Of a stretch of 64,000 nt of DNA, positions 1 to 64,000 are shown piece by piece. This stretch comes from Microcaldota archaeon (GTDB lineage: Archaea > Micrarchaeota > Micrarchaeia > Anstonellales > Bilamarchaeaceae). The position numbers were made by a program, and so were the translations under genes. The DNA lies in the NCBI GenBank assembly GCA_022627495.1, contig JAKEGJ010000024.1:1-64000 (forward strand), given 5' to 3'. Numbering within the stretch: the first letter of the stretch is position 1; every line of letters starts with the position of its first letter. The notes beneath the pieces were generated by a model. That model made no database searches, was not told the DNA's origin, and worked only from the letters and a program-made list of their open reading frames with translations.

Positions 1-161
1 CTTAGGATTAAACGTACTTTCCTAAGCGAAATCATGTCCTTTTCAGCGGATTTTCCAGTTTTGAATTCTATCGAGGTGTCAGAATTAGCAGGAACTACAC
101 CCGGAGGGGAAAATCCCCATATTTATAAAGGGCATCAGAGATAACCCAGCGTGAGCGAAAG

Positions 162-587
162 ATGATAATCCTGGAAGCGTTCCTTGGCCTCGGCGTGCCT
201 GAGATAGTCGTTATAATAATTGCGATAGTCCTAATCCTCGAGCCGAAAAACATCGTCTACCTCAAGCCCATCTTCAAGGCGGTCTACAAGGCATGGCTTG
301 CATACAATCGCGAAGTCGACAATGCCAGAATGGAGATGAACGGGGTGAAGAAAACCATAATGGAGCCCATAGAGGCTGCAAAGAGGGAAGTCGAGTGCGA
401 GACCACCTCGATAAAGGGGAGCGGGATGGGCAATACATTAAAGAGCGGGACCGATACGGCCAGTCAGGCAATCCGGGATGTGAAGGACATGGTGGCCGGG
501 GAGATAAAGGCTGCGGAGAAGGAAGCCCGGGAAGAGCAGGCTGACAGCGTTCCGGCAAGGAAAAAGCGGGGGAAGGTGTCCGGATGA
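162..587 (+). CDS. TatA/TatB-family twin-arginine translocase subunit
   Basis: This 141-residue protein has the TatA/B layout: a short N-terminal membrane helix (about residues 8-27), a hinge, an amphipathic helix and a long charged tail. The usual FGPKKLP-like hinge is replaced by LEPKNIVYL, so it is a divergent member and may act more like TatB than TatA. Its ATGA stop/start overlap with tatC shows translational coupling. A TATA-like ATTTATAAAG lies about 35 nt before the start, leaving a short leader. The role inferred from the family is docking or pore assembly for folded Tat substrates in the cytoplasmic membrane. The first 160 bases of the window contain only this promoter and a small GGGGAAAATCCCC hairpin. 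Confidence 0.8.
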   Translation: MIILEAFLGLGVPEIVVIIIAIVLILEPKNIVYLKPIFKAVYKAWLAYNREVDNARMEMNGVKKTIMEPIEAAKREVECETTSIKGSGMGNTLKSGTDTASQAIRDVKDMVAGEIKAAEKEAREEQADSVPARKKRGKVSG

Positions 588-1300
588 CAGAAAAACGGAT
601 GACATTCTTCGGCCATGTCGACGAGTTCAGGCAGAGGCTGCGGACATCTCTGATAGTCTTCGTAATCGCCTTTTTCGCCGCATTCTTCGCCTCCGGAGCT
701 TTGCTGAACATGCTCTGGGACTGGTTCCTTGGCGCTTACCCGCCCGAGGAGTACCACATAGTAATCCTTGCTGACTCGGTCATGAGCGGATTCGTCATCC
801 AGCTCAACCTCGCGTTCATCATCGCGGCCGCGTTTTCCATGCCGGTCTTCCTTTACGAGATATTCATGTTCATCGAGCCCGCCCTCAGCAAGAAGCACAA
901 GATAACCGCGGCCAAGATGCTGCTTTCGGCAGGCTTCCTGTTCCTGACCGGGGCTTCGTTCATGTATTTCATCATGGTGCCCATGGTCCTGGGTTTCTTC
1001 CTCGAAGTGAACACAGCCCTGGGGGTGTCAAATTTCTTCACGGTGGAGAGCTTCTTCGAGTTCATCACCCTCAACCTCTTCATAGGCGGGCTGATTTTCC
1101 AGACGCCCCTAGTCATTGTGACTGCGAACAGGATAGGGATTCTCCCCAAGGACTGGCTCGTGAAATCCAGGAGAATCGTCTATGTCGTCATACTGATAAT
1201 CGCAGCCATCGTCACACCGGACAGCTCGGTCATTTCCCAGCTGGTGCTTGGTGGGGTGATGGTTGTGCTCTTCGAGCTGAGCCTGTTCCTGGCGAAATGA
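584..1300 (+). CDS. tatC: Sec-independent protein translocase TatC
   Basis: TatC is the membrane receptor that recognises twin-arginine signal peptides. The 238-residue protein has about six hydrophobic segments (near residues 22-42, 74-93, 112-140, 161-180, 198-212 and 218-236). The N-terminal HVDEFRQRL matches the conserved HLxELRxRL signal-binding motif of TatC. FIEPAL after the second helix and a VTPDSS stretch before the last helix also fit the family. The start overlaps the upstream tatA/B-like stop by four bases, so the two form an operon. Length and motif order are normal for an archaeal TatC. Two beta-helix proteins later in the window (40.5 kb and 53 kb) are candidate substrates. 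Confidence 0.93.
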   Translation: MTEKRMTFFGHVDEFRQRLRTSLIVFVIAFFAAFFASGALLNMLWDWFLGAYPPEEYHIVILADSVMSGFVIQLNLAFIIAAAFSMPVFLYEIFMFIEPALSKKHKITAAKMLLSAGFLFLTGASFMYFIMVPMVLGFFLEVNTALGVSNFFTVESFFEFITLNLFIGGLIFQTPLVIVTANRIGILPKDWLVKSRRIVYVVILIIAAIVTPDSSVISQLVLGGVMVVLFELSLFLAK

Positions 1301-1359
1301 GAGTCGCCGGCAGGGGGGACTTTCGAGGGCAATCCATCCGGCTAAAACAGAGATGCAGT

Positions 1360-1430
1360 ACCGGGCCATTCTATTGCCCCGTCGGCAGGTCGGGCTATTC
1401 TTCTGCCTTAGCTCGCGAACTCGGGTTTCT
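1360..1430. repeat. Dispersed intergenic element, copy A (partial)
   Basis: The sequence downstream of tatC (GGCCATTCT...TCGGCAGGTCGGGC...TTCTGC...GCGAACTCGGG) can be aligned, with roughly three of four bases identical by eye, to 20137-20205 downstream of marC. Fourteen bases, TCGGCAGGTCGGGC, are identical. Neither copy encodes a convincing ORF. Both sit just 3' of a membrane-protein gene, so a shared 3'-UTR structure or a decayed mobile element are the two readings. Confidence 0.55.
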
Positions 1431-1545
1431 GGAGGAGAATGGAGCGGCTGGGAGTTGGAAGTGGTGCGTGGAAAGATTAGCCGGGTTTTTTCCGATAAAA
1501 AAATAGGGTTGGCGGCTGTGCGCCGCACGATGCCGCCCGTAATTT

Positions 1546-1575
1546 AATGAACCCGCCGATCCGGCGGCGTTCATT
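1546..1575. terminator. Convergent terminator hairpin between tatC and tatA
   Basis: AATGAAC-CCGCCG is followed after three bases by CGGCGG-C-GTTCATT, a hairpin of about 13 base pairs. It overlaps the tatA stop codon on the minus strand and lies between two convergent genes. A second nested hairpin (GGCGGC...GCCGCC with an inner GTGCG/CGCAC stem) is just to the left at about 1511-1537. Placement suggests bidirectional termination or 3'-end protection; this is inference. Confidence 0.6.
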
Positions 1576-1804
1576 CCTCTTTTTCCTCTTCCTTGGGGGC
1601 GGCCGCTTTCTTCTTCTTGGACTTGGCTTTTGCCTTGGAATCCTCTTCTTCTGATTCGCGCGCGCCCTTCTTGAACTCGCCTACGGACTGGCCGAGGGCC
1701 TTGAATAGCGCGGGAATCTTCTGCGGCCCGAGTATCAGGAGCACTACGACAAGTATTATGATAACCATCTCACTGGGTCCAAGCCCTAAAATCTGCAAAA
1801 TCAT
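1571..1804 (-). CDS. tatA: Twin-arginine translocase subunit TatA
   Basis: TatA forms the Tat pore in the membrane. The ORF track extends to 1876, but the internal ATG at 1804 gives a typical 77-residue TatA starting MILQILGLGPSE and is preceded by GGTGAT as ribosome binding site. It shows one membrane helix (about residues 11-28), the hinge LGPQKIP close to the family FGPKKLP, an amphipathic helix, and a Lys/Glu-rich tail. This is the more canonical of the two TatA-like proteins here. It is convergent with the tatA/B-tatC operon and lies directly downstream of a small unknown gene with which it is probably cotranscribed. Confidence 0.88.
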   Translation of the reverse strand: MILQILGLGPSEMVIIILVVVLLILGPQKIPALFKALGQSVGEFKKGARESEEEDSKAKAKSKKKKAAAPKEEEKEE

Positions 1805-1808
1805 CCTA

Positions 1809-2009
1809 TCACCATTTTCGTATTTTTGGCATTGCCCCGGATGGGACGGCCGGCGCTTCATCGCACTGCTTTTCATCGGGCTTCAAGGAAAGAACGGGAG
1901 GCTCATCCTGGCCCGGCGCGATGTCGCCGAAGACCATCTGCAGGAACTCTGCCCTTGTGATTTCTAACGTTGCCGGAAGCGCCATTTCGGATTTCTTGCG
2001 TTTCACCAT
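1809..2009 (-). CDS. Small hypothetical protein upstream of tatA
   Basis: I do not recognise this 66-residue protein. It starts MVKRKKSEM with a basic head, followed by a region reading ATLEITRAEFLQMVFGD and a Pro/Asp-rich tail. The ATG at 2009 is chosen over the in-frame GTG at 2018 because AGGTGATTTCG before it supplies a good ribosome binding site. It ends five bases before the tatA start, which suggests one transcript. There is no signal peptide or membrane helix. Being short, it could still be a chance ORF, but the binding site and tight spacing argue it is real. Confidence 0.5.
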   Translation of the reverse strand: MVKRKKSEMALPATLEITRAEFLQMVFGDIAPGQDEPPVLSLKPDEKQCDEAPAVPSGAMPKIRKW

Positions 2010-2184
2010 CGAAATCACCTGATATTATTACGTCGCGGGGGTTTTTAAATGAATTTTTTCATCATCCGCAGGCTTTACGGGGTAAGGAACAAAAAGAGCG
2101 GCGGTTTTCTGGACGAAACCAATAAACTACAAAAACACAAAAATAATAACATTTATTAGCACTTCTAAACATTAAAAGTAACTT

Positions 2185-3339
2185 ATGCAAATTGCAAGCC
2201 AGCAGGCCCGCCCCACGACCAGGCATCGCAGGAGAACCGCCTCTTCGCTTTTCTGCGCAGTCGGAAAGGTTCCGGTCCTTGGCGAGCCGGTCTGCAGGGG
2301 CCTGGCAGTGCTTTCAGGGCGCCGGGCGGCGGGCAGGGCGGCGTGCGGAGAGGAAAATAAACCCGGCCTTGATGCGTTCTCGCGGATGGCCGCGGAAACT
2401 ATGACCGGCCGGCCCGGATTCCCCAGCCTCCCCGAGGTGCTCATGCGCTCGCGCCTTGCGGGGCATTACGCGGAGAAAGTCGCCAGGCAGTGCATCCGGC
2501 TCAGGCTGGCGGATTCGTCGCTCTTGCGCCTGGCGATGAAGGTTTCGCCGTACACAAAGGCAGGGCTGTACTGCGTTCCATACGCGATTTCCGACCACGA
2601 GCGCGTGACAAGGCATTCAATGCCCGCGCATTTCCTCAGGATAATGAGGGACGTCTACCCGGAACTTTCCTGGAAGCTCCTCAAGGCGTTCGATGACGGT
2701 TCGGATGAGTTCGTCAGGGCGGGGCTCATGGTGAGGTACCAGCAGGTCGCCTATGACGGCGTGGGTTCGCACCGCTCGCCGAGCTACCCGCTTTTCGATG
2801 ACGCCGGAATCCGCATCAGGGGGAGCAGCCTCCCCCTGGAAGCCAGGTTCACGAAGCTGATAGAGGCGTTTTCCTCGGTATTGTTCAGGCGCTTTGGGCC
2901 GGACCTCTCGGACTGCGAAGAGCCGGGGCATCTGGATTTTGCCGCCGCGATGATGGTCGCCGTCTCGGGAAAGGACGTGGACCCGGAACTCTCCGCGGTA
3001 TTGCTCGCCGCCCTTTTCCCCCCGGTGCCGATGCCATATGCACGGATGGTGGTGGAGCGCCTCGCATCAAAGGACCATAAAGCGCTGGAGGACTGCCCCG
3101 GATTCGACATGCAGTGCGCCGAAAAAATCGCGGGGAGCGAGATTTTCCGCATGATGCGGGAGATACACCGCGAGGCGAAAGCGGAAAAAAAGGAAGCAAA
3201 GGAAGCGCGGGAGAAGGCCTTGCCGCAGAGGATGTTCTCCGAAACCCAGACCCTTCCGGCATGGGCCGCCCCCGGCCTGGCGGAGGGATTCGACGAGGAC
3301 ACCCTGCTAGACGCATACCCGGCTAAAAAGAACGGATAG
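2185..3339 (+). CDS. Hypothetical protein, 384 residues
   Basis: No family is recognised. The first 70 residues are rich in Arg and Ala and probably flexible. The central part (about 95-330) looks globular, with alternating helices and several aromatic stretches such as MPAHFLRIM and GLMVRYQQVAYDG. A highly charged coiled stretch (EIHREAKAEKKEAKEAREKA) follows near 335-355, before an acidic end. No signal peptide or membrane helix is present, so it is predicted cytoplasmic. An A/T-rich promoter region precedes it. The N-terminal start is uncertain because several downstream Met residues could serve. It stands alone between the tatA cluster and the CobW-type gene. Confidence 0.7.
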   Translation: MQIASQQARPTTRHRRRTASSLFCAVGKVPVLGEPVCRGLAVLSGRRAAGRAACGEENKPGLDAFSRMAAETMTGRPGFPSLPEVLMRSRLAGHYAEKVARQCIRLRLADSSLLRLAMKVSPYTKAGLYCVPYAISDHERVTRHSMPAHFLRIMRDVYPELSWKLLKAFDDGSDEFVRAGLMVRYQQVAYDGVGSHRSPSYPLFDDAGIRIRGSSLPLEARFTKLIEAFSSVLFRRFGPDLSDCEEPGHLDFAAAMMVAVSGKDVDPELSAVLLAALFPPVPMPYARMVVERLASKDHKALEDCPGFDMQCAEKIAGSEIFRMMREIHREAKAEKKEAKEAREKALPQRMFSETQTLPAWAAPGLAEGFDEDTLLDAYPAKKNG

Positions 3340-3399
3340 GCGGCTGGCGGCCCGGGAAAGCGCCGAGATTTAAAATACCAATCAGCCCGGAGGGGTATT

Positions 3400-4338
3400 G
3401 TGAAAGTTCCGGTGACCATAATAACGGGATATCTCGGCGCGGGCAAGACTACGCTGCTTCAAAGGATTGCAGGGGAATCAGGCATGAGGCTCGCCATCAT
3501 CATAAACGAGTTCGGCGAGATTGCCATAGACAGCAGGATAGTCAAGGGGAAGAACATCGTGATGGCCGAGCTTGCCGGCGGATGCGTCTGCTGCTCGCTT
3601 TGCGGCGAATTCAGCCTTGCCGTTGCAGAGCTGCTTGAGGCCGCGGAGCCGGAATGGATAGTAGTCGAGACCACCGGGGCGGCGGAGCCTGCCGCGCTTG
3701 TCCATGACATCCGGGAAAACATCCCCCGGGTCCGCCTGGACTCCGTGGTGACGGTCGTTGACGCGGATGCAATGGCGAGGTTCCCCAGCCTGGGGGCGAC
3801 AGGCAGGGAGCAGATTGAGCTTGCAGACATCATAATAATCAACAAGGCTGACCTCATCGACGAAGAGGCGCTTGCGCGCGTGAGGCGGGCGGTGGCAGGA
3901 CTTAACGGCCGGGCCGTTGTGATGGAGGCCGAACGGTGCGGGATCTGGACAGGCGCGCTTTTCGGCATCGGGCGCAATGCGCCCGCGCCGGAACGCAAGG
4001 CGCATCATGTGGAATTCAGGCACTTCGGATTTGCCGCAAAGGATGTGCTGGAGCACGGTCCGCTGATGCGGGTGCTTGAAACGCTTCCGTCAGGCATTTA
4101 CCGGGCCAAGGGGTTCGCCCGCACCGACAGGGGCTGCTTCCTGGCGAATTATGTCGCCGGCAGGCTTGAACTCGAGGAGCGCGAATGCTCCATGACAGAG
4201 CTGGTTTTCATCGGCATAGATGCGGAAAAGTGCCAAGACGGCGTGATAAGGTCGCTGGAAGCGGTCCCGGCCGCCAAGACGGTTCGGGCGGGAAATGATT
4301 TAATACCGGCCCGCCAAGAGGAATGCCAGGACAAGTGA
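3400..4338 (+). CDS. CobW/ZNG-type G3E GTPase (metallochaperone family)
   Basis: G3E-family GTPases insert or deliver metal ions, commonly zinc or cobalt. The protein shows the P-loop GYLGAGKT near residue 11, the CVCCS metal-binding motif (CxCC class) near residue 64, the switch region ETTGAAEP, and the guanine-specificity motif INKADL near residue 146. A C-terminal CobW_C-like domain follows. The start is GTG at 3400 with GGAGG eight bases upstream and a TTTAAAATA promoter before that. The archease gene begins six bases after its stop, so the two are cotranscribed. The metal and client protein cannot be read from sequence. Confidence 0.88.
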   Translation: MKVPVTIITGYLGAGKTTLLQRIAGESGMRLAIIINEFGEIAIDSRIVKGKNIVMAELAGGCVCCSLCGEFSLAVAELLEAAEPEWIVVETTGAAEPAALVHDIRENIPRVRLDSVVTVVDADAMARFPSLGATGREQIELADIIIINKADLIDEEALARVRRAVAGLNGRAVVMEAERCGIWTGALFGIGRNAPAPERKAHHVEFRHFGFAAKDVLEHGPLMRVLETLPSGIYRAKGFARTDRGCFLANYVAGRLELEERECSMTELVFIGIDAEKCQDGVIRSLEAVPAAKTVRAGNDLIPARQEECQDK

Positions 4339-4344
4339 TCACGT

Positions 4345-4776
4345 ATGCCTTATCGTTTCATTGAAGGCCTGACGATGGCCGATGTCGCCTTCGAAGCGTC
4401 CGGCAGGACGCTCGAGGAGATGTTCGTCAGCGCCGCGAACGCAATGACAGTCACCCAGATACAGGACATCGGGCAGCTGGGAATCGGGGAGAAGAAGGAA
4501 TTCGCAATCAATGCCGACAAGCCGGACAGGCTGCTCCACGATTTCCTGCAGGAGCTGATTTTCCTCAAAGACGCGGAACTGCTTCTCTTTAGGGAATACG
4601 ACCTGAAAATCACCCAGTCCGGGCAGGGGCTTTCGCTTTCTGCCAGGCTAAGCGGCGAGCAAATCGACCCGAGAAAGCACACCCTGCTTGTGGATGTGAA
4701 GGCGGTGAGCTGGCACAAGTTCAGCGTGGAAAAGTCGGATGGCGGCTGGAAGGCAATCGTCATCATCGACGTGTGA
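4345..4776 (+). CDS. Archease (RtcB RNA-ligase cofactor)
   Basis: Archease promotes guanylylation and multiple turnover of the tRNA ligase RtcB, which joins exons after tRNA intron removal. The 143-residue length is typical. The C-terminal block, with DVKAVSWHKFSVE and then DGGWKAIVIIDV, matches the family signature. The N-terminal signature is altered: where archease usually reads HTADxG, this one reads LTMADVAFEA, so the conserved His is lost but the Asp is kept. It follows a CobW-type GTPase in an operon. Archease is relevant here because the window carries an intron-containing tRNA-Asn whose splicing needs the ligase. Confidence 0.85.
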   Translation: MPYRFIEGLTMADVAFEASGRTLEEMFVSAANAMTVTQIQDIGQLGIGEKKEFAINADKPDRLLHDFLQELIFLKDAELLLFREYDLKITQSGQGLSLSARLSGEQIDPRKHTLLVDVKAVSWHKFSVEKSDGGWKAIVIIDV

Positions 4777-4843
4777 GCTCTCTGGCGCATCAGCGCTCAG
4801 GCGTATTGGCGGGCCCATGAGCAACCCGCGCGCTGCCGCGCCG

Positions 4844-5578
4844 TCAGTCCACGCATATCGCGCCGTCCAGATGGCGAGTGTAGGCGACCTTGCGGCCAAG
4901 CTCACGGATTTCCCCGCCGGCCGATACGGAGTAGCGGACTTCCTCGTAGTCTATCCTGTCATAGCATCCGAACATGTTGAATCGGTAGGCGGTGACAAGA
5001 AAGCCGGATTCGTCTTTCTGCGCACGGGCCAGGAGGGGAGGGAGTGCGTCGCGCTCGACTTCGCCTATCACATCCTCGGAAAGCATCACGAATGCGAGGG
5101 CCTCCTTTTCGCCTGATATGGGGCCGGCATAGCGCGCGAGCGCTTCCGGGTTCTTTATCTGGACGAATTCAGTGCCGTCGTAGGCCACGTAGCTCGTGCA
5201 CGTGCGGAGCAGTCCGCCGCCGCAATAGAAAAAGCCTTCCATTTCCGCCTGGCTCAGGTTGTTGCCGTATACCTCGACCGGGCACCAGGCAAGGACCATG
5301 GATGGCTCGAGCGAGAGGCCTTCGTCCATGATTTGCAGCGATTGGGAGAAGCATCCGAACCGGGACATGAATGAAGCATTTGCGCAGTCGATGAATCCGC
5401 TGGAATCATTCCGGCATCCGGCCGCCAGAAATGGCGCCAAATCCTCGGATGTGAGGTTGCGGGGATGGTTTGGGCCTCCGCCATCCTGCGTGCAGCCATA
5501 CAGCGCCATTACTGCGGCGAATAGGATTCCAAGAATGATAAGCATGCGGCGCGGCCCGCGCGGCTGGATTTGTGCCAT
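4844..5578 (-). CDS. Predicted lipoprotein, Cys-containing, unknown function
   Basis: The protein begins with a basic head and a hydrophobic helix (MLIILGILFAAVMALYGC) ending in a lipobox-like ALYGC, so it is probably exported and lipid-anchored. The mature part holds several Cys residues in pairs and an EALAFVMLSEDVIGEVERDALP helix. I recognise no catalytic domain. The ATG at 5578 is preferred over 5611 because TTATTAAG lies about 26 nt upstream, fitting a leaderless transcript. An internal Met at 5545 would give a shorter signal peptide. It is convergent with archease and stands alone. A few NxS/T sequons fit an exported protein. Confidence 0.72.
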   Translation of the reverse strand: MAQIQPRGPRRMLIILGILFAAVMALYGCTQDGGGPNHPRNLTSEDLAPFLAAGCRNDSSGFIDCANASFMSRFGCFSQSLQIMDEGLSLEPSMVLAWCPVEVYGNNLSQAEMEGFFYCGGGLLRTCTSYVAYDGTEFVQIKNPEALARYAGPISGEKEALAFVMLSEDVIGEVERDALPPLLARAQKDESGFLVTAYRFNMFGCYDRIDYEEVRYSVSAGGEIRELGRKVAYTRHLDGAICVD

Positions 5579-5648
5579 GAAGGGAATGGGCAACGGGGGA
5601 TTATTAAGCATCGGATTGGCCCTTGCCGGTGCGCGCGCCCGGATTTTT

Positions 5649-6536
5649 TTACGGGGTTATTGTCGTTCCCGCATTTCCTGAAAGCGCAGCCTCAATCTCT
5701 TCAATGGCGCAGATGACCACCTTCTTCCCGCCCTTCCGAAGGAACTGGAGGGCGGCCTCCACTTTCGGCTTCATGCTCCCCTCGGCGAAATGATTTCCTG
5801 CCATATGATGCGCGGCTTCCTGCGCAGAAAGCTTGCGAAGTGCTTTTTGTGTCTTCTTGCCGAAATCCAGGTATGCCGAGTCCACGGAAGTGACGAAAAC
5901 CAGGAGGTCTGCACGTATCTCGCCCGCAAGGAGGGAAGTCGCCCTGTCCTTGTCTATCACGGCTTCAAGCCCCTTCCCGTTTTTCGCAATCGGTATGCCG
6001 CCCCCGCCTACGGCTATGACGACGAAGCCCGAGTCCAGAAGCGCGCTTATTGCGTCATGCTCGCGTATCTTGACGGGTTCTGGCGATGCGACGAAAAGGC
6101 GGTAGCCGCGCCCTGCGTCCATGAAATAGGGTTTCCCGTTTCCGGTTTCCGGTTTCGCCGCATAAAACGGACCGATGGGCTTTGAGGGGTTCTGGAACGC
6201 CGCGTCGTCCGGGTCCACCACAACGCGGGTAATCAGGGTGGCTGAATGAAGCCCGGTCATAGAGACGGCGCTTGCGATGAAATAGCCTATCTGCCCCTGC
6301 GTCATGGCATCCAGGACATCGAGGGGCATCTTTGCAACCTCTCCCGTCGCCTGCTGCTGTATGAGAAGGTTGCCGACCTGCGGGCCATTGCCATAGGTGA
6401 GCACGACTTCGTTCTGCTTGAGGAGGGGCTCGAGCCGGGAGATTGCTGAATTGGCAGCTGCAAGCTGCTCTCCGGAATCCCCTTTGGCCCCTTTGGGGAG
6501 AAGTGCGTTTCCGCCCAGTGCTATAACGATGCGCAT
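5649..6536 (-). CDS. arcC: Carbamate kinase
   Basis: Carbamate kinase transfers phosphate between carbamoyl phosphate and ADP, making ATP. It belongs to the amino-acid kinase fold. The start used is MRIVIALGGNAL at 6536, giving 295 residues, close to the family norm of about 310; the ORF-track extension adds an implausible 42 residues. Visible motifs are ALGGNAL at the N terminus, TYGNGPQVGN, and the glycine-rich AVGGGGIPI. The SMKPKVEAA stretch near the end matches the conserved KVEAA region. It shares a 52-bp divergent promoter with the cyclic diphosphoglycerate synthetase gene. No arginine deiminase pathway partner is in the window. Confidence 0.9.
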   Translation of the reverse strand: MRIVIALGGNALLPKGAKGDSGEQLAAANSAISRLEPLLKQNEVVLTYGNGPQVGNLLIQQQATGEVAKMPLDVLDAMTQGQIGYFIASAVSMTGLHSATLITRVVVDPDDAAFQNPSKPIGPFYAAKPETGNGKPYFMDAGRGYRLFVASPEPVKIREHDAISALLDSGFVVIAVGGGGIPIAKNGKGLEAVIDKDRATSLLAGEIRADLLVFVTSVDSAYLDFGKKTQKALRKLSAQEAAHHMAGNHFAEGSMKPKVEAALQFLRKGGKKVVICAIEEIEAALSGNAGTTITP

Positions 6537-6554
6537 GCATGGAACAACCCAGGA

Positions 6555-6570
6555 TAGAATAAAAAATTCA
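6555..6570. promoter_or_regulatory. Shared bidirectional TATA-like box (arcC / cDPGS)
   Basis: The 52 bases between the two divergent start codons (6536 minus, 6589 plus) contain one A/T block, GAATAAAAAATTCAT. Its centre, near 6562, is about 26-27 nt from both ATGs. That spacing suits leaderless transcription in both directions from one box. No ribosome binding site precedes either start. Confidence 0.6.
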
Positions 6571-6588
6571 TAGGATGTATCAATAACC

Positions 6589-7896
6589 ATGAAGAGAACC
6601 GTCCTCATTCTGGGTGCTGCAGGTAGGGATTTCCACAACTTCAACATGTTCTTCCGCGACAATCCGGATTACAACGTCGTGGGTTTCACAGCGACGCAGA
6701 TACCGAACATCGCTAACCGCAGATACCCGCCCGCGCTCTCGGGGAAGCTCTACCCGAAGGGGATTCCGATTTTCGAAGAGAAGGACCTGGAAGCGTTGAT
6801 TGAGAAGCATTCGGTCGACGAGGTGTATTTCTCGTATTCGGACGTGGCGCACGAGTATGTGATGCACCTGGCATCCCGCGCGCAGGCGAAGGGAGCGAGC
6901 TTCGTGCTCCTCGGGCCTAGGGAGACCATGCTGAAAAGCTCAAAGAAAGTAATCGCGGTCACTGCTGTCAGGACCGGCGCGGGGAAAAGCGCCCTGTCCC
7001 GGACTCTGACTCGACTGCTCAAAAAGAAGGGGAAGAAGTTCGTGGTGATAAGGCACCCGATGCCATATGGCGATTTGACAAAGCAGAGGGTGCAGAGGTT
7101 CGCGACGATGGAAGACCTCGACAAGCAGGAGTGCACCCTGGAGGAAAGGGAGGAGTACCAGCCGCACATCCGCGACGGGGTGGTCGTCTACGCGGGCATC
7201 GATTACGGCGAGATACTGAAAGCTGCCGAGAAAGAGGCGGACGTCATACTGTGGGATGGCGGGAACAACGACATGTCGTTCATCAGGCCGGATTTGCTGA
7301 TTGTCATAGCGGATTCCCTGCGCCCTGGCCATGAGATGTGGTATTACCCGGGAGAAACCAATTTCCGGGCGGCGCAGATAATCGTCATAAACAAGGTCAG
7401 CGAGAACCCCATGGACGTCAGGAGGATCCTCAAGAACGTCGAGAAAGCGAACCCGAAGGCGAAAGTGATTGAGACGGACATGGAACTGATACCTTCCGAG
7501 AAGCTCGACATATTCGGCAGGAAGGTCATAGTGATTGAGGACGGCCCGACAGTAACGCATGGAGGGATGAAGTTCGGGGCGGGTTTCGAGTACGCCGCCA
7601 GGATGGGGGCCGAAGTGATCGACCCGAGGCCATTTGCGGTCGGGAGCATCAAGGAGACGTATGAGAAATTCGAGCACATGGGCAGCGTACTGCCGTCGAT
7701 GGGGTACTACGAGAAGCAGATGAAGGACCTCGCCGAGACGATAGACCGCAGCGGCGCGGAAATCATCGTCTCCGGCACGCCCATAGACATCACGAAGCTC
7801 CTGAAGGTCAAGATTCCGGTCCTGCACGTGGACTTCAGCATAAAAGAGAGGTCCGGAAGCCTTGAATCGGCATTGGACAAGTTCCTGAAGAAATGA
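6589..7896 (+). CDS. Cyclic 2,3-diphosphoglycerate synthetase-like protein
   Basis: cDPGS closes 2,3-diphosphoglycerate into its cyclic form using ATP; the product is a thermoprotectant and phosphate store in some archaea. The 435-residue protein has an N-terminal Rossmann-like domain (ILGAAGRDFHNFN), a P-loop TGAGKSALS near residue 127, and a central block with GGNNDMSF and INKVSEN. The C-terminal part is typical of this GTPase-like family. The same family occurs in organisms not known to make the cyclic compound, so the product is not certain. It is divergent from carbamate kinase with a shared promoter. There is no leader, so translation is probably leaderless. Confidence 0.78.
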   Translation: MKRTVLILGAAGRDFHNFNMFFRDNPDYNVVGFTATQIPNIANRRYPPALSGKLYPKGIPIFEEKDLEALIEKHSVDEVYFSYSDVAHEYVMHLASRAQAKGASFVLLGPRETMLKSSKKVIAVTAVRTGAGKSALSRTLTRLLKKKGKKFVVIRHPMPYGDLTKQRVQRFATMEDLDKQECTLEEREEYQPHIRDGVVVYAGIDYGEILKAAEKEADVILWDGGNNDMSFIRPDLLIVIADSLRPGHEMWYYPGETNFRAAQIIVINKVSENPMDVRRILKNVEKANPKAKVIETDMELIPSEKLDIFGRKVIVIEDGPTVTHGGMKFGAGFEYAARMGAEVIDPRPFAVGSIKETYEKFEHMGSVLPSMGYYEKQMKDLAETIDRSGAEIIVSGTPIDITKLLKVKIPVLHVDFSIKERSGSLESALDKFLKK

Positions 7897-7944
7897 CCGC
7901 GCAAAGACAACTGCGGCAAATGGCTCCCGGTTTTGCCCCCGCCA

Positions 7945-8448
7945 CTACCTGTTCTCGCCCTTGTACTGCCCGGAGTAGAGCGTCTTGGCATCCTCCGCAA
8001 GGCGGATGAATATCATCTGGCCGATTTTCGCGTTCCTCTTGAAATTGACCCCGTGCTCGTTCCTGACGATAAGCAGCGCCTCGCTCCGCCCCTCATAGCC
8101 CGGGTCCCATACCGCGCATTCGAGCGTCACGCCGCAGCGCAGGAGGGATGAGCGCGGCAGGCAGAGGCCGGCCACGTTCTTGGGGATGCGGACGTACTCG
8201 TTGAATATTACCTTGTACGCCCCAGTCGCAAGCGAGACTCGATGCGCCGAAGCGTCGCCTTCGCCAGCGAAGGGGACCGGCTCCACATCGCTTATCTTCC
8301 GCTCCTTGTTGTCGAAATCAATCGTGCCGGGGGACTTGAACCTGTAGACCTCCTTCAGCGTTATGTCGATGCCGCAGGGCTGGAATTGGCTGGCGTGGAG
8401 CCCTTCGAAAATCTTCGCCTCCTCAAGATGCTGCCTGGGAAGTATCAT
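7945..8448 (-). CDS. dcd: dCTP deaminase / dUTPase-fold protein
   Basis: This family converts dCTP to dUTP, or hydrolyses dUTP in bifunctional forms, supplying the thymidylate pathway. The ORF track gives a 634-residue reading, but only the last 167 residues are real; the rest is antisense to the aldehyde dehydrogenase. The true start is MILPRQHLEEAKIFEG. Signature blocks visible are QFQPCGIDITL, PRSSLLRCGVTLE (the trimer active-site motif) and WDPGYEG. The length fits archaeal Dcd. Its promoter overlaps that of the divergent aldehyde dehydrogenase. Whether the enzyme is mono- or bifunctional cannot be decided by eye. Confidence 0.87.
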   Translation of the reverse strand: MILPRQHLEEAKIFEGLHASQFQPCGIDITLKEVYRFKSPGTIDFDNKERKISDVEPVPFAGEGDASAHRVSLATGAYKVIFNEYVRIPKNVAGLCLPRSSLLRCGVTLECAVWDPGYEGRSEALLIVRNEHGVNFKRNAKIGQMIFIRLAEDAKTLYSGQYKGENR

Positions 8449-8467
8449 GAACGTGATTACGCAGGGC

Positions 8468-8482
8468 AGGTTTATATTTTTG
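8468..8482. promoter_or_regulatory. Shared bidirectional TATA-like box (dcd / aldehyde dehydrogenase)
   Basis: The sequence AGGTTTATATTTTTGG lies between divergent starts at 8448 (minus) and 8500 (plus). The TTTATATTTT core is centred near 8475, about 27 nt from the dcd ATG and 25 nt from the other. One box therefore fits leaderless transcripts in both directions. GGAGGA follows on the plus strand but is too far from the ATG for an ordinary ribosome binding site. Confidence 0.6.
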
Positions 8483-8499
8483 GAGGAAGAAGGGCGGGT

Positions 8500-9954
8500 A
8501 TGGCCGCTTATAAGATGTATATCGGGGGGGAATGGACAGGCGGTGATGGCTATTTCGAAACGATTAATCCGGCTACAGAAAAACCGATAGCTAAATTTCC
8601 CTCGGGCACCGCCAGGCATGTCGACATGGCCGTCGACGCCGCGAAAGCCGCCCTGCCGAAATGGTCCATGATGCCTCCGCCCAAACGGGGTCTGATTCTC
8701 CTCCGGATTGCGGAGATACTGAAGGCGGAGAAGGAGAGGCTCGGCCGCCTGGTCTCGACCGAGATGGGCAAGGTGCTTCCTGAAGCGCTCGGTGACGTTC
8801 AGGAGGCCATCGACACTTTCGAGTATTTCGCCGGGGAAGGGCGGCGGCTCTATGGCAGCACGACGACAAGCGAGCTCAAAGACAAGTTCTGCTTGACTTT
8901 CCGGCAGCCGGTCGGAGTCGTCGGCCTGATAACCCCGTGGAACTTCCCCACCGCGATTCCGGCCTGGAAGCTTGCGCCTGCGCTGATTTGCGGAAACACG
9001 GCGGTCTTCAAGCCGAGTTCGGACACTCCGCTCTGCGCTTATGAGATGGTCAAGGCGCTCGTGAAAGCCGGAGTGCCGCCAGGCGTGGTCAATTTCGTCA
9101 CCGGACCCGCAGCGTCGGTTGGCGAAGCGATTGTCAGGCATCCGGGAATAGAGGGGATCTCGTTCACTGGCTCGAAAGCAACGGGCGAATGGATAATTAG
9201 GAATGCGGGGCTGAAAAAGGTCGGCCTCGAACTTGGCGGCAAGAACCCCATCATCGTAATGGACGATGCAAAACTGGACTTGGCCGTAGACGGCATACTC
9301 TGGGGAGCGTTCGGCACAACGGGCCAGCGCTGCACCGCGACGAGCCGGGTGATTGCGCACCGGAAAATCAAGCCCCGCCTGCTTTCCGCTCTCATCACCA
9401 GGGCGAGGATGCTGCGCCTCGGGCCCGGGACGGAGAAGACGAGCGATGTCGGCCCGCTGATAAACCGGGCCGCGCAGGAAAAAACAGCGAAATACGTCGG
9501 CATCGGCATAGGCGAAGGCGCGAAGCTCCTTTGCGGGGGCATGAAGCCTGCGGGGAAGGGATACTATTTCAAGCCCACGATATTCGACGGTGTCAGCCCC
9601 GACATGCGCATCGCCCGCGAGGAGATTTTCGGACCGGTGCTCTCGGTTCTCGAGTTCGAGAAGCTGGATGATGCCATTGACATCGCAAACTCGGTCGAGT
9701 ACGGCCTCAGCTCGTCCATCTATACGAACGATGTGAACAACGCCTTCAGGGCGATAGGGCGGATAGAGGCCGGCATCACGTACGTGAACTCCAGCACGAT
9801 AGGCGCGGAAGTGCATCTTCCCTTCGGCGGCGTGAAGGGCACGGGGCACACGCGCGAGGCGGGGATTCTTGGCCTCGATGAATTCTCGAACACGAAGACG
9901 GTCTATATCGATTATTCCGGAAAGCTCCAGAAAGCGCAGATAGATGTTGATTGA
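8500..9954 (+). CDS. NAD(P)-dependent aldehyde dehydrogenase
   Basis: ALDH-superfamily enzyme oxidising an aldehyde to the acid. The start at 8500 (MAAYKMYIGGEW) gives 484 residues, normal for the family; the ORF track begins 86 codons too early inside antisense dcd. Motifs: ITPWNFPTAIPAWK, the catalytic-Glu motif LELGGKNP, the catalytic Cys in FGTTGQRCTATSR, and EEIFGPVLSV. The C-terminal REAGILGLDEF and YIDYSGKLQKAQID resemble ALDH7 or semialdehyde-type enzymes, but the substrate is not defined. Its stop overlaps the candidate TTG start of the cytidylyltransferase downstream, so the two are probably cotranscribed. Confidence 0.9.
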   Translation: MAAYKMYIGGEWTGGDGYFETINPATEKPIAKFPSGTARHVDMAVDAAKAALPKWSMMPPPKRGLILLRIAEILKAEKERLGRLVSTEMGKVLPEALGDVQEAIDTFEYFAGEGRRLYGSTTTSELKDKFCLTFRQPVGVVGLITPWNFPTAIPAWKLAPALICGNTAVFKPSSDTPLCAYEMVKALVKAGVPPGVVNFVTGPAASVGEAIVRHPGIEGISFTGSKATGEWIIRNAGLKKVGLELGGKNPIIVMDDAKLDLAVDGILWGAFGTTGQRCTATSRVIAHRKIKPRLLSALITRARMLRLGPGTEKTSDVGPLINRAAQEKTAKYVGIGIGEGAKLLCGGMKPAGKGYYFKPTIFDGVSPDMRIAREEIFGPVLSVLEFEKLDDAIDIANSVEYGLSSSIYTNDVNNAFRAIGRIEAGITYVNSSTIGAEVHLPFGGVKGTGHTREAGILGLDEFSNTKTVYIDYSGKLQKAQIDVD

Positions 9955-9962
9955 AGGGAAAA

Positions 9963-10505
9963 ATGGGTGCAGTTATGAAAGAAGCGGCCAGGCTTTATCT
10001 GATGCAGCTCCAGTACGGGGGCATACCCGAGGACATATTCCATTTCCTTACCGGGCGCGAGAAGGAGATGCTGATTGAGAGGGAAGGCAGATTCTTCCTG
10101 AAAGATGCGGAGAGGAAGCGGATAAAGGTCGTCCTGACAGGCGGCGTGTTCGACATCCTGCACATAGGCCATATAGTGACGCTCAGCGAGGCCAGGAAGC
10201 ACGGCGACGTCCTGGTCGTGGCAATCGCCCGCAACGAGCACATCCGGAAAAAAGGGAGGGAGCCGATACACGACGTGGAATACCGGAAGATCATGGTCGA
10301 ATGCCTTAAGCCCGTGGACCTTGCGGTAGAGGGGTTCGACAAGCCGGAGCGCATGCTCGAACTCGTGAAGCCGGATGTCATCGTATACGGCTATGACCAG
10401 AAGGAGGCGCCTGCGCCCAAAGGCGTGGCCGTGGTGAAGCTGGAAAAAAAGGTTGACGATGGGAAATTCAAGACCAGCAGGATTCTTGAGGACCTCGGCC
10501 TCTGA
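9963..10505 (+). CDS. Cytidylyltransferase-family protein (FAD synthase RibL-like)
   Basis: Nucleotidyltransferase of the TagD/RibL fold. The HxGH signature is present in GGVFDILHIGHIV, with a late KTSRILEDL resembling the family's ISSTxxR-type motif. Archaeal RibL makes FAD from FMN and CTP or ATP, a plausible but unproven role. Unlike a standard RibL of about 150 residues, it has some 55 extra N-terminal residues (EAARLYLMQLQYGGIPEDIFHF...) that look like a small helical domain. The start is ambiguous: TTG 9951, ATG 9963 or ATG 9975. The gene follows the aldehyde dehydrogenase with almost no gap. Confidence 0.78.
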   Translation: MGAVMKEAARLYLMQLQYGGIPEDIFHFLTGREKEMLIEREGRFFLKDAERKRIKVVLTGGVFDILHIGHIVTLSEARKHGDVLVVAIARNEHIRKKGREPIHDVEYRKIMVECLKPVDLAVEGFDKPERMLELVKPDVIVYGYDQKEAPAPKGVAVVKLEKKVDDGKFKTSRILEDLGL

Positions 10506-10553
10506 GAAGCGGGCCTAGGGAAAATTTATAAAGTTGCCATGAGTTCTAATGCC

Positions 10554-10940
10554 ATGATTCTGGGCCAGTTCAGACCCATGGCGATGAAGCAGCCGGGAGA
10601 GGAGGAGAAAGAGCCTGAGCAGGCGCAGACAGCGACCCAGGGCCGGTCTTCGACTTCGGACGAGTTCCTCAAGACCCCGGAGGCCAAGGAATTCGTTAAC
10701 AAGATGCATGGAAAGCTCAAGGAGGGGAACTTCCCCGCGACAAGGCGGGGGATAACCGACATAATGGGGACGCTCCACCGGAATTCGAACCTTACAGACA
10801 AGGAGGTCATGAAGGAGACGGACAGGATTCTCCTCCGGCTCGGCGGGCTCGACGGATTCAGCGGGGTCCTCTCGGGCCTTAAAGCCAAATCCGAAGGCCT
10901 GGTCAAGGGCCTGAAGTCAATATTCGGCGGCGGCAAATGA
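10554..10940 (+). CDS. Hypothetical soluble protein with disordered N terminus
   Basis: No family recognised. The first 50 residues are rich in Glu, Gln, Ser and Thr and look disordered. The remainder is a helical segment (EFLKTPEAKEFVNKMHGKLKEG... and LTDKEVMKETDRILLRLGG), ending in a Gly-rich GLKSIFGGGK. A strong TATA, AAATTTATAAAG, is centred near 10528, which places a leaderless start at 10554; the ORF-track start at 10539 (five residues longer) is the alternative. There is no signal peptide or membrane segment. Confidence 0.62.
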   Translation: MILGQFRPMAMKQPGEEEKEPEQAQTATQGRSSTSDEFLKTPEAKEFVNKMHGKLKEGNFPATRRGITDIMGTLHRNSNLTDKEVMKETDRILLRLGGLDGFSGVLSGLKAKSEGLVKGLKSIFGGGK

Positions 10941-10959
10941 CTGCCGGAGCATCAAGCTC

Positions 10960-11094
10960 ATGAACGTTGATGAGAGCAGGGCGAGGGAACTCGTCCGGGA
11001 AGGCATATGCCCGGTCTGCGGCACCCGGCTCAAGCACATCGAAGGATGCGTGGAATGCATAATGTGCGGCTGGAGCCAGTGCGGCGAAGCCTGA
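10960..11094 (+). CDS. 44-residue zinc-ribbon protein
   Basis: This gene is too short for the ORF track. It reads MNVDESRARELVREG, then CPVCGTRLKHIEGCVECIMCGWSQCGEA. The CPVC and the later CxxC motifs (CVEC and CIMC overlapping through CVECIMC) form a likely zinc ribbon, and the C-terminal CGWSQC is typical of such knuckles. It begins 19 bases after the stop of the preceding hypothetical gene, so it may be its operon partner. Function is unknown; a nucleic-acid or protein adaptor role would be usual for such mini-ribbons. Confidence 0.6.
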   Translation: MNVDESRARELVREGICPVCGTRLKHIEGCVECIMCGWSQCGEA

Positions 11095-11226
11095 GGCGGC
11101 CCGGGTGCGTCCTGTGCCGGATTCCCAGGATGCCCTAATTTGCATGATGCTCCCCATGAACTACTGATTAACGCAAAAGTCCTATTTTGGCAACTATTAT
11201 AAAATGAAGGCGGCACGTAATCATGC

Positions 11227-12273
11227 ATGCATGCCCGCGGCGAGAAGTACCTGGGACATATGGCCGGCCCGGCTGAGCGCGGAAGGTTCGCCAATGCCAT
11301 GAAAACCGCGGCTGCGAAGGGAGCCATAATCACAACCCATGACGTACCTGATTGCGACGGCCTTGGCTCCGCCTTCGCCCTTCAGAGAGTACTCCTCAAA
11401 AAAGGCGCGCAGGCGGACATTGTGACCGGCCCGCCCATCCACCTTACGGACCCGCTCGTCGAAAAACTCAGCATCCACACGAAACGGTGGGACGAGATAC
11501 CTGAATTGGACAGCCGGCCGATAATTGTCGTGGACACAAATACCCCCTCGCTCCTAAACGGGATGGGCAGGCGCAAAAACCAGCTCCTTATGGTCATAGA
11601 CCACCATCTAGGGAGCGGTGCCTGCCTCAAACCGGTTTTCAATGTAGAAAACCAGAAAGCGATATCCGCAAGCGAGATCCTTGCTTCCGTGATAAACAGG
11701 AAGGAGATTGACATGATTAGCGCCCTTGCGCTCGCCGTCGGGATTGCTGGCGACAGCGAGAGGCTCAGCGACGCGGAATTGGGGACGCTCCGCATTTTCG
11801 AGTCGCTCCTGCGTATATCGGGCGCATCCAAGAGGGAAGTCGACGCGCTCGCCTATCCGGACAATCCCCCTGCGATTGTCGCGGCCATATTGGAGGAGTT
11901 GAAGCGCGTGAAAAGCGCGCTTTACCGGAACACGGTCATTGCGGTAGGCGCGAGCGCGCTCGAGAATCCGGCCATCCTCGCCAACGAAATCCGGAACATG
12001 GGCGCAGCCGTGGTTGCGGTGCTGGGAGCGCAGGGCAATGGCTATCACAAGGTTTCGTTCCGCGTGAGGTTCATGGACGCGTGGAAGGGCGGCATCCATG
12101 CAAATGACATCGCCCGCAGGGCGAGCGAGGCCTGCGGAATGCCGGAACGGATGTGGGGCGGCGGGCATATCGACAAGGCCGGCGCCATGATACGCGGGGA
12201 ATGCCAGGAGATTACGGACGCGGTATTTGCGGCCGCGAAGGAAGCGATAGACAGGGCGGCCGGGAAGCAGTAG
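11227..12273 (+). CDS. DHH/DHHA1-family phosphoesterase
   Basis: DHH proteins are metal-dependent phosphoesterases such as RecJ exonucleases, nanoRNases and cyclic-dinucleotide hydrolases. Motif I is THDVPDCDGLGSA near residue 37, motif II is VVDTNT, and motif III, the DHH itself, is VIDHHLGSG near residue 125. A C-terminal DHHA1 domain with the WGGGHIDKAGA glycine motif follows. Length (348) fits the NrnA/archaeal RecJ-like group. TTATAAAA is centred about 26 nt before the ATG at 11227, so the mRNA is probably leaderless. Three overlapping ATG triplets occur in CATGCATGCATG, and only 11227 is in frame. The exact substrate is not readable. Confidence 0.87.
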   Translation: MHARGEKYLGHMAGPAERGRFANAMKTAAAKGAIITTHDVPDCDGLGSAFALQRVLLKKGAQADIVTGPPIHLTDPLVEKLSIHTKRWDEIPELDSRPIIVVDTNTPSLLNGMGRRKNQLLMVIDHHLGSGACLKPVFNVENQKAISASEILASVINRKEIDMISALALAVGIAGDSERLSDAELGTLRIFESLLRISGASKREVDALAYPDNPPAIVAAILEELKRVKSALYRNTVIAVGASALENPAILANEIRNMGAAVVAVLGAQGNGYHKVSFRVRFMDAWKGGIHANDIARRASEACGMPERMWGGGHIDKAGAMIRGECQEITDAVFAAAKEAIDRAAGKQ

Positions 12274-12315
12274 CTTTTTTAAACAAGATGCGCCAATCAA
12301 ATCCTATCCAATTGT

Positions 12316-12361
12316 CTCGGTAGCTCAGATTGAACGGCATTCCGTTCAATTCGCTCCCGAG
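12316..12361 (+). ncRNA. Structured tRNA-mimicking leader hairpin upstream of tRNA-Asn
   Basis: CTCGGTAGCTCAG at 12316-12328 is identical for 13 bases to positions 12372-12384 of the tRNA-Asn gene. It does not continue into a tRNA. Instead ATTGAACGG-CATT-CCGTTCAAT forms a perfect 9-bp hairpin, extended by AGC/GCT and CTCGG/CCGAG, about 17 pairs in all. A TTTTTTAAAC box near 12282 would start transcription about 12309, so this element would be the leader of the pre-tRNA. It lacks an anticodon arm and T arm, so it is not a second tRNA. Confidence 0.5.
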
Positions 12362-12369
12362 TTATGAAT

Positions 12370-12523
12370 GCCTCGGTAGCTCAGTTGGTAGAGCGGCTGA
12401 CTGTTAAGGCTTTTTGACTTCTGTCTTTCTCCGGGCAAAAACCCTGGAAAAAGCCCTGAGGATAAAGGAGGTCAATACGCCAAAGCAATCAGCAGGCCAG
12501 AAGTTCAAATCTTCTCCGGGGCG
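12370..12523 (+). tRNA. tRNA-Asn(GTT) with an 81-nt intron
   Basis: The acceptor stem GCCTCGG pairs with CCGGGGC, followed by discriminator G and no encoded CCA. The D arm is GCTCAGTTGGTAGAGC. The anticodon arm is GCTGA-CTGTTAA-TCAGC with anticodon GTT, and the T arm is AGAAG-TTCAAAT-CTTCT. The anticodon loop is interrupted after base 37, the canonical archaeal position: exon 1 is 12370-12406, intron 12407-12487, exon 2 12488-12523. The intron contains TTGACTT/AGGTCAA and GGC/GCC pairings that could form the bulge-helix-bulge stem for the splicing endonuclease, and an internal CCGGG...CCTGG hairpin. Splicing would depend on RtcB and its cofactor archease, also encoded here. Confidence 0.92.
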
Positions 12524-12587
12524 TGAATACTTAAGTCGCACATTAGCCACGGGGACAGACGGCCGATAAGGCCGGCATTGTCTCCGG

Positions 12588-12625
12588 GGCGTATATCATA
12601 TCCGTAATACGCCACGCCTTTTTTT
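12588..12625 (+). terminator. Terminator hairpin after tRNA-Asn
   Basis: GGCGTAT...ATACGCC forms a 7-bp stem, followed by ACGCC and a run of seven T. A second hairpin, GGGGACA...TGTCTCC enclosing GGCC-GATAA-GGCC, lies just upstream at about 12551-12585. The pair ends the tRNA transcript before the convergent acetyltransferase gene. Confidence 0.55.
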
Positions 12626-12637
12626 CAATTCGGAAAA

Positions 12638-13078
12638 TCAGAGGAACTTGCTCATCACTGAAAGGTCCGCTCCTCCAAAATGCCTCTTGAGGCGGGCTTC
12701 TTCGACATACCCTCTTTTTTTGTAAAAACCAAATGCTTTTGTTGTCGGGAGGGCAAACAGCCAGATTTTCTCGCACTTGTTTTTCTTGGCGACATTTTCG
12801 CATTTATCAAGAAGCTTGGTGCCCACGCCGCTTTGCCTGGACTTTTTTGCCACAACAAACGAACCGAGTCTCGCGACCTTATGGCCGACACTAAGCGATG
12901 CCATACCTACGATTTTTTCCCCTTCCCTTGCTGCAAAGAATATTTTTTTTTCCTTGACCGATACCGCCTTGATGTATTCCTTGCTTTTTTCCTTACCAAA
13001 AAAATCGATGAGAAATTGTTCAAGCTCTCTGTGAGCAAATCTGAGGTCAGCTGACTTGGAAATCTTACCTATCTTCAT
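12638..13078 (-). CDS. GNAT-family N-acetyltransferase
   Basis: GNAT enzymes move an acetyl group from acetyl-CoA to an amine. In this 146-residue protein the acetyl-CoA pyrophosphate loop is visible as SRQSGVGTKLLDKC (RxxGxG/A pattern), preceded by the beta-bulge strand LGSFVVAKK. It ends with ALPTTKAFGFYKKRGY, the usual GNAT C-terminal helix-strand. The start at 13078 is chosen because TATATAAAAT lies about 27 nt upstream; the 205-residue ORF reads through a dispersed repeat. The gene is clearly richer in A and T than its neighbours, with many AAA and TTT codons, which may indicate recent transfer. The substrate is unknown. Confidence 0.85.
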   Translation of the reverse strand: MKIGKISKSADLRFAHRELEQFLIDFFGKEKSKEYIKAVSVKEKKIFFAAREGEKIVGMASLSVGHKVARLGSFVVAKKSRQSGVGTKLLDKCENVAKKNKCEKIWLFALPTTKAFGFYKKRGYVEEARLKRHFGGADLSVMSKFL

Positions 13079-13130
13079 ACACCGGCTTTCCACCCGGATT
13101 TTATATATATTTTTGTATCGCATGTTTCTC

Positions 13131-13214
13131 AGAATGGCTGGAGACGACATCTCCGTTGATTGTCGGGGAATGGCGACGTGTTGCCGGAGAAAGCGCTGTG
13201 GCGAAGTCAGGTTA
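13131..13214 (+). repeat. 84-bp dispersed element, copy B
   Basis: This segment is nearly identical, with about two mismatches, to the reverse complement of 20062-20145. It starts AGAATGGCTGGAGACGACAT and ends GTCAGGTTA. Internally TCTCCG pairs with CGGAGA, enclosing a GTCG/CGAC stem, so it could fold as an RNA. Its right end abuts the TATA-like GTTATAAACA that probably serves the FemAB-like gene. Confidence 0.75.
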
Positions 13215-13269
13215 TAAACACAAGCGGGCAATTCAACCACAAACAGCCAAATCATGAGATGAAAAAACC

Positions 13270-14175
13270 ATGATGAGAGAGCTTTCGCTTGAAGAAGCCA
13301 AACCGGTCTGGGACAGGTTCGTCCCGGAGAAGGTCGTCTGGACCGACGATTGGGACATTCGGGTGGCCCTCTGCAAACAATACGATTACAAGACGCTCAT
13401 CCTCTATGACGGGAAAAACTTCTTCCCCCTCCAGCTTGATGCGGACAGGGGGTTCTACGAGATTATCGGCGGGGACAGCGTGGAGAGGAACTACCTTACC
13501 TTCGACCCTGAGTTCATGAAAAAAACAGATGGGTTGCCCAAGGACGTCTATTTCGATTTTCTAATCGAACGGTTCGACGGCTGCCTGGAGGGGCTCTGCC
13601 CGCAGTTCTTCCTGGACCTGGCGGGCATTGAGGGCATTGACGATTACCTGAAGCGGTTCTCTAAGAAGCACCGGAAGAATTTCAAGAGCGATTACCGGAA
13701 GTTCGGCGAGCACGAGTTCCGGAGGGAGGGCTCCCTGGAAGGCATCGCCGCATTCAGCAAAGTGATGTTCGGGGAGAAATCCGATTTCGCCCAAGGCGAC
13801 CGGGGCTGCTACGACATCCTTGATAAGGATTCCCGGACCGAGTACTGGTCCGTCATCAAGGACGGCCGCCGGGCGCTAACGACGCAGTACTTCTTCTACG
13901 GGAAAACCATGTCCGTCTGCATCTGGGGCGTGGATGAACGTTACGGCGACACGATAAAAATCGCTTTGGTCGAGGCGATTAAGCTCGCGAAAAGCAGGGG
14001 CTGCACGAGGATAGACTATGCGCCGACATATTCCGGCTGGAAATTCTTCTACCGCCTCGACACCGCGCCGCTCTGGAGATACAAGCGGGGCAATATCCCG
14101 GATTCCGTGGATGCGGCCGAATACGGAATACCGGCGGATGAAAGGATAAGGCTCAAAGCGGAAGGCAGAATCTGA
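13270..14175 (+). CDS. FemAB-like / GNAT-fold acyltransferase
   Basis: The 301-residue protein resembles the FemAB/Acetyltransf_6 group, whose members attach amino acids or acyl groups to cell-envelope precursors or small molecules. Features fitting this are the KRFSKKHRKNFKSDYRKF basic helix near residues 126-143, a GNAT-like strand pair with ALTTQYFFYGKTMSVCIWGVD near 210, and the closing segment GCTRIDYAPTYSGWKFFYRLD near 245. No CoA loop is obvious. There is no signal peptide or membrane helix. A TATA-like GTTATAAACA lies 50 bases upstream at the border of repeat copy B. Start ATG 13270 or 13273 cannot be separated. The true substrate is unknown. Confidence 0.65.
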   Translation: MMRELSLEEAKPVWDRFVPEKVVWTDDWDIRVALCKQYDYKTLILYDGKNFFPLQLDADRGFYEIIGGDSVERNYLTFDPEFMKKTDGLPKDVYFDFLIERFDGCLEGLCPQFFLDLAGIEGIDDYLKRFSKKHRKNFKSDYRKFGEHEFRREGSLEGIAAFSKVMFGEKSDFAQGDRGCYDILDKDSRTEYWSVIKDGRRALTTQYFFYGKTMSVCIWGVDERYGDTIKIALVEAIKLAKSRGCTRIDYAPTYSGWKFFYRLDTAPLWRYKRGNIPDSVDAAEYGIPADERIRLKAEGRI

Positions 14176-14314
14176 TTGGGGGCACGGATAGGGCGGCCTT
14201 CATACAGTAAAGAATTATCCGAAAAATTAATTACTTCATCTTCCTTAGAGACGGGGGGTTTGGTAAAAACAACTACTTCCCAACGAATATAAACATTAAG
14301 TTTTCTATCCACTC

Positions 14315-17300
14315 ATGCGAACAATTGCACTTTTATCAGCGCTTTTCCTGGTTTTCGGCTCCTCATATGCCGCGGATGTGAGCGGATGCCAGCTCATCTC
14401 AACGCCTGGCAATTACGTGCTCGTCGCCCCCCTCACCGGCGCGAACATACCGACGCCGGAGCTGGAGGTGTTCGGCTCTTCTTTCAACACGTCCTTCGCA
14501 TGCATCAAGGTACTGTCGTCCGACGTCACCCTCGACTGCAGCAATTATTCAATATCCAACAACGGGACGCTTAAGGCTGCAGGAATTGCGGTCGCCGGCA
14601 CCAATGTCACGAACTATACGGGCGTGACGATAAAGAACTGCCCGGACATCAACGGATACCCGAACGGAATCATGCTGGTCAACACCAGCCGAAGCCGCCT
14701 GCAGAACATCACGGCCCGAAACAACTGGAACACCGGCATCGCTCTCATTTGGAGCGGCTCCAATAACCTCAGCAACTGCACGGCAAGCGATGCGAATGAT
14801 GGCATTCTGCTTGATGAATGGGCATCAAACAACCGGCTCATCGGCAACTCGGTTTTCAACAACTCGGAGGGCATCAGCATCATCTGGTGGTCGACGAACA
14901 ACACGGTGGCCGGCAACAGCGTGCACGACAATATAGACGGCATCCACCAGGCAAGCGGCTCGAACGGCACGAATTTCACCAACAACAGCGTGTATAGCAA
15001 CGGTGACGGATTCGACCTCATCGCATCTAGCCATCTCTTTTTCGACAACAACTCCATACTCCACAATACGAGAGGGATGCAGCTCCAGGAAGTAACATTC
15101 TCCAAGCTTCAACGCAATAGGTTCCACAACAACTCCCTGGCAGGACTATACCTGAACTGGAACTCCAACAACACCACCATCATAAACAATAGCATCGACG
15201 GCTCGACCTATTGCCTTACCACGCTTTCGCCGCACAATCTTACGGCCATAAACACACACGTATTCAACTGCTCATATGGCGTGACACTCGAGGACAAGGT
15301 GATTTCGGGCGAATCGACGCCCGCTCCCGTCTATATATACAACCTCACCGTGGACAGGGCGCAGGGGGACTTCGTGAACTATACGAGCCTCAATATCACA
15401 GACATCATCGAGGTGAACACATCCTACTCGATAACATGGTCCAGCAGGCCCCCGACTCTTCCGCCCAATACGACTTCATTCGCCGGAAAGTTCGTGACCA
15501 TAAAGAACGAGACGTCCACCGCCATCCCGAAGAATGTCTCCATAGACACCATCGTGTGGCAGTGGCAGAATGGAGAGATTAACGGAAGCGTCAATGAATC
15601 CGCCTTCGCGCTCTGGAAATACACTGTGTTTTCAGGCATCTGGAACAACACCAACGCCACCCTTGACACCGGGACGAACACACTGACGCTCACGAACATG
15701 AATCCGGCCTCCGTATATGCCATTCTCCAGTCCAACGCCACCACCGGCAACGGAACGCTTGGGAACTGTCCTGTGATAAACGCCCCGGGGGTGGTCATCC
15801 AGAACCAGAACTATTCGGGCTCTCCGAATGGGAACCTGGGCATCACTGGGACCGCATGCGTCCGGATAAACAGCTCCGACGTCGTTTTCGACTGCAACGG
15901 CTATAACATGAGCCACAACGGGGCCGTCAACACAATCGGCATATTCGCAGGCTCCGGGCTCCACAACATAACAGTGAGGAACTGCCCGCTCATCACGAGA
16001 TATTACTATGGAGTCTATTTCCGCAGGGTGAACGACAGCAGGGTGGAGAATGTCACCAGCAGCCACCACGCGTATGCTGGATTCTATTTCACGGAGAGCT
16101 ACAACAACGTCTTCACCAGGAACATTGTGCAAAACGACACCTATGGCGCCTACTTCACCACCAATTCCAAGAACAGCACCATCACCAACAACAATGCGAG
16201 CAACAACAGCATTTACGGAATACTCGTGACAAACGGTGCGGATGGATGCACTGTATCGGACAACGTACTGAAATTTAACGGCGCATACGGCCTTAGCGTG
16301 GGATCATCCAATTCGGTCGTGAGGGATAATTTGGTGCATAGGAACCAGAATGGGTTGTACCTTTCGGGGACCAACACTACGCTGCAGAACAATACACTGA
16401 GCAACAACACCCAGTTCGGCGCATACTTGTCAAACGCTATAGACTGCACTTTCGAGAAGAACCAGGTGAAATATAACGGCGGGAGCGGACTCTATTTCGA
16501 CAGCACTCCCGGGAACAATTTCTCCGGCAACGAGGTTTCAGGCAACGGCGGGAGCGGATTCTACCTTAAAGGGGCAATGAACAACCGGTTCGAGGCCAAC
16601 AACGTCACGAACAACGGCGCGTGCGGATTCAACCTGAGCTGGGGGGGTGAGGGCAGCCCGGCATTGAACAACACATTGACAGGTAACAACGTGACAGGAA
16701 ACGCCATCGACGGAATCCTCCTTGAATCGGCCGCAAACACCAGCGTATCGGGCAACAATATCAGCGGAAGCGGGCGGAATGGGATAACCATATCGACAGG
16801 GACCGATGCGTTCAGCGCAGGAAACAATTCCGTGCTCCTTGGCAACAGGCTCTCGGACAATGCTCTGGATTTGCTCGTCAACGCCTCCTTCGACATGTAT
16901 TATACGATGTCCGACAACCTGTTCCTCAATCCGGCAGGAACGATGGGGAACTTCACCAACCTCAGCATCAACGACACAGTACTGGCCAGTTCGGCCTATT
17001 CGATAAACTGGAGCCGGGCCCCTTCCGTGCCAATCCCGGGGGGATACCGGTCATTTTATGAAAAATATGTGAATATTACCCGGATTTCCGGGAACGTCTC
17101 CATAGACGGCATAGCATGGCGCTGGCTGGATTCCGAGCTTGCCGGAACGCCGCCATACGATGAGAACATGCTTCGGGTATGGAAGTACAATGCCAGCGGA
17201 TGGAACAACACCCTGGCCCCAAACAATCCGTTCACGAACACCATGCACCTCTCTGGCATGAATCCGGAATCCATATACGCGGTCCTCGAGAAAAACGAAT

Positions 17301-18937
17301 TCGCGCCTTCCATCCCCATCGACGAATGCACGGTGATAAACGAAAGCGGGAGTTATGTTTTGAGCGCCAACCTCACAGGCAACTTAAGCAACGGCGCCTG
17401 CCTGAAAATCGAGGCTTCGGACGTGTTCCTTGACTGCGATCGGCATCCGCTGACGGACTCTTCCGAAGCTGTCGGAATCTGGATATCCTCCGCGAATAAC
17501 GTTACGGTTGTCAACTGCACCGTCATAGATTATGACGGCGGCTTCCTCATCGATAACGTCACCAACTCGCTTTTCCTCCACGACAGGGTGGTGGACAGCG
17601 AATACGGATTCTGGTTCAACCGCAGCAGCGACAACAATCTGACCTCCTGCAGGACGAGGGGCGGGGGCAGGGGCGTGGTCAAGACCATGTCGAGGCGCAT
17701 ACATATCGACCCCTCCGAATTCTGCGGCAGCATAGTGGGCATCGAGCTGAACATGACCAACGATTCCGTGATAGAGGATTCTACGGTCTGCAACAACACG
17801 CTGTACGGAATCCACCTTATAGATTCCGGCAACATCACAATAAGGAATTCGAGGACTCATAACAACGGCCTGGACCTGATTGATGAGAACAATCTCGGGA
17901 GTCCGCTGGACATCCATGTCGATTCCCTCATTATCGACAGGCCTGCAGGCGACCTCGAAGCCTACACAAACCTTAGCCTAGAGGACAGCCTCAGCCCGTC
18001 CTCGGCGTTCTCAATAAACTGGAGCGCGAATCCCGGCTCGCTTCCCGAAAACTTCACGAGCTTCAACGAAAAGTTCGTGGATATCGCTGCCCTAAGCGGC
18101 ACGGTTTCCATAGATAGCGTCACATACCGGTGGAAGAACTCCGAAGCCATGGGTTACGACGAGAGCACACTGGAGCTGATGAAGTACAACGGCTCCTGGG
18201 AAGGCACGGGCGCTGCGCTGGATGCCGAAGCCAACACGCTCACGCTCGCTCCGCTCGTTCCGGCCAGCACTTACGGAATACTCAGCAACCTGACTCCGAA
18301 GAACTGGAGCGACGTAACGCTATACGGAGCGAACCTGTCGGATGTGACCGAGTTCCCCCGCTACAACGGGACGGCTGCGGGCAACGAAACCACGGAAGGC
18401 GGCAACATAACTGCTGCAAACACCAACACGACGCAGCTCACCGAAAGGTGGGCGGCATATTTCGGGAACGTCACCGGGGACATTTCCCTTGGCCAAGGGC
18501 CCGGCGCGCAGAACGTGTTCACATGGGCATGGAACCCCGCGGCGGGCGGAGTCGTATGTGCATCCACCAATTCAACACTGGGCATGTTCACGGCATACCC
18601 GGCATACGGATTCGACATAGATTCGGCATGGGGTTTCATCCCTGCGACCACGGATTCAGGCACGAACACGTTCAATTTGACAGACTGCACGCTCGATATC
18701 GGCGGCGGGACGATAAGCAACGCATCCTCCGCGGACACCGGGCAGCCGGGGGGGTTCCGCACCTGCGCGCTGAAAGCGGACGCGCTCCCGGCCAAGGGCC
18801 AGATGGTCTTCTGCTCTGAGATAATAGGCGGGGGCACCGCCTGGAACAGCCAGAGCGCGGATTTCGAAATAATCGTGCCGACTCCGGAGAGTTTCGGCTC
18901 GACGGAAACATATTATTTCTATGCGAACCTTAACTGA
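14315..18937 (+). CDS. Giant secreted right-handed beta-helix (NosD/PbH1) surface protein
   Basis: The 1540-residue protein starts with a Sec-type signal peptide (MRTIALLSALFLVFGSSYAA). It then repeats a module three times: a capping segment of the type CxxI...GxYVL...CIKVxSSDVxLDCxxY (near residues 25, 485 and 1007), a long run of parallel beta-helix repeats rich in NN, GI and NxS/T, and a sandwich-like closing domain containing VSIDxxxWRW. Repeats such as GIxLxxSxNNxxxxNxxxxN are typical of NosD/pectate-lyase-like solenoids. NxS/T sequons are very numerous, suggesting heavy glycosylation. There is no membrane anchor at the C terminus. The promoter is GAATATAAAC about 24 nt before the ATG. 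Likely role: surface adhesion or carbohydrate binding. Confidence 0.85.
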   Translation: MRTIALLSALFLVFGSSYAADVSGCQLISTPGNYVLVAPLTGANIPTPELEVFGSSFNTSFACIKVLSSDVTLDCSNYSISNNGTLKAAGIAVAGTNVTNYTGVTIKNCPDINGYPNGIMLVNTSRSRLQNITARNNWNTGIALIWSGSNNLSNCTASDANDGILLDEWASNNRLIGNSVFNNSEGISIIWWSTNNTVAGNSVHDNIDGIHQASGSNGTNFTNNSVYSNGDGFDLIASSHLFFDNNSILHNTRGMQLQEVTFSKLQRNRFHNNSLAGLYLNWNSNNTTIINNSIDGSTYCLTTLSPHNLTAINTHVFNCSYGVTLEDKVISGESTPAPVYIYNLTVDRAQGDFVNYTSLNITDIIEVNTSYSITWSSRPPTLPPNTTSFAGKFVTIKNETSTAIPKNVSIDTIVWQWQNGEINGSVNESAFALWKYTVFSGIWNNTNATLDTGTNTLTLTNMNPASVYAILQSNATTGNGTLGNCPVINAPGVVIQNQNYSGSPNGNLGITGTACVRINSSDVVFDCNGYNMSHNGAVNTIGIFAGSGLHNITVRNCPLITRYYYGVYFRRVNDSRVENVTSSHHAYAGFYFTESYNNVFTRNIVQNDTYGAYFTTNSKNSTITNNNASNNSIYGILVTNGADGCTVSDNVLKFNGAYGLSVGSSNSVVRDNLVHRNQNGLYLSGTNTTLQNNTLSNNTQFGAYLSNAIDCTFEKNQVKYNGGSGLYFDSTPGNNFSGNEVSGNGGSGFYLKGAMNNRFEANNVTNNGACGFNLSWGGEGSPALNNTLTGNNVTGNAIDGILLESAANTSVSGNNISGSGRNGITISTGTDAFSAGNNSVLLGNRLSDNALDLLVNASFDMYYTMSDNLFLNPAGTMGNFTNLSINDTVLASSAYSINWSRAPSVPIPGGYRSFYEKYVNITRISGNVSIDGIAWRWLDSELAGTPPYDENMLRVWKYNASGWNNTLAPNNPFTNTMHLSGMNPESIYAVLEKNEFAPSIPIDECTVINESGSYVLSANLTGNLSNGACLKIEASDVFLDCDRHPLTDSSEAVGIWISSANNVTVVNCTVIDYDGGFLIDNVTNSLFLHDRVVDSEYGFWFNRSSDNNLTSCRTRGGGRGVVKTMSRRIHIDPSEFCGSIVGIELNMTNDSVIEDSTVCNNTLYGIHLIDSGNITIRNSRTHNNGLDLIDENNLGSPLDIHVDSLIIDRPAGDLEAYTNLSLEDSLSPSSAFSINWSANPGSLPENFTSFNEKFVDIAALSGTVSIDSVTYRWKNSEAMGYDESTLELMKYNGSWEGTGAALDAEANTLTLAPLVPASTYGILSNLTPKNWSDVTLYGANLSDVTEFPRYNGTAAGNETTEGGNITAANTNTTQLTERWAAYFGNVTGDISLGQGPGAQNVFTWAWNPAAGGVVCASTNSTLGMFTAYPAYGFDIDSAWGFIPATTDSGTNTFNLTDCTLDIGGGTISNASSADTGQPGGFRTCALKADALPAKGQMVFCSEIIGGGTAWNSQSADFEIIVPTPESFGSTETYYFYANLN

Positions 18938-18992
18938 TGGGCCGGCTAATCCGGCCCAATCGGCCGGCGATGGCGCTTACGAAGATGATTTT

Positions 18993-19151
18993 ATGGGAAT
19001 GAGCAAGAAGGATTTGTCACGGAAGAAAGCAAACATCAAGGCCAGAATAGAGGATTTGGAGAAGAAGGCGAAGATGGACCCCCTGAAAAAGAACCGGGCG
19101 CTCCATGACGAATTGGACGACCTCCGGAAGAAGCTGGCCGAAGCGGACTGA
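18993..19151 (+). CDS. Small coiled-coil protein
   Basis: A 52-residue, highly charged protein (MGMSKKDLSRKKANIKARIEDLEKKAKMDPLKKN...) predicted to be one long helix or coiled coil. Its ORF opens inside the end of the giant beta-helix gene, but the likely ATG is at 18993 (or 18999). I see no recognised family. Heptad-like spacing of Ile and Leu supports a coiled coil. It could be a small nucleic-acid or chaperone-like protein. No clear ribosome binding site precedes it. Confidence 0.45.
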   Translation: MGMSKKDLSRKKANIKARIEDLEKKAKMDPLKKNRALHDELDDLRKKLAEAD

Positions 19152-19253
19152 AGCCATGCCCCGAGAGGGGGGGGGGCGCCGGATGCTGGGAACCGGCGGC
19201 AGGATGCCGAGAATCCGGCAGGGCTATAAGATTTGCCGTTCCATGAGCTTCAC

Positions 19254-19382
19254 ATGGGGGATTGCTTCCTCTGCCGCGGGCAACGCGACACGAGAAAGGT
19301 TTACATGGGAAGCGCGAGGGGCTTTGCCGACCTCTGCATAGACTGCGTCATCAAATTCTACAAGATAAAGAGCGAGCAGTGA
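19254..19382 (+). CDS. 42-residue protein with two Cys-xx-Cys knuckles
   Basis: Too short for the ORF track. It reads MGDCFLCRGQRDTRKVYMG, then a loop, then CIDC and a basic tail KFYKIKSEQ. CFLC and CIDC would make a small zinc site. GCTATAAGATTT is centred about 27 nt before the ATG at 19254, the spacing seen at other leaderless genes here, and this is the main reason to accept it. Function is unknown. It lies between a coiled-coil protein gene and marC. Confidence 0.5.
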   Translation: MGDCFLCRGQRDTRKVYMGSARGFADLCIDCVIKFYKIKSEQ

Positions 19383-19479
19383 GCATGCGGAAATGGGGGT
19401 GCGGAGAGCCTGATATCCAGCCCGGCTTGCGCTCTGGCCATAAGGAATAATAACGTTCATGGGGGAGAGATAGCCACAC

Positions 19480-20055
19480 ATGGCCGGCCTTTTCGAAGCG
19501 TTCATCCTGCTACTGGGCATAATCGACCCCATAGCCAGCCTCGCCGCGTTCCTGTCGCTGACATCAAAGATGGATGACCGGGAAAGGCTGAGGATTGCGC
19601 ACAAGGCGGTCCTGGTGGCGGCCCTGGTCTTCTTCATATTCGCAATCGGCGGGCAGTCCATACTCTCGCTCCTGGGCGTCGATATCGAAGCGTTCAGGGC
19701 TGCGGGGGGCATCATTCTTATTCTGCTGGGCATCCAGATGGGGCTTGGCATATCGTTCCCGAAGGAGAAGGAGGAAGTCAGCGAGGTGGCGGTCGTCATA
19801 GGCACGCCGATGATTTGCGGCCCGGCGACAATCACCACTACGATAATACTCACCGGGGACGTCGGAATCCCCACAACGGCGCTGGCCGGCGGAACAGTGC
19901 TCATCATCACACTGGGGGTGCTCGCCCTCTCCAGATTCCTCACAAAAATCGTCGGACGCGGCGGGCTCCAGATTCTGTCGACGATGATGGGGATAATCAC
20001 GATGGCATGGGGCATCCAGTACCTGCTCACGGGCCTGAACGCTTTCAATAACTGA
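19480..20055 (+). CDS. MarC-family integral membrane protein
   Basis: The 191-residue protein is almost entirely hydrophobic, with about six membrane segments separated by short charged loops. The opening FEAFILLLGIIDPIASLAAFLSL and the central PMICGPATITTTI match the NP.G/GP-type signature regions of MarC/YhgN proteins. Members are cytoplasmic-membrane proteins of unclear transport role; the old link to multiple antibiotic resistance is not supported. The ATG at 19480 lies about 35 nt after an A/T-rich TAAGGAATAATAACG. The 84-bp dispersed element begins seven bases after its stop. Confidence 0.85.
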   Translation: MAGLFEAFILLLGIIDPIASLAAFLSLTSKMDDRERLRIAHKAVLVAALVFFIFAIGGQSILSLLGVDIEAFRAAGGIILILLGIQMGLGISFPKEKEEVSEVAVVIGTPMICGPATITTTIILTGDVGIPTTALAGGTVLIITLGVLALSRFLTKIVGRGGLQILSTMMGIITMAWGIQYLLTGLNAFNN

Positions 20056-20061
20056 ATAATT

Positions 20062-20205
20062 TAACCTGACTTCGCCACAGCGCTTTCTCCGGCAACACGT
20101 CGCCATTCCCCGACAATCAACGGAGATGTCGTCCCCGGCCATTCTGATGCTCCATCGGCAGGTCGGGCAATCCTTCTGCTCTAACTGGCGAACCCGGATT
20201 TTAAA
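20062..20205. repeat. Dispersed element, copy C (full composite)
   Basis: The left 84 bases (20062-20145) are the reverse complement of copy B at 13131-13214 with about two differences. The right part (20137-20205) aligns with copy A at 1360-1430 in the same orientation. The two homologies meet at GGCCATTCT, so C looks like the intact unit and A and B like fragments. It contains no ORF of its own beyond shadows. TTTTAAAAAAAA follows on the right side. Confidence 0.7.
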
Positions 20206-20249
20206 AAAAAGTAATTTGCGGGAAAAAAGCCGCCCGCCCGGCCAATGAC

Positions 20250-20410
20250 CTACTTGCCCATCACCCCCGGGTCTTCCCCGACGCAGCTCACGCGAGGCGG
20301 GATAGGCGCCTTAATGCCCTGCGGCTGCGCCTGCGGCCCCGTATCGCCCTCACCCTAAATGCCATTATCTCGTCCAGGAGCGCCAAATCGTCATAGCTCA
20401 TTCCTATCAT
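20250..20410 (-). pseudogene. Small ORF apparently interrupted by a one-base frameshift
   Basis: On the minus strand an ATG at 20410, preceded by GGTGG and a TATA-like CTATAACC, reads MIGMSYDDLALLDEIMAFR in one frame. Another frame then continues GEGDTGPQAQPQGIKAPIP and ends GEDPGVMGK with a stop at 20250. Adding one G to a GGG run at the junction would join them into a single 53-residue protein. Either the gene is broken, or the assembly lost a base in a homopolymer. No family is recognised. The remaining 120 bases up to the CoA-binding gene hold only promoter sequence. Confidence 0.4.
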
Positions 20411-20530
20411 GCTACCACCGGATTGAGAATCCGGGGCCGGTTATAGAGCGTTTCGCAGCGGAGCTGATTTCCGCGGAATCCGCAGGGCGGTGGGAAGCGC
20501 GGTTATATTGTTTCTCTGCAAGAACCGGGC

Positions 20531-20935
20531 ATGGACGCAGACATCCCCGGAATACTGAGGAACGCAAAAACAAGAGCTGTGGTCGGCATTTCGGAAAAGC
20601 CGGACCGGCCGAGCTACGGCGTCGCCAGCTACCTGATGGAAAAGGGATACCGGATAGTCCCGGTGAACCCGAACCTGCGCGAGTGGCGCGGGATAAAGGC
20701 ATATCCCGACCTGCGCGCCATACCAAAGGACGTCCGGGTGGATGCCGTGGACATCTTCCGAAAGAGCGGGGATGTGCCGCCGGTCGTGGACGGGGCGATT
20801 GCGATAGGGGCTAAAACAGTATGGATGCAGCTTGGCATAGTCAATGAGGCGGCGGCAGATAAGGCGAGGAAGACCGGCATCCAGGTCGTCATGGACAGGT
20901 GCATGAAGATTGAGCGCATGAAAATGAAGGATTAA
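20531..20935 (+). CDS. CoA-binding protein (YccU-like)
   Basis: A 134-residue Rossmann-fold protein of the CoA_binding_2 family. Visible signatures are VVGISEKPDRPSYGVASYL at the start of the nucleotide-binding fold, YRIVPVNPN, and AKTVWMQLGIVNE. It closes with VVMDRCMKIE, the expected end of the domain. Such proteins bind CoA, but their role is not well defined. GGTTATATTG is centred about 26 nt before the ATG, so the transcript is likely leaderless. It is followed after 24 bases by the HicA-fusion gene. Confidence 0.88.
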   Translation: MDADIPGILRNAKTRAVVGISEKPDRPSYGVASYLMEKGYRIVPVNPNLREWRGIKAYPDLRAIPKDVRVDAVDIFRKSGDVPPVVDGAIAIGAKTVWMQLGIVNEAAADKARKTGIQVVMDRCMKIERMKMKD

Positions 20936-20959
20936 AACCTCCGGTGCGGACATTACCTC

Positions 20960-21934
20960 ATGGAACCGGGGGATTACGCGCCTGCGCTGAAAAAAATCAA
21001 GGTCGGTGCGCTGGAACCAGAACTCCAGCGCGAGATATGCGAGCTTGCGGCGGAGCTTGGGTATGAAGCCACCATCACCGCGTCTAGCAGCCTGCATTTC
21101 CTTATCAGGCTATACCGGGCCGAGAAAGCGAAGGACCGGGCAGGCGCGGACCGGCTGAAGAAAGCCGAGGACATGATACTCCGGCTCTCGTCGCTGCATT
21201 TCGCAATCACCCAGCGCGAGGAGCAGAGGAGGAAGGAGGAGCGGAAGAAGAAGATGCCGCTTACTCTGATTGAAGGCGGGCTCCGCGTTAGCGACAGGAC
21301 AAGGAAGCTCCTGAATTCCATAGGCATCGAAAGCGAGGGCGTGATAATCCGCGCTGAAGAGCTTTTCGGGGAGAGGAAGGTCGGGGAAAGGGTGGTTTTG
21401 ACCTTGAGCACCACACTCGGCGAGGAGGTTGTCAGGAAAGTCTTCGCGGCGTATCCCGAAACGATACTCATACCCAAGGAAGATGCTTTCCTCTCAGAAC
21501 TCGACGCGATGGAGAACAAGAAGGCTATGCTGGACGGCTGGGCGCAGTCGAATGGCAGGCCCCTCCCCGCGTGGGCCGATTACAACCAGACCCCGGGCAT
21601 CCTGCTGGACACGTATGCGGATATCGCCCGCCAGCTCGATATTGAATTGCCTCCGGAAGTCCGGCCCACCCAGCCGGAGAAGGAGGTAAAATACAGGGGC
21701 AAACCGATGCATCCGGACGATTTCATGAAGGTGGTCAAGACGCTGGGATTTGCAGAAGTCAGGCACGCGACCCACGGCACGCTTCTTCGGGATGACCGCG
21801 GGAACGTGATGTCCGTGGCTAAGAGCCACAGGAGCCAGGCGGAGCTGAATTCGCCCACGATTAAGAAGAAGCTGGTGGAAGCGGGGGTGGACCTCGACCA
21901 GTTCGAGGAGAAACGGAGGCAGCTCAAGCTTTGA
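20960..21934 (+). CDS. HicA-like toxin domain fused to a long N-terminal region
   Basis: Only the last 80 residues are recognisable. KPMHPDDFMKVVKTLGFAEVRHATHGTLLRDD followed by SHRSQAELNSPTIKKKLVEAGVD fits the HicA double-stranded-RNA-binding-like fold, with the catalytic His in ATHG. HicA toxins are normally about 60-80 residues. Here about 240 residues precede it: a helical N terminus (1-100) with a charged REEQRRKEERKKK linker, and a central domain (about 100-215) with GLRVSDRTRKLLNSIGIE. The next gene encodes a HicB-like protein, the canonical order. The N-terminal part may be a second effector or a localisation domain. It is cotranscribed with hicB (18-base gap). Confidence 0.7.
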   Translation: MEPGDYAPALKKIKVGALEPELQREICELAAELGYEATITASSSLHFLIRLYRAEKAKDRAGADRLKKAEDMILRLSSLHFAITQREEQRRKEERKKKMPLTLIEGGLRVSDRTRKLLNSIGIESEGVIIRAEELFGERKVGERVVLTLSTTLGEEVVRKVFAAYPETILIPKEDAFLSELDAMENKKAMLDGWAQSNGRPLPAWADYNQTPGILLDTYADIARQLDIELPPEVRPTQPEKEVKYRGKPMHPDDFMKVVKTLGFAEVRHATHGTLLRDDRGNVMSVAKSHRSQAELNSPTIKKKLVEAGVDLDQFEEKRRQLKL

Positions 21935-21952
21935 GCCCATGGGGGTTTTGAC

Positions 21953-22210
21953 ATGAAGGAAATAATGGTCGAGGGATTCAAGGTCATAATCGAAAAAGAG
22001 GAGGGGAAGTTCATCGCATCTGTCCCGAAGCTGCCCGGCTGCATAGCGCAGGCGGACCATGAGGAGGATGTCCCGCGCCAGATGCGCAAATTGATCGGCC
22101 TTTACCTGGCGGAACTCGCTTCCAGGAAACCCGGTATCAGGGGCAGGAATGCAGAGCCCGGAGCCGGGAAGCGCAGTGACGGAGAGCCCCCCGGGAAAAT
22201 CAAGAAATAG
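21953..22210 (+). CDS. HicB-like antitoxin
   Basis: The 85-residue protein has the partial RNase H fold of HicB: GFKVIIEKEEGKFIASVPKLPGCIAQADHEEDV, with the usual LPGC turn, then MRKLIGLYLAEL. HicB neutralises HicA and often autoregulates through a C-terminal DNA-binding tail; here the tail is only a basic, flexible RNAEPGAGKRSDGEPPGKIKK. It follows the HicA-fusion gene by 18 bases and starts at the ATG after GGGGGTTTTGAC. Confidence 0.8.
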   Translation: MKEIMVEGFKVIIEKEEGKFIASVPKLPGCIAQADHEEDVPRQMRKLIGLYLAELASRKPGIRGRNAEPGAGKRSDGEPPGKIKK

Positions 22211-22249
22211 CATCAGGCCGGGCCTGCCCTTTGCCGGCGGCCCAATCCC

Positions 22250-23275
22250 CTACCCGTCTATCAGGTTCCAGAACACCCAGTCGAAGAGTTTCCGCCTCAC
22301 CTTGCCGTTGGGATTTTTGAGCACCCACTCAAGCATCCAGCAGAAGGGAAGGCGCGGGTTCGTGAAGAGGCGGAAGAGGCGGACCTGCCAGATGTGCGCG
22401 TCAGCCATCCGCTTCATGATTCTCCTGCCCTCCGGGTCCCCACGGATGTGCCTGGCCACGCCCTCGCCGCTTTTCATGGCGAAAGCGATGCCTTCCGTGG
22501 TGAGCGGATTGAGGAAGCCGCCGGCGTCGCCGACAAGGTAGATGTTGCCGAAGTCCCAGCCGCGGTAATCCGCGTTGCCGCGCATGGCCTCGGTCTTCAG
22601 CTTCGATGCGTCTATGCCGAAGGTCCTCCCGACCCATACCTTTGCCCTGGCCGCAAGGGCGTGGTCGAACTCACCCCGCCATGCCATGCCGACCATGGTC
22701 TTGTCCCTGTTCTTGGACATCATATACCCATACGAGCCAGGAAGCGTCTTAGGGAGCCAGTACATATGGAATTCCGTGCAAGGACGTTCGAGCACGCAAT
22801 GGAACGCCCAGCCCGAGATGTTCTCGGACGGGAGGCCCAGGTGCTTCCGGACGACGGAGAACGAACCGTCCGCACCAACAAGGTGGCGGTATGCGTAGCG
22901 GCCTTTCGCAGTCTCGACGTATCCCGGGGCGATGCCGATAACCGGCTCGGAGAATCGGACGGCCGCGCCGCAGTGGGATTCCAGGTGGCTCTCGATTTCG
23001 AACCGGCCCACCGTGTGGAGGTATGGCCGCGGCAGCTTCACGACCGTTTTGGTCTCATCCGTGCCCACGTGGATTTCGGTCCATGCATGGCCGCGGTCGA
23101 ACCCGGCAGGCGTCTTGACTTTCGAGGAGATTTCGCCCGAGCATATCTTCTTCCCCAGGCGGTCGTTCTTCTCGAGGACCAGGACCCGCAACCCGGAACC
23201 GGCCAGATGGCTTGCGCAGGATAAGCCGCCGGGGCCGGCGCCCACAATCACCACGTCGAAAGGCTGGGGGTCCAT
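22250..23275 (-). CDS. Geranylgeranyl-reductase-family FAD oxidoreductase
   Basis: Family members saturate the isoprenoid chains of archaeal ether lipids or related molecules using FAD. The N terminus has the dinucleotide-binding motif VVIVGAGPGGLSCASHLAGSG with the following VLEKND. KKICSGEISSK corresponds to the family's Cys-containing region. The second FAD motif is NIYLVGDAGGFLNPLTTEGI near residue 258. The protein has 341 residues, a bit shorter than typical GGRs (about 390), so the lipid substrate is not certain. It is divergent from the HEAT-repeat gene with 105 bases between. No membrane segment is needed; these proteins act at the membrane surface. Confidence 0.85.
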   Translation of the reverse strand: MDPQPFDVVIVGAGPGGLSCASHLAGSGLRVLVLEKNDRLGKKICSGEISSKVKTPAGFDRGHAWTEIHVGTDETKTVVKLPRPYLHTVGRFEIESHLESHCGAAVRFSEPVIGIAPGYVETAKGRYAYRHLVGADGSFSVVRKHLGLPSENISGWAFHCVLERPCTEFHMYWLPKTLPGSYGYMMSKNRDKTMVGMAWRGEFDHALAARAKVWVGRTFGIDASKLKTEAMRGNADYRGWDFGNIYLVGDAGGFLNPLTTEGIAFAMKSGEGVARHIRGDPEGRRIMKRMADAHIWQVRLFRLFTNPRLPFCWMLEWVLKNPNGKVRRKLFDWVFWNLIDG

Positions 23276-23380
23276 GGGGTATGGTTATGCGGAAGTGATT
23301 TTAATGCATCTTTACACTATTGATTATGTTGATGCCCCAGCCCTGAAAATGGGCCCGGGGGGCGAAAGGAAAGTGTGCAT

Positions 23381-24172
23381 ATGCCAAAGGAAGCCTTCGG
23401 CGGAGATGACGGCGGCTCACCGGCCCCGGAAAAGAGGAAGCTCGGGCTCGGCAAGTTCGGCCTGTCCCCGGATACCAATATACGCGACATCTTCTGGCGG
23501 GTGCTTGGCGGCTATGCGGCCGCGAAGAAGCCCGGCGTCGATTTGTCCACGCTCGAAAACGACAGGTTCGCCCTGGTCCGCGTGGCGATAGCCGTTCTTT
23601 CAACCCAGCAGGGCGAGCGGTACGGCCTTGCGCCAAAATTCATCGCCATCTACTCGCTGATGATGATTATCGACGGCGGCTGGAACGACGCGCTCGTGGA
23701 GTTCCTCGAAATGGCATGTGAAAAGAAATTGGGCATCCGGAAGGAGGCCTCGCACGCCATGAAGAAGCTCCTTGCGCACGAGAAATACGGCAAGGCCCTT
23801 TCCGAGAGCCTCGCCGCGATGGTGAGGGGGAGGGACACCGGGCCCGTGGCCCTCGAGTACCTTGCCGACATGGACAGCCCGCAGCTGGCATCGGCGATGA
23901 AGAAGGAATTGATGATTATAGCAAGGGGAGACATCGGGCAGAACCAGCTGAACGCTATTAAAGCGATATCGCAGATAAGGGATGACCCGGAAATCCGGAA
24001 ATCGCTGGTGATCCTGCTGTCGCACTGGGATGCCCAGGCGCGGCTTGCCGCCGCCGAAGTTCTCCTGGAGATTGCAGATGACGGCGAAGTCCGCCAAGCC
24101 GCTGAAAAAAGGCTGGCAGCGGAGACCGATGAGGAGATAAGGAAGCTGCTGCAGAGGATTGCCGGGAAATAG
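23381..24172 (+). CDS. HEAT-repeat-like helical protein
   Basis: The 263-residue protein is built from amphipathic helices. The C-terminal two thirds carry repeating units such as GIRKEASHAMKKLLAHE, DPEIRKSLVILLSHWD and AQARLAAAEVLLEIADD that fit HEAT repeats, typical protein-protein interaction scaffolds. The N-terminal 30 residues are charged and flexible. The ATG at 23381 follows GAAAGGAAAGTGTGCAT; the GTG two codons earlier is an alternative. The gene precedes the KH-domain gene by 46 bases, so an operon is likely, but no functional link is established. Confidence 0.72.
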   Translation: MPKEAFGGDDGGSPAPEKRKLGLGKFGLSPDTNIRDIFWRVLGGYAAAKKPGVDLSTLENDRFALVRVAIAVLSTQQGERYGLAPKFIAIYSLMMIIDGGWNDALVEFLEMACEKKLGIRKEASHAMKKLLAHEKYGKALSESLAAMVRGRDTGPVALEYLADMDSPQLASAMKKELMIIARGDIGQNQLNAIKAISQIRDDPEIRKSLVILLSHWDAQARLAAAEVLLEIADDGEVRQAAEKRLAAETDEEIRKLLQRIAGK

Positions 24173-24218
24173 GGCATCGAAAGATTAAGCCGGCAATAGC
24201 ATGCGCGGGGGTTTTCAT

Positions 24219-24746
24219 ATGACTGATTTCGTAAGGATTCCGGCAGAGCGAGTGGGAGTGCTTCTGGGCAAGGACGACGCCACGAAGAAGAAAATCGAGA
24301 AGAGATGCAACGTCGAGCTTGTCGTCGACCATGAAGGCGAGGTCGAAATCATCGGCGACCCGGCGGACGTCTTTTTCGTGCATGAAATCGTGAAGGCCAT
24401 AGGGAGGGGCTTCTCCGCAGAGACGGCGCTGAAGCTGCTTGGAAGCGATTACGGCCTCTACATCATACCGCTCAAGGAGCTGATCAGCTCCGAGAACGCC
24501 ATCACCCGCCTGAAGGGGAGGGTGATAGGCGAGAAGGGCAAGATAAAGGCCGCGATAGAGGACGCGACCGACTCCTATGTCAGCATCTACGGGAACACGA
24601 TTGCCATAATCGCGAGGATAGACACGATGGAATACGCCAAGGAGGCGATAGGGATGCTGATTGACGGCGCGCGCCACACGAGCGTCCTTGCCTACCTCGC
24701 CAAGTCGAAGCGGGGGATACTGGAGTCCAGGCTGAAAGGTGGATAA
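24219..24746 (+). CDS. KH-domain RNA-binding protein (Dim2/Pno1-like)
   Basis: Archaeal Dim2/Pno1 binds the 3' end of pre-16S rRNA during small-subunit assembly. The 175-residue protein contains two KH-like domains: an N-terminal one (VRIPAERVGVLLGKDDATKKKIEKRCNVEL) and a second with the GxxG loop in RVIGEKGKIKAAIED near residue 107. It ends HTSVLAYLAKSKRGILESR, characteristic of this family. The ATG at 24219 is preferred to the 24201 start, which adds six residues without a ribosome binding site. It may function with the RIO1 kinase encoded at 61.5 kb, as both act in 40S/30S maturation. Confidence 0.87.
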   Translation: MTDFVRIPAERVGVLLGKDDATKKKIEKRCNVELVVDHEGEVEIIGDPADVFFVHEIVKAIGRGFSAETALKLLGSDYGLYIIPLKELISSENAITRLKGRVIGEKGKIKAAIEDATDSYVSIYGNTIAIIARIDTMEYAKEAIGMLIDGARHTSVLAYLAKSKRGILESRLKGG

Positions 24747-24973
24747 GAAAACGGCGATTCATAGGAAGCGCGCATCCCAGGTTGCGCCTGCTTGAGTTCC
24801 CAATACAACGCCGGATAAGGGGGTATGGAGCCGTAGAGAAAGCGCTTCTGCCGCTAATATCTAGGATTTTGCTATTATGGGGGCTGAAGTGTCGCCTGGA
24901 TTCTTGAAGTTGGAGAAACCGGGTTTGCATCATTTTCATACTTTTATAAACACTTCGCTTCACGATTATTCCG

Positions 24974-25858
24974 ATGCGCCTGAAAAGAAGCCATGTGCAT
25001 TCCGTTGGAGATGTCAGTCCGGCGAAAGCCAAGCCGCTAAGCCTCATCGGAGGCGCGCTCGTCTGCGCAGCTCTTTCCGGCGGGGTGACCTCAGGTTATG
25101 TCAGCGGCTTATCGCCCTGGACCGAGCAGATAATAGATCGGCTGGCGGACACGCTGACATACCGCTCGGCACGGAGGAGGGGGGAGGAGGAGCTGCGCAC
25201 ATTCGCCAATGCGCTATCCATTGCCATGGAGACGAAAGCGAACATGCTGGAAGCTGAAGCGGCATACCTTTCGGCTGAAAAGGAAATGACTGACCTCCGC
25301 AACGATGAGGAGCATTATTCCAATCTGCGGGGATTATATAGAAGCGGATGGATCGACCCAAAAAACCGCGCCCTGGACAGGCAGGCAAGCCGCTTGGCGA
25401 TATGGCAGAAAATCCTTTTTGGGGAAAACGGATATAGAGCTTCAACTCTTGGCTTGGCTTTCGGGTACATCAGAACGCTGGACCCGTCCTGCGAAAATCA
25501 TCAGGGAAGGAGCGTAAATGGGATTATCAGCTCCGGCAGGGCCAGCAGCGAGGAGAAGGCCCGGGTGCTTGCCAGTTTCATCCTTGCAGCCGGCGGAGAG
25601 GCGTATCTTTCTGCGGACTGCTCATTCCTTTATGCGCTTGCGAAGAAAAGAGCCACTTTGGACGACATACGGGAGATTGACGGGCATTTTCGCAAGCTGG
25701 CAGCGGCTTATGGAATCCGTGATGGGGACATCCACGGCAGGCTTTTCGGGGAGGATTACTACATCTATTGCGACCCTGCCCGCCAGATATCGCCCGGCCT
25801 CGGCACGCCTCCGGAAGGCCCGCTGCCCCTGCAGCATCTCGAGACGCTGGATTATTGA
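24974..25858 (+). CDS. Membrane-anchored transglutaminase-like paralogue lacking catalytic residues
   Basis: The 294-residue protein has an N-terminal membrane helix (LIGGALVCAALSGGVTSGYV) and a long helical stalk (RRRGEEELRTFANALSIAM...), then a domain that aligns with the next gene's transglutaminase-like domain. Compare RSVNGIISSGRASSEEKARVLASFILAAGG here with RSIADISDSASGDCKDQSALLASLALAGG there, and YYIYCDPARQISPGL with LYIACDPTNHLVPGL. The nucleophile Cys is replaced (SSEEK for GDCKD), and the His position reads DCSFLYAL where the partner has GHAYLFV. It is therefore probably a non-catalytic partner. CTTTTATAAACA about 25 nt upstream fits a leaderless mRNA. Confidence 0.7.
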   Translation: MRLKRSHVHSVGDVSPAKAKPLSLIGGALVCAALSGGVTSGYVSGLSPWTEQIIDRLADTLTYRSARRRGEEELRTFANALSIAMETKANMLEAEAAYLSAEKEMTDLRNDEEHYSNLRGLYRSGWIDPKNRALDRQASRLAIWQKILFGENGYRASTLGLAFGYIRTLDPSCENHQGRSVNGIISSGRASSEEKARVLASFILAAGGEAYLSADCSFLYALAKKRATLDDIREIDGHFRKLAAAYGIRDGDIHGRLFGEDYYIYCDPARQISPGLGTPPEGPLPLQHLETLDY

Positions 25859-25866
25859 GTGATTCC

Positions 25867-26844
25867 ATGAAGCTTGTCCATGGGAAATTGGCTGATGGTG
25901 CCGCGAAGGCCTGGGAGCGGGGCGGTTTCAGGGGCAGGTGCGGGCTGCTTGCCGGTGCGTTCATGGCCTCGCAACTTGCGGGCATTGCATGCGGCGGCAT
26001 TTTCGGGCTGGCCGGAACCAGCGCGTTCTCAGTCGCAAGCGCTGTTGAGGAGGCGCGTTTCGAGGCGGTTGGCAGGGAGCTGAAGGCTGCGGACAGCATA
26101 TCCCATTCATTGCTGGGCAGCTTGAAGGATATTAAGGCGAGGTCAAGCGAGGTGACACTTAAGGCCGAAGCCCTGAGTGAGGAGATTGACGCGAGGAGGC
26201 GGGAGAAGGCAGGGAAGGGCGCGGGAAAGCGCTTCCTGCTGGAAGGCATCAGGAAAGCAGTCTCTCCTCTTGAGCCGGTCATCCTGAGGAACGTAGAGAT
26301 TCAGAGGGCTGACCTGACCAGAAGGCATGGCCCCGGATTCGCGGCATACCGCCTCATTTTCTTCCTCCATTATGCGATATCAGACTACATCACGTACAGG
26401 AATACCGCCGGAAACAGCATCCCGCGCAGCATTGCAGATATATCAGACAGCGCCAGCGGCGACTGCAAGGACCAGAGCGCCCTTCTCGCCAGCCTCGCCC
26501 TTGCTGGCGGCCTTCGGGTGAAATACGTCTCATGGAGCGGCGGCGAGATGGGCAGGGACGGGCATGCCTACCTTTTCGTGAGAATTTTCGAGCAGGCTTC
26601 TGATGAGGACATAAATCAGGTTTCAGAACATTTCACCAAATTCGGGAAGAACGCCGGTGCATTCATGATGGGAAGGGAACGGCCAGCCCTCAGGCGGTTC
26701 GATGATGGGCTTTATATCGCCTGCGACCCGACGAACCACCTGGTTCCGGGCCTGATAATGGATGAATACCTGGGACCAGAAGACAGGATAAGGAGGATAG
26801 ATTTCCGGCCTGAGGATTATGGAATTGCACCGTGTAAAAGATGA
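25867..26844 (+). CDS. Membrane-anchored transglutaminase-like cysteine protease/peptidase
   Basis: The start is taken at ATG 25867 (MKLVHGKLADG), eight bases after the paralogue's stop, giving 325 residues. A hydrophobic stretch (CGLLAGAFMASQLAGIACGG) anchors it in the membrane, followed by a coiled-coil stalk (about residues 60-130). The catalytic triad of the transglutaminase-like fold is visible: Cys in SGDCKDQSALLA, His in GHAYLFV, Asp in YIACDPTNH. This fold is used by proteases and amidases as well as crosslinking enzymes. The tandem arrangement with an inactive copy suggests a heteromeric membrane complex. The topology of the catalytic domain is uncertain. Confidence 0.75.
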   Translation: MKLVHGKLADGAAKAWERGGFRGRCGLLAGAFMASQLAGIACGGIFGLAGTSAFSVASAVEEARFEAVGRELKAADSISHSLLGSLKDIKARSSEVTLKAEALSEEIDARRREKAGKGAGKRFLLEGIRKAVSPLEPVILRNVEIQRADLTRRHGPGFAAYRLIFFLHYAISDYITYRNTAGNSIPRSIADISDSASGDCKDQSALLASLALAGGLRVKYVSWSGGEMGRDGHAYLFVRIFEQASDEDINQVSEHFTKFGKNAGAFMMGRERPALRRFDDGLYIACDPTNHLVPGLIMDEYLGPEDRIRRIDFRPEDYGIAPCKR

Positions 26845-26942
26845 ATGGGGCCGTGCTTTGGCAATGGCCCGGACAGCATCAACCTGTTTTATAGCCTTTT
26901 CGCGATAGATAAGCCCAGACCACACCGCACATCGTGATTGCC

Positions 26943-28568
26943 ATGCCAGACGACGACGTTTTCAAGCAGTTCAAGGAGCATTCAATCGCCGAGTTCTTCA
27001 AGAAGAACCGGCAGATGCTCGGGTTCACGGGCAAGGTCCGCTCGATGACCATCATAGTTCACGAGATTGTCACTAACTCGCTGGATGCGTGCGAGGAAGC
27101 GGGCGTCCTCCCGGACATCTTCGTCCAGGTTGACGAATTGGACAAGGAGAAGGAGCACTACCGGCTCACGATAAAGGACAACGGCCCTGGAATCCCCAGG
27201 TCGCACCTCGGAAAGGCGCTCGGCCAGATGCTCGCGGGGACGAAGTTCCACCGCTACCTCCAGCAGAGGGGCCAGCAGGGCATAGGGGCGGCTGCCTGCA
27301 CCATGTTCTCATACCTCACGACAGGCCAGCCGACAAAGGCGGTCTCGGTTTACAAGGGGAAGAAGCTGACGGCCAGCATCGGAATAGACTTCAAGCAGAA
27401 CAAGCCCGTCGTGGAAGTGATCGAGGAGGTCGACGCATCGGAAGGCGAAAGCGGCCTTACTTTCATATCCGAATTCAAGGACGTCCGGTATGAGCGGAGC
27501 AACTACGGGGTTTACGAATACCTCCGCCGGACAGCGCTCGCAAACCCCCACTGCGCCATAACGCTCATAGAGCCGGAGGGCAGGAGCACAGCGTTCCCGC
27601 GCTCCGTAATCGTCAATCCCTCAAAACCGACAGAAATAAAGCCGCACCCGCTGGGCATAGGCACGCACGACCTCCTGGAATTCGCAAGGCAGAACCGGGA
27701 GAAGCGCAGGCTCTCGTCTTTCCTGCAGGAGACGTTCTCAAGGGTGAGCGCCGGGAAGATTGACGAATTGAGGGCGCTCCTGCCGAATGTGGATTTGAAC
27801 AAGAATCCGCAGGATTTGTCCTGGGAGGAAGCGGAAGCCCTGGTAAAGGCGTTCTCCCAGGTGAAATGGATTGCGCCAGCAACCGATTCCCTGGTTCCGA
27901 TAGGGAAGGACCAGGTCGAAGTGTCATTCCGCAACATATTCAATCCTGAAGTGCTTGTCGTCACCGAGCGGAGCCCCAAGGTCTACCGCGGGGGCATCCC
28001 GTTCATGGTGGAAGTGGGCATCGCGTATGGCGGCGGCGTGGCCGAGGCGGGCAAGAAGGGCGAGGTGATGCGCTTCGCCAACAGGGTGCCGCTCCTTTTC
28101 GATTCCGGGGGCTGCGCAATCACAGAGACAATCAAGACGATGGACTGGAAGCGCTACGACGTCAAGGACTTCGAGGAGGAGCCGATAGCCGTGCTCGTGA
28201 ACCTCATCAGCGTCCATGTCCCGTATACGAGCGCGGGCAAGCAGGCAGTATCCCCGGAAGAGGACGTGATGGACGAAATCAAGTTCGCGATTATGGAAGC
28301 GTCGCGCGGCGTGCAGAAATACCTTTCCGGCAAAAGGAAGGCGCACGAGATAGCCACCAAGAAGAAGGTCGTGAGCAGGTACATCCAGCAGCTTTCAGGA
28401 GACCTTTCGTCCCTCACCGGGGAGAAGAAAGCGGACATAGAGAAGGCGCTCACGAAGATTGTCGAGGAAAAGTACGCGCGGGAGGACATGGAGGTCGAGG
28501 AGACCGCCGAAACCGGCCCCGAAACCGGAAACGGGAAACCGGATGCAGATAATGAGGGTGAAGAGTGA
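26943..28568 (+). CDS. top6B: DNA topoisomerase VI subunit B
   Basis: Top6B is the GHKL-ATPase subunit of the archaeal type IIB topoisomerase that relaxes and decatenates DNA. Motifs are clear: [14 protein letters not shown] (Mg/ATP Asn), IKDNGPGIP, and [16 protein letters not shown] (the ATP lid). The H2TH and transducer domains follow. The 541-residue length is normal. The start is ATG 26943; the GTG nine bases earlier adds only MIA. Its TGA stop overlaps the ATG of top6A by one base, giving a tightly coupled pair in the usual B-A order. Confidence 0.95.
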
Positions 28569-29662
28569 TGAGCGACGCTGCGAATACGAAGCTGCAGGCC
28601 CTTGGGACGCAGATGGTTAAAGAAGTGCAGAAGGGCGAGGGGCCGACTTTCGAGACCGTTTTGCGCACGAAAAGCAACACCATTTTCGACGAGGGGATGG
28701 GGTGCCTCCGCACAGGCGAGAAGAAGGAGGTCAGGAAGTTCCTGAGCGTAGCGCAGGCGCGCACGTTCATGCAGACCGTCGCCATTGCCGCAAAAAGCAG
28801 GCAGTTCCTCAAAGAGAACCTGCACACGTCAATCAGGGGCTTGTTCTACCAGCTCAAATTCACACTAGGCGAGGACATAGACGAGGACCTCTTCACCGAG
28901 CAGTCCGAGTCCAACGCCCTCATAGAGGACCTTGAGGTCGCGCTGAAGATCAAGCGCGAGGACCTGAACCTCACGACGGACAGGAAAGGGTTCGTTGCCG
29001 GGCCAATGACAATCCTGGACAAGTTCGGGGGGGAGGATACGCTAATCGACCTTTCCAAGCAGGGCCGCAGCGGCTGGAGCATCCCGTCCGACGTTGACAA
29101 CGGCATGGAAATCAAGCAATTGGACGCGGATTATGTCCTTGTAGTTGAAAAAGACGCCCTGTGGCAGAGGCTGAATGAGGACAAGTTCTGGAAGAAGGAG
29201 AACTGCCTTCTTGTGACGCCGAAAGGCCAGTCCACAAGGGGTACGCGGCGGCTTCTGAGGAAGCTTGCCGACCGGAAGCTCCCGATTTACTGCCTGATGG
29301 ACTGTGACGCCTGGGGATGGTACATCTACTGGACCATCAAGACCGGGAGCATGAACCTCGCCTATCTTGGAAAGGACTTTGCCGTGCCCGAGTCCAAGTT
29401 CCTCGGCGTGACGATGAGCGACATAAAGGAATTCGAATTCCTCGACAAGCTGACAATCAAAGCCAAGGACGTCGACGTGAAGCGCGCAGAGGAGATGCTC
29501 GGATACCCATGGATAAACAGGTATCCGGACTGGGTCCGCGAGCTCAAGATGGTCCTCAAGACGAAGAAGAAGATTGAGCAGGACGCCCTGCAGGGGCAGA
29601 GGCTGACGTTCGTCGGCGAGTACATCAACAAGAAAATCAATAACAAGGAATGGCTGTCCTAG
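28568..29662 (+). CDS. top6A: DNA topoisomerase VI subunit A
   Basis: Top6A carries the DNA-cleaving tyrosine, and is homologous to Spo11. The 5Y-CAP motif is visible as TSIRGLFYQLKF near residue 91, with the catalytic Tyr in FY. The Toprim domain follows, with LLVTPKGQSTRGTRR and the metal motif YCLMDCDAWGWYIY (a DxD variant). The N-terminal region and the 364-residue length match archaeal proteins. The ATG at 28568 overlaps the top6B stop; the upstream GTG at 28565 is less likely. The stop codon lies inside the first copy of a 103-bp tandem duplication. Confidence 0.95.
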   Translation: MSDAANTKLQALGTQMVKEVQKGEGPTFETVLRTKSNTIFDEGMGCLRTGEKKEVRKFLSVAQARTFMQTVAIAAKSRQFLKENLHTSIRGLFYQLKFTLGEDIDEDLFTEQSESNALIEDLEVALKIKREDLNLTTDRKGFVAGPMTILDKFGGEDTLIDLSKQGRSGWSIPSDVDNGMEIKQLDADYVLVVEKDALWQRLNEDKFWKKENCLLVTPKGQSTRGTRRLLRKLADRKLPIYCLMDCDAWGWYIYWTIKTGSMNLAYLGKDFAVPESKFLGVTMSDIKEFEFLDKLTIKAKDVDVKRAEEMLGYPWINRYPDWVRELKMVLKTKKKIEQDALQGQRLTFVGEYINKKINNKEWLS

Positions 29663-29865
29663 GGTTACTGCTGTTTTCTCATTCCCTTGTTATTCGTGGC
29701 CATTCCCCGGTGTTCAAAGGGGACGCGGACGCCAGTACTTCTTAAGCCGCGTCGGCCGGAACTAGGGTTACTGCTGTTTTCTCATTCCCTTGTTATTCGT
29801 GGCCATTCCCCGGTGTTCAAAGGGGACGCGGACGCCAGTATAGATAATGCCGCGTCGTCAGACAG
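29659..29865. repeat. Two-copy 103-bp tandem duplication after top6A
   Basis: CTAGGGTTACTGCTGTTTTC and the following 59 bases occur identically at 29659-29737 and 29762-29840. The remaining 24 bases of each unit are diverged but still share a CCGCGTCG block. The first copy begins at the top6A stop codon. A 90-residue ORF spans both copies but is not convincing as a gene. Within each copy, CCGGTGTTCAAAGGGGACGC could pair loosely. The remainder to 29924 holds GC-rich sequence with no feature I can name. Confidence 0.85.
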
Positions 29866-29924
29866 ACGCCCAAGCTTATCAAGGATGCTGGAAACGGGGA
29901 ACCGGAAACCCGGAACCCCCCGAA

Positions 29925-32489
29925 TCAGCCGCCCAGGCTCAGGCCCCCGCCGCCAGTAGTTGACGTGGTAGCGCACTGCGGAAGGTCGGGGATATAGGGC
30001 GTGCCGCTAAGGGGCAAAGTCCGGTCCATCAGCTGGAAAAGCCGCTTTCCGTCTGGGCAGAAGTTGTTCGGGCATCCGTTGCTCAGGTATATGAACGCCT
30101 CGACCTTGTTCTTGCCCGGGTCCGCCCTGCGCGGGAGGAACGGCACCTCGCACTCCTGCACGTACTGTATGAAATCCGTGTAGCCGTAGCACTCGTACGG
30201 CGGGTTCTTTTTTGGGTGTCCCCCTTCGCAGTGCGGGTCATCCTGGCCTTCGCTCGATGAGCAGTATGTGTCGTTCACGGCCCAGCTGAGCGAGAAGCCG
30301 TAGGCCCAGCAGTCGCCGTTCGAGACGCCGCTCGAGCACCGGGGGTGGTCCGCCGCCCTGGCTGTGCTTCCCCAGAAGCCGGCATACATGTTGCCGGCGA
30401 TGTATGCCGCAAAGAGGCTGTCCTTGTCAATGTCTCCGGCGCCCCAGTTCAGCTTGCCGCGGTTGCTGCTTATCCACGCTCGCGCGTCTCGGAGGGCCCC
30501 TTCCATCTTGAGCGTCCCCATGCAGATTGAATCCGCAGGGACGAACGGGTTGAAGCGGGGGTTGCATCCTTTGGCCCCGACAAGGCTGATGGTGTGGAAG
30601 CCGGAGCGGTTGAAGACGTCGAAATACGGGCCGTCCGCGCCGTCCGGGTTCATGGCCGCGGGCCAGAAGGTATAAGGAGGCTCGAGGCTCTGCATCAGCC
30701 CCACTGCGCAATAGCGCCAGTCCGGGGCGGAGCTCCCTGAATTTGGGGCGATGTCGAATGTGCAGTTGCCGTTGGGGAGGTCGTACATCTCGTCGTATGC
30801 CTTGTCGTAGCACTCGTCCTTGCCCGGGCCGGGCTCGAAGCAGCGGCCGTCGTCATAGCCCTGCCTGCAGACGCGCGCGGCGGAGCAGGGGTCGAAGCCG
30901 CTCTCTGTGAGCACGAACGCGCGCACGAGCATCGGGTCGAGGTTGCGGGCGCTCGCCCACTGGTTGATTTCCGGGAATGCTGTGCAGTAGCGTTCAGGCG
31001 GCACTCCGCTTGAAGGGCGAAGGCTCGGGAAAATGTCGCTCACCGGGCGGCTGGCATTCGCCAGAAGGCATGCGTCGCAGGTGAATAGCAGGGGCGCGGC
31101 CGCCCGGAGCTCGACGGTCTGCTGCTGCATGATGTCGCGGCCTGCGAAGCTGAACCCGCGCATGTAATCCATATTCAGGTTGGAGTTGCATGCGGTCCCG
31201 GATTCGTTGCCAAAGACAATCTGCTGCGGCGACGGGTTGCTTGCCCCGGGCCTGGAGTTGTTCGTGAATGCCTGGCAGCCGCCGTACCAGGCCCGCAGGC
31301 GCGATGTGGTCCTTCCCACGCCGCAGTCGGTGCAGTTGAGGGGATTGGTGACTCCGATTCCCCCTGAAGTGTTGAAGGAATATGCGGCAATGCCTATCAC
31401 GCCCCGCTGCTTTAGCGTCGTGACGCCGAATGGGAAGAAGGCGCCGTAGGCCGAGACGACGTCGCTCTCGGTCCAGTTGCACGAGTTGTCGACGTCGCTT
31501 GTCCCGGGGTCGAACAGGACGTAAGGTATTATCGTCGGCTTGCTCCAGTTGTAAAGGGCGTACATGGAGAAGTTCTTGGCCTGGAGCCTGACATTCCCCG
31601 CGTCGCAGGTATGCATGTATCTTCCGTTGATGCCGTATGCGACCAGGTCCACCTTGTCCCTGTCGGCGCTGAGCGCGTTCATGACGGCGTCGAGAGCCTC
31701 GAAATCGTTGATTTTGGGCGCAACGGCGATGAAGCAGTTTATCTTGTTGTTGGCGCGGTCGTTCCGGCATCCGCTGTCTATCGCCCGCACCTGGGCGGCG
31801 ACTTCCCCGGCCCTGCTCTTGTCGAAATCCATCTCGGTGACCGCTATGACCGGCCCGACAGGGCCGCTGGAAAGCCTTCCGAGGAAGAGGTCGTCGCCCT
31901 CCGTTCCCCAGATTTCGCTGATGCTGGCGGTGCGGCTGATGTTGATGTTCGTTCCGTTGCTGTAGAATATGTATACGGGGATGATGTCCTTGCTCAGGAA
32001 GCACATGGCGCGCATGGCATCAGGGCGCAGGTACGGCGTCACGTTGTCGCCGACAAGCCACATGACGGCCATGTTCAGGCGGTCCGAGCACTGGGTGTTG
32101 GCGGCGCCGAAATCGCCGAATGTCGGGCCCTGGCCTATCATGAAAGGCCGCACGGAGAGGCTCGGGTCTCCCGTGTTGTTGTAGTTGTCATACTTCGCCA
32201 GCTGCTCGGGGGTGCAGTTCTTGTCATAGTAGCAGTAGCCGCCTATCAGGTTTGTGAGGGGGCCGAAGATGTTGGTGCCGTTCTTGCAGACCATGCACCA
32301 GCAGCTTCCGGGCTTGCAGAACTCTGCCATGGACGAATTGAATATCGCCACCCGGCTGAGGTTGTTGCGGTAATCCTGCTCGAAGAGAGAGGAGCCGCCG
32401 TTAAGCTTCTGCAGGCAGCCCGGAAGGATTAATGACACGCAAAGGAGCGCCAGAAGCGCCGGTATGAAGACTGCTGGTCTCATGGACAC
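29925..32489 (-). CDS. Large Cys-rich lipoprotein with a lysozyme-like (SLT) domain
   Basis: The 854-residue protein starts with a signal ending in a lipobox (LCVSLILPGC), so it is exported and lipid-anchored. The N-terminal 450 residues are Cys- and Asn-rich with many NxS/T sequons. Around residues 505-600 a soluble-lytic-transglycosylase fold is suggested by NQWASARNLDPMLVRAFVLTESGFDP (catalytic-type Glu near residue 529) followed by CAVGLMQSL, the ES...GLMQ signature of SLT/goose-lysozyme enzymes. The C-terminal part has further Cys pairs and ends in a TTGGGG tail. Archaea lack murein, so the target may be another glycan or foreign cells. It is last in a same-strand cluster with the proline-rich and 1589-residue proteins. 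Confidence 0.72.
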   Translation of the reverse strand: MSMRPAVFIPALLALLCVSLILPGCLQKLNGGSSLFEQDYRNNLSRVAIFNSSMAEFCKPGSCWCMVCKNGTNIFGPLTNLIGGYCYYDKNCTPEQLAKYDNYNNTGDPSLSVRPFMIGQGPTFGDFGAANTQCSDRLNMAVMWLVGDNVTPYLRPDAMRAMCFLSKDIIPVYIFYSNGTNINISRTASISEIWGTEGDDLFLGRLSSGPVGPVIAVTEMDFDKSRAGEVAAQVRAIDSGCRNDRANNKINCFIAVAPKINDFEALDAVMNALSADRDKVDLVAYGINGRYMHTCDAGNVRLQAKNFSMYALYNWSKPTIIPYVLFDPGTSDVDNSCNWTESDVVSAYGAFFPFGVTTLKQRGVIGIAAYSFNTSGGIGVTNPLNCTDCGVGRTTSRLRAWYGGCQAFTNNSRPGASNPSPQQIVFGNESGTACNSNLNMDYMRGFSFAGRDIMQQQTVELRAAAPLLFTCDACLLANASRPVSDIFPSLRPSSGVPPERYCTAFPEINQWASARNLDPMLVRAFVLTESGFDPCSAARVCRQGYDDGRCFEPGPGKDECYDKAYDEMYDLPNGNCTFDIAPNSGSSAPDWRYCAVGLMQSLEPPYTFWPAAMNPDGADGPYFDVFNRSGFHTISLVGAKGCNPRFNPFVPADSICMGTLKMEGALRDARAWISSNRGKLNWGAGDIDKDSLFAAYIAGNMYAGFWGSTARAADHPRCSSGVSNGDCWAYGFSLSWAVNDTYCSSSEGQDDPHCEGGHPKKNPPYECYGYTDFIQYVQECEVPFLPRRADPGKNKVEAFIYLSNGCPNNFCPDGKRLFQLMDRTLPLSGTPYIPDLPQCATTSTTGGGGLSLGG

Positions 32490-32543
32490 CGATGGGAATT
32501 AGCCCGTTCGATAATTTAAACATTTGTTCTTGCCGGATTGCGC

Positions 32544-33701
32544 TCATTCCGGAGGCTGGTTCCCTGCCCTCGCCACCTTGAGCTGGAACGCCTTCCTTGC
32601 CTGTTGGCCCACGGCCGGCTTTATTGCCGGGGATTGCCCAGGAATACGGGGAGCGCGTCGGGGTGCCTCGGCCTGGCCCGGATTCGCCAGTATTGGGGGC
32701 TCGGCATTGGCATTGGGATTGTGAATGGATTTGCGCGCATGGGGGGCGAGACGGCCGGCTGCGCGGAGAAGGCAGTCTGAAAAAGCCGCTGCTGTGCAGG
32801 CGGCCCGCAGAAGCAGGCCGGAGAATGGAATGGGAAACGAAAACCGGCTGGGGCCAGGCTGGGGCATCGGAGTATCCCCTTGCCCGGAAGGGACTGCATT
32901 TATGGATTGGGCAGAAGGAAGGCTGGCGGATATGCCGAGCTGGTGACCGTCCCGGCGGGCACGGGAGCCGGATGGGACGAGTTCTGAGGAATTCCATTCT
33001 TGATGCCCGGGGCGCGGACCGGCATCCGGCACGCGGGAGGCATGAGGATGGTGCCCGGAAAGCCCAGTTGGCAGGCCGGGAATGATGCTGGGGGCATCCG
33101 CAAACGTCTGGGGTTCCGGCTTCGCGCCCATCATTTGCCCGTATGGATTGCGCCAATCCGCTGGCCGGCCCTCGGCTATGGCCGCCAAATTGCCTAAGAA
33201 CCCGGGATTTTCCCGGATATGCGAATCCCTGATGCGTGCTGGGAAGGGGAATGCCATGTCTCCATAGCTGTGCGGATGGCCAAGGCCAAATGCCATGAAA
33301 CCGGACCCGGTTCCGCGGCCAGGGGCCACGTAGCCAGGGGGTTCGTCGAATGCATGCCCATGCAGATGTGAGCCGGAGCATCTGAGCGCCAGGTTCCGGA
33401 TTTCGCCGCTAAGGATTGGGTTGGAGCAGTGCTCGAGAGGAGACGAGTGTGAGACCGAAGGGGCCCGCTGGTGCATGGTGTTCCGGTTCAAGCCGCCGGT
33501 CACCTGGTCCGCCCGCAAGCCGCGCCTCCCGCTCTTGTTGTATGCGTACTTGTGAAGCAGGGGATTCTTGAATGAGAGATGGGGCTTGTATTCTGGGAGG
33601 ATCTCCCGGCGTTCGGAGAGCATGGGCTTCGCTGCCGCCATCCCCCGCCACGTTCTTTCCTCCCGCCTTAGAGAGGTAGTCCTATGATTGAGGATTCTCA
33701 T
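32544..33701 (-). CDS. Proline/glycine/histidine-rich protein, probably disordered
   Basis: The minus-strand ORF is the longest in this stretch. From ATG 33701 (MRILNHRTTSL) it gives 385 residues; ATTTAAATTTAAA about 28 nt upstream supports that leaderless start over 33722. The composition is unusual: rich in Pro, Gly, Ser, His and Arg, no hydrophobic core, and recurring motifs such as NPG and IPG. Third codon positions are GC-rich, as in neighbouring genes. Overlapping ORFs on both strands are shorter. It sits between the 1589-residue membrane protein and the SLT lipoprotein on the same strand, so it may belong to that locus. A chance ORF cannot be excluded. Confidence 0.5.
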   Translation of the reverse strand: MRILNHRTTSLRREERTWRGMAAAKPMLSERREILPEYKPHLSFKNPLLHKYAYNKSGRRGLRADQVTGGLNRNTMHQRAPSVSHSSPLEHCSNPILSGEIRNLALRCSGSHLHGHAFDEPPGYVAPGRGTGSGFMAFGLGHPHSYGDMAFPFPARIRDSHIRENPGFLGNLAAIAEGRPADWRNPYGQMMGAKPEPQTFADAPSIIPGLPTGLSGHHPHASRVPDAGPRPGHQEWNSSELVPSGSRARRDGHQLGISASLPSAQSINAVPSGQGDTPMPQPGPSRFSFPIPFSGLLLRAACTAAAFSDCLLRAAGRLAPHARKSIHNPNANAEPPILANPGQAEAPRRAPRIPGQSPAIKPAVGQQARKAFQLKVARAGNQPPE

Positions 33702-33870
33702 CGTAAGGGAAAACAAAGCCATGTTTTTAAATTTAATGCAGCGGCTTACGCTTCAAGACGTAGGATTTTCACGACAGGAAACGTAATGGGCGTCATGGGC
33801 AGGAACCCCGGGGGATATTCTGGGAAGAAAAGAGGTAAAATATAGAAAAATATGAAAGAAAAAGGGAAAA

Positions 33871-36800
33871 TCAGACCATGTTCTTGCCGCAGGAGGGGCA
33901 TTTCTGGTACCTGCTCCCCCTCGCGCCGCAGTGCGCGCAGCGGACGTCCCATGCCATCTGGCCGGGCTTCATCAGCCTGGACATGCCATCCGACATGTTT
34001 TTCACGCTGCGCTTCATGCCCGCCCCGACGCTCACGCTCTGCCCGTGCTTGGCTGCGGCCACGCGCTCGGATATCATCTTGGGTATGCCGAGCGTTATCG
34101 CCGCGAAGTGGATTGGCGTCATGAACCTGCCCTGGGGCGTCTGGAGGCTGCTGAAGTTCATCATCTCCTGCAGCCTCTTTATGGCAAGCGACTCCGCCGA
34201 CACGGTCCTCCGGACTGTGAGGTTGCTGGCCGCATCGTTGATGTCCTTCTGGTACCTGAACGCCGCGTCCTTCATCAGCTCGTGGGCCATGGGCGCGTCG
34301 AGGTGCTGGACGTTGCGGACGTCGTAGAACTTCTCGCGGGGGTTGGCATCGCCATACCTGCCCACGACAGCGACACCCTTGCGGACACGCATCGTATCCA
34401 TGGTGTCGGCTGAGAGGCCGAGCATGACCTCTTCTCCTGCCACCTGGGAGTGGCGCGCCTTGCCGCTGAAGCCGCTGAGCTTCTGCGCCCATTTCGAGCT
34501 GCTAAGCGAGAACGGGTTCGTCATCGCCTGCAGGGCTGATTGCACGCGCGGCTCGGTGTGGTAGAGCGTCCTGAACGGGTCCGTTGTGGTGTCCCACCGG
34601 CCTGCACGGCCGGACATCTCCTTCTGCGCGGCGCTGACAGGCGTTGCGAACCAGCTCATCACCTTGCGCGAGAGGTCCATCGGGAAGCCGTAGAGGGCGT
34701 TGAAGTTCCACATCGTGGTCTTGTCCATGTACGCCCCGATGTAATCCTTCTTCTTGAAGGTAAGGCCCGGGCCGTGCGAGAATAGGCCGGCATCGGCAGC
34801 CTGCGTGCTGTGCGAGGTGGAGTAGCCGAACGGCGAACGGTCGACAGTCCACTGGCGCGCCTGTATGAACGCGCCGTGCATCGCCGCGTAGTCGCGGTAG
34901 GCCGCAGCCTCCTTGGGCGAAAGCTTGTCCATGTCCTGGCCCGAGAGTATCCTCCGCGTCAGCTCGTTCGAGTGGATGCTGTACGCGCCGCCGACCGCGG
35001 CTATGCCGTACGAGGTGTCCAGTACCGGGCCTGCGGACTTGATGGCCACTTTCGAGACCATGTCCATGCTGGAAAGGCCGAGGTTGCGGAAAGGAGTCGC
35101 GGCCCTCATCAGCTCCGGCGCCTCCACACCGAACATGCGGAACACGGACGGCGCAACCGGGGTGACCTGGCGCTTCGCCTCCACGGTCACCGAGCTGTGC
35201 TTCCAGAAGCTGTCGTAGTCGTGCGTCCTGGTGCCGTATTCCCAGAGGACTGCGCCGAGAACCTTCTCCTTCTCGTAGTTGTGGACGCCGCCCTCCTTGG
35301 CCCATTTCACGACAGACTCCATGAACGACTTCCATTCGCCCGGGTCCTTGGTCTGGCGGAGCTTGTTGAACTGGGAGGAGAGGTCGTCCCTGCTCCCGAA
35401 TGTGATGGCAACGTCTTCAGGCACGAATGGCCGGAGCTGTCCCTTGTCGTCGCGGAGGGCCGCCTGGCCCGCCATGACGCGGTCCATGTCGCTCAGTATC
35501 ATGCCCTTCTTGTAGTAGGCGTATCCGCCTTCCTGCAGGAGGACCATTGCCCGGTTCGACTTCGCTATGTCGTCATAGGTCACAGGCTTGCTGATAACGG
35601 CCTTGTATTCCTTGTCGTACTTCAGGAGCAGGTCCTTGAAGTGCGAGAGGTCCTTCGAGCTTGTGAGGTCCATGCCGCGGACAAACTTCAAATCGTCGTG
35701 GCTGGCCGGAAGCTTCTTGTCTTCCATCGCTTTTTCCAGGAAGCCGGCCATTATGTTGCCGTAGAACTTCACGGATTCCCTGGTCGTGCCGTAGGCGTTG
35801 TGGCCGAACTGGGAGTTGAACCTCACTTCCAGGTCCTCTACGAGCGCCTTGGTGACCGCGAGCTTCTTTATCGCCTGGGCCTCCTGCTCGCCGCTCATGC
35901 TGGCATAGCCGGGCAGGCGCTTGACCTGCGCCTCCACCACCGGGTCGGCGTAGGTTATGTTGCCCCTTGTGACGCGGGCTTCGAGCCATGCGCCTATCGA
36001 GGCTATCTCCCTTATGTCCACGTTTGTCGTGTAGCGCCCTTTCAGGTCGACCTTGGTGGCGTTCTTGGGGAGCCCCAGCTCCACATCCGCGTTCCACCAC
36101 GTCATCCTTCCGGTCTTCTTGTCCATCTCGCCGCTGCGCGGCAGGTTGCCGCCGTACATGAATTCGACGAGCTGGGATATGGAAGCGTTCTCGATGCTGG
36201 TGGAGAGCTTCCGGTTGCTGGCGTATTTGGCGAACTCCGCCCGCCCTTCGGAAGTGAAGAGGGAAACCAGGTCCTGCCGGTTCCTCTCCGAGACCTTCTT
36301 GAGTTCAGCGGCGTTCCTCATGTGCTCGGGAAGGAGCTCCATGGTCCCTGCCGCCGCAGGGTCGAGGCCTGCAAGGCGGTTGGCTATCTTGAGCCGGGCT
36401 CCCAGCAGCTCTTCGGCGATGCCGCCGTTGAGGTAGCCGTTCGCGCCGTCATAGACCATCGTGCGGAAAACCATGGTCTCCAGTATCTGGTTGCCCCGGA
36501 GCGTTTCGCCGCCGACGTGGCAGACGTAGGCATTGTCCTTTGCCATCCCGCCGGTCGAAACGGCCAGCTTCACGCGGTTCTGCTCCTCGAGCGCCTGCTG
36601 GAGGAGTATCATCTTCACGTGCTCCGGCTGCGCCGAGGCCTCTATCGTATCGAGGCGCCTCGTGAAGTTGACCATCTGGTGGTCTATGTCCGCGTGGAAC
36701 TTGCCTGCGACGCCCATGAGCGCGGTCAGCTTCTCCTGCGCGCTAAGGGCGGGGTTGGAGAGGTGGCGTTTTATTTCCGCCTCGGCCTGCAGGAGCGACT

Positions 36801-38640
36801 CGCGCTGCGCCTGGCTCATCGCAGAGTAGCCGGTCACCTTGAGGATGTCCACGTCCTTGTGCCCGAGTTGGGCGAGCTCCTCTTCGCTCATCCGGACGTT
36901 GATGCCCATCTTCTTGTATATCTGGCGGAGGACGTAGCGCATTTCGTCGTTGAGCGCTTCGTTCCGGAGCGTCTTGTAGAGGTGGGCCATCCGATCGTTC
37001 ACCGGGAACATTGTGCCCACGACCACTTCGGACGGGTGCTTCTGGAGCCAGTTGGCGGCCCATGCGGCCGTCTGCGAGGTCTTGCCCCTCGCCTCGAGCT
37101 CCTCCATCGCGTGCTTGCCGCCAAGCATCTCCATCGTGGTCCTCGCGGTCGCGCGCGCAAGGTGCGGCGTTTCGGTGGCTATCGACTTGGTCATCCTGCC
37201 CATTATGCGGCCGGTCCTGACCATGGAGTCGGTGCCCGCCATGACGACGCCGCTCAGTATCGCGTAGCGGTTCGCGCCGTAGAACTTGCCGAGGGTGCTT
37301 GTCAGGCGGTAGTGCGCCGCGCTCCGCTTCCCGTATTCGGGGTGGGCTGTGAGCACCTCGAGCTGCTTGAACGTCGCTGCGCCGTAGAAGTAATCGCGGA
37401 TTGTCATGGCCATGAGGGCCTGCCTGCCTCCTGCGGCTTCAAGGCCCGCGAGTATCTGGGCCACGAGCTTGTGCTCCGCGTCGCCGTAGTGGTACGGGAG
37501 CGTCCGGGCAAGGGACGCAAGCTCGCTTCCGCGCATGCCAAGTGACATGCCCGCAGTCACGAGCGAGCTGGCTATGCGCTGGTTCTCGGCCACGTCGCCG
37601 GCCGCGCGGTCGGCTGCCGTTCCGCGCTGGGCGCGTATATCGCTCTGGAGCCGGTCGTGCTCGGAGTTGCCGGCGAACTTGCCCTGCATCACCGCCCTGC
37701 TCGCTTCCACTGCCGCGGCCGCGGTCCTCATCTTGTCCTTGGCCGATTTCTTCATCTCCGTGTAGCCGAACGGCGCGAGTATCTGGCCGCTTGCGGTCAC
37801 GCCCTTGGGCGTCGGGAGCCTCGGCGTGGTGATGTCAAGGAGCGTTATGGGCGATTTGCCCGAGAAGTAAAGCGATGCCAGCAGGAGCCCCATTATCATG
37901 AAGATGCCCACGCATGGCAGGGCGCCTCCCTGGAGATTGCTGCCCGCGCCGCCCGCATCGGCGACGCCGTTTATGAAGTTCCGCAGGTCCTGCGCGAACT
38001 GGGTCGCAGGAGTGACATTGGCGTTCGTGTATTCGTATTCGGCCGAGCTCTCGCTTACCGGCTGGTCCGGAAGCGGGACGAATGTGGCGCGTATGTAGGC
38101 CTTGTTGGACAGGCCGACATCAGGGCCGATGTCGCACTGGGCGTAATAATAGTTGGTCGCTATCATGTCTCCGGTAGTCGGGTCCGGGCGGTATGCCACG
38201 CCCACCTGGTTCGCCACTATGTCGCTGCAGCCGGGAAGGACGGTCCACTGGCCGCGGTACGAGTTCCCCATGGGGTTGAAGGATTCAACGACGAAATGCG
38301 CATTCTGCAGGGACGTCAGGTTCATCGTATAGTCCCTGGAGGCTGCGGTCCGCTCGAGCGACTTCTGCTCTATGCAGCTCATGCGGTTGGCCGCGCCTGC
38401 GCACTCCTGGACTATCTGTTCCATTACAGTGCGTATGTCCGTGCCGCCGGTGCTTGTCGCCGGCTCGAAGACCAGGACGCTGATGTTGAGGAGAGTGCCC
38501 GCGTCGTTGGCGGGGGTTATTATGACCTGGCTCTCCTTCAGGCTTTCCTGAGGGAAAAGCTCGTCTGCGAAAGCTGCGCCGCCAAGCAGCACGAGCACCA
38601 AAGCGCCCAAAACGAATTTCAATCCTGTCATACCGAACAC
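33871..38640 (-). CDS. Giant single-pass membrane protein with C-terminal zinc ribbon
   Basis: I do not recognise this 1589-residue protein. It opens with a signal peptide (FVLGALVLVLLGGAAFA). A roughly 210-residue Cys-containing ectodomain follows, then one clear membrane helix (about residues 240-260, PCVGIFMIMGLLLASLYFSG). More than 1,300 residues then follow that topology places in the cytoplasm. They are mostly helical, with regions such as RAARTTMEMLGG, EALNDEMRYVLRQIYKKMG and a coiled stretch near 620-700. The protein ends in a zinc ribbon, CAHCG...CPSCG. It is divergent from an AAA+ ATPase gene and upstream of the proline-rich and SLT-lipoprotein genes. It could be the core of an envelope machine; no known secretion component is obvious in it. 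Confidence 0.75.
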   Translation of the reverse strand: MFGMTGLKFVLGALVLVLLGGAAFADELFPQESLKESQVIITPANDAGTLLNISVLVFEPATSTGGTDIRTVMEQIVQECAGAANRMSCIEQKSLERTAASRDYTMNLTSLQNAHFVVESFNPMGNSYRGQWTVLPGCSDIVANQVGVAYRPDPTTGDMIATNYYYAQCDIGPDVGLSNKAYIRATFVPLPDQPVSESSAEYEYTNANVTPATQFAQDLRNFINGVADAGGAGSNLQGGALPCVGIFMIMGLLLASLYFSGKSPITLLDITTPRLPTPKGVTASGQILAPFGYTEMKKSAKDKMRTAAAAVEASRAVMQGKFAGNSEHDRLQSDIRAQRGTAADRAAGDVAENQRIASSLVTAGMSLGMRGSELASLARTLPYHYGDAEHKLVAQILAGLEAAGGRQALMAMTIRDYFYGAATFKQLEVLTAHPEYGKRSAAHYRLTSTLGKFYGANRYAILSGVVMAGTDSMVRTGRIMGRMTKSIATETPHLARATARTTMEMLGGKHAMEELEARGKTSQTAAWAANWLQKHPSEVVVGTMFPVNDRMAHLYKTLRNEALNDEMRYVLRQIYKKMGINVRMSEEELAQLGHKDVDILKVTGYSAMSQAQRESLLQAEAEIKRHLSNPALSAQEKLTALMGVAGKFHADIDHQMVNFTRRLDTIEASAQPEHVKMILLQQALEEQNRVKLAVSTGGMAKDNAYVCHVGGETLRGNQILETMVFRTMVYDGANGYLNGGIAEELLGARLKIANRLAGLDPAAAGTMELLPEHMRNAAELKKVSERNRQDLVSLFTSEGRAEFAKYASNRKLSTSIENASISQLVEFMYGGNLPRSGEMDKKTGRMTWWNADVELGLPKNATKVDLKGRYTTNVDIREIASIGAWLEARVTRGNITYADPVVEAQVKRLPGYASMSGEQEAQAIKKLAVTKALVEDLEVRFNSQFGHNAYGTTRESVKFYGNIMAGFLEKAMEDKKLPASHDDLKFVRGMDLTSSKDLSHFKDLLLKYDKEYKAVISKPVTYDDIAKSNRAMVLLQEGGYAYYKKGMILSDMDRVMAGQAALRDDKGQLRPFVPEDVAITFGSRDDLSSQFNKLRQTKDPGEWKSFMESVVKWAKEGGVHNYEKEKVLGAVLWEYGTRTHDYDSFWKHSSVTVEAKRQVTPVAPSVFRMFGVEAPELMRAATPFRNLGLSSMDMVSKVAIKSAGPVLDTSYGIAAVGGAYSIHSNELTRRILSGQDMDKLSPKEAAAYRDYAAMHGAFIQARQWTVDRSPFGYSTSHSTQAADAGLFSHGPGLTFKKKDYIGAYMDKTTMWNFNALYGFPMDLSRKVMSWFATPVSAAQKEMSGRAGRWDTTTDPFRTLYHTEPRVQSALQAMTNPFSLSSSKWAQKLSGFSGKARHSQVAGEEVMLGLSADTMDTMRVRKGVAVVGRYGDANPREKFYDVRNVQHLDAPMAHELMKDAAFRYQKDINDAASNLTVRRTVSAESLAIKRLQEMMNFSSLQTPQGRFMTPIHFAAITLGIPKMISERVAAAKHGQSVSVGAGMKRSVKNMSDGMSRLMKPGQMAWDVRCAHCGARGSRYQKCPSCGKNMV

Positions 38641-38768
38641 CTAATCACAACTGCTAATATCGCGCTTTTCCCGCTTTATAAAGGTTTAGGTTCATAGTAT
38701 CCATGAAAAATACAAAAACTACAAGATTTGTAGTTTATTGTTATAAAAACATGTTCAAGGTGGTATGA

Positions 38769-39821
38769 ATGAAGGGCCCGAACCCGTTTGCGCCATGGAA
38801 TGCGGACCCCGCGGGGATTTGCGGGAGGAAGGAAGAGGCGAAGGCTTTTTCCTCTTTCGCGAACGCAACGGCTTCGAAACAGGGCGGTGTTTTGCTTGTC
38901 GTGGGGGGGCCGGGGTCTGGAAAAAGCGCTTTGCTCTGGTATTTCCGGGCCGAGGCCGAGAAGGCGGGCCTGCTTGCGCCTTTCGTGAAAGCAGACCGGA
39001 ACGAGGGCATGGACTCCCTCGCGGGCAAGGTCAGGGGGGAGCTTGCCTCCGTCGCAGAAACGGGGGGGGCGCCAGTCAGGGCCCTGGCCAAGGCGTCTCC
39101 CCGCCAGGCCTCTCCTGAAGTCGGCATGGAAGGCATTGCAGAGGAAGGCGTGAGGGCGGCGAGAAAGCACTTCGGCGCGATAATATTCATAGACGATTTG
39201 GACTGCATGAGGAAGCCAGATGAGGCGCTCAAAACAATATTGAAATCCGCCGAAGCGGGCTGGGGGAAGCGCAACCTTTCCTTCGTCGTGAGCTCCACGC
39301 GGGGGTTCGGCGCCGATTCCCAAATCCTAAGGAGAATGGAGCTGAATCCGTTCGGGGAGCACGACGCGCGCGAACTCGTGGAGAAGGCGCTCAAGAAAGG
39401 GCCGCCGAAGATGGGGGAGGAGTGCCTGCAGTCGATTCTGCAGGACAGCGGTGGCAACCCCCGCCTGATAAAGACGGTCTGCTACGGCATTTACGACAAG
39501 CTCCGGGACAGCGAGAAGGTGATAACGAAGGGGCATTATCTTGCCTACCTGCCCCAGATTATGGGCACCATCTCCCGCGAATGGTTCGGAGGGATGTACC
39601 AGGAGACTCCGCCTGCAGAGCGGGACATCCTGCACGCCCTCGCGAAGGAGGAGGATGGCGCGCATGTGTCGGATATTGCGAGGATGGCCGGGAAGAAAAT
39701 GGGGCCGACGACCGCACTCATCGGACGGCTGCTCGGGCGGGGGCAGATTATAAAGGTCGCCAGGGGCAAGTACCGGGTATTTTCCAGGCTCTATGGCAGG
39801 TATGTCGCGCAGAGGGCCTGA
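38769..39821 (+). CDS. AAA+ ATPase with C-terminal winged helix
   Basis: The 350-residue protein has Walker A GGPGSGKSA (residues 46-54), Walker B AIIFIDDLD (137-145), a sensor-like FVVSSTRGFG near 176, and a lid domain with NPRLIKTVCYGIYD. The last 75 residues look like a winged helix (ERDILHALAKEEDGAHVSDIARMAGKKMGPTTALIGRLLGRGQI). This is the Orc1/Cdc6- or archaeal-ATPase-like plan, but it is shorter than Orc1/Cdc6 and no origin repeats are visible. TTGTTATAAAAAC is centred 26 nt before the ATG at 38769. It faces away from the giant membrane protein gene, with 128 bases of divergent promoter between them. Confidence 0.8.
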   Translation: MKGPNPFAPWNADPAGICGRKEEAKAFSSFANATASKQGGVLLVVGGPGSGKSALLWYFRAEAEKAGLLAPFVKADRNEGMDSLAGKVRGELASVAETGGAPVRALAKASPRQASPEVGMEGIAEEGVRAARKHFGAIIFIDDLDCMRKPDEALKTILKSAEAGWGKRNLSFVVSSTRGFGADSQILRRMELNPFGEHDARELVEKALKKGPPKMGEECLQSILQDSGGNPRLIKTVCYGIYDKLRDSEKVITKGHYLAYLPQIMGTISREWFGGMYQETPPAERDILHALAKEEDGAHVSDIARMAGKKMGPTTALIGRLLGRGQIIKVARGKYRVFSRLYGRYVAQRA

Positions 39822-39834
39822 TTGCAGCAACCGC

Positions 39835-40350
39835 TTACGAAGCAAGTGCCCAGTCCGTGGCGAACACGTCCATGAACTCTCCTACGGCTTTTGCATCGCG
39901 GATTATGACCGACGCCTCGCGGTTTTTGTAGAGGGCGGAATTGCTCAGGTTGTGCGAGCCGACCAGGACGGCCTTCCCGTCCACAATGATGAACTTGGCG
40001 TGCGTGAGCTTGTAGGCGCTGCTTGCGTAGCGGATTCGAAAGCCCTTCGAGGCAAGTTCCTGGAAAATGGCGTCGTTGTCGTCGCTTATCACGTTCCGCT
40101 CGATTATTATACGGACCATAACGCCGCGCGCTTTGGCCCGCTCCAGCGCCTCGACCACATCGCGCGATGTGAAGACGTAGATTTCGATGTCGATGCTCGA
40201 TTTGGCGCCATCCAGGAGGAGCGGGATTTCCTCCCCATCCTCCGGGGAGAAGACGGCCTGGATTTCCGGCGCGAAAAGGGCGGGCTGGAGGATGAAGAAG
40301 AGCAGCGCGCCGGCCGCCATGCCCGCCCCGAATACGGTTATCTTGCCCAT
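39835..40350 (-). CDS. Membrane-anchored phospholipase-D-family nuclease/hydrolase
   Basis: This protein carries one HKD motif, HAKFIIVDGKAVLVGSHNLSN, and a preceding IDIEIYVFTSRDVVEAL block, matching the single-motif PLD group that includes the Nuc endonucleases. These work as dimers. An N-terminal helix (VFGAGMAAGALLFFIL) suggests export or a membrane anchor. ATG 40350 (MGKITVFGAG) is preferred over 40389, since GATTTATACC lies about 26 nt upstream; this gives 171 residues. It is convergent with the AAA+ ATPase gene. An extracytoplasmic nuclease or lipid hydrolase are both possible. Confidence 0.82.
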   Translation of the reverse strand: MGKITVFGAGMAAGALLFFILQPALFAPEIQAVFSPEDGEEIPLLLDGAKSSIDIEIYVFTSRDVVEALERAKARGVMVRIIIERNVISDDNDAIFQELASKGFRIRYASSAYKLTHAKFIIVDGKAVLVGSHNLSNSALYKNREASVIIRDAKAVGEFMDVFATDWALAS

Positions 40351-40535
40351 GGGCGATGCGCTGCGGAGGGGGTATAAATCGGTTGGCATTCCGGAACGTT
40401 ACGCATCCACATTATCGAGGGGCTGCGTTTTCCTTTTCCGGCCTTGCGCCTTCGTCGTATATGCACTGAAAAAACAAACAATTATAAACATCAGATGAAC
40501 CGTAGTTTTGAAGGCCGGGTCCTTGGAGTGGAAAT

Positions 40536-42239
40536 ATGGGGAACAACAGAAGAACCGGGAGTTTTGGATTCATGGGAAATTCGGCAGCGGCTGCCAGGAA
40601 CGCTGCCATGAGCAGGGCAGGCTTCCTGAAGACCGTTGGAACAGGCGCTGCCGCAATGGGCGCAATTGCCGCCGGATTCGGCGGGGTTGCGATGGCCGGG
40701 AAGGCTCCGCCACCAGCTTATGACCGCATCGTAATCGGCACGGGCATTCCGTCAGTTGATGTTCAGGCAGTCCAGGCTGCAGTGGACCTTGGCGGCACGG
40801 TGCTCCTGAAAGGGACATTCGATTTCGGGACAGACCGGGGCAGCCAGATTATCGTGCCCGGAAGGCCCGCTCAGCCTGCAGTGCCCGGCGGGGACTACCA
40901 GGACCGGAAGGGGGAAAGCACGGTTTTCATATATAACCGCGATGTTAAAATATTAGGCGAATCCGATGCGGATGGGAATCCCCTCACCGTAATAAAAAAT
41001 GGGGCGCCGACGTTCTGGATCGGGTGGGACGGCATCACGCACAGGGCTCCGCCATCCGCGGTTTTTGGCGTCGAGCTATTTCCAGTGGACCAGTATGGAA
41101 ATATATATGGGGGCACACAGCTGCGGTTTTACCAACCATATTGGCCGGAGGTTTCAATCGAGGGGATTTCCTTCGAACACCCCATATTCCGTGCTTTTGG
41201 CGTGGGCGCTTGCAAGGGCTTCACATGCAGGGGTAACCAGGTCACTGATGCCGCATATGAACTGATGAACATCAACGGGCTTGCAGACTCCCCGATACAG
41301 TATAGTGCCGGTGCAGGAGGCTGCGTCAGCGTCTTCGTAGCGCCATTTGTTTTCCCTCCCCAGATACACCCATTCCTGCCGCCAGGATTTGAGTGGATTC
41401 CCCCGGTTGAAGGCATTGTCGGTAATATCGTGATTGAGGATAATGTTTTCGAGAATATGGGAGTCGTGAATACGATACCCGCTGCCACTATTCCCAATGA
41501 GTTCGTAGGGACGGGAGTGCTGTTCTCTAACGCAGCCAGCATAAACATTTCCAAGAACCGGATGAAAAACCTCGGCCTGGGAAGACCTATGGAGCACGGT
41601 TTCGGCATACTGTGCAATGATAACTTTCCGACAAGCAACAACGATGCCGCCATCATCAATATCAGTAAAAACAGCGTAGAGAACAGTGCGGGTTTTGGTG
41701 TGCAGGACTACCAGGTTTATGCCGAGATTCCGGGCGCTGTGATTTCCGGCAACGATTTCACCAACTGTTTTGTTGGCGTCCAGGTGCTGGATAAATCCGG
41801 AACGGTGATAAAAAACAACAGGATAACGAACGTGGCCTTCACAGGCATATGGCTGTCGAGCTATTACGGCCTCCCCGGCGCGAGAAACTGCTATATTGGT
41901 CAGAATAAGATTGCCGGGACTTCGATGTTCGGGGCAATAATCGGGGGGCCGTCCATTATGGGTGGGCAGGAGAGCAATGGCAGCGGGAATGTCTTCGTAG
42001 GAAACGAAGTGGCGTATTTAGCCACGCCTCCGTTCCCATACGGCGCTACTTACTACCTATCCGTCAATACGGCCAGTAATGTCATCAACGGGGATGCGGG
42101 AAGCGTAATCAATCTGGGAACAGACAACTTCATAACCGGAGTGACCCCGATGTCCGGAGCGCCGCAGCTCGGAACGCAGATGGCCGAGGCAGCGAAGAAG
42201 GTCAGGGATTACCGGCTGGCTTTCCCGAAACAACAATAA
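40536..42239 (+). CDS. Exported right-handed beta-helix protein with Tat-like signal
   Basis: The 567-residue protein starts with a positively charged segment, then MSRAGFLKTVGTGAAAMGAIAAGFGGVAMAGKA, which resembles a Tat signal (SRRxFLK plus a mild hydrophobic stretch) except that the second Arg is Ala. An RR pair occurs earlier (residues 5-6) but is not adjacent to the hydrophobic region. Mature protein is a parallel beta-helix with turns such as GNIVIEDNVFENMGV, AAIINISKNSVEN and GAVISGNDFTNCFVGVQV. TATA AATTATAAACA lies about 50 nt before the ATG, with GGAG as ribosome binding site. The 53-kb protein is of the same class. Likely function: surface carbohydrate binding or degradation. Confidence 0.8.
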   Translation: MGNNRRTGSFGFMGNSAAAARNAAMSRAGFLKTVGTGAAAMGAIAAGFGGVAMAGKAPPPAYDRIVIGTGIPSVDVQAVQAAVDLGGTVLLKGTFDFGTDRGSQIIVPGRPAQPAVPGGDYQDRKGESTVFIYNRDVKILGESDADGNPLTVIKNGAPTFWIGWDGITHRAPPSAVFGVELFPVDQYGNIYGGTQLRFYQPYWPEVSIEGISFEHPIFRAFGVGACKGFTCRGNQVTDAAYELMNINGLADSPIQYSAGAGGCVSVFVAPFVFPPQIHPFLPPGFEWIPPVEGIVGNIVIEDNVFENMGVVNTIPAATIPNEFVGTGVLFSNAASINISKNRMKNLGLGRPMEHGFGILCNDNFPTSNNDAAIINISKNSVENSAGFGVQDYQVYAEIPGAVISGNDFTNCFVGVQVLDKSGTVIKNNRITNVAFTGIWLSSYYGLPGARNCYIGQNKIAGTSMFGAIIGGPSIMGGQESNGSGNVFVGNEVAYLATPPFPYGATYYLSVNTASNVINGDAGSVINLGTDNFITGVTPMSGAPQLGTQMAEAAKKVRDYRLAFPKQQ

Positions 42240-42266
42240 TTCTTTTCACTTTTTTATCCGTTTTTT
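42240..42266 (+). terminator. T-rich terminator after the beta-helix gene
   Basis: Directly after the stop are TTCTTTTCACTTTTTTATCC and then TTTTTT. Runs of T without a strong hairpin are typical archaeal intrinsic terminators. The convergent membrane regulator gene ends just beyond. Confidence 0.45.
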
Positions 42267-42282
42267 GCCCGAACGCACCCGG

Positions 42283-43155
42283 CTATAATCTGAGGAAATA
42301 GTCGGACAGCTTCACGAAATGGGTAGTCGATGTGCGGTCGATTTCAATGATTTTCCGCTTCTCCAGGCGGTTTAACGCCATCGCGAGGCTCGACTTCGAT
42401 ACACCTGTTTTCCTCTCAAGCTCGTTGCGCCGTGATTTGCCCCCGCAGCTAAGCAGATGATTGACGATTGTCAGGTCGTTCGCATTGAATGTTTCCATCA
42501 TCTCCTTTTTCCCGGGGCCGACATCAAGGCTGGGTGGCCTTTCCAAAGAAGCTGGCGACGCATCCGAAGCGGATGGCGGATTGGTCCGGGTCAGCGCCGG
42601 AGCCCGGCCACGGGAATATACGGCCGCTGCGACAATGAGCACGGCCAGCACAACGAGTGCATATGGAAGGTAATCCCAGGTCTCATTGGGCCGGGGCACC
42701 TCGCCGAGGCGGTAATACATGCTGACATGCTCGGATGGGGCGATTTCGATGACCAGCCGCGAATCATCCGATGTGACGCTTTCCGGCTGCGGATAAGAGT
42801 TCTCGATGGCAGAGTACGGCGGAGCGTATATCCTGACCCCTGCACCTTCGGGAGGCGCGAATGCGAGCTTCCAGCCCGATTCGGTCTTGGTCGTGAACAG
42901 GGACGTGGAGAACGAGAAGGCAGCCAGGCCGCTCGGGCCGGCGCTCACCGTGGAGGTGTTGCCCATTACGGAGTAAGAGCCCCCCACCATCCGGATGTTG
43001 GAAGCGTCCTGGGGCATGCTCACGTTGACGGCGTCCCCCCCTTCCAGGGAAAGCGTCACCGAAGCGCTGCCGGAGCGGTCCACGTCTACTGTGTAAGTGT
43101 AGGAGGCGAAGCTGGCAGAGAGCACAAGAAAGGCGAATAATTGCACCTTGTTCAT
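42283..43155 (-). CDS. Membrane-anchored winged-helix transcription regulator
   Basis: The 290-residue protein has an exported N-terminal half: signal peptide MNKVQLFAFLVLSASFAS and a beta-rich sensor domain to about 165. One membrane helix follows (YLPYALVVLAVLIVAAAVYS), and then a cytoplasmic tail. The tail ends in a winged helix: LTIVNHLLSCGGKSRRNELERKTGVSKSSLAMALNRLEKRKIIEI, typical of archaeal MarR/ArsR-like or DUF7343-type domains. The layout suggests a one-component sensor that converts an envelope signal into transcription control. It is divergent from the DUF5667-like gene with about 105 bases between. Confidence 0.8.
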   Translation of the reverse strand: MNKVQLFAFLVLSASFASYTYTVDVDRSGSASVTLSLEGGDAVNVSMPQDASNIRMVGGSYSVMGNTSTVSAGPSGLAAFSFSTSLFTTKTESGWKLAFAPPEGAGVRIYAPPYSAIENSYPQPESVTSDDSRLVIEIAPSEHVSMYYRLGEVPRPNETWDYLPYALVVLAVLIVAAAVYSRGRAPALTRTNPPSASDASPASLERPPSLDVGPGKKEMMETFNANDLTIVNHLLSCGGKSRRNELERKTGVSKSSLAMALNRLEKRKIIEIDRTSTTHFVKLSDYFLRL

Positions 43156-43260
43156 GTCCGTTCACTTCTGTTCGCGCATATTCCAGGAATCATATTTATG
43201 CTGTTCAGGTATTTATTGGTTCGGCCTCCGGCTGCTTGCCGGGGGACGGAGGAATGCCGT

Positions 43261-44130
43261 ATGAATAAATTCGTCATACTGCTGCTCGCAATCGGGCTCT
43301 TATCAGTGCCCGCTTTCGCGCAGGAAGCAAATGATACGCAAGGGAATGATACCTCGGTGCAGGAAGCCGCGGACGAACCAACCAACGAGACCGAAATCGC
43401 TGTGAATGAAACCGAAGTGGGCGCATTGCCCGGCGACTGGAATTACGGGTTCAAGAGGTTCTTCGAGAACGTGGACAAGTTCTTCACGTGGGACAAGAGC
43501 GAGAGCGCGAAGAAGCACGCCGAATACGGGTTGATGAGGGCGAAGGAGGCCCACATCCTTTCAGGAAAGGCCCGGAGGCTATTAGCCGAAGGAAATGAAG
43601 CGGGGGCCAATGCAACCCGTGCTGAGGTTGAGAAGCTGGCAGAGGAGCAGGGCGAGGAGCTCGAAGATGCTGAGGAAGCCCTTGAAGCCGCGGTAGAAGA
43701 CGGCAGCGCAAACGAAACAGAGGTTGAGCAGGTGCAAAACCGCACCCGAAACAGCATAAGGGTGCTCCAGAGGGTATACGAAGCTGCGCCTGAGGCGGCC
43801 AAGGACGGCCTTTCCCGCGCCCTGAACAACTCCATAAACAACTACGAGAGGCACGTGGAGAAGATGGAGACGAAGCAGCAGGAGAAGGAGCAGAAACGGA
43901 ACCAGACCATGGCCGGAAACGAAACCGAAGACGAGAGCGACGATGAAAACGAGACTGAAAACGAAACCGGAACTGGTCAAGGCCAGGGCCAGGTGAACAA
44001 GACCAAGGAAACCGGCAAACCGGATGATGCCGGAAAGAACGCCACCGGCAAAGGCAAGGGCAACGGCGGCCAGGATGAAGAAGAGGATGACGGCGAAAAC
44101 GAAACGGAAGCGAATGAAACAGAGGATTGA
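43261..44130 (+). CDS. Secreted DUF5667-like acidic protein
   Basis: The start is at ATG 43261; the ORF track's 40 extra residues are leader sequence. The 289-residue protein has a signal peptide (MNKFVILLLAIGLLSVPAFA), a short Asn/Thr/Glu linker, and a helical domain opening with LPGDWNYGFKRFFENVDKFFTWDKSE. That pattern, with YGLMRAKEAHILSGKARRLL, fits DUF5667, an archaeal extracellular helical domain. The tail, after residue 215, is highly acidic and Gly/Lys-rich with many NET/NxT sequons (ENETGTGQGQG...), probably extended and glycosylated. No membrane anchor follows. A poly-T terminator lies just downstream. Confidence 0.75.
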   Translation: MNKFVILLLAIGLLSVPAFAQEANDTQGNDTSVQEAADEPTNETEIAVNETEVGALPGDWNYGFKRFFENVDKFFTWDKSESAKKHAEYGLMRAKEAHILSGKARRLLAEGNEAGANATRAEVEKLAEEQGEELEDAEEALEAAVEDGSANETEVEQVQNRTRNSIRVLQRVYEAAPEAAKDGLSRALNNSINNYERHVEKMETKQQEKEQKRNQTMAGNETEDESDDENETENETGTGQGQGQVNKTKETGKPDDAGKNATGKGKGNGGQDEEEDDGENETEANETED

Positions 44131-44136
44131 GCCGTC

Positions 44137-44157
44137 TTTTCCTTTTTTTTATTTTTT
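44137..44157 (+). terminator. Poly-T terminator
   Basis: TTTTCCTTTTTTTTATTTTTT follows seven bases after the DUF5667-like stop. Such T runs are typical archaeal transcription stops; the next gene begins 67 bases later with its own promoter. Confidence 0.6.
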
Positions 44158-44223
44158 AGTGCGTCCTCCGCTGGAAGGGCAGGCTTACAAAACAGTTTTA
44201 AGAGCAAAACCCGTATTCTTCGC

Positions 44224-45210
44224 ATGGGCGGTGAAGGACAGTCGGGGATTGTTATCCTAGTTTTTGCGGTTTTCGTTCTTTTTTCGGGTTGCGTCGGCGA
44301 CATTTTCGAATCCGATGACGAATTGGATAAGATTGTTAAGGCGGGGGATGCTTCCAAGTGCGCGGGCCTCAAGGAGGACAATAGCGGCTTCCGCAGGGAT
44401 TCCTGCTACCTTCAAATTGCCACCCGGAAGAACGACTCTTCCATATGCGCGGACATCAGATACGACGACACCGCAGACCAGTGCTATAATCACGTTGCCA
44501 AGGCGCTGGGCGACCCTACCATCTGCTATGACATGTCCAGCCCATCCTTCAAGTCGCAGTGCATCAGCGCCGCGGCTAAGGCGGGCGGCGACGTTTCCGC
44601 CTGCGACGATGTCGGCGACGAGATAGACAGGACGAACTGCCTGCAAGCTGTCGCAGTGGGCACTCTGGACGCGAACATCTGCCTAGAGATATCCAGCGAT
44701 GCCGGGCAGGAGAACTGCCTGCGGGCAATCGCAGAAGTGGCGGGGAATCCGGACATCTGCGCAGAGCTCGAGGATGCCGAAGACTGTTATATGAGCGTCG
44801 CGGAAGCCACAAAAAACGCCAGCATATGCGGCGAGATGGAGAACAAGACGCTCGCGGACAGATGCTATTCCAGGCTCGCGGGCATGAGGGAGGAAGCGAC
44901 GCTGTGCAACGAAGTGCTGGTGAACAAGGACAGGGATGACTGCTACGCCTCCGTCGCAGTCAAGAAAAGGGACGTTGGAATCTGCGAGAGGGTATACAAT
45001 AACACGGTGCATTACAATTGCGTCGAGGACATCGCGATGCTTGGCAAAGACGCTTCCGTCTGCTCCGGCCTGCCGACGCCGGGAGCCGTGGACAAGTGCA
45101 TGGCAGCTGTTGTGGACTATTACCCCAATCCCGCGGTCTGCGCCAACATCACGGAAGCGGCAGAGCTCGAAAACTGCAACGAATATGTGAGGATAAAATC
45201 CGGGGGGTGA
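44224..45210 (+). CDS. Lipoprotein with eleven Cys-pair repeats
   Basis: The 328-residue protein has a signal with lipobox (VFVLFSGC) and then eleven consecutive units of about 26 residues. Each unit has two Cys: [ND]xSICxDI(x)6DxCYxxVA is the pattern (DSSICADIRYDDTADQCYNHVA, PDICAELEDAEDCYMSVA, ASICGEMENKTLADRCYSRLA, and so on). Both Cys lie on predicted helices, so intra-repeat disulfides would make a rigid extracellular solenoid, somewhat like Sel1/TPR repeats. I know no named family with this exact unit. TTTTAAGAGC lies about 27 bases before the ATG. Function unknown; adhesion or a protein-binding scaffold is plausible. Confidence 0.75.
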   Translation: MGGEGQSGIVILVFAVFVLFSGCVGDIFESDDELDKIVKAGDASKCAGLKEDNSGFRRDSCYLQIATRKNDSSICADIRYDDTADQCYNHVAKALGDPTICYDMSSPSFKSQCISAAAKAGGDVSACDDVGDEIDRTNCLQAVAVGTLDANICLEISSDAGQENCLRAIAEVAGNPDICAELEDAEDCYMSVAEATKNASICGEMENKTLADRCYSRLAGMREEATLCNEVLVNKDRDDCYASVAVKKRDVGICERVYNNTVHYNCVEDIAMLGKDASVCSGLPTPGAVDKCMAAVVDYYPNPAVCANITEAAELENCNEYVRIKSGG

Positions 45211-45237
45211 GTTTCCCGCCCGGGCGCACGCGCAGGT

Positions 45238-45312
45238 TCAGAACTCAAGATTCGATGGCTGCTGCCATCTCCTCTCAAGTTCTGATTATCGGTCGATATC
45301 AGAACTCAAGAT
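45238..45312. ncRNA. Alternating hairpin element with three repeat arms
   Basis: TCAGAACT (45238-45245), AGTTCTGA (45278-45285) and TCAGAACT again (45299-45306) are three mutually complementary arms. The middle arm can pair with the left (8 bp, enclosing a GATGGC/GCCATC hairpin) or with the right (9 bp), but not both. Such alternatives resemble switch or attenuator RNAs, though no gene follows within the expected distance. Confidence 0.4.
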
Positions 45313-45383
45313 CGCGGTCATCGCCCTTGCGGGCTCTCAGGTATTGCATTCTCATCATTGGGTTTTCTATTGTCCAACGTAGG

Positions 45384-45390
45384 TTATAAT
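45384..45390 (+). promoter_or_regulatory. TATA-like box of the ncRNA candidate
   Basis: GGTTATAATC in an otherwise mixed sequence. Transcription would be expected about 26 bases later, near 45414, five bases before the first paired base of the structured element downstream. The surrounding sequence shows no ORF start that it would better explain. Confidence 0.4.
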
Positions 45391-45415
45391 CCTATCAAAC
45401 ATCCAAAAAGCAGCC

Positions 45416-45535
45416 ATACCGGGGGTTTGACCGGACAGGGTGTTTAATGAACTTCACGAGCGACCGGCGTCCCGGTCGCGTGTGTGCAGGGAACGAAGTT
45501 CCCTGACATTGACCGGTGTCAACCCGGAGAAAAAG
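45416..45535 (+). ncRNA. Candidate structured non-coding RNA
   Basis: A terminal stem can form between CCGGGGGTTTGAC (45419-45431) and GTCAACCCGG (45518-45527). Inside are two perfect hairpins: GCGACCGG-CGTC-CCGGTCGC (45460-45479, extended by CAC/GTG) and CAGGGAAC-GAA-GTTCCCTG (45487-45505). This multibranch fold, a TATA box at the right distance, and the absence of any ORF argue for a small RNA gene. It does not match tRNA, SRP or RNase P by eye. The rest of the 45211-45686 gap shows nothing more than A/G-rich sequence near the TFB stop. Confidence 0.5.
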
Positions 45536-45686
45536 TTCGGTCAGAGTGATATTCTACTTCATAGGGTTGCCCCTCAGCCTGTCAAACTCTCATCATCCCG
45601 AACGTTCCTATGATGCGCTCAGGTTAAAAGAATGACCAAAATACCGGAAGGGAAGAGAAAAATAGGAAAATGATAAGAAGAAAGAA

Positions 45687-46601
45687 TTAGAGATTGACCT
45701 TCAGGCCCAGCTCCTTCTTGAGCTCGCGGTAGCGGTTCCGTATCGTGACTTCCGTCACGCCTGCGACGTCCGCGACCTCCTTCTGGGTCTTCTTCTCTCC
45801 GTGCATCGCGCTCGCGATATAAAGCGCCGCTGCGGCCACGCCCGTCGGGCCCCTGCCTGAAATCAGGCCCTTCCTAAGCGCCTTGCGGATGAGCTTCACT
45901 GCCTCCTCCTGCACCTCTCCGCCCAGCTTGAGGGCGGTGGCGAACTTCGGCACGTACTGCGCCGGGTCTGTCAGAGGCACGTCGACCTTCAGTTCGGTCT
46001 TGAGGAAGCGGTACGCGCGGCCTATCTCCTTCTTCTCGATGCCTGATGCGCGTGAAATCTCATCCAATGTGCGAGGAATGCCCTGTAGCCTGCAGATGGC
46101 GTAGATGACCGCCGCTACGACGCTCTCGATCAGCCTTCCGCGGATGAGCTCTTCCTTGACGGCCCGCCGATAAAGCAGCGCCGCGCTCTCCTTGATGTTC
46201 TCCGGAAGGCCGAGGGACGATGCCACGCGGTCAAGTTCGGCAAGGGCTATCACCAGGTTCCGTTCCATCGACGTGGCTATGGAAACCCGCTTGTGCCATT
46301 TCCTCATGCGGTACAGCTGGGCCTGCTTCTTTGGGCTTATCTTGCCGCCGCGGATATCCCGGTTGTACTGGTCTATTTCGGTGACAAGGCCCTTGTTGGG
46401 CCTCATGTACTTAATCGGCGCACCGCCGCGGGCCTTCTTCTCCTTCTGCTCCGCGTCGAAAGCGCGCCACTCCGGCCCCATGTCGTGGATGTTCTCCGCG
46501 ATGATAAGGCCGCAGCTGGAGCATAGAAGCTCCCCCCGTTCATAATCGCGCACGACGCGCTTGCTCTTGCATTCTGGACATTTCGTTGCCGTAGCTCCCA
46601 T
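45687..46601 (-). CDS. tfb: Transcription initiation factor B (TFB)
   Basis: TFB recruits RNA polymerase to the TATA/TBP complex. The N-terminal zinc ribbon is CPECKSKRVVRDYERGELLCSSCG (CxxC...CxxC). The B-reader/finger region with EWRAFDAEQ follows. Two cyclin-like repeats come next: residues about 115-200 (IALAELDRVASSLGLPENIKESAALLYRRA...) and about 210-300 (KFATALKLGGEVQEEAVKLI...), with the helix-turn-helix VTEVTIRNRYREL at the end. The 304-residue length is normal. GGAGG stands seven bases before the ATG and TTATTAAA further upstream. Only one TFB copy is in the window. Confidence 0.96.
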   Translation of the reverse strand: MGATATKCPECKSKRVVRDYERGELLCSSCGLIIAENIHDMGPEWRAFDAEQKEKKARGGAPIKYMRPNKGLVTEIDQYNRDIRGGKISPKKQAQLYRMRKWHKRVSIATSMERNLVIALAELDRVASSLGLPENIKESAALLYRRAVKEELIRGRLIESVVAAVIYAICRLQGIPRTLDEISRASGIEKKEIGRAYRFLKTELKVDVPLTDPAQYVPKFATALKLGGEVQEEAVKLIRKALRKGLISGRGPTGVAAAALYIASAMHGEKKTQKEVADVAGVTEVTIRNRYRELKKELGLKVNL

Positions 46602-46663
46602 CGAAAGCCTCCGAAACCTTTAATAAGGTTTTTAAGAATTTGCAGAATTTTATTGAACGTGGG

Positions 46664-46771
46664 TATTTATATATTTTTCGGTCGTCCTTCAGGGAGCGGT
46701 TATGGCAAGGGAACCGCGGCCTGCCGCGGGATACGCCCCGAGCCGCCTTCCACGGATGCTTCCGTGAGGCG
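46664..46771 (+). ncRNA. Candidate structured RNA or structured 5' leader before the ParB-like gene
   Basis: TATTTATATAT at 46664-46674 is about 27 nt before GCGGTT (46696). GCGGTT pairs with AACCGC (46712-46717). After a CCGCGG/CCGCGG palindrome, CGCCT-TC-CACGGA-TGCT-TCCGTG-AGGCG forms an 11-bp hairpin at 46744-46771. The region up to the TTG start at 46828 has no convincing ORF. It could be a short non-coding RNA or a leader controlling the next gene. No known RNA family was recognised. Confidence 0.4.
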
Positions 46772-46827
46772 TTTGCCCCGGGGAAGGGATTAAAGCGTTG
46801 CAGACATAAGCATTTCCGGGTGATGGT

Positions 46828-47235
46828 TTGGTTCTCGGCCTTGTCCCTCCGGAAGAAGAGAGAAGGATATACGCGAAGCTGATCGGGTATTACCAGCAGC
46901 TCTATCCCGGAGTCAGGTTCGCGAAGCAGGAAAAGGCGCTGACACACCGCGAGGTGGGGGAGATTTTCTACACTTATTGCGGCGAGGAGACCGAAGCGAC
47001 GGCATTGGAGAAGATGCGCAGGATAAATTCGGCAATCGGGGAAGGGTATTCCACCCCGCTAATCGTCCTGGTCAAGAAAAAGAAGATGATTCTCCTGGAC
47101 GGGCACAGGCGGGCGCGCGTGGCATTCGCAGAGGGCATGGGCTGGCCCGCGCTCCTGATAGTCCCCGCCAAGGACGTAAAATACGGGATTGAGGGCATGA
47201 TACTCGGGAGGATAAAGGACCTCTACGGGAAATAG
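46828..47235 (+). CDS. ParB/sulfiredoxin-fold-like protein
   Basis: The 135-residue protein contains TPLIVLVKKKKMILLDGHRRARVAFAEGM, the LxDGHRRxxAA signature of ParB N-terminal-like domains, which bind nucleotides such as CTP or act as kinases or nucleases. No C-terminal helix-turn-helix is present, so it is not a full ParB. The start is TTG at 46828, supported by GGTGATGG just upstream; no in-frame ATG lies before the domain. It follows the structured element at 46.7 kb. Function is unassigned. Confidence 0.7.
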   Translation: MVLGLVPPEEERRIYAKLIGYYQQLYPGVRFAKQEKALTHREVGEIFYTYCGEETEATALEKMRRINSAIGEGYSTPLIVLVKKKKMILLDGHRRARVAFAEGMGWPALLIVPAKDVKYGIEGMILGRIKDLYGK

Positions 47236-47244
47236 CCCAAAAAA

Positions 47245-48354
47245 TCACTCGGCTTTCTTTGGAAGCAGGCCCATCCTCAATACCCAAAGGTATGAGCCCA
47301 CGGTCGCAACTATGGTCGAGCCGAGGAGCAGGGCCAGGTACCAGCCCTGGTCCGCCGGGGTGAGCGCGAAGGCCGAGCTGCCAAGGGCGGTCGCTATGGT
47401 GTTCGGGACGAGGAACGCCGTTCCGAGAACGGTAAGGTAGGCGACCAGGAGAGCGAGCTTGTTGTTCAGTATCTGCAGCTGGTTGTTGTAGATGCTTTGC
47501 ATGACTTCAAGGCCGCTTGCCAGCACCTCGCTCATGTGCTCGGCCAGGCCGATCTGGTTGTTGACCTCTACGACAAGGCCGTGAAGGCGCGTGAGGAGCT
47601 TGGGGTCGTCAGTAAGTATTTCCGGGTCACCGTACCGGAGAGTGTTCAGCACGTCGACAGTCTCCCACAGGGCGTTGAGGTATGTAATCAGCGCGTGCTT
47701 CATCAGGTGGATGTCTTTCCCTATCTCTTCCCTGGGCGTTTTCACGTCTGAAAGCTTTGCGCTCAGCTTGTCCGAGTTCTCCTCGATTTCACGGAGATGG
47801 TCGAAGTTCCGCGCATTGTTCTCGTCGATTATGCGCACGAGTATGTGGGTCAGCTTGTCCTTGCTGGGAAGGGTCGGCTTTATCTTTCGCATGAAAATCT
47901 TCGCGTAGCGCCTGAGCCTGAAAAAGCGCTTCACTTCCGTGGTGTGTATGGTGGCGACGAGGCCGTTGCGCAGAAGGAGGAGCAGGTACTCGACTTTGAC
48001 GTCGAATCCGTTCACGATGATGGCCGGGATGAGGACGCCCATCTCGTCGTCCAAATCCTCGTAGCCGGAGCGCTTGTTTTTGAGGAGGGTGGATACGAGC
48101 GAGTCGCTGAAGCCGAGCGCGGAGGCTATCGCAGGGCTCTCGCCGGCCAAATCCTCCACGATGTAGTCGACCCATGCGACGGAGCAGGATTCCGCGCGGG
48201 AGAGGAAATCCCTGACGTCCCGGGACTCCATCTCTTCGGTGCGCCCGTCTTTCTGCTGGGCTACGCAGAAGCCTTTTTCTTCGAGTGATAGGATTATTCT
48301 TTCGTCACCATGCTTCCGCCGCATCTTGTGGAGCAGGTCTTTGTTAAGGGGCAT
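47245..48354 (-). CDS. CorA-family divalent cation transporter with variant pore motif
   Basis: CorA proteins are pentameric Mg2+/Co2+ channels with a large cytoplasmic funnel and two C-terminal membrane helices. The 369-residue protein fits: cytoplasmic domain to about 305, the long stalk helix (NNQIGLAEHMSEVLASGLEVMQSIYNNQLQILNN), then TM1 and TM2 (YLALLLGSTIVATVGSYLWVL). The pore signature after TM1, usually YGMN, reads FLVPNT. That departure may change ion preference, as variants of the GMN motif do. The start at 48354 (MPLNKDLLHK) is preferred to the GTG nine bases earlier. Convergent with the ParB-like gene; no operon partners. Confidence 0.85.
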   Translation of the reverse strand: MPLNKDLLHKMRRKHGDERIILSLEEKGFCVAQQKDGRTEEMESRDVRDFLSRAESCSVAWVDYIVEDLAGESPAIASALGFSDSLVSTLLKNKRSGYEDLDDEMGVLIPAIIVNGFDVKVEYLLLLLRNGLVATIHTTEVKRFFRLRRYAKIFMRKIKPTLPSKDKLTHILVRIIDENNARNFDHLREIEENSDKLSAKLSDVKTPREEIGKDIHLMKHALITYLNALWETVDVLNTLRYGDPEILTDDPKLLTRLHGLVVEVNNQIGLAEHMSEVLASGLEVMQSIYNNQLQILNNKLALLVAYLTVLGTAFLVPNTIATALGSSAFALTPADQGWYLALLLGSTIVATVGSYLWVLRMGLLPKKAE

Positions 48355-48442
48355 CGGATGCACCTCGGCGGCCCGTCTGGAATCTGGCTGCCGCCAATAC
48401 TCCGCATTCGGATATTTAAAAATGTGCCGGTCGGAGGCGGCG

Positions 48443-49693
48443 CTATCCCCGCGGTTTCGTTTTAGGATGCTTGTGCTTCGTATGCTCAGCCCGGCCCGGC
48501 GGCATGGGGAATCGCTTTTCGTTGTCTTCGAGGGCCGCTATCCCGGGAAGCGTCTGGCCGCACATATATTCTATAAGCGCCTTACCGGAAAGGCTCACAT
48601 AGCTGAAGTTCTTCTTGTCGATGTTGAACCGCTCGATTGCTGACACCGTATGGCCCCCGCCCAGTAGCGAGAACGAATCGGATTTTGCGACCGACTCGAG
48701 AAGGGCGCGGGTGCCGTGGGAAAAGTCATCGAGCTCGTAGACGCCAGCCGGCCCGTTCATGACTACGTAATGCGAGTTGCTGATCGCTTCCCTGTAGCGC
48801 TCAATCGTCTTGGAGCCGATGTCCCAGATCTGCCCTTTGAGTATGCTTTTGGAGTCGACCTCGTGCCGCTTCATGTCGATGGAAAGCCCCACATCGACCG
48901 GAAGGACAATCTTGCCGTCGAACTGCTCCAGGAGCGACTTCGCCTCGGGCACCTTCCCCATCAGGCCCGAATCCTCAAGGTACGCCATCGAATCGCCCAC
49001 GCGGTGCCCGCTGGCATACAGGAAAAGGACGGAGAGCGCGCCGCCGACTAAGACCTCCCGGGCCCTTCCGTCTGCGAGCCACTTCTTCATGACCGCAAAC
49101 GAGTCTTCGACCTTCGAGCCGCCGAAAATGAATGTCACGTCATTCCCATGGCGGACCTTGTCCACCGCTTCGATTTCCGCGGCAAGGACATCTCCGGCAA
49201 AGCACGGGATGTGGCGTGAGAACCCGACGATGCTCGAATGCCTCCGGTGTGCCACGGACAGCGCATCCAGGACGTAATAGTCGGCTATGGGGGCGATATG
49301 GAACACCAGCTCCCCTTCGCCGACAGGGTGCTCGGTCTCGCATTTGAGGTGGCGGACGTTGTCGAGGACAAGTATCTGCCCGTCTTTGAGGGATTCGATG
49401 GCCCGGTGTGCGCGCTCTCCGATGACGTCGTCTACGTAAATCACGTCGCGCTTGAGAAGCCCGTGCAGTATCCGGGTGTGCTCTTCAAGGCTTGTGAAAT
49501 CCTCGCGGCCCCGGCGGCCCTGGTGCGAAAGCACAATGACGCGGGCGCCCCGGTCGCTCAGTTCGCCTATTGTGGAAGAATGCGCCCGGATGCGCGTGTC
49601 TCCGATCAGCTTGCCATCCTTCACCGGGCAGTTGAAATCCGCCCGGACCAGGACTTTCTTCCCTTTGACTTCGTAATCAGCTATCTTCCTCAT
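48443..49693 (-). CDS. pgk: Phosphoglycerate kinase (archaeal type)
   Basis: PGK interconverts 1,3-bisphosphoglycerate and 3-phosphoglycerate, transferring phosphate to ADP. The 416-residue protein shows VLVRADFNCPVKDGKL (substrate-binding RxDFNxP), LSHQGRRG, the hinge and nucleotide-binding FIFGGSKVEDSFAVMKK, and the C-terminal LLGGGHTVSAIERF. The length and the QGRRG variant are typical of archaeal PGKs. The start MRKIADYEVKGKKV is at 49693. It overlaps the topA stop by 17 bases on the same strand, so the two form an operon with topA first. A basic tail (EHTKHKHPKTKPRG) follows the domain. Confidence 0.93.
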   Translation of the reverse strand: MRKIADYEVKGKKVLVRADFNCPVKDGKLIGDTRIRAHSSTIGELSDRGARVIVLSHQGRRGREDFTSLEEHTRILHGLLKRDVIYVDDVIGERAHRAIESLKDGQILVLDNVRHLKCETEHPVGEGELVFHIAPIADYYVLDALSVAHRRHSSIVGFSRHIPCFAGDVLAAEIEAVDKVRHGNDVTFIFGGSKVEDSFAVMKKWLADGRAREVLVGGALSVLFLYASGHRVGDSMAYLEDSGLMGKVPEAKSLLEQFDGKIVLPVDVGLSIDMKRHEVDSKSILKGQIWDIGSKTIERYREAISNSHYVVMNGPAGVYELDDFSHGTRALLESVAKSDSFSLLGGGHTVSAIERFNIDKKNFSYVSLSGKALIEYMCGQTLPGIAALEDNEKRFPMPPGRAEHTKHKHPKTKPRG

Positions 49694-51773
49694 CGGCATC
49701 ACCTTTGGCTTTTGGCGCCTTGGTGGCCTTCGCCTCGCTTTCCTCTGCCGCGGCGCCGCGCTTCTTCCAGCTCGCTTTAGACGGGCAATTCGGGTCTATG
49801 CACATCGTATATCGTGTCCTAGCCTTTTTAACATTTATAGTGGGCTTGCCGCAGGACGGGCAGGCCTTCGCCCCGGGGGAAACGCTTGATTTCGGCGGAA
49901 GCGGGTATGCGTTCCTGCAATTAGGATACCCTGAGCAGCCGATGAACTGCCGGCCGTCCCTCATCCTGATGATGCGCAGCTGCGAGCCGCACTTTTCGCA
50001 TGGCCCAAGGAGGTTCTCGCGCGCCTGCGTGAGCTTCAGCGCGTCCGCCAGCTCGGCGCCGATTTTCGCCTCGTTCGACTTCCACTTGTCGAGTATCTGC
50101 GTGAGGATTTCCCGGCTTTCCTTGATGACCGCATCCTTGTCCAGCTTGCCGTCTGCTATCTGCTCCATCTCGTCCTCCATCTTCCGAGTCAGGTTCTCGT
50201 CGAGGATTTCCGGGGCGTACTTGCGGAGCACGTCCGTTACCTTGATGCCGAAATCGCTCACCTCGATGGACTTGGCGCCGGAGGCGTAGCCCCGTTTCAG
50301 CAGCGTGTCGACAATCACGGAGCGCGTGGCCTTGGTCCCGAGGTGGCGCTTCTCCAGCTCGGAGATGATGGATGCCTGGGTGTAGCGTTTCGGGGGTTTC
50401 GTCTCCTTCTTCGTCTTCTTCTTGGATTTCGCGTCCACGGACTCGTCCTTCCGGAACGGAGGGAGCTCGACGTCTTCTGGCGTGTAGTATTTCCCGTAGA
50501 ACTCGGTCCACCCCTTCTCGATAAGCCTGCTTCCGGATGCCGCGTAGGTCTCGCCGCCGCAGTCTGCCTCTATGCGGTTGCGCTGGCGCTTGGCCAGGGG
50601 GGCGAATGCCGCGAGGAAGCGCCGGACGATTAGGTCGTAGAGGTTCTTTTCCGGACCGGCCACCGAGCCTTTCTGGCCGGTCGGGTGGATTGCAGGGTGA
50701 GCCGGGTCCTCCTTCTTGCCCTGGACGGGCTTGAACCACCCCATCTCCGCGATTTTCTTTGCGAGCGGGGCGTAGTCCGGATTCGCAGCGAGTGCGGATA
50801 TGATGGGGGGCAGCTTGATTGTCGGCGGAAGCTGCTGGGACGACGTCCTCGGGTATGTAATCAGCGATGCCTCGTAGAGATTCTGCGCCAGCTCTAGCGT
50901 GCGCGAGGGGGGGTAGCCGAAAAGCCGGAACGCCTCCACCTGCAGGCTGGTCAAATCGAAATTCGGCTGGGCTGGGACTTCCTGCTCCTTCACTTCGACA
51001 AGAGAGACGAACCCCTTATCTTTGGTCTTCTCGAGGGCGGCCGATGCCTTCTGCTCATCAAGGAACCTGCCCGACTTGTGCAGGAACTCGACGTCCTTTA
51101 TGTGGACGGAGAGCTCCCAGTATGGCGTTGGGACGAAAGCGCGGATGTCCTTCTCCAGATCGGACAACAGCATGAGGCCGGGACCCTGGACGCGGCCGAT
51201 TGAGAGCACGCGGTATCCGTGCGCCTTGTGCAGCGCCCCCATCAGGGCGCGGCTGAGGTTTATTCCGTAGAACCAGTCCACGATGTGGCGCGTTTCGCCG
51301 GCAAAGCAGTTGTTGTAGTCGAACTCGCTGCGCCCGTCGTACGCGGTGGAGAGGTCCTCCTTGGTAAGGGCGGAGAACTTCATCCTCTTCCCCTCGCGGA
51401 TGGTTGTGGCGAACCGGAACACGTTGTACGCGATGGTGCTGCCCTCTATGTCGTAGTCGCACGCCGAGACGAACACGTCCGCCTTCTTGCCCAGCTTCTG
51501 GAGCAGCTCCACGTATCCCTTGGTGTATGCCGCGCCCTTGGATGCCGTGTATGAGGGCACCCATTCGATGTCGAAGACCGGGTATGTGCGCGTGCGCTCC
51601 CGCTCGACCAGCGTATACACATGGCCTACGGCGGGGGCGACGGTGATTTCCCGACCGTCCCGGGTGGTTTCGTAATATGACACGCCATTGTGGCCTTTCT
51701 TCTCCACCTTATCGCCAATGGCCATGGCGATTTTCTCAGCTACCCGTGGTTTTTCTGCAACAATGAGCTCCAT
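49677..51773 (-). CDS. topA: DNA topoisomerase I (type IA)
   Basis: TopA relaxes negative supercoils by passing single strands. The 698-residue protein begins MELIVAEKPRVAEKIA at 51773; the ORF-track extension has no support, and CATATATATTCC lies about 35 nt upstream. The Toprim motif VFVSACDYDIEGSTIAYN (DxD variant) is near residue 96. The active-site Tyr lies in SLITYPRTSSQQLP; most homologues have YPRTDS, so one Asp is Ser. Zinc-binding modules end the protein: CEKCG...CSGYPNC, then CPSCGKPT...CIDPNC. Downstream overlap with pgk indicates cotranscription. The enzyme is of the archaeal topA group, not reverse gyrase, since no helicase domain is present. Confidence 0.93.
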   Translation of the reverse strand: MELIVAEKPRVAEKIAMAIGDKVEKKGHNGVSYYETTRDGREITVAPAVGHVYTLVERERTRTYPVFDIEWVPSYTASKGAAYTKGYVELLQKLGKKADVFVSACDYDIEGSTIAYNVFRFATTIREGKRMKFSALTKEDLSTAYDGRSEFDYNNCFAGETRHIVDWFYGINLSRALMGALHKAHGYRVLSIGRVQGPGLMLLSDLEKDIRAFVPTPYWELSVHIKDVEFLHKSGRFLDEQKASAALEKTKDKGFVSLVEVKEQEVPAQPNFDLTSLQVEAFRLFGYPPSRTLELAQNLYEASLITYPRTSSQQLPPTIKLPPIISALAANPDYAPLAKKIAEMGWFKPVQGKKEDPAHPAIHPTGQKGSVAGPEKNLYDLIVRRFLAAFAPLAKRQRNRIEADCGGETYAASGSRLIEKGWTEFYGKYYTPEDVELPPFRKDESVDAKSKKKTKKETKPPKRYTQASIISELEKRHLGTKATRSVIVDTLLKRGYASGAKSIEVSDFGIKVTDVLRKYAPEILDENLTRKMEDEMEQIADGKLDKDAVIKESREILTQILDKWKSNEAKIGAELADALKLTQARENLLGPCEKCGSQLRIIRMRDGRQFIGCSGYPNCRNAYPLPPKSSVSPGAKACPSCGKPTINVKKARTRYTMCIDPNCPSKASWKKRGAAAEESEAKATKAPKAKGDADEEDS

Positions 51774-51957
51774 AGAAATCTGATTTCTCACTTGAAATCG
51801 CAAGGAATATATATGTAACTGGGACGTTGTCGCAGAAAGCGTCCAATCGTAACTGGGCGCATCTATCAGGCCAATGTTGTATACATGCCATCCCAAATCT
51901 CCGGATGTGTGGAAAAAGAAATGAAGCGCCCAAAATGGGCGTACGAAAAAGAAAAAA

Positions 51958-53442
51958 CTACTTGCAGTACCATTCCCCGGTCACGGGGTCCTGGACCCAC
52001 TGGTTCCCGGTCTCCTCGCACGTCTGCTGGTTCAACACAGGGACGAAGCCAGTCGTGCCTTCATATATGTTGTCGTTCGTGACCGACCTGTCCTCGCCAA
52101 TCCCGACAATCGAGCTCAACCCGAAATTCTTCGTTATATCATTGTTGTTCGGAAACTCGAGGCTAGTGAAATTCAGCACGAGGCTCGGGCCGCAGGGGTA
52201 CTTGTAGGGCAGTGGGCTGATGGGAGAGTACGAGAGCGCATTGGTGCTTCCCCGGAAGTCGTTGAAGCCGACAGAGTTGTCCGCATACCCTGGCTGAGAG
52301 GTTGTTCCACGCCACCCCATCGTTTGGTAATAGGTGCTGGGTGCGTTAATTCCGTCCTGGAAATGGCATGCGCTGACAACGTTGTAGCATGGAACCGCGT
52401 TGCCGGTCGGGCAGAGATTCGGCGGGGTCGGCATATACGCCGCGGGTATAGAAACCTCGACCTGGTTGTGCACGATTTTGCTGTTCTTCACCGGCAGGAA
52501 GAATAGGTAGTACGGTCCGGGGGGTACGGGACATGCGGTGCCGGCGGCAACAACGCCGTTCCCATAATATATACCCACGCGCTCCCTTGCCCATGTGCCG
52601 GCCAGCACATCGGTCGCATATATCTTGTTGAAGCCTATGAAATTGCCTTCGCATTCGCCGTTATTGTTGCTGCCGACATATATTCCCCTTTCCGTCGGAA
52701 AGTTCGAGATTGGCGCGAACAAGCCTTGGATGGTGTTGTGCGTGGCGGCGCAGAAGCTGCATCCTGAGAAAGAAATGGCCTGCTGTGCCCGGTAGATTGT
52801 CAGATGGCTGACGGTGAGGTTCTTCGCCCCCTGCGCGAACACGCCCAGCGCGAATGGCTTGAGGCCCTGCCAGTTGTTTCCGTCGATTACGAAGTTGCTT
52901 ATCGTCGTCCCGTCGGCCTTGTTCCTCGGCGGTTGGATAAGGGTTGGAGGTTGCCCGGGGACCTGTTGCGTCGTGAAATTGCCGCTCGGCGCTATGAAAA
53001 ATGCTGCTTCATTCGCCGTCGATGTCGCCATGACGCCGCGGTTGATGACCGTACCTTCGCTTCCGATTATGTTGAGGCTTTTCTTTCCGCCCGGCATCTT
53101 CACCGAGTCTGCAGGCCAGCGGTTCCCGCCCAATACCGCGCCCTGGTAATAGCCAGGCAGCACCATTATAGTATCTCCGTCGCTGGCATAATCGACCGCA
53201 TACTGTATAGTCGCGAACGGCTGTTCATAAGTGCCAGGATTCGCATCGCTGCCATACGGGGGCATGTTCACATAATATGTTTTCGGCTCGAATGACTGCG
53301 CCCTTGCGACGCCGCCCAATCCAAGACCCGTGATTGCAGCTGCCCCGCCGATCATTCCGGCCGTGCGCAGGAACTGCCCGCGTGACATGGACGAATTAAT
53401 CTCTGACATTCCGTTTCCATTACTTCTGTTCGACACAGTCAT
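51958..53442 (-). CDS. Exported beta-helix protein with Tat-like signal (second copy of the class)
   Basis: The start is ATG 53442, with AAGGTGAAATT as ribosome binding site, giving 494 residues. The N terminus contains MSRGQFLRTAGMIGGAAAITGLGLGGVARAQS, a Tat-type signal except that Gly replaces the second Arg, as Ala does in the 40.5-kb protein. The mature part begins YYVNMPPYGSDANPGTYEQPFATIQYAVDYASDGDTIMVLPG, the classic opening of pectate-lyase-like/DUF1565 beta-helix proteins. It continues with repeats such as GTTISNFVIDGNNW and VSHLTIYRAQQAISFSG. No membrane anchor. Likely an exported carbohydrate-binding or degrading protein. Confidence 0.82.
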   Translation of the reverse strand: MTVSNRSNGNGMSEINSSMSRGQFLRTAGMIGGAAAITGLGLGGVARAQSFEPKTYYVNMPPYGSDANPGTYEQPFATIQYAVDYASDGDTIMVLPGYYQGAVLGGNRWPADSVKMPGGKKSLNIIGSEGTVINRGVMATSTANEAAFFIAPSGNFTTQQVPGQPPTLIQPPRNKADGTTISNFVIDGNNWQGLKPFALGVFAQGAKNLTVSHLTIYRAQQAISFSGCSFCAATHNTIQGLFAPISNFPTERGIYVGSNNNGECEGNFIGFNKIYATDVLAGTWARERVGIYYGNGVVAAGTACPVPPGPYYLFFLPVKNSKIVHNQVEVSIPAAYMPTPPNLCPTGNAVPCYNVVSACHFQDGINAPSTYYQTMGWRGTTSQPGYADNSVGFNDFRGSTNALSYSPISPLPYKYPCGPSLVLNFTSLEFPNNNDITKNFGLSSIVGIGEDRSVTNDNIYEGTTGFVPVLNQQTCEETGNQWVQDPVTGEWYCK

Positions 53443-53618
53443 AATTTCACCTTCTAGGATGGGGTGGCTATCGCCCCGGATTGGATTATATCTCCTGCGC
53501 GGTTTATAAATAGGGATGGTGCGGACAGGCGGCAGATAATGAAGGGAGATAGAATGCACGACGGAGGGGATATCATGAAGCGCACGGATATCATCAAAGA
53601 ATGGATAGGATTATGGAT

Positions 53619-54845
53619 TCAATCGTAGCTCAGAGCCTCGACAGGGTCCATCTTGGCCGCGCGCCAGGAAGGGATGATGCCCGCAAGCACCCCGGTGCCT
53701 ATCGAGAAGATGAAGACGAATGCGATTATCCGGAGGCGCAAAAACACGGGTATCGCGAAGAGGTACACAAGCAGCTCGAGCGTCAGGTAGCCCAGCGCCA
53801 GGCCGATTATGCCGCCTGCAAGCCCGATTATCGCGCTTTCGATTAGGAAAAGCATCAGGATGTCGTTCCTTGTCGCACCGACAGACTTGAGGATGCCGAT
53901 TTCCCGGATTCGCTCAAGGACGTTCATGAACATCGTGTTCGCGATGCCTATCGCCCCCACGACCGACGCAATCAGCGTGACGGCTCCGAGGACCAGCTGG
54001 ATGCTCACGAGTATGGTCCCGACGATTTCGGATATCTGGGCGGATGTGATGACCGTGAAGTCCTTGTCGTCCACCCTGACGCGGTGGTTCGCGGCGAGCT
54101 TGTGCTCGATTGTGTCCTTTATATCCTCCGGATTGTAGCCCGAGTCCGCCTGTATCATGATGGTCCCGACCTCGTCTTCCAGGAACTGGCCGCGGAAGAG
54201 GTCCCTTGCGTCATCGAACGTCACGTATATCTGGGCATCGTCGGCGGATGAAAGTGACGTGCCAATTAGCTTCTGCACCCCCACGACACGGAAGTTCCTG
54301 CCGTTCATCTGCACGATGCTTCCGGGCTCGATTTTGTCTTTTCCGAAGAGCTTGTTCGCCGCGTCGTTGCCGAAAAAGGCCACGTTGCGTTCCCCGTTCC
54401 GGAACACGCGGCCGGATTCCACCTCTATGTACGTGGGGTACATGTCGAACATCTCGTCGTCCACGCCTATTATGAACCCGGTGATGTTCTTCCCCTTGAA
54501 AGACAGGCTCGCACGCCCGAATATCCCGCGGGTGACGGCCTTGACGCCGGGGATGCCCTGGATGTCGTCCACGTCGGCCTGCCTGAGCTTCCCGCTGGTC
54601 GTCATAAGCCCCCCGCTCCCTCCCGAGAAGGCGGATTCGAGGCTCGATATCGGATATACGAACATCATGTCTGCGCCGAAGGACGACATCTGGGTATTGA
54701 TGTCCCGGTTGAAGCCCTCGCTCACTGAGAGGATGACCACGATTGCTATCACGCCTACGACCATGCCCAGGATGGTGAGCCAGCTGCGCAGGCTGCGCCG
54801 AATCAGGTTGTTGAACGAGTATTTCGTCGCTTCCGGCAGGTTCAT
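53619..54845 (-). CDS. ABC transporter permease (MacB/FtsX type)
   Basis: The 408-residue protein has the MacB permease plan: one N-terminal membrane helix (SWLTILGMVVGVIAIVVILSVSEGF), a large extracytoplasmic domain (about 50-270), and three C-terminal helices including VTLIASVVGAIGIANTMFMNVLERIREIGILKSVGA, the conserved FtsX motif. MacB systems use ATP to drive export or mechanical work on the outside of the membrane rather than classic transport. It is the last gene of the PadR-ABC operon, directly adjacent to a paralogous permease (stop and start one base apart). Confidence 0.92.
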   Translation of the reverse strand: MNLPEATKYSFNNLIRRSLRSWLTILGMVVGVIAIVVILSVSEGFNRDINTQMSSFGADMMFVYPISSLESAFSGGSGGLMTTSGKLRQADVDDIQGIPGVKAVTRGIFGRASLSFKGKNITGFIIGVDDEMFDMYPTYIEVESGRVFRNGERNVAFFGNDAANKLFGKDKIEPGSIVQMNGRNFRVVGVQKLIGTSLSSADDAQIYVTFDDARDLFRGQFLEDEVGTIMIQADSGYNPEDIKDTIEHKLAANHRVRVDDKDFTVITSAQISEIVGTILVSIQLVLGAVTLIASVVGAIGIANTMFMNVLERIREIGILKSVGATRNDILMLFLIESAIIGLAGGIIGLALGYLTLELLVYLFAIPVFLRLRIIAFVFIFSIGTGVLAGIIPSWRAAKMDPVEALSYD

Positions 54846-56057
54846 CTACTCATACCTCAGCGCTTCTATCGGGTCAATCCGGGCAGCGTCGATTGCCGGC
54901 TTTGTTCCGGAAATCAATCCCAGGGTTATTGAGAACGCTATCGAACCCCCGATCACAAGTGGGTCGAACACGAATGTCAGGTTGAAAAATATGATAAGAG
55001 CGTAGGCTATCCCCACGGCCGCCAGAAGCCCGAGTATGCCCCCTGCGAACCCGAGCATGGCGGATTCGACGATGAAAAGGTTTCGGATTTGCTCGGTCGA
55101 TGCGCCGATGGCTTTCATCGTGCCGATTTCCCTTCGGCGCTCCAGGACGCTCATGAACATGGTGTTCATGATGCCGATGCCGCCTACGATGAGCGAGATG
55201 GAGGCGATTGCGCTAAGGAAAAGCGTGAGCAGGTCGAACACAGTGTTGAAGCGGTCGTTGATGAACTTGGGGGTTATCACCGTGAAGTCCTTCGTATCGT
55301 TCGTCACCCGGTGCGACGCCATCATCTGGTCGGTTATCCATTCCGCATCCGCCTCCACGTCGCTCCCCTCCTTGAGGGTCAGCCGGATGGCGGAAATCTC
55401 GCCCGGAAGCAGGCTGTTGTTGAAAAGCTCGCGCGCGTCGTCAACTGGTATGAAAACGACGCTGTCCATAGGGGCGAAAGAGTTGCCGGTCTCCTTGAGG
55501 AGGCCCAGGACCTTGAATTTTTTTCCGGATATGAACAGGCTGGATTGCGTCTGCACGTCATCCTCGAAGCCGGTTGCGATGTCATGGCCAAGGCCGGCGA
55601 CAGCGCGGTCGGAAGATTCCAGGAACCTGCCCGATTCCATCTCGACTGGAACCGTGTCGTCGAACACGCCTGCCTCGATTCCGTAGACGGTCCCGCTTAT
55701 TGACTCGTTCTTGAATGTCAGCGTGGCCTGCGAAGCGATGACCTTCGTTATACTCGCAATGTTCGGGAGGCGCTTGATTCGCTCATAGTCCTTTTCGAAG
55801 AGCTTGCCTTTCGTGGGCATGAACTGGGAGGAGCCCGGCCCCCCGCCCCCGCTGGCGCTTGCAGGCGAGATGATTATCGTCCGTGGCCCGAAATCCTCAA
55901 GCTGCTTGAGTATGTCGGCTTTGAGCCCCTGAACCAGGCCCACAAGCAGGATGACCGATGAGATTCCGACGACTATCCCCAGGACGGTCAGGACTGTCCG
56001 GAGCTTGTGGTGCCCGAGGTAGTCCATGCTGTAATTGACCATCTCTCCCAGGTTCAT
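54846..56057 (-). CDS. ABC transporter permease (MacB/FtsX type), paralogue
   Basis: 403 residues with the same layout as the following gene: N-terminal helix (RTVLTVLGIVVGISSVILLVGLVQG), extracytoplasmic MacB_PCD domain with GPRTIIISPASASGGGGPG and DFTVITPKFINDRF, and three C-terminal helices containing ISLIVGGIGIMNTMFMSVLERRREIGTMKAIGA. The two permeases are clearly homologous and may pair as a heterodimer with one ATPase. The stop-start junction with the downstream permease is one base, so they are translationally coupled. Upstream is the CARDB-type exported protein of the same operon. Confidence 0.92.
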   Translation of the reverse strand: MNLGEMVNYSMDYLGHHKLRTVLTVLGIVVGISSVILLVGLVQGLKADILKQLEDFGPRTIIISPASASGGGGPGSSQFMPTKGKLFEKDYERIKRLPNIASITKVIASQATLTFKNESISGTVYGIEAGVFDDTVPVEMESGRFLESSDRAVAGLGHDIATGFEDDVQTQSSLFISGKKFKVLGLLKETGNSFAPMDSVVFIPVDDARELFNNSLLPGEISAIRLTLKEGSDVEADAEWITDQMMASHRVTNDTKDFTVITPKFINDRFNTVFDLLTLFLSAIASISLIVGGIGIMNTMFMSVLERRREIGTMKAIGASTEQIRNLFIVESAMLGFAGGILGLLAAVGIAYALIIFFNLTFVFDPLVIGGSIAFSITLGLISGTKPAIDAARIDPIEALRYE

Positions 56058-56137
56058 TGCGCACCCCGCCGCCGGCTGGCCCGGGGGGGCTTACGGGCCC
56101 CGACGGATGCCGGCAAAATCCAGAAGGCTACCTCGCA

Positions 56138-57601
56138 TCACCCGCCATTGGTATTCTTCTTCCTGAGGAAGAGGAACCATACCGCGATTGCGAGCACGAC
56201 GATTCCGCCCACTATCGGAAGCGGGCTGCCATCGGCCGCAGGCGGGCTGTAGACATTCACGTTCTGTGTCACGGTCTTGCTTTTCCACTCTCCGGACTGG
56301 TCGCGGTAGTTGATTGTGACCTTGACAGGCGCGGAGCCTTCAGAGGTTGCATTCACAGCCATAAGGAACTGCACGGTCGAGAAATCATCGTTCTGCAGGC
56401 TCCCGATGTACTGCTTCTCGGAAATGTCCATTGAGCGGAAGGCCGGCGATTGGAGGGAAACGTCCACATTGTCTATGCGGTAGGAACCGAGGTTTGAGAC
56501 CAGCACGGAGATTGTGTGCTCCGAGCCCAGCGTCAGGGGCAGCGGCTTCGCTTCCAGGTAGACGCCCACATCGGCGTCTGAGGTTATTGTTATCGGAAGC
56601 TGCCTCGCCTCAAGCTTCTGCACGTCCCTCTCTATATAGCTGATTTCGGCGTTCACGGGGTTGACTCCGGGGGGAAGCTCAGCAAATGCCACAACGGAGG
56701 CCGAGGCGCTCTGGCCGGGGGCGAGGTTGCCGAATTTCATCTCTCCCGAGTCCTTTAAGCGGAGCGCGTCATCCGGGAATGACAGGCGGACGTCCTTGAG
56801 GGGCTCTGCCCCTTCGTTGCGCACCGTGAAGGTGAGGTTGCTCTCCATTTTCGTGATGATGGCGCTGGTCTGGTCGAATTTCAGGTCCAGCTTCTCGTTA
56901 CGGACGGTCATGCGCAGGGTGGAGTTGTCGAGGCCGCCCATGCCAAGCTCGTCCTGGTATTCGAAAATGAATGCCACGTCAGTCGGGCCGTCTGCCGCGC
57001 CACGCGAATCAAGGGTTATTTCGAGGGATTTGCTGCTGTTGCCGGCAAGCTCCCCGATGTATAACACATCCGAACCGGATATGGACACCGGGCCGGATGC
57101 GCTGAGCTTGAGGTTCTTGGCCGGGCCGCCGTTGTTGCTCACAGTCAGCACGACATCATCTATGCCCGAGAGGACGCTGTCGTCCACCGAGATGGAGAGG
57201 TCCGGCTCTTTGACCACGGTAATGGGGACAGACACTGTGTTGACGGTCGCCAGGGACGTGCCGCCGGACTGCTTGTAGCCGCTGAAGACCACGTTCAGCA
57301 GGTATATGCCCGGCCGCGCGTCGTCCCTTACCCGGAACGGGATGGAGACGATGGCCGTGCCACCCGCGTCGATATCGGACATCTTCGGGGCGCTTGTGAC
57401 CGCGATTTCGGGCGGGTTCTCGATGGACATTGTTATCGAGGTCACCCTCTCGGAGCCGATGGGGTTCGAGACAGTAACAGTGACGATACCGGGCTCGTTG
57501 GGCTCGTATTGCGTTTTTGACACGGTATATGCGTCCACGGAAAGCCCGGCGAAAGCGACGCCGAACGCCAATAGCATTGCAAATATCATCTTCGAGTTCA
57601 T
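56138..57601 (-). CDS. Exported CARDB/S-layer-like protein with C-terminal membrane anchor
   Basis: The 487-residue protein starts at ATG 57601 ([17 protein letters not shown] ribosome binding site) with a signal peptide. It contains several beta-sandwich domains rich in Val and Asn, such as [35 protein letters not shown] and [18 protein letters not shown]. This is the COG1361/CARDB pattern. A C-terminal helix ([18 protein letters not shown]) and a KKNTNGG tail anchor it. Lying between the ABC ATPase and the permeases, it is probably the extracytoplasmic partner of the transporter, comparable to the accessory protein in MacB-type systems. The ATPase stop is a few bases upstream of its start. 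Confidence 0.85.
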
Positions 57602-57603
57602 GT

Positions 57604-58290
57604 TCACACCTTCTCAATCATTCCATCCTTGATTCTCACGACCCGGTCCGTAACGTTCGTGATATACTGGTCGTGCGTAATGATTACGACTGTCCTTCCC
57701 TGCCCGTGCAGGCTTTTAAGGAGCATGAGGATTTCGTGCCCGGTCTTTGAGTCCAGGTTCCCCGTGGGCTCGTCCGCGAGGATGAGCTCGGGCTCGTTCA
57801 CAAGGGCGCGGGCGATTGCCACCCTCTGCCGCTGGCCCCCCGAAAGCTCGTTCGGATGGTGGTCCAGCCGCTCGCCCAGGCCGACCTGCCGCAGAAGCTC
57901 GGCCGCCCTCTCCCGCCTGCCCGCGCATGCGCCGCGGCAGAGCATCAGGGGCAGCTCGACATTCTCCAGCGCCGTCAGGCTCGGTATCAGGTTGAATGTC
58001 TGGAATATGAAGCCGATTTTCAGGCCGCGGACGCGCGCCTGCTCGTCTTCGCCCATCCTGCTGGTGTCTATCCCGTCGATATACCGCTTTCCCGAGGTCG
58101 GGCTGTCGAGGATGCCTATCATGTGCAGGAGCGTGGATTTGCCGGAGCCGCTGGGCCCCAGGATGGAGACGAATTCTCCCTTCTTTATCGTGAGGTCGAC
58201 GCCCCGCAGCGCTTCGACAGTGACGCCCTTCCCCATAGGGTATATTTTCCGGATTTTCTCAAGGCGTATGATATCGTTCCCCGCGCTCAT
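57604..58290 (-). CDS. ABC transporter ATPase (MacB/LolD type)
   Basis: The 228-residue ATPase has Walker [17 protein letters not shown], signature [15 protein letters not shown], and Walker [13 protein letters not shown] followed by the H-loop ITHDQ. The TGNLDS sequence is typical of the MacB/LolD subfamily. The start at 58290 ([13 protein letters not shown]) is fixed by the ATGA overlap with the PadR stop; the ORF-track start at 58341 lies inside the regulator. It powers the two permeases downstream. Confidence 0.94.
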
Positions 58291-58646
58291 GCGACCATCT
58301 CCCGCAGGAATTCCAGCTTCAGGGGGTTTTTGCGCATGCATTTCTTCACGTCCTGCAGCAGCACCCTCCCTTTCGCGGTTATCCTGTATACCTTCCTCGC
58401 CCGCTTCCCACGCATCTCCCTCTCCTGCGAAACGAAGCCCTGCTTCATCAGGGATTTCAGCATCGGGTAGAGCTGGCTCGGGGTCGTCACCCGGAAACCC
58501 TCTTCTTTCTCAAGCCTTTTAATCAGTTCATATCCGTGGACCCTGCCCTTCGAGATGTACCAGAGGAGGAATGCCGAGAACATGTGGCGCATGGCCATCC
58601 TCTCGAAGGCCTTCCGGTTTTTTTGGGCTGGGGGCAAAATATTCAT
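58287..58646 (-). CDS. PadR-family transcriptional regulator
   Basis: The 119-residue protein has a PadR winged helix: [53 protein letters not shown], with the HGYE motif and the SxLYPxLxxLxxxG region. It ends in a dimerisation-type helix. It is first in the operon for a MacB-type exporter, as is common for PadR-controlled efflux systems. A perfect palindrome just upstream is its probable operator, so autoregulation is likely. The ligand is unknown. Confidence 0.93.
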
Positions 58647-58654
58647 ATTAAACG

Positions 58655-58676
58655 ATATATCTGGATGCAGATATAT
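58655..58676. promoter_or_regulatory. Perfect operator palindrome upstream of the PadR operon
   Basis: ATATATCTG-GATG-CAGATATAT is a perfect 9-bp inverted repeat with a 4-bp spacer. It starts nine bases before the PadR ATG (58646, minus strand) and lies between, or overlapping, the TATA-like TTTAAATATATAT and the expected transcription start. PadR dimers typically bind palindromes of this type. The position would block preinitiation-complex assembly, fitting autorepression. Confidence 0.75.
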
Positions 58677-58757
58677 ATTTAAATGGACATGCAGGGGCGG
58701 ATGGCGCGGCCCGAGCCCCGAATCATATTTTAAATCCTTGAGGGAGAATCTCCATCC

Positions 58758-60008
58758 ATGGCTGATTACGAAGTGAAGGACGTGGCCCAGGCTGGCCAGG
58801 GGAAGCTCAATATCGAATATGCCGAGCGGAACATGCCCATCATGCTCATGATAAGGAAGCGCTTTTCCATGGAGCGGCCCTTTGCGGGGCTATGCATCGG
58901 GATGGCCCTCCATGTCACCAAGGAGACCGCGGTGCTCGTCCGGACGCTATGCGCCGGCGGTGCGAAGGTGGCGATAGCCGGCTGCAACCCGCTTTCCACG
59001 CAGGATGACGTGGCGGCGGCGCTTGCCGAAGAGGGCGTCGCGGTCTTCGCGAAAAAAGGCGAGACCAAGGAGGAGTATTACAGGTACATAGACGAGGTCG
59101 TCAAAAGAGAGCCCGACGTCACCATCGACGACGGATGCGACCTGGTGAGCGCGCTCCACACGCGCCACAAGGACAAATTGGGCAGGGTGATTGGCGCGTG
59201 CGAGGAGACCACTACAGGAGTCATCCGGCTCCGCGCGATGGAAGCGGACGGGGCGCTCAAGTGCCCGGTCGTGGCGGTCAACGACAACAAGACCAAGCAC
59301 CTGCTGGACAACTATTACGGTACCGGGCAGTCCACGATAGACGGCATCCTCCGCGCCACGAACACGCTGATAGCGGGCAAGGTTTTCGTCGTATGCGGCT
59401 ACGGGGACTGCGGAAAGGGGGTGGCCCTTCGTGCGAAAGGAATGGGCGCCCAGGTCGTAGTGACGGAAGTCGACGCCTTCAGGGCGCTGGCTGCTACGCT
59501 GGACGGATACCGCGTCATGCCGATAGCCGAGGCTGCGGCCATAGGAGACATATTCCTCACCGTGACAGGAGACAAGGACGTGATACGCCTCGAGCATGTG
59601 AAAAAGATGAAGGACGGGGCGATACTCGCGAATTCGGGGCACTTCGACTGCGAGGTGGATGTGGCGTCGCTCAATAAAAGCTTCAAGAAGCGCAGGATAC
59701 GGCCTTTCCTAGAGGAATACGACGTCAATGGGAAGAAGGTCTTCCTCTGCGGCGAAGGCAGGCTGATAAACCTGGCCGCGGCCGAGGGCCACCCCAGCGA
59801 GGTGATGGCCACGTCGTTCGCGGGCCAGTCGCTTGCGTGCGAGTACCTGGTGAAGAACAAGGGGAAGCTTAAGCCGGGCGTCCTGACGCTTCCATCCGCA
59901 ATAGACGATAGGATTGCCGAGCTCCAGCTTGAGGCGATGGGCGTGCGGAAGGACGTCCTGACGAAGGAGCAGGAGAAATACCTCCACAGCTGGGAGGAAG
60001 GGACATGA
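58758..60008 (+). CDS. ahcY: S-adenosylhomocysteine hydrolase
   Basis: The enzyme splits S-adenosylhomocysteine into adenosine and homocysteine using bound NAD, keeping methylation cycles going. The 416-residue protein has RPFAGLCIGMALHVTKETAVL near the start, the substrate-binding EETTTGVIRL, and VNDNKTKHLLDNYYGTGQST. It also has the NAD-binding GKVFVVCGYGDCGKGVA (GxGxxG) near residue 212 and ILANSGHFDCEVD. The C terminus (LTKEQEKYLHSW) is shorter than bacterial forms, as in archaea. ATATTTTAAAT lies about 28 nt before the ATG. Divergent from the PadR operon. Confidence 0.95.
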   Translation: MADYEVKDVAQAGQGKLNIEYAERNMPIMLMIRKRFSMERPFAGLCIGMALHVTKETAVLVRTLCAGGAKVAIAGCNPLSTQDDVAAALAEEGVAVFAKKGETKEEYYRYIDEVVKREPDVTIDDGCDLVSALHTRHKDKLGRVIGACEETTTGVIRLRAMEADGALKCPVVAVNDNKTKHLLDNYYGTGQSTIDGILRATNTLIAGKVFVVCGYGDCGKGVALRAKGMGAQVVVTEVDAFRALAATLDGYRVMPIAEAAAIGDIFLTVTGDKDVIRLEHVKKMKDGAILANSGHFDCEVDVASLNKSFKKRRIRPFLEEYDVNGKKVFLCGEGRLINLAAAEGHPSEVMATSFAGQSLACEYLVKNKGKLKPGVLTLPSAIDDRIAELQLEAMGVRKDVLTKEQEKYLHSWEEGT

Positions 60009-60081
60009 TGCAGAAGCAATTCGCCAGTCTCGAAATGCCGGGAACCCTGTGCCAGTCATTCTTTCAGATGGCTGTTTTCTG

Positions 60082-60507
60082 CTAATCCCTGGGAAACCAT
60101 GTAATTTTTTCCATACTGGCTGATTCTATAGTGGCTGCAAGGCCCCGCAACTCAGTTGCTACGCGATGATTGCCCGCAGTTGTCTCATAATCAGCGATAT
60201 CCCCAAGCACTACTAAAATTTTAGGGAACGCAATAAATCCGTGTGCGAATGTCATACAGACGAGGGAGTCCAGTATTTCCGCCCTAAGCGCAATAGCCTC
60301 GCTCGGTGAAAGATCTACGCTCGGGCCAATCCCTTCCAGATGCGACGCAATTATCCTGACGGCCTCAGTTGGGAGGCATTCGACAAGTTTTTCAGACGCC
60401 TTTTCATTTCCGCATGATGTTAGTGGCGGGGATGCCAATAGTATGCGTCTTATATTTTCCTGTGCCCCCGTATTCTGCGTTTTTCGGGCCGCGAGTCTTG
60501 CATTCAT
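60082..60507 (-). CDS. Hypothetical helical protein, 141 residues
   Basis: No family recognised. It is mostly helical and Ala/Leu/Glu-rich, with segments such as ASEKLVECLPTEAVRIIASHLE and SPSEAIALRAEILDSLVCMTFAHGF. There is no signal peptide or membrane helix. Its DNA appears somewhat richer in A/T than its neighbours. The upstream sequence AAAAATACTTCTTACC on the minus strand is a weak promoter. It lies between ahcY (convergent) and aIF2-beta (divergent). It may be a lineage-specific gene. Confidence 0.6.
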   Translation of the reverse strand: MNARLAARKTQNTGAQENIRRILLASPPLTSCGNEKASEKLVECLPTEAVRIIASHLEGIGPSVDLSPSEAIALRAEILDSLVCMTFAHGFIAFPKILVVLGDIADYETTAGNHRVATELRGLAATIESASMEKITWFPRD

Positions 60508-60616
60508 AGTGTCAATTAATGGTAAGAAGTATTTTTAAATGGTTTGGGGAGGCGGCTTCACCTGGAATCTGCCCTGCCGACATGAGCTTAAAAATCATTA
60601 TGTAGTTAATCTCTCC

Positions 60617-61033
60617 ATGAGTTCTGAGAAAGATTACGAACAGCTACTTGACGACATCTACAAGAAGCTGCCCGAGCGCACCAAGGGCACCGGCGAGCGC
60701 TTCGAGATGCCACGCTTCGACTACTTCACAGAGGGCAACAAGACCATAATCAAGAACTTCAAGGCTGTCTGCGACAAGATACGGCGCGACCCGGTATTGG
60801 TGTCGAAGCACCTCTCCAAGGAGATGGCGGTGCCTGTCGAAATCGTGGGGGAGCGGCTCGTGCTCCAGAGGAAGCTCACCGGCGACATGGTGAACCGGAA
60901 GCTCGATGAGTTCGTGAGCAAGTACGTCATATGCAAGGAGTGCAACAGGCCGGACACCCATCTGGAGGATCTCGGCCACCGCGTGCGCAACCTCGTCTGC
61001 GAGGCGTGCGGCGCCAGGAAGGCAGTAAGGTAG
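60617..61033 (+). CDS. eif2b: Translation initiation factor aIF2 subunit beta
   Basis: aIF2-beta is part of the trimer that brings initiator tRNA to the ribosome. The start is MSSEKDYEQLLDDIYKKL at 60617; TTAAAAATCAT centred about 25 nt upstream suggests a leaderless message, and the ORF-track start is too early. Residues 20-100 hold the alpha-beta domain (RFEMPRFDYFTEGNKTIIKNF, then RRDPVLVSKHLSKE). The C-terminal zinc ribbon is CKECNRPDTHLEDLGHRVRNLVCEACGAR. The 138-residue length is normal. aIF1A follows 40 bases later, with the hairpin CGCCTT-GGAAC-AAGGCG in between, so these translation factors may be cotranscribed. Confidence 0.95.
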   Translation: MSSEKDYEQLLDDIYKKLPERTKGTGERFEMPRFDYFTEGNKTIIKNFKAVCDKIRRDPVLVSKHLSKEMAVPVEIVGERLVLQRKLTGDMVNRKLDEFVSKYVICKECNRPDTHLEDLGHRVRNLVCEACGARKAVR

Positions 61034-61073
61034 CAAGCATTAAACGCCTTGGAACAAGGCGCAGGGTGATACG

Positions 61074-61415
61074 TTGGCATTTGGATACCGTGGCGGCGCA
61101 AAGAAGAAACCAGGCGGAGGCGCCCCGCCCCTGAGCAGGGATGAGGAAAGGAGGCGGCTGAGGTTCCCCCGCGAGGGAGAGGTCCTCGGCGTAGTGCTCG
61201 GCCTGATGGGCGGCTCAAGGATGAAGGTCGCCTGCAAGGACGGCAAGGAAAGGATGTGCCGCATCCCGGGCAAGCTGAAGAACAAGATATGGGTGAAGGA
61301 GGGCGACGTCGTAATAGTGAAGCCCTTCGAAATCCAGGGCGACTCAAAAGGCGATGTCATCTGGCGCTACTTCCCGCTCCAGGCGAGAATCCTCAAGGAA
61401 GAGGGCCACATCTGA
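61074..61415 (+). CDS. eif1a: Translation initiation factor aIF1A
   Basis: aIF1A binds the ribosomal A site during initiation. The 113-residue protein has a basic, Gly-rich N terminus and the OB fold: PREGEVLGVVLGLMGGSRMKVACKDGKERMCRIPGKLKNKIWVKEGDVVIVKPF, the S1-like signature of the family. The start is TTG at 61074 with GGGTGAT five bases before it; no in-frame ATG gives a better fit. A small hairpin sits between it and aIF2-beta. T-rich sequence follows the stop. Confidence 0.94.
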   Translation: MAFGYRGGAKKKPGGGAPPLSRDEERRRLRFPREGEVLGVVLGLMGGSRMKVACKDGKERMCRIPGKLKNKIWVKEGDVVIVKPFEIQGDSKGDVIWRYFPLQARILKEEGHI

Positions 61416-61440
61416 TTTTTTCATTCTTCTTTCTCTTTTT
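61416..61440 (+). terminator. T-rich terminator after aIF1A
   Basis: TTTTTTCATTCTTCTTTCTCTTTTT follows directly on the aIF1A stop with no strong hairpin. Such pyrimidine/T runs are the usual archaeal transcription stop, and the RIO1 gene has its own TATA box 30 bases later. Confidence 0.5.
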
Positions 61441-61496
61441 GCCGCAAGGGACGGGGGAGCGGTGAATTTATATAAAATTGCGCCCCAGTGCTATCG

Positions 61497-62222
61497 ATGA
61501 CGAAAAAGCCACTCAAGGAAGACTACCAGCTCAAAGAGCGGTTCAAGACCGAGAGCGAGGTCTTCGACCGCGAAGCGCTCCTCGATTTGTCCAAGCTCCT
61601 GAAAAAACAGATCCTCCAGACCGTGGACTACCCGGTCTCGACCGGCAAGGAGGCGAACGTCTTCCGCGCGTCGACGCCGGACGGGAAGTATGTGGCGGTG
61701 AAGATTTACAAGAACGAGACCGCGCCGTTTTTTAGGAAGATGGACTACCTTGAGGGCGACCCGCGCTTCGAGAGGATTAAGCACAACGACCGGGATATCG
61801 TGCGGGCTTTTGCGAGAAAGGAATTCAAGAACCTGGAGATTTGCGAGAGGGCCGGCATCCATTCCCCGAAGCCGTATTTCCTGATAAACCGCGTCCTTGT
61901 GATGAGCTTTCTGGGCGAGGGCGACCTGCCTTACCCAACCATGAACATGGTGGGGCCCCTGCACGGGGAGAAGGATTTGGACTCGATACTCGATGATGTG
62001 CGGAAGATGTACCGGAAAGGGCTCGTTCATGCTGATTTAAGCGAATACAACATAATGATGGGGGACGTGCCTTACCTGATAGATTTCGGGCAGGGCGTCG
62101 TCACGCGCCACCCCCATGCCATGAGGTTCCTGGAGCGCGATGTCGGAATAATCCTGAAGTTTTTCGCGCGCCATGGGATTAAGCGCGATTTGGCAAAGAC
62201 GCTCGGATGCATCAAGGATTAG
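61497..62222 (+). CDS. rio1: RIO1-family serine kinase
   Basis: RIO kinases act in maturation of the small ribosomal subunit. The 241-residue protein carries STGKEANVFRASTPDGKYVAVKIYK (flexible loop and the ATP-binding Lys), the region ERIKHNDRDIVRAFARKEFKNL characteristic of RIO1, GLVHADLSEYNIM with the catalytic Asp, and LIDFGQGV with the metal-binding DFG-like motif. The start is ATG 61497; TTTATATAAAA is centred about 26 nt upstream, so it is probably leaderless. It pairs functionally with the KH-domain Dim2-like protein at 24.2 kb. Confidence 0.95.
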   Translation: MTKKPLKEDYQLKERFKTESEVFDREALLDLSKLLKKQILQTVDYPVSTGKEANVFRASTPDGKYVAVKIYKNETAPFFRKMDYLEGDPRFERIKHNDRDIVRAFARKEFKNLEICERAGIHSPKPYFLINRVLVMSFLGEGDLPYPTMNMVGPLHGEKDLDSILDDVRKMYRKGLVHADLSEYNIMMGDVPYLIDFGQGVVTRHPHAMRFLERDVGIILKFFARHGIKRDLAKTLGCIKD

Positions 62223-62225
62223 CCT

Positions 62226-62510
62226 TCAGATATCAAAACCGAGATTCTCTTTTATCAACTGTTTGATCTCCTGCGCCATCTGGGGATTTAGAGAAACCTG
62301 CAGACCGTAATGCGTCGGTTTCTTTATTATGAATCCTTCGCGCACAAGCTCTTCTGCCAGGCTTTTCGCGTACTTCATCCCTTCCTTTCCGAATGCCTCG
62401 GATTTGAAAGATTTGAAGATATTTTCGTATGCGGTATGGCTCTCGCCCCATTTCCGCTTTCTCGCGAGTGAGAATAATAGCCGCGCTTTGATGGCGCTTT
62501 CATTATCCAT
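62226..62510 (-). CDS. Small helical protein, possibly DNA-binding
   Basis: The 94-residue protein (MDNESAIKARLLFSLARKRKWG...) has a helix-turn-helix-like middle, GMKYAKSLAEELVREGFIIKKPTHYGLQVSLN, resembling a winged helix with a wing, but no assigned family. It is divergent from a recognisable winged-helix regulator, with a perfect palindrome four bases before its start. The start ATG 62510 and a shared A/T box 27 nt upstream suggest leaderless expression. The DNA is A/T-richer than nearby translation genes. Confidence 0.65.
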   Translation of the reverse strand: MDNESAIKARLLFSLARKRKWGESHTAYENIFKSFKSEAFGKEGMKYAKSLAEELVREGFIIKKPTHYGLQVSLNPQMAQEIKQLIKENLGFDI

Positions 62511-62513
62511 ATA

Positions 62514-62543
62514 TTTACATTCATGTAAAGAATTAAATAATAT
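62514..62543. promoter_or_regulatory. Divergent promoter with shared A/T box and a TTTACAT palindrome
   Basis: Between starts 62510 (minus) and 62564 (plus), AATTAAATAATATT is centred near 62537, 27 nt from both ATGs. TTTACAT-TC-ATGTAAA (62514-62529) is a perfect 7-bp inverted repeat, placed over the minus-strand transcription start. It would allow either small protein to repress the left gene, and possibly both. Confidence 0.65.
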
Positions 62544-62563
62544 TCGTATAGTCAGTATAAACT

Positions 62564-62896
62564 ATGACATATGAAAAATCCATGCTGCTCGAAGTGATAG
62601 GCGATACCCCGGAGAATAGGGTGATTGATTTTCTTATCGAAGGCAGGGGGATAGATTATTCCAAAACAGACATCGCAGAAGGATGCGGGCTTTCGAGGCC
62701 CACGATATACAAGCTCTTGCCCGGGCTGATAAAAAATGGCATTGTCAGGATAAAACGGAAAGTGGGGCGAATCACATTATACCAGCTTGATGAAAAAAAC
62801 AACCGGGTAAAGGCCCTCGTCAAACTGGAAGAGATATTGCTCAAAGAGTCATTCGAAGAAGCCGGAGCCAAGGAAGCTATACCAGCTTCGCATTAG
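62564..62896 (+). CDS. Winged-helix transcription regulator
   Basis: The 110-residue protein has an ArsR/MarR-like winged helix: NRVIDFLIEGRGIDYSKTDIAEGCGLSRPTIYKLLPGLIKNGIVRIKRKVGRITLYQLD. The helix-turn-helix includes GLSRPTIYKLLPGL, and a wing follows. The C terminus is a helix for dimerisation. Start 62564 fits a leaderless message; 62582 (MLLEVIGD) is a shorter option. It faces away from the 94-residue protein, and a TTTACAT palindrome between them is the likely binding site. Confidence 0.82.
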   Translation: MTYEKSMLLEVIGDTPENRVIDFLIEGRGIDYSKTDIAEGCGLSRPTIYKLLPGLIKNGIVRIKRKVGRITLYQLDEKNNRVKALVKLEEILLKESFEEAGAKEAIPASH

Positions 62897-63195
62897 GTTT
62901 TGCACTTCAAGAACACGGCTCCGCCCAATATGGAGAGAAGAATCAGCCCGACCTTGCAGGAATACGTGTGCTCAGGGTCGGCTGGGCCAGGCCCCTGGGG
63001 ACGGGCCGCCCATACGGCGGCTTCGCAGTCGGACACGCACCCGTCGAATCCGGTGGCGGCGCGCTTGCAGTCGTCGAAGTCCTCGTTCCAGGAGCCGTTG
63101 AAGGTGCTGCAGCATGAGTGCTCACAGTCGCTTGCTGCGAATGCGATGGGCATGAATGAAAAAAGGATTAGGATTACGGGCAATGGTTTCATCAT
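62893..63195 (-). CDS. Small Cys-rich membrane-anchored surface protein (paralogue 3)
   Basis: 100 residues: signal peptide (MMKPLPVILILFSFMPIAFA), Cys-rich ectodomain SDCEHSCCSTFNGSWNEDFDDC... and a C-terminal helix (VGLILLSILGGAVFLKC). The ectodomain follows the pattern C-x3-CC-x4-G-[ST]-[WY]-x(5-8)-C-x(8-10)-C-x3-C seen in the two upstream genes, so the three are paralogues. A Pro/Gly linker (RPQGPGPADPEH) follows the domain. Its ATG overlaps the preceding stop. The family is not one I know. Confidence 0.78.
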   Translation of the reverse strand: MMKPLPVILILFSFMPIAFAASDCEHSCCSTFNGSWNEDFDDCKRAATGFDGCVSDCEAAVWAARPQGPGPADPEHTYSCKVGLILLSILGGAVFLKCKT

Positions 63196-63488
63196 TCCGC
63201 CTTCCGCCCCATGCCTAGGAACGCCACGCCGCCAACGGCAGCAAGTATGAAGCCGCTCCCGCAGCAGGAAACGTTGCTCGAACTGCCCGTTCCCGTCTCG
63301 TACGAGGACGTCGAGCAGTAATCGTCCATGCAGGTGTAGTAGTTGCTGTCAGCCCCGCTGCAGTATTCGTAATCCGAATCCCACGAGCCGCCGTTTTCCT
63401 CGCAGCACGATTGCTCGCACCACGTCTGCGCAAAGGCAGCAGGGGCGAGCGCAAAAAGCGCCAGTATCCCAAAGATTGTCGTTTTCAT
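63192..63488 (-). CDS. Small Cys-rich membrane-anchored surface protein (paralogue 2)
   Basis: 98 residues from ATG 63488 (MKTTIFGILALFALAPAAFA), preceded by AGGTGAT. The Cys-rich part is WCEQSCCEENGGSWDSDYEYC, then CMDDYC, matching the motif of its neighbours. A Ser/Thr-rich, likely glycosylated linker (STSSYETGTGSSSN) follows, with a C-terminal membrane helix (GFILAAVGGVAFLGMG). The upstream paralogue ends ten bases before this start. The operon starts at argS. Confidence 0.78.
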   Translation of the reverse strand: MKTTIFGILALFALAPAAFAQTWCEQSCCEENGGSWDSDYEYCSGADSNYYTCMDDYCSTSSYETGTGSSSNVSCCGSGFILAAVGGVAFLGMGRKAE

Positions 63489-63498
63489 CATATCACCT

Positions 63499-63807
63499 TC
63501 ATTGCCTCGCATTTGATGTGCAAAAGATGGCAGCGCCCGCCAAGCCGAACATCATGAGCGCGGCGAGGGGGCAGGAATTGCCTTTCTCCTCCCTGCATGC
63601 GTCCGCGCATTCGAACATGTCCGCCTGCGGGCTCTCGCAGCCGTTGTGCTCCCATTCGTAGGTTCCGCCAACCGCCTCGCAGCATCCTTTGATGCACTGC
63701 TTTTCAGTATCGGTCAGGGACCCGCCCGAAGCCGCAAACACCGCGCCTGAAGCTGCCTGCAGCGCAAAAAGACAGATAATCAAATGCACAAATCCTTTGC
63801 CAGCCAT
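63499..63807 (-). CDS. Small Cys-rich membrane-anchored surface protein (paralogue 1)
   Basis: 102 residues: signal peptide (VHLIICLFALQAASGAVFA), Cys-rich domain CIKGCCEAVGGTYEWEHNGCESP with CADAC, and a C-terminal helix (LAALMMFGLAGAAIFC). It lies six bases after the stop of argS, so all three Cys-rich genes probably share its transcript. Six conserved Cys suggest disulfide-bonded mini-domains on the cell surface. No family name is known to me. Confidence 0.78.
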   Translation of the reverse strand: MAGKGFVHLIICLFALQAASGAVFAASGGSLTDTEKQCIKGCCEAVGGTYEWEHNGCESPQADMFECADACREEKGNSCPLAALMMFGLAGAAIFCTSNARQ

Positions 63808-63813
63808 GCGGGT

Positions 63814-64000
63814 TCACATCCTTTTTGGGCAGTCGATTCCGAGGAGGCCCAGGGCGCTCTTCAGCGCTATGCCGGTCGCCTCGGTGATTGCGAGCCTGGT
63901 CCTGCGGACCTTGGAGTCTTCGGCCACGAGGACCGGGCAGTTGGTGTAGAAGGAGCTGAAATCCGCCGCCACATCAAGCGCATATTGGGTGATGTGGTGC
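63814..64000 (-). CDS. argS: Arginyl-tRNA synthetase, C-terminal end (partial)
   Basis: Only the last 62 residues are in the window. They read HHITQYALDVAADFSSFYTNCPVL...RRTRLAITEATGIALKSALGLLGIDCPKRM, the C-terminal DALR anticodon-binding domain of ArgRS, including the LGLLGI...RM ending conserved in the family. The gene continues beyond base 64000. Its stop is six bases upstream of the first Cys-rich protein gene. Confidence 0.9.
   Translation of the reverse strand, partial: HHITQYALDVAADFSSFYTNCPVLVAEDSKVRRTRLAITEATGIALKSALGLLGIDCPKRM

Follow-up and report, generated by a model that had tools for sequence, protein, structure and literature searches.

A 54-bp double palindrome between two C/D-box sRNA genes of a micrarchaeote, very probably a copy of a short mobile DNA element

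Results and discussion

The double hairpin downstream of the transcription initiation factor B (TFB) gene in the window, the 64,000-nt stretch of micrarchaeal DNA analysed here, very probably belongs to a family of mobile DNA elements, short non-autonomous double palindromes that are restricted to one micrarchaeal family. A preliminary description had presented positions 45416-45535 as a candidate non-coding RNA gene with its own promoter and closing stem. The region indeed contains a structured element, but the gene, its promoter and its closing stem proved wrong or unsupported. The conserved unit comprises only 45455-45508. It is absent from the orthologous place in the relative G008, where the flanking C/D-box sRNAs are conserved; in other species it is found again at loci unrelated to this one; and other copies occupy sites that are empty in relatives. 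It is on these three grounds that we regard its behaviour as that of a mobile repeat.

Sequence and fold of the double hairpin

Both hairpins are perfect, as originally reported. In the first, GCGACCGG (45460-45467) pairs with CCGGTCGC (45472-45479), and in the second, CAGGGAAC (45487-45494) pairs with GTTCCCTG (45498-45505). A thermodynamic fold of 45416-45535 as RNA reached -53.6 kcal/mol (z -4.53), a value equalled by none of 200 shuffled sequences; the wider stretch 45400-45550 gave a z of -3.50, and a 66-nt core folded as single-stranded DNA gave a z of -5.32. Single perfect hairpins are not rare in the window, because 10 with arms of at least 8 nt were observed and shuffled sequences contained 4-11. 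The two hairpins together are real and far from chance.

The proposed closing stem, with arms CCGGGGGTTTGAC (45419-45431) and GTCAACCCGG (45518-45527), survived only at its CCGGG/CCCGG end. Only these outermost five pairs of the stem form in the predicted 120-nt fold, and the wider context favours other pairings. In G008, the corresponding interval has arms that no longer match each other. The statement that no ORF fits has to be qualified, as a 57-aa GTG-started ORF (45440-45613, plus strand) overlaps the region, although it bears no coding sign. The view that the fold is not that of tRNA or another recognised RNA was upheld. Searches with the Rfam 15 covariance models at gathering and relaxed thresholds assigned no family to the element, sub-threshold matches being at chance level, and the sole gathering-level match in the window was a tRNA elsewhere. 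The features of C/D-box sRNAs (boxes C, D', C' and D, and guide spacers) are absent from the element itself.

TFB, the flanking sRNA genes and the TATA box

The TFB gene is located at 45687-46601 on the minus strand (NCBIfam PRK00423, E 1.3e-133), and two C/D-box sRNA genes, also on the minus strand, are situated between it and a plus-strand gene ending at 45210. The latter (44224-45210) encodes a 328-aa protein with repeated cysteine motifs and no Pfam or NCBIfam match. sRNA A (45538-45600; ATGATGA-GAGTTTGACAGG-CTGA-..-ATGAAG-..-CTGA) adjoins TFB and is conserved, and sRNA B (45297-45363) has the layout ATGATGA-GAATGCAATAC-CTGA-hairpin-ATGAC-..-CTGA. Both obtained only below-threshold Rfam scores, yet all boxes are present, and several relatives retain the pair, guides included, in the neighbourhood of TFB. 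With the organism's own LSU rRNA (CCTGTCGAACTC), the D' guide of sRNA A forms 11 Watson-Crick pairs and 1 G-U pair, which is better than the best of 200 shuffled guides.

The TTATAAT motif, previously noted at the expected distance before the candidate RNA, is present at 45384-45390. On the minus strand (ATTATAA), however, it precedes sRNA B by about 25 nt, the usual spacing of a TATA box in archaea. Judged by its position relative to box C, it more probably serves sRNA B as TATA box and would thus lend no support to a plus-strand transcript. The window contains two copies of the motif on one strand and three on the other.

Another inverted repeat, an imperfect one, lies at 45238-45285; its minus strand ends in the D-guide of sRNA B (ATCTTGAGTT-CTGA), and it is perhaps a decayed sRNA copy. 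The D'-C' spacer of sRNA B is occupied by short hairpins both here and in G014, and downstream of TFB in G013 (L009) each of the two C/D sRNAs has extra palindromic hairpins in its D'-C' spacer.

The 54-bp unit and its empty sites

Alignment of the TFB-sRNA interval with that of G008 revealed one large gap, exactly 54 nt in length and corresponding to 45455-45508. The gap delimits a double palindrome, CACGAGCGACCGGCGTCCCGGTCGCGTGTGTGCAGGGAACGAAGTTCCCTGACA (CACGAG..CTGACA), that consists of hairpin 1 (45455-45484), with a conserved foot, CACGAGCGA..TCGCGTGTG, containing an A/G mismatch and with a perfect but variable upper stem, and hairpin 2 (45485-45508; TG-CAGGGAAC-gaa-GTTCCCTG-ACA), the stem of which is free in sequence and covaries. 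The left flank (45419-45454, plus strand), which contains the 5' closing-stem arm and GAACTT, and the right flank (45509-45537, plus strand), which contains GTCAACCCGG and AAAAAGTTC, align with G008 and belong to the older intergenic interval, so that both arms of the supposed closing stem fall outside the insert. Other relatives carrying the sRNA pair likewise have no such motif. The G008 assembly, a MAG, is 62% complete, and all of the compared genomes are drafts; the absence of the unit there could reflect loss rather than a never-inserted state.

DNA searches of relatives with the whole interval yielded fragments only, and these led to the element. Two fragments in G013 represent the same double hairpin with another stem (CGACCGG/CCGGTCG versus CGATCGG/CCGATCG). 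The sequence pattern CACGAGCG-N(8-20)-CGCGTGTGTGC was matched at five sites, distributed over four species of a single genus, and nowhere in a reversed control. These copies, referred to as class I, comprise the one described here, the two in G013 and one each in G004 and G009; their stems differ but are compensated, and their surroundings are unrelated. Class I is rare (5 copies in 60 genomes). Both G013 copies are insertions at sites that are empty in the window's own genome and in G009; the outer stem is GGAACC/GGTTCC in one, of 89 nt, and GGGAC/GTCCC in the other, of 62 nt. The G009 copy lies between genes read from sequence as rpL30e and nusA, for which no syntenic empty site was found in the examined part of the window's own genome. 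In G004 (L037, about 1370-1680), approximately eight perfect hairpins, including the class I unit, are nested in a closing stem, and this nest folds at -170 kcal/mol for 330 nt.

A wider family of paired hairpins

A census of hairpin doublets (adjacent perfect hairpins with arms of at least 8 nt and a gap of up to 14 nt) identified 21 in the 0.98 Mb examined, about two thirds of the window's own genome, versus none in a Markov control; side-by-side hairpin pairs are therefore rare by chance. In G009, 31 were found in 1.52 Mb, versus one in the control. The doublets of both genomes sort into several recurrent linker types. A covariance model built from the five class I copies detected weaker relatives, bringing the family to 13 of 59 genomes in all. 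Most of these belong to class II, which has a constant layout, TG-TC(10-bp stem including TC, 4-nt loop)GA-GCATGC-TC(10-bp stem, 4-nt loop)GA-CAT, the feet of one half repeating those of the other in inverted orientation. A pattern search of 295 genomes of the phylum detected class II in 13, all of them within the window's family, and a reversed-pattern control gave no hit in any genome. Dozens of such elements are dispersed across the genomes of one archaeal family, and their conserved linkers and ends recur at unrelated loci in four genera.

Filled and empty orthologous sites were found in both directions between the window's own genome and G009: two are filled in G009 and empty in the former (L115/L224 and L199/L203), and two are filled in the former and empty in G009 (L111/L151 and L229/L145). 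The last two are 54-bp double-hairpin insertions that leave the ORFs open. One lies on the minus strand in a replication factor C (RFC) small subunit-like gene (L111, 9069-10082), so named from the sequence WTEKYRP...GPPGVGKT, which we take to be characteristic of that family; in the encoded 337-aa protein, the 18-residue insert precedes WTEKYRP. The other lies in the plus-strand Pus10 gene (L229, 16571-17797; 408 aa, Pfam PF21238), where the insert adjoins a CxxC of the zinc ribbon. These in-frame inserts belong to related classes and not to class I, and the case for the mobility of class I is made partly by analogy with these better sampled classes. By eye, no consistent target-site duplication was seen at the junctions in the filled/empty alignments, including those of the G008 and G013 sites, and no autonomous transposon sharing the ends of the element was found.

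Palindromes may also be created or perfected locally, when the polymerase switches template at replication hairpins; linkers would then be shared through recombination between hairpin modules, and no transposition would be involved. The perfect arms with few wobble pairs, the nested hairpins, the hairpins within the D'-C' spacers of the G013 sRNAs and the recurrence of stem modules, TCGCGAACG and TCAAGGTCGG among them, are in line with this process. As a full account it is nevertheless improbable: whole units must be copied for linkers and ends to be conserved between unrelated loci in four genera, and the 54-bp insertions are clean, with nothing similar at the empty sites.

Palindromic arrays of another kind, derived from the 3' end of tRNA-Gly (CAATTCCCGGCGGTCGCA), were observed adjoining tRNA genes in two species (L229, 5059-5259; L223, 12449-12709; L145, 17612-17665). 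In the window, a perfect hairpin, ATTGAACGG/CCGTTCAAT (12329-12350), immediately precedes a long, probably intron-containing tRNA gene (12370-12523, plus strand) that was recognised by Rfam but not by ARAGORN.

Stem pairing at the DNA or RNA level

Both hairpins of the element show compensatory changes in relatives, and the same is true of the sister class. Among 19 class II copies, 14 of the 20 pairs have undergone two-sided changes, and 97.6% of cells are paired, compared with 80.5% in shuffles. We also gathered 65 distinct half-elements across the phylum with a pattern in which five stem pairs were unconstrained, so that their selection was blind to pairing. At these free positions, 96.6% of the pairs are Watson-Crick, compared with 43% when the arms were shuffled; G-T combinations (4 of 325) are about as rare as C-A (2 of 325). 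The 19 class II copies had given the impression that G-U is wholly absent, which this larger sample softened.

RNA under structural selection normally tolerates G-U, and the near absence of G-T would thus imply that the arms are matched at the DNA level. The pattern suggests that class II stems are upheld as DNA, either by a DNA-binding enzyme that needs the hairpin or by template switching that perfects the palindrome. For class I, with five copies, the argument is borrowed from this sister class and would hold by analogy.

These data bear directly on the possibility that the hairpins, enclosed by the closing stem, form a dedicated structured RNA that might act in trans or regulate TFB or the neighbouring sRNAs in cis. 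Its strong fold, compensatory changes and intergenic position are what such an RNA would show, and multi-hairpin versions of very low energy, such as that of G004, do exist. We nevertheless consider it very improbable, because the orthologous site is empty in G008, copies elsewhere occupy unrelated loci, the closing stem is not kept, the TATA box is accounted for by the minus-strand sRNA, sister-class stems are nearly devoid of G-T wobble and no Rfam family matches. An RNA role for the element is conceivable but not supported.

Proposed mode of movement and comparison with known systems

We regard a trans-acting, structure-reading enzyme that moves a non-autonomous unit as the most economical idea. 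The unit would consist of two perfect hairpins with a conserved linker and ends, the stems being free in sequence as long as the arms match. An enzyme supplied in trans would recognise the feet and linkers of both hairpins, either on extruded hairpins or in single-stranded DNA, and would move the unit as DNA. Either selection for this recognition or the repair of imperfect palindromes by template switching may keep the arms complementary. The present copy would have been inserted between the two C/D sRNA genes downstream of TFB, where it probably does nothing essential.

The Y1-HUH transposases provide a known precedent for hairpin recognition, and one form of the mobile-element explanation would make the unit a REPIN or an IS200/IS605-type derivative, that is, an inverted pair of REP-like hairpins moved by a transposase of this type (RAYT). 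Class II is such a dyad, in that its two imperfect hairpins are inverted relative to each other and have invariant dimensions (a 10-bp stem and a 4-nt loop), and Y1_Tnp genes are present in the window's own genome and some relatives. REP sequences, moreover, change and yet stay palindromic (PMC2817692). This more specific identification is, however, rather unlikely. Y1_Tnp (PF01797) was detected in 15 of 59 relatives, with none in G008 or in G009, which has 31 doublets, and the copy in the window's own genome (G000, contig C22; L201, about 2038-2385) contains an in-frame TGA. Its presence is uncorrelated with copy number, and we rejected the Y1 transposase as the mover. Two defining features of REP/REPIN systems are missing: the feet (CACGAG../..TGACA in class I and TGTC../..GACA in class II) are not of the GTAG/CGTC type, and no RAYT flanked by repeats was seen. 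We therefore place the element outside REP/REPIN. It further differs in its low copy number, its free stems, which are far less conserved than those of REPs, its intragenic copies, and the lack of a consistent Y1 transposase in copy-bearing genomes.

It is mainly in Rickettsia that dispersed palindromes have been known to insert in frame into protein genes. The Rickettsia palindromic elements (RPEs) are short palindromic repeats that occur both in intergenic regions and in frame within conserved protein genes, with several families per genome and an unknown mover (PMC10969869, PMC2229807). With respect to in-frame insertion into genes they appear, by analogy, to be the closest precedent, given the 54-bp inserts of related classes in the RFC-S-like and Pus10 genes; the likeness is drawn from descriptions and not from RPE sequences, and the host here is a micrarchaeote. 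RPEs are bacterial families of approximately 105-150 bp, whereas the archaeal elements are double hairpins of 54-60 bp with conserved linkers and ends and free stems. MITEs are likewise small, non-autonomous and dispersed, with inverted repeats and presence/absence differences between relatives (PMC10969869); filled and empty sites were found here too, but neither the ends of a parental transposon nor a target-site duplication. The repetitive hairpin-forming elements (RHEs) of sponge mitochondrial genomes are described as also spreading through intergenic DNA (PMC2800124), although they reside in organelle genomes and are likened by description, not by motif.

A REP survey that included archaea makes no mention of Micrarchaeota (PMC12306157), and we found no description of such elements from this group in the open-access literature. 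The best reading is that the element is a palindromic mobile element, of an archaeal type not yet described, comparable to RPEs or REPINs. It is possible, although we put this forward only tentatively, that 54-60-bp double DNA hairpins make up an undescribed archaeal class in which only feet, linker and geometry are conserved, stems diversify freely as perfect palindromes, a structure-recognising enzyme moves the unit, and 18-codon in-frame segments are added to essential genes.

Conclusions

The finding warns that covariation by itself is no proof of a functional RNA. The covarying, nearly wobble-free stems also constitute a natural data set on how palindromes are kept up at the DNA as opposed to the RNA level. 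For the biology of these archaea, the elements account for the odd hairpins in sRNA spacers and core genes.
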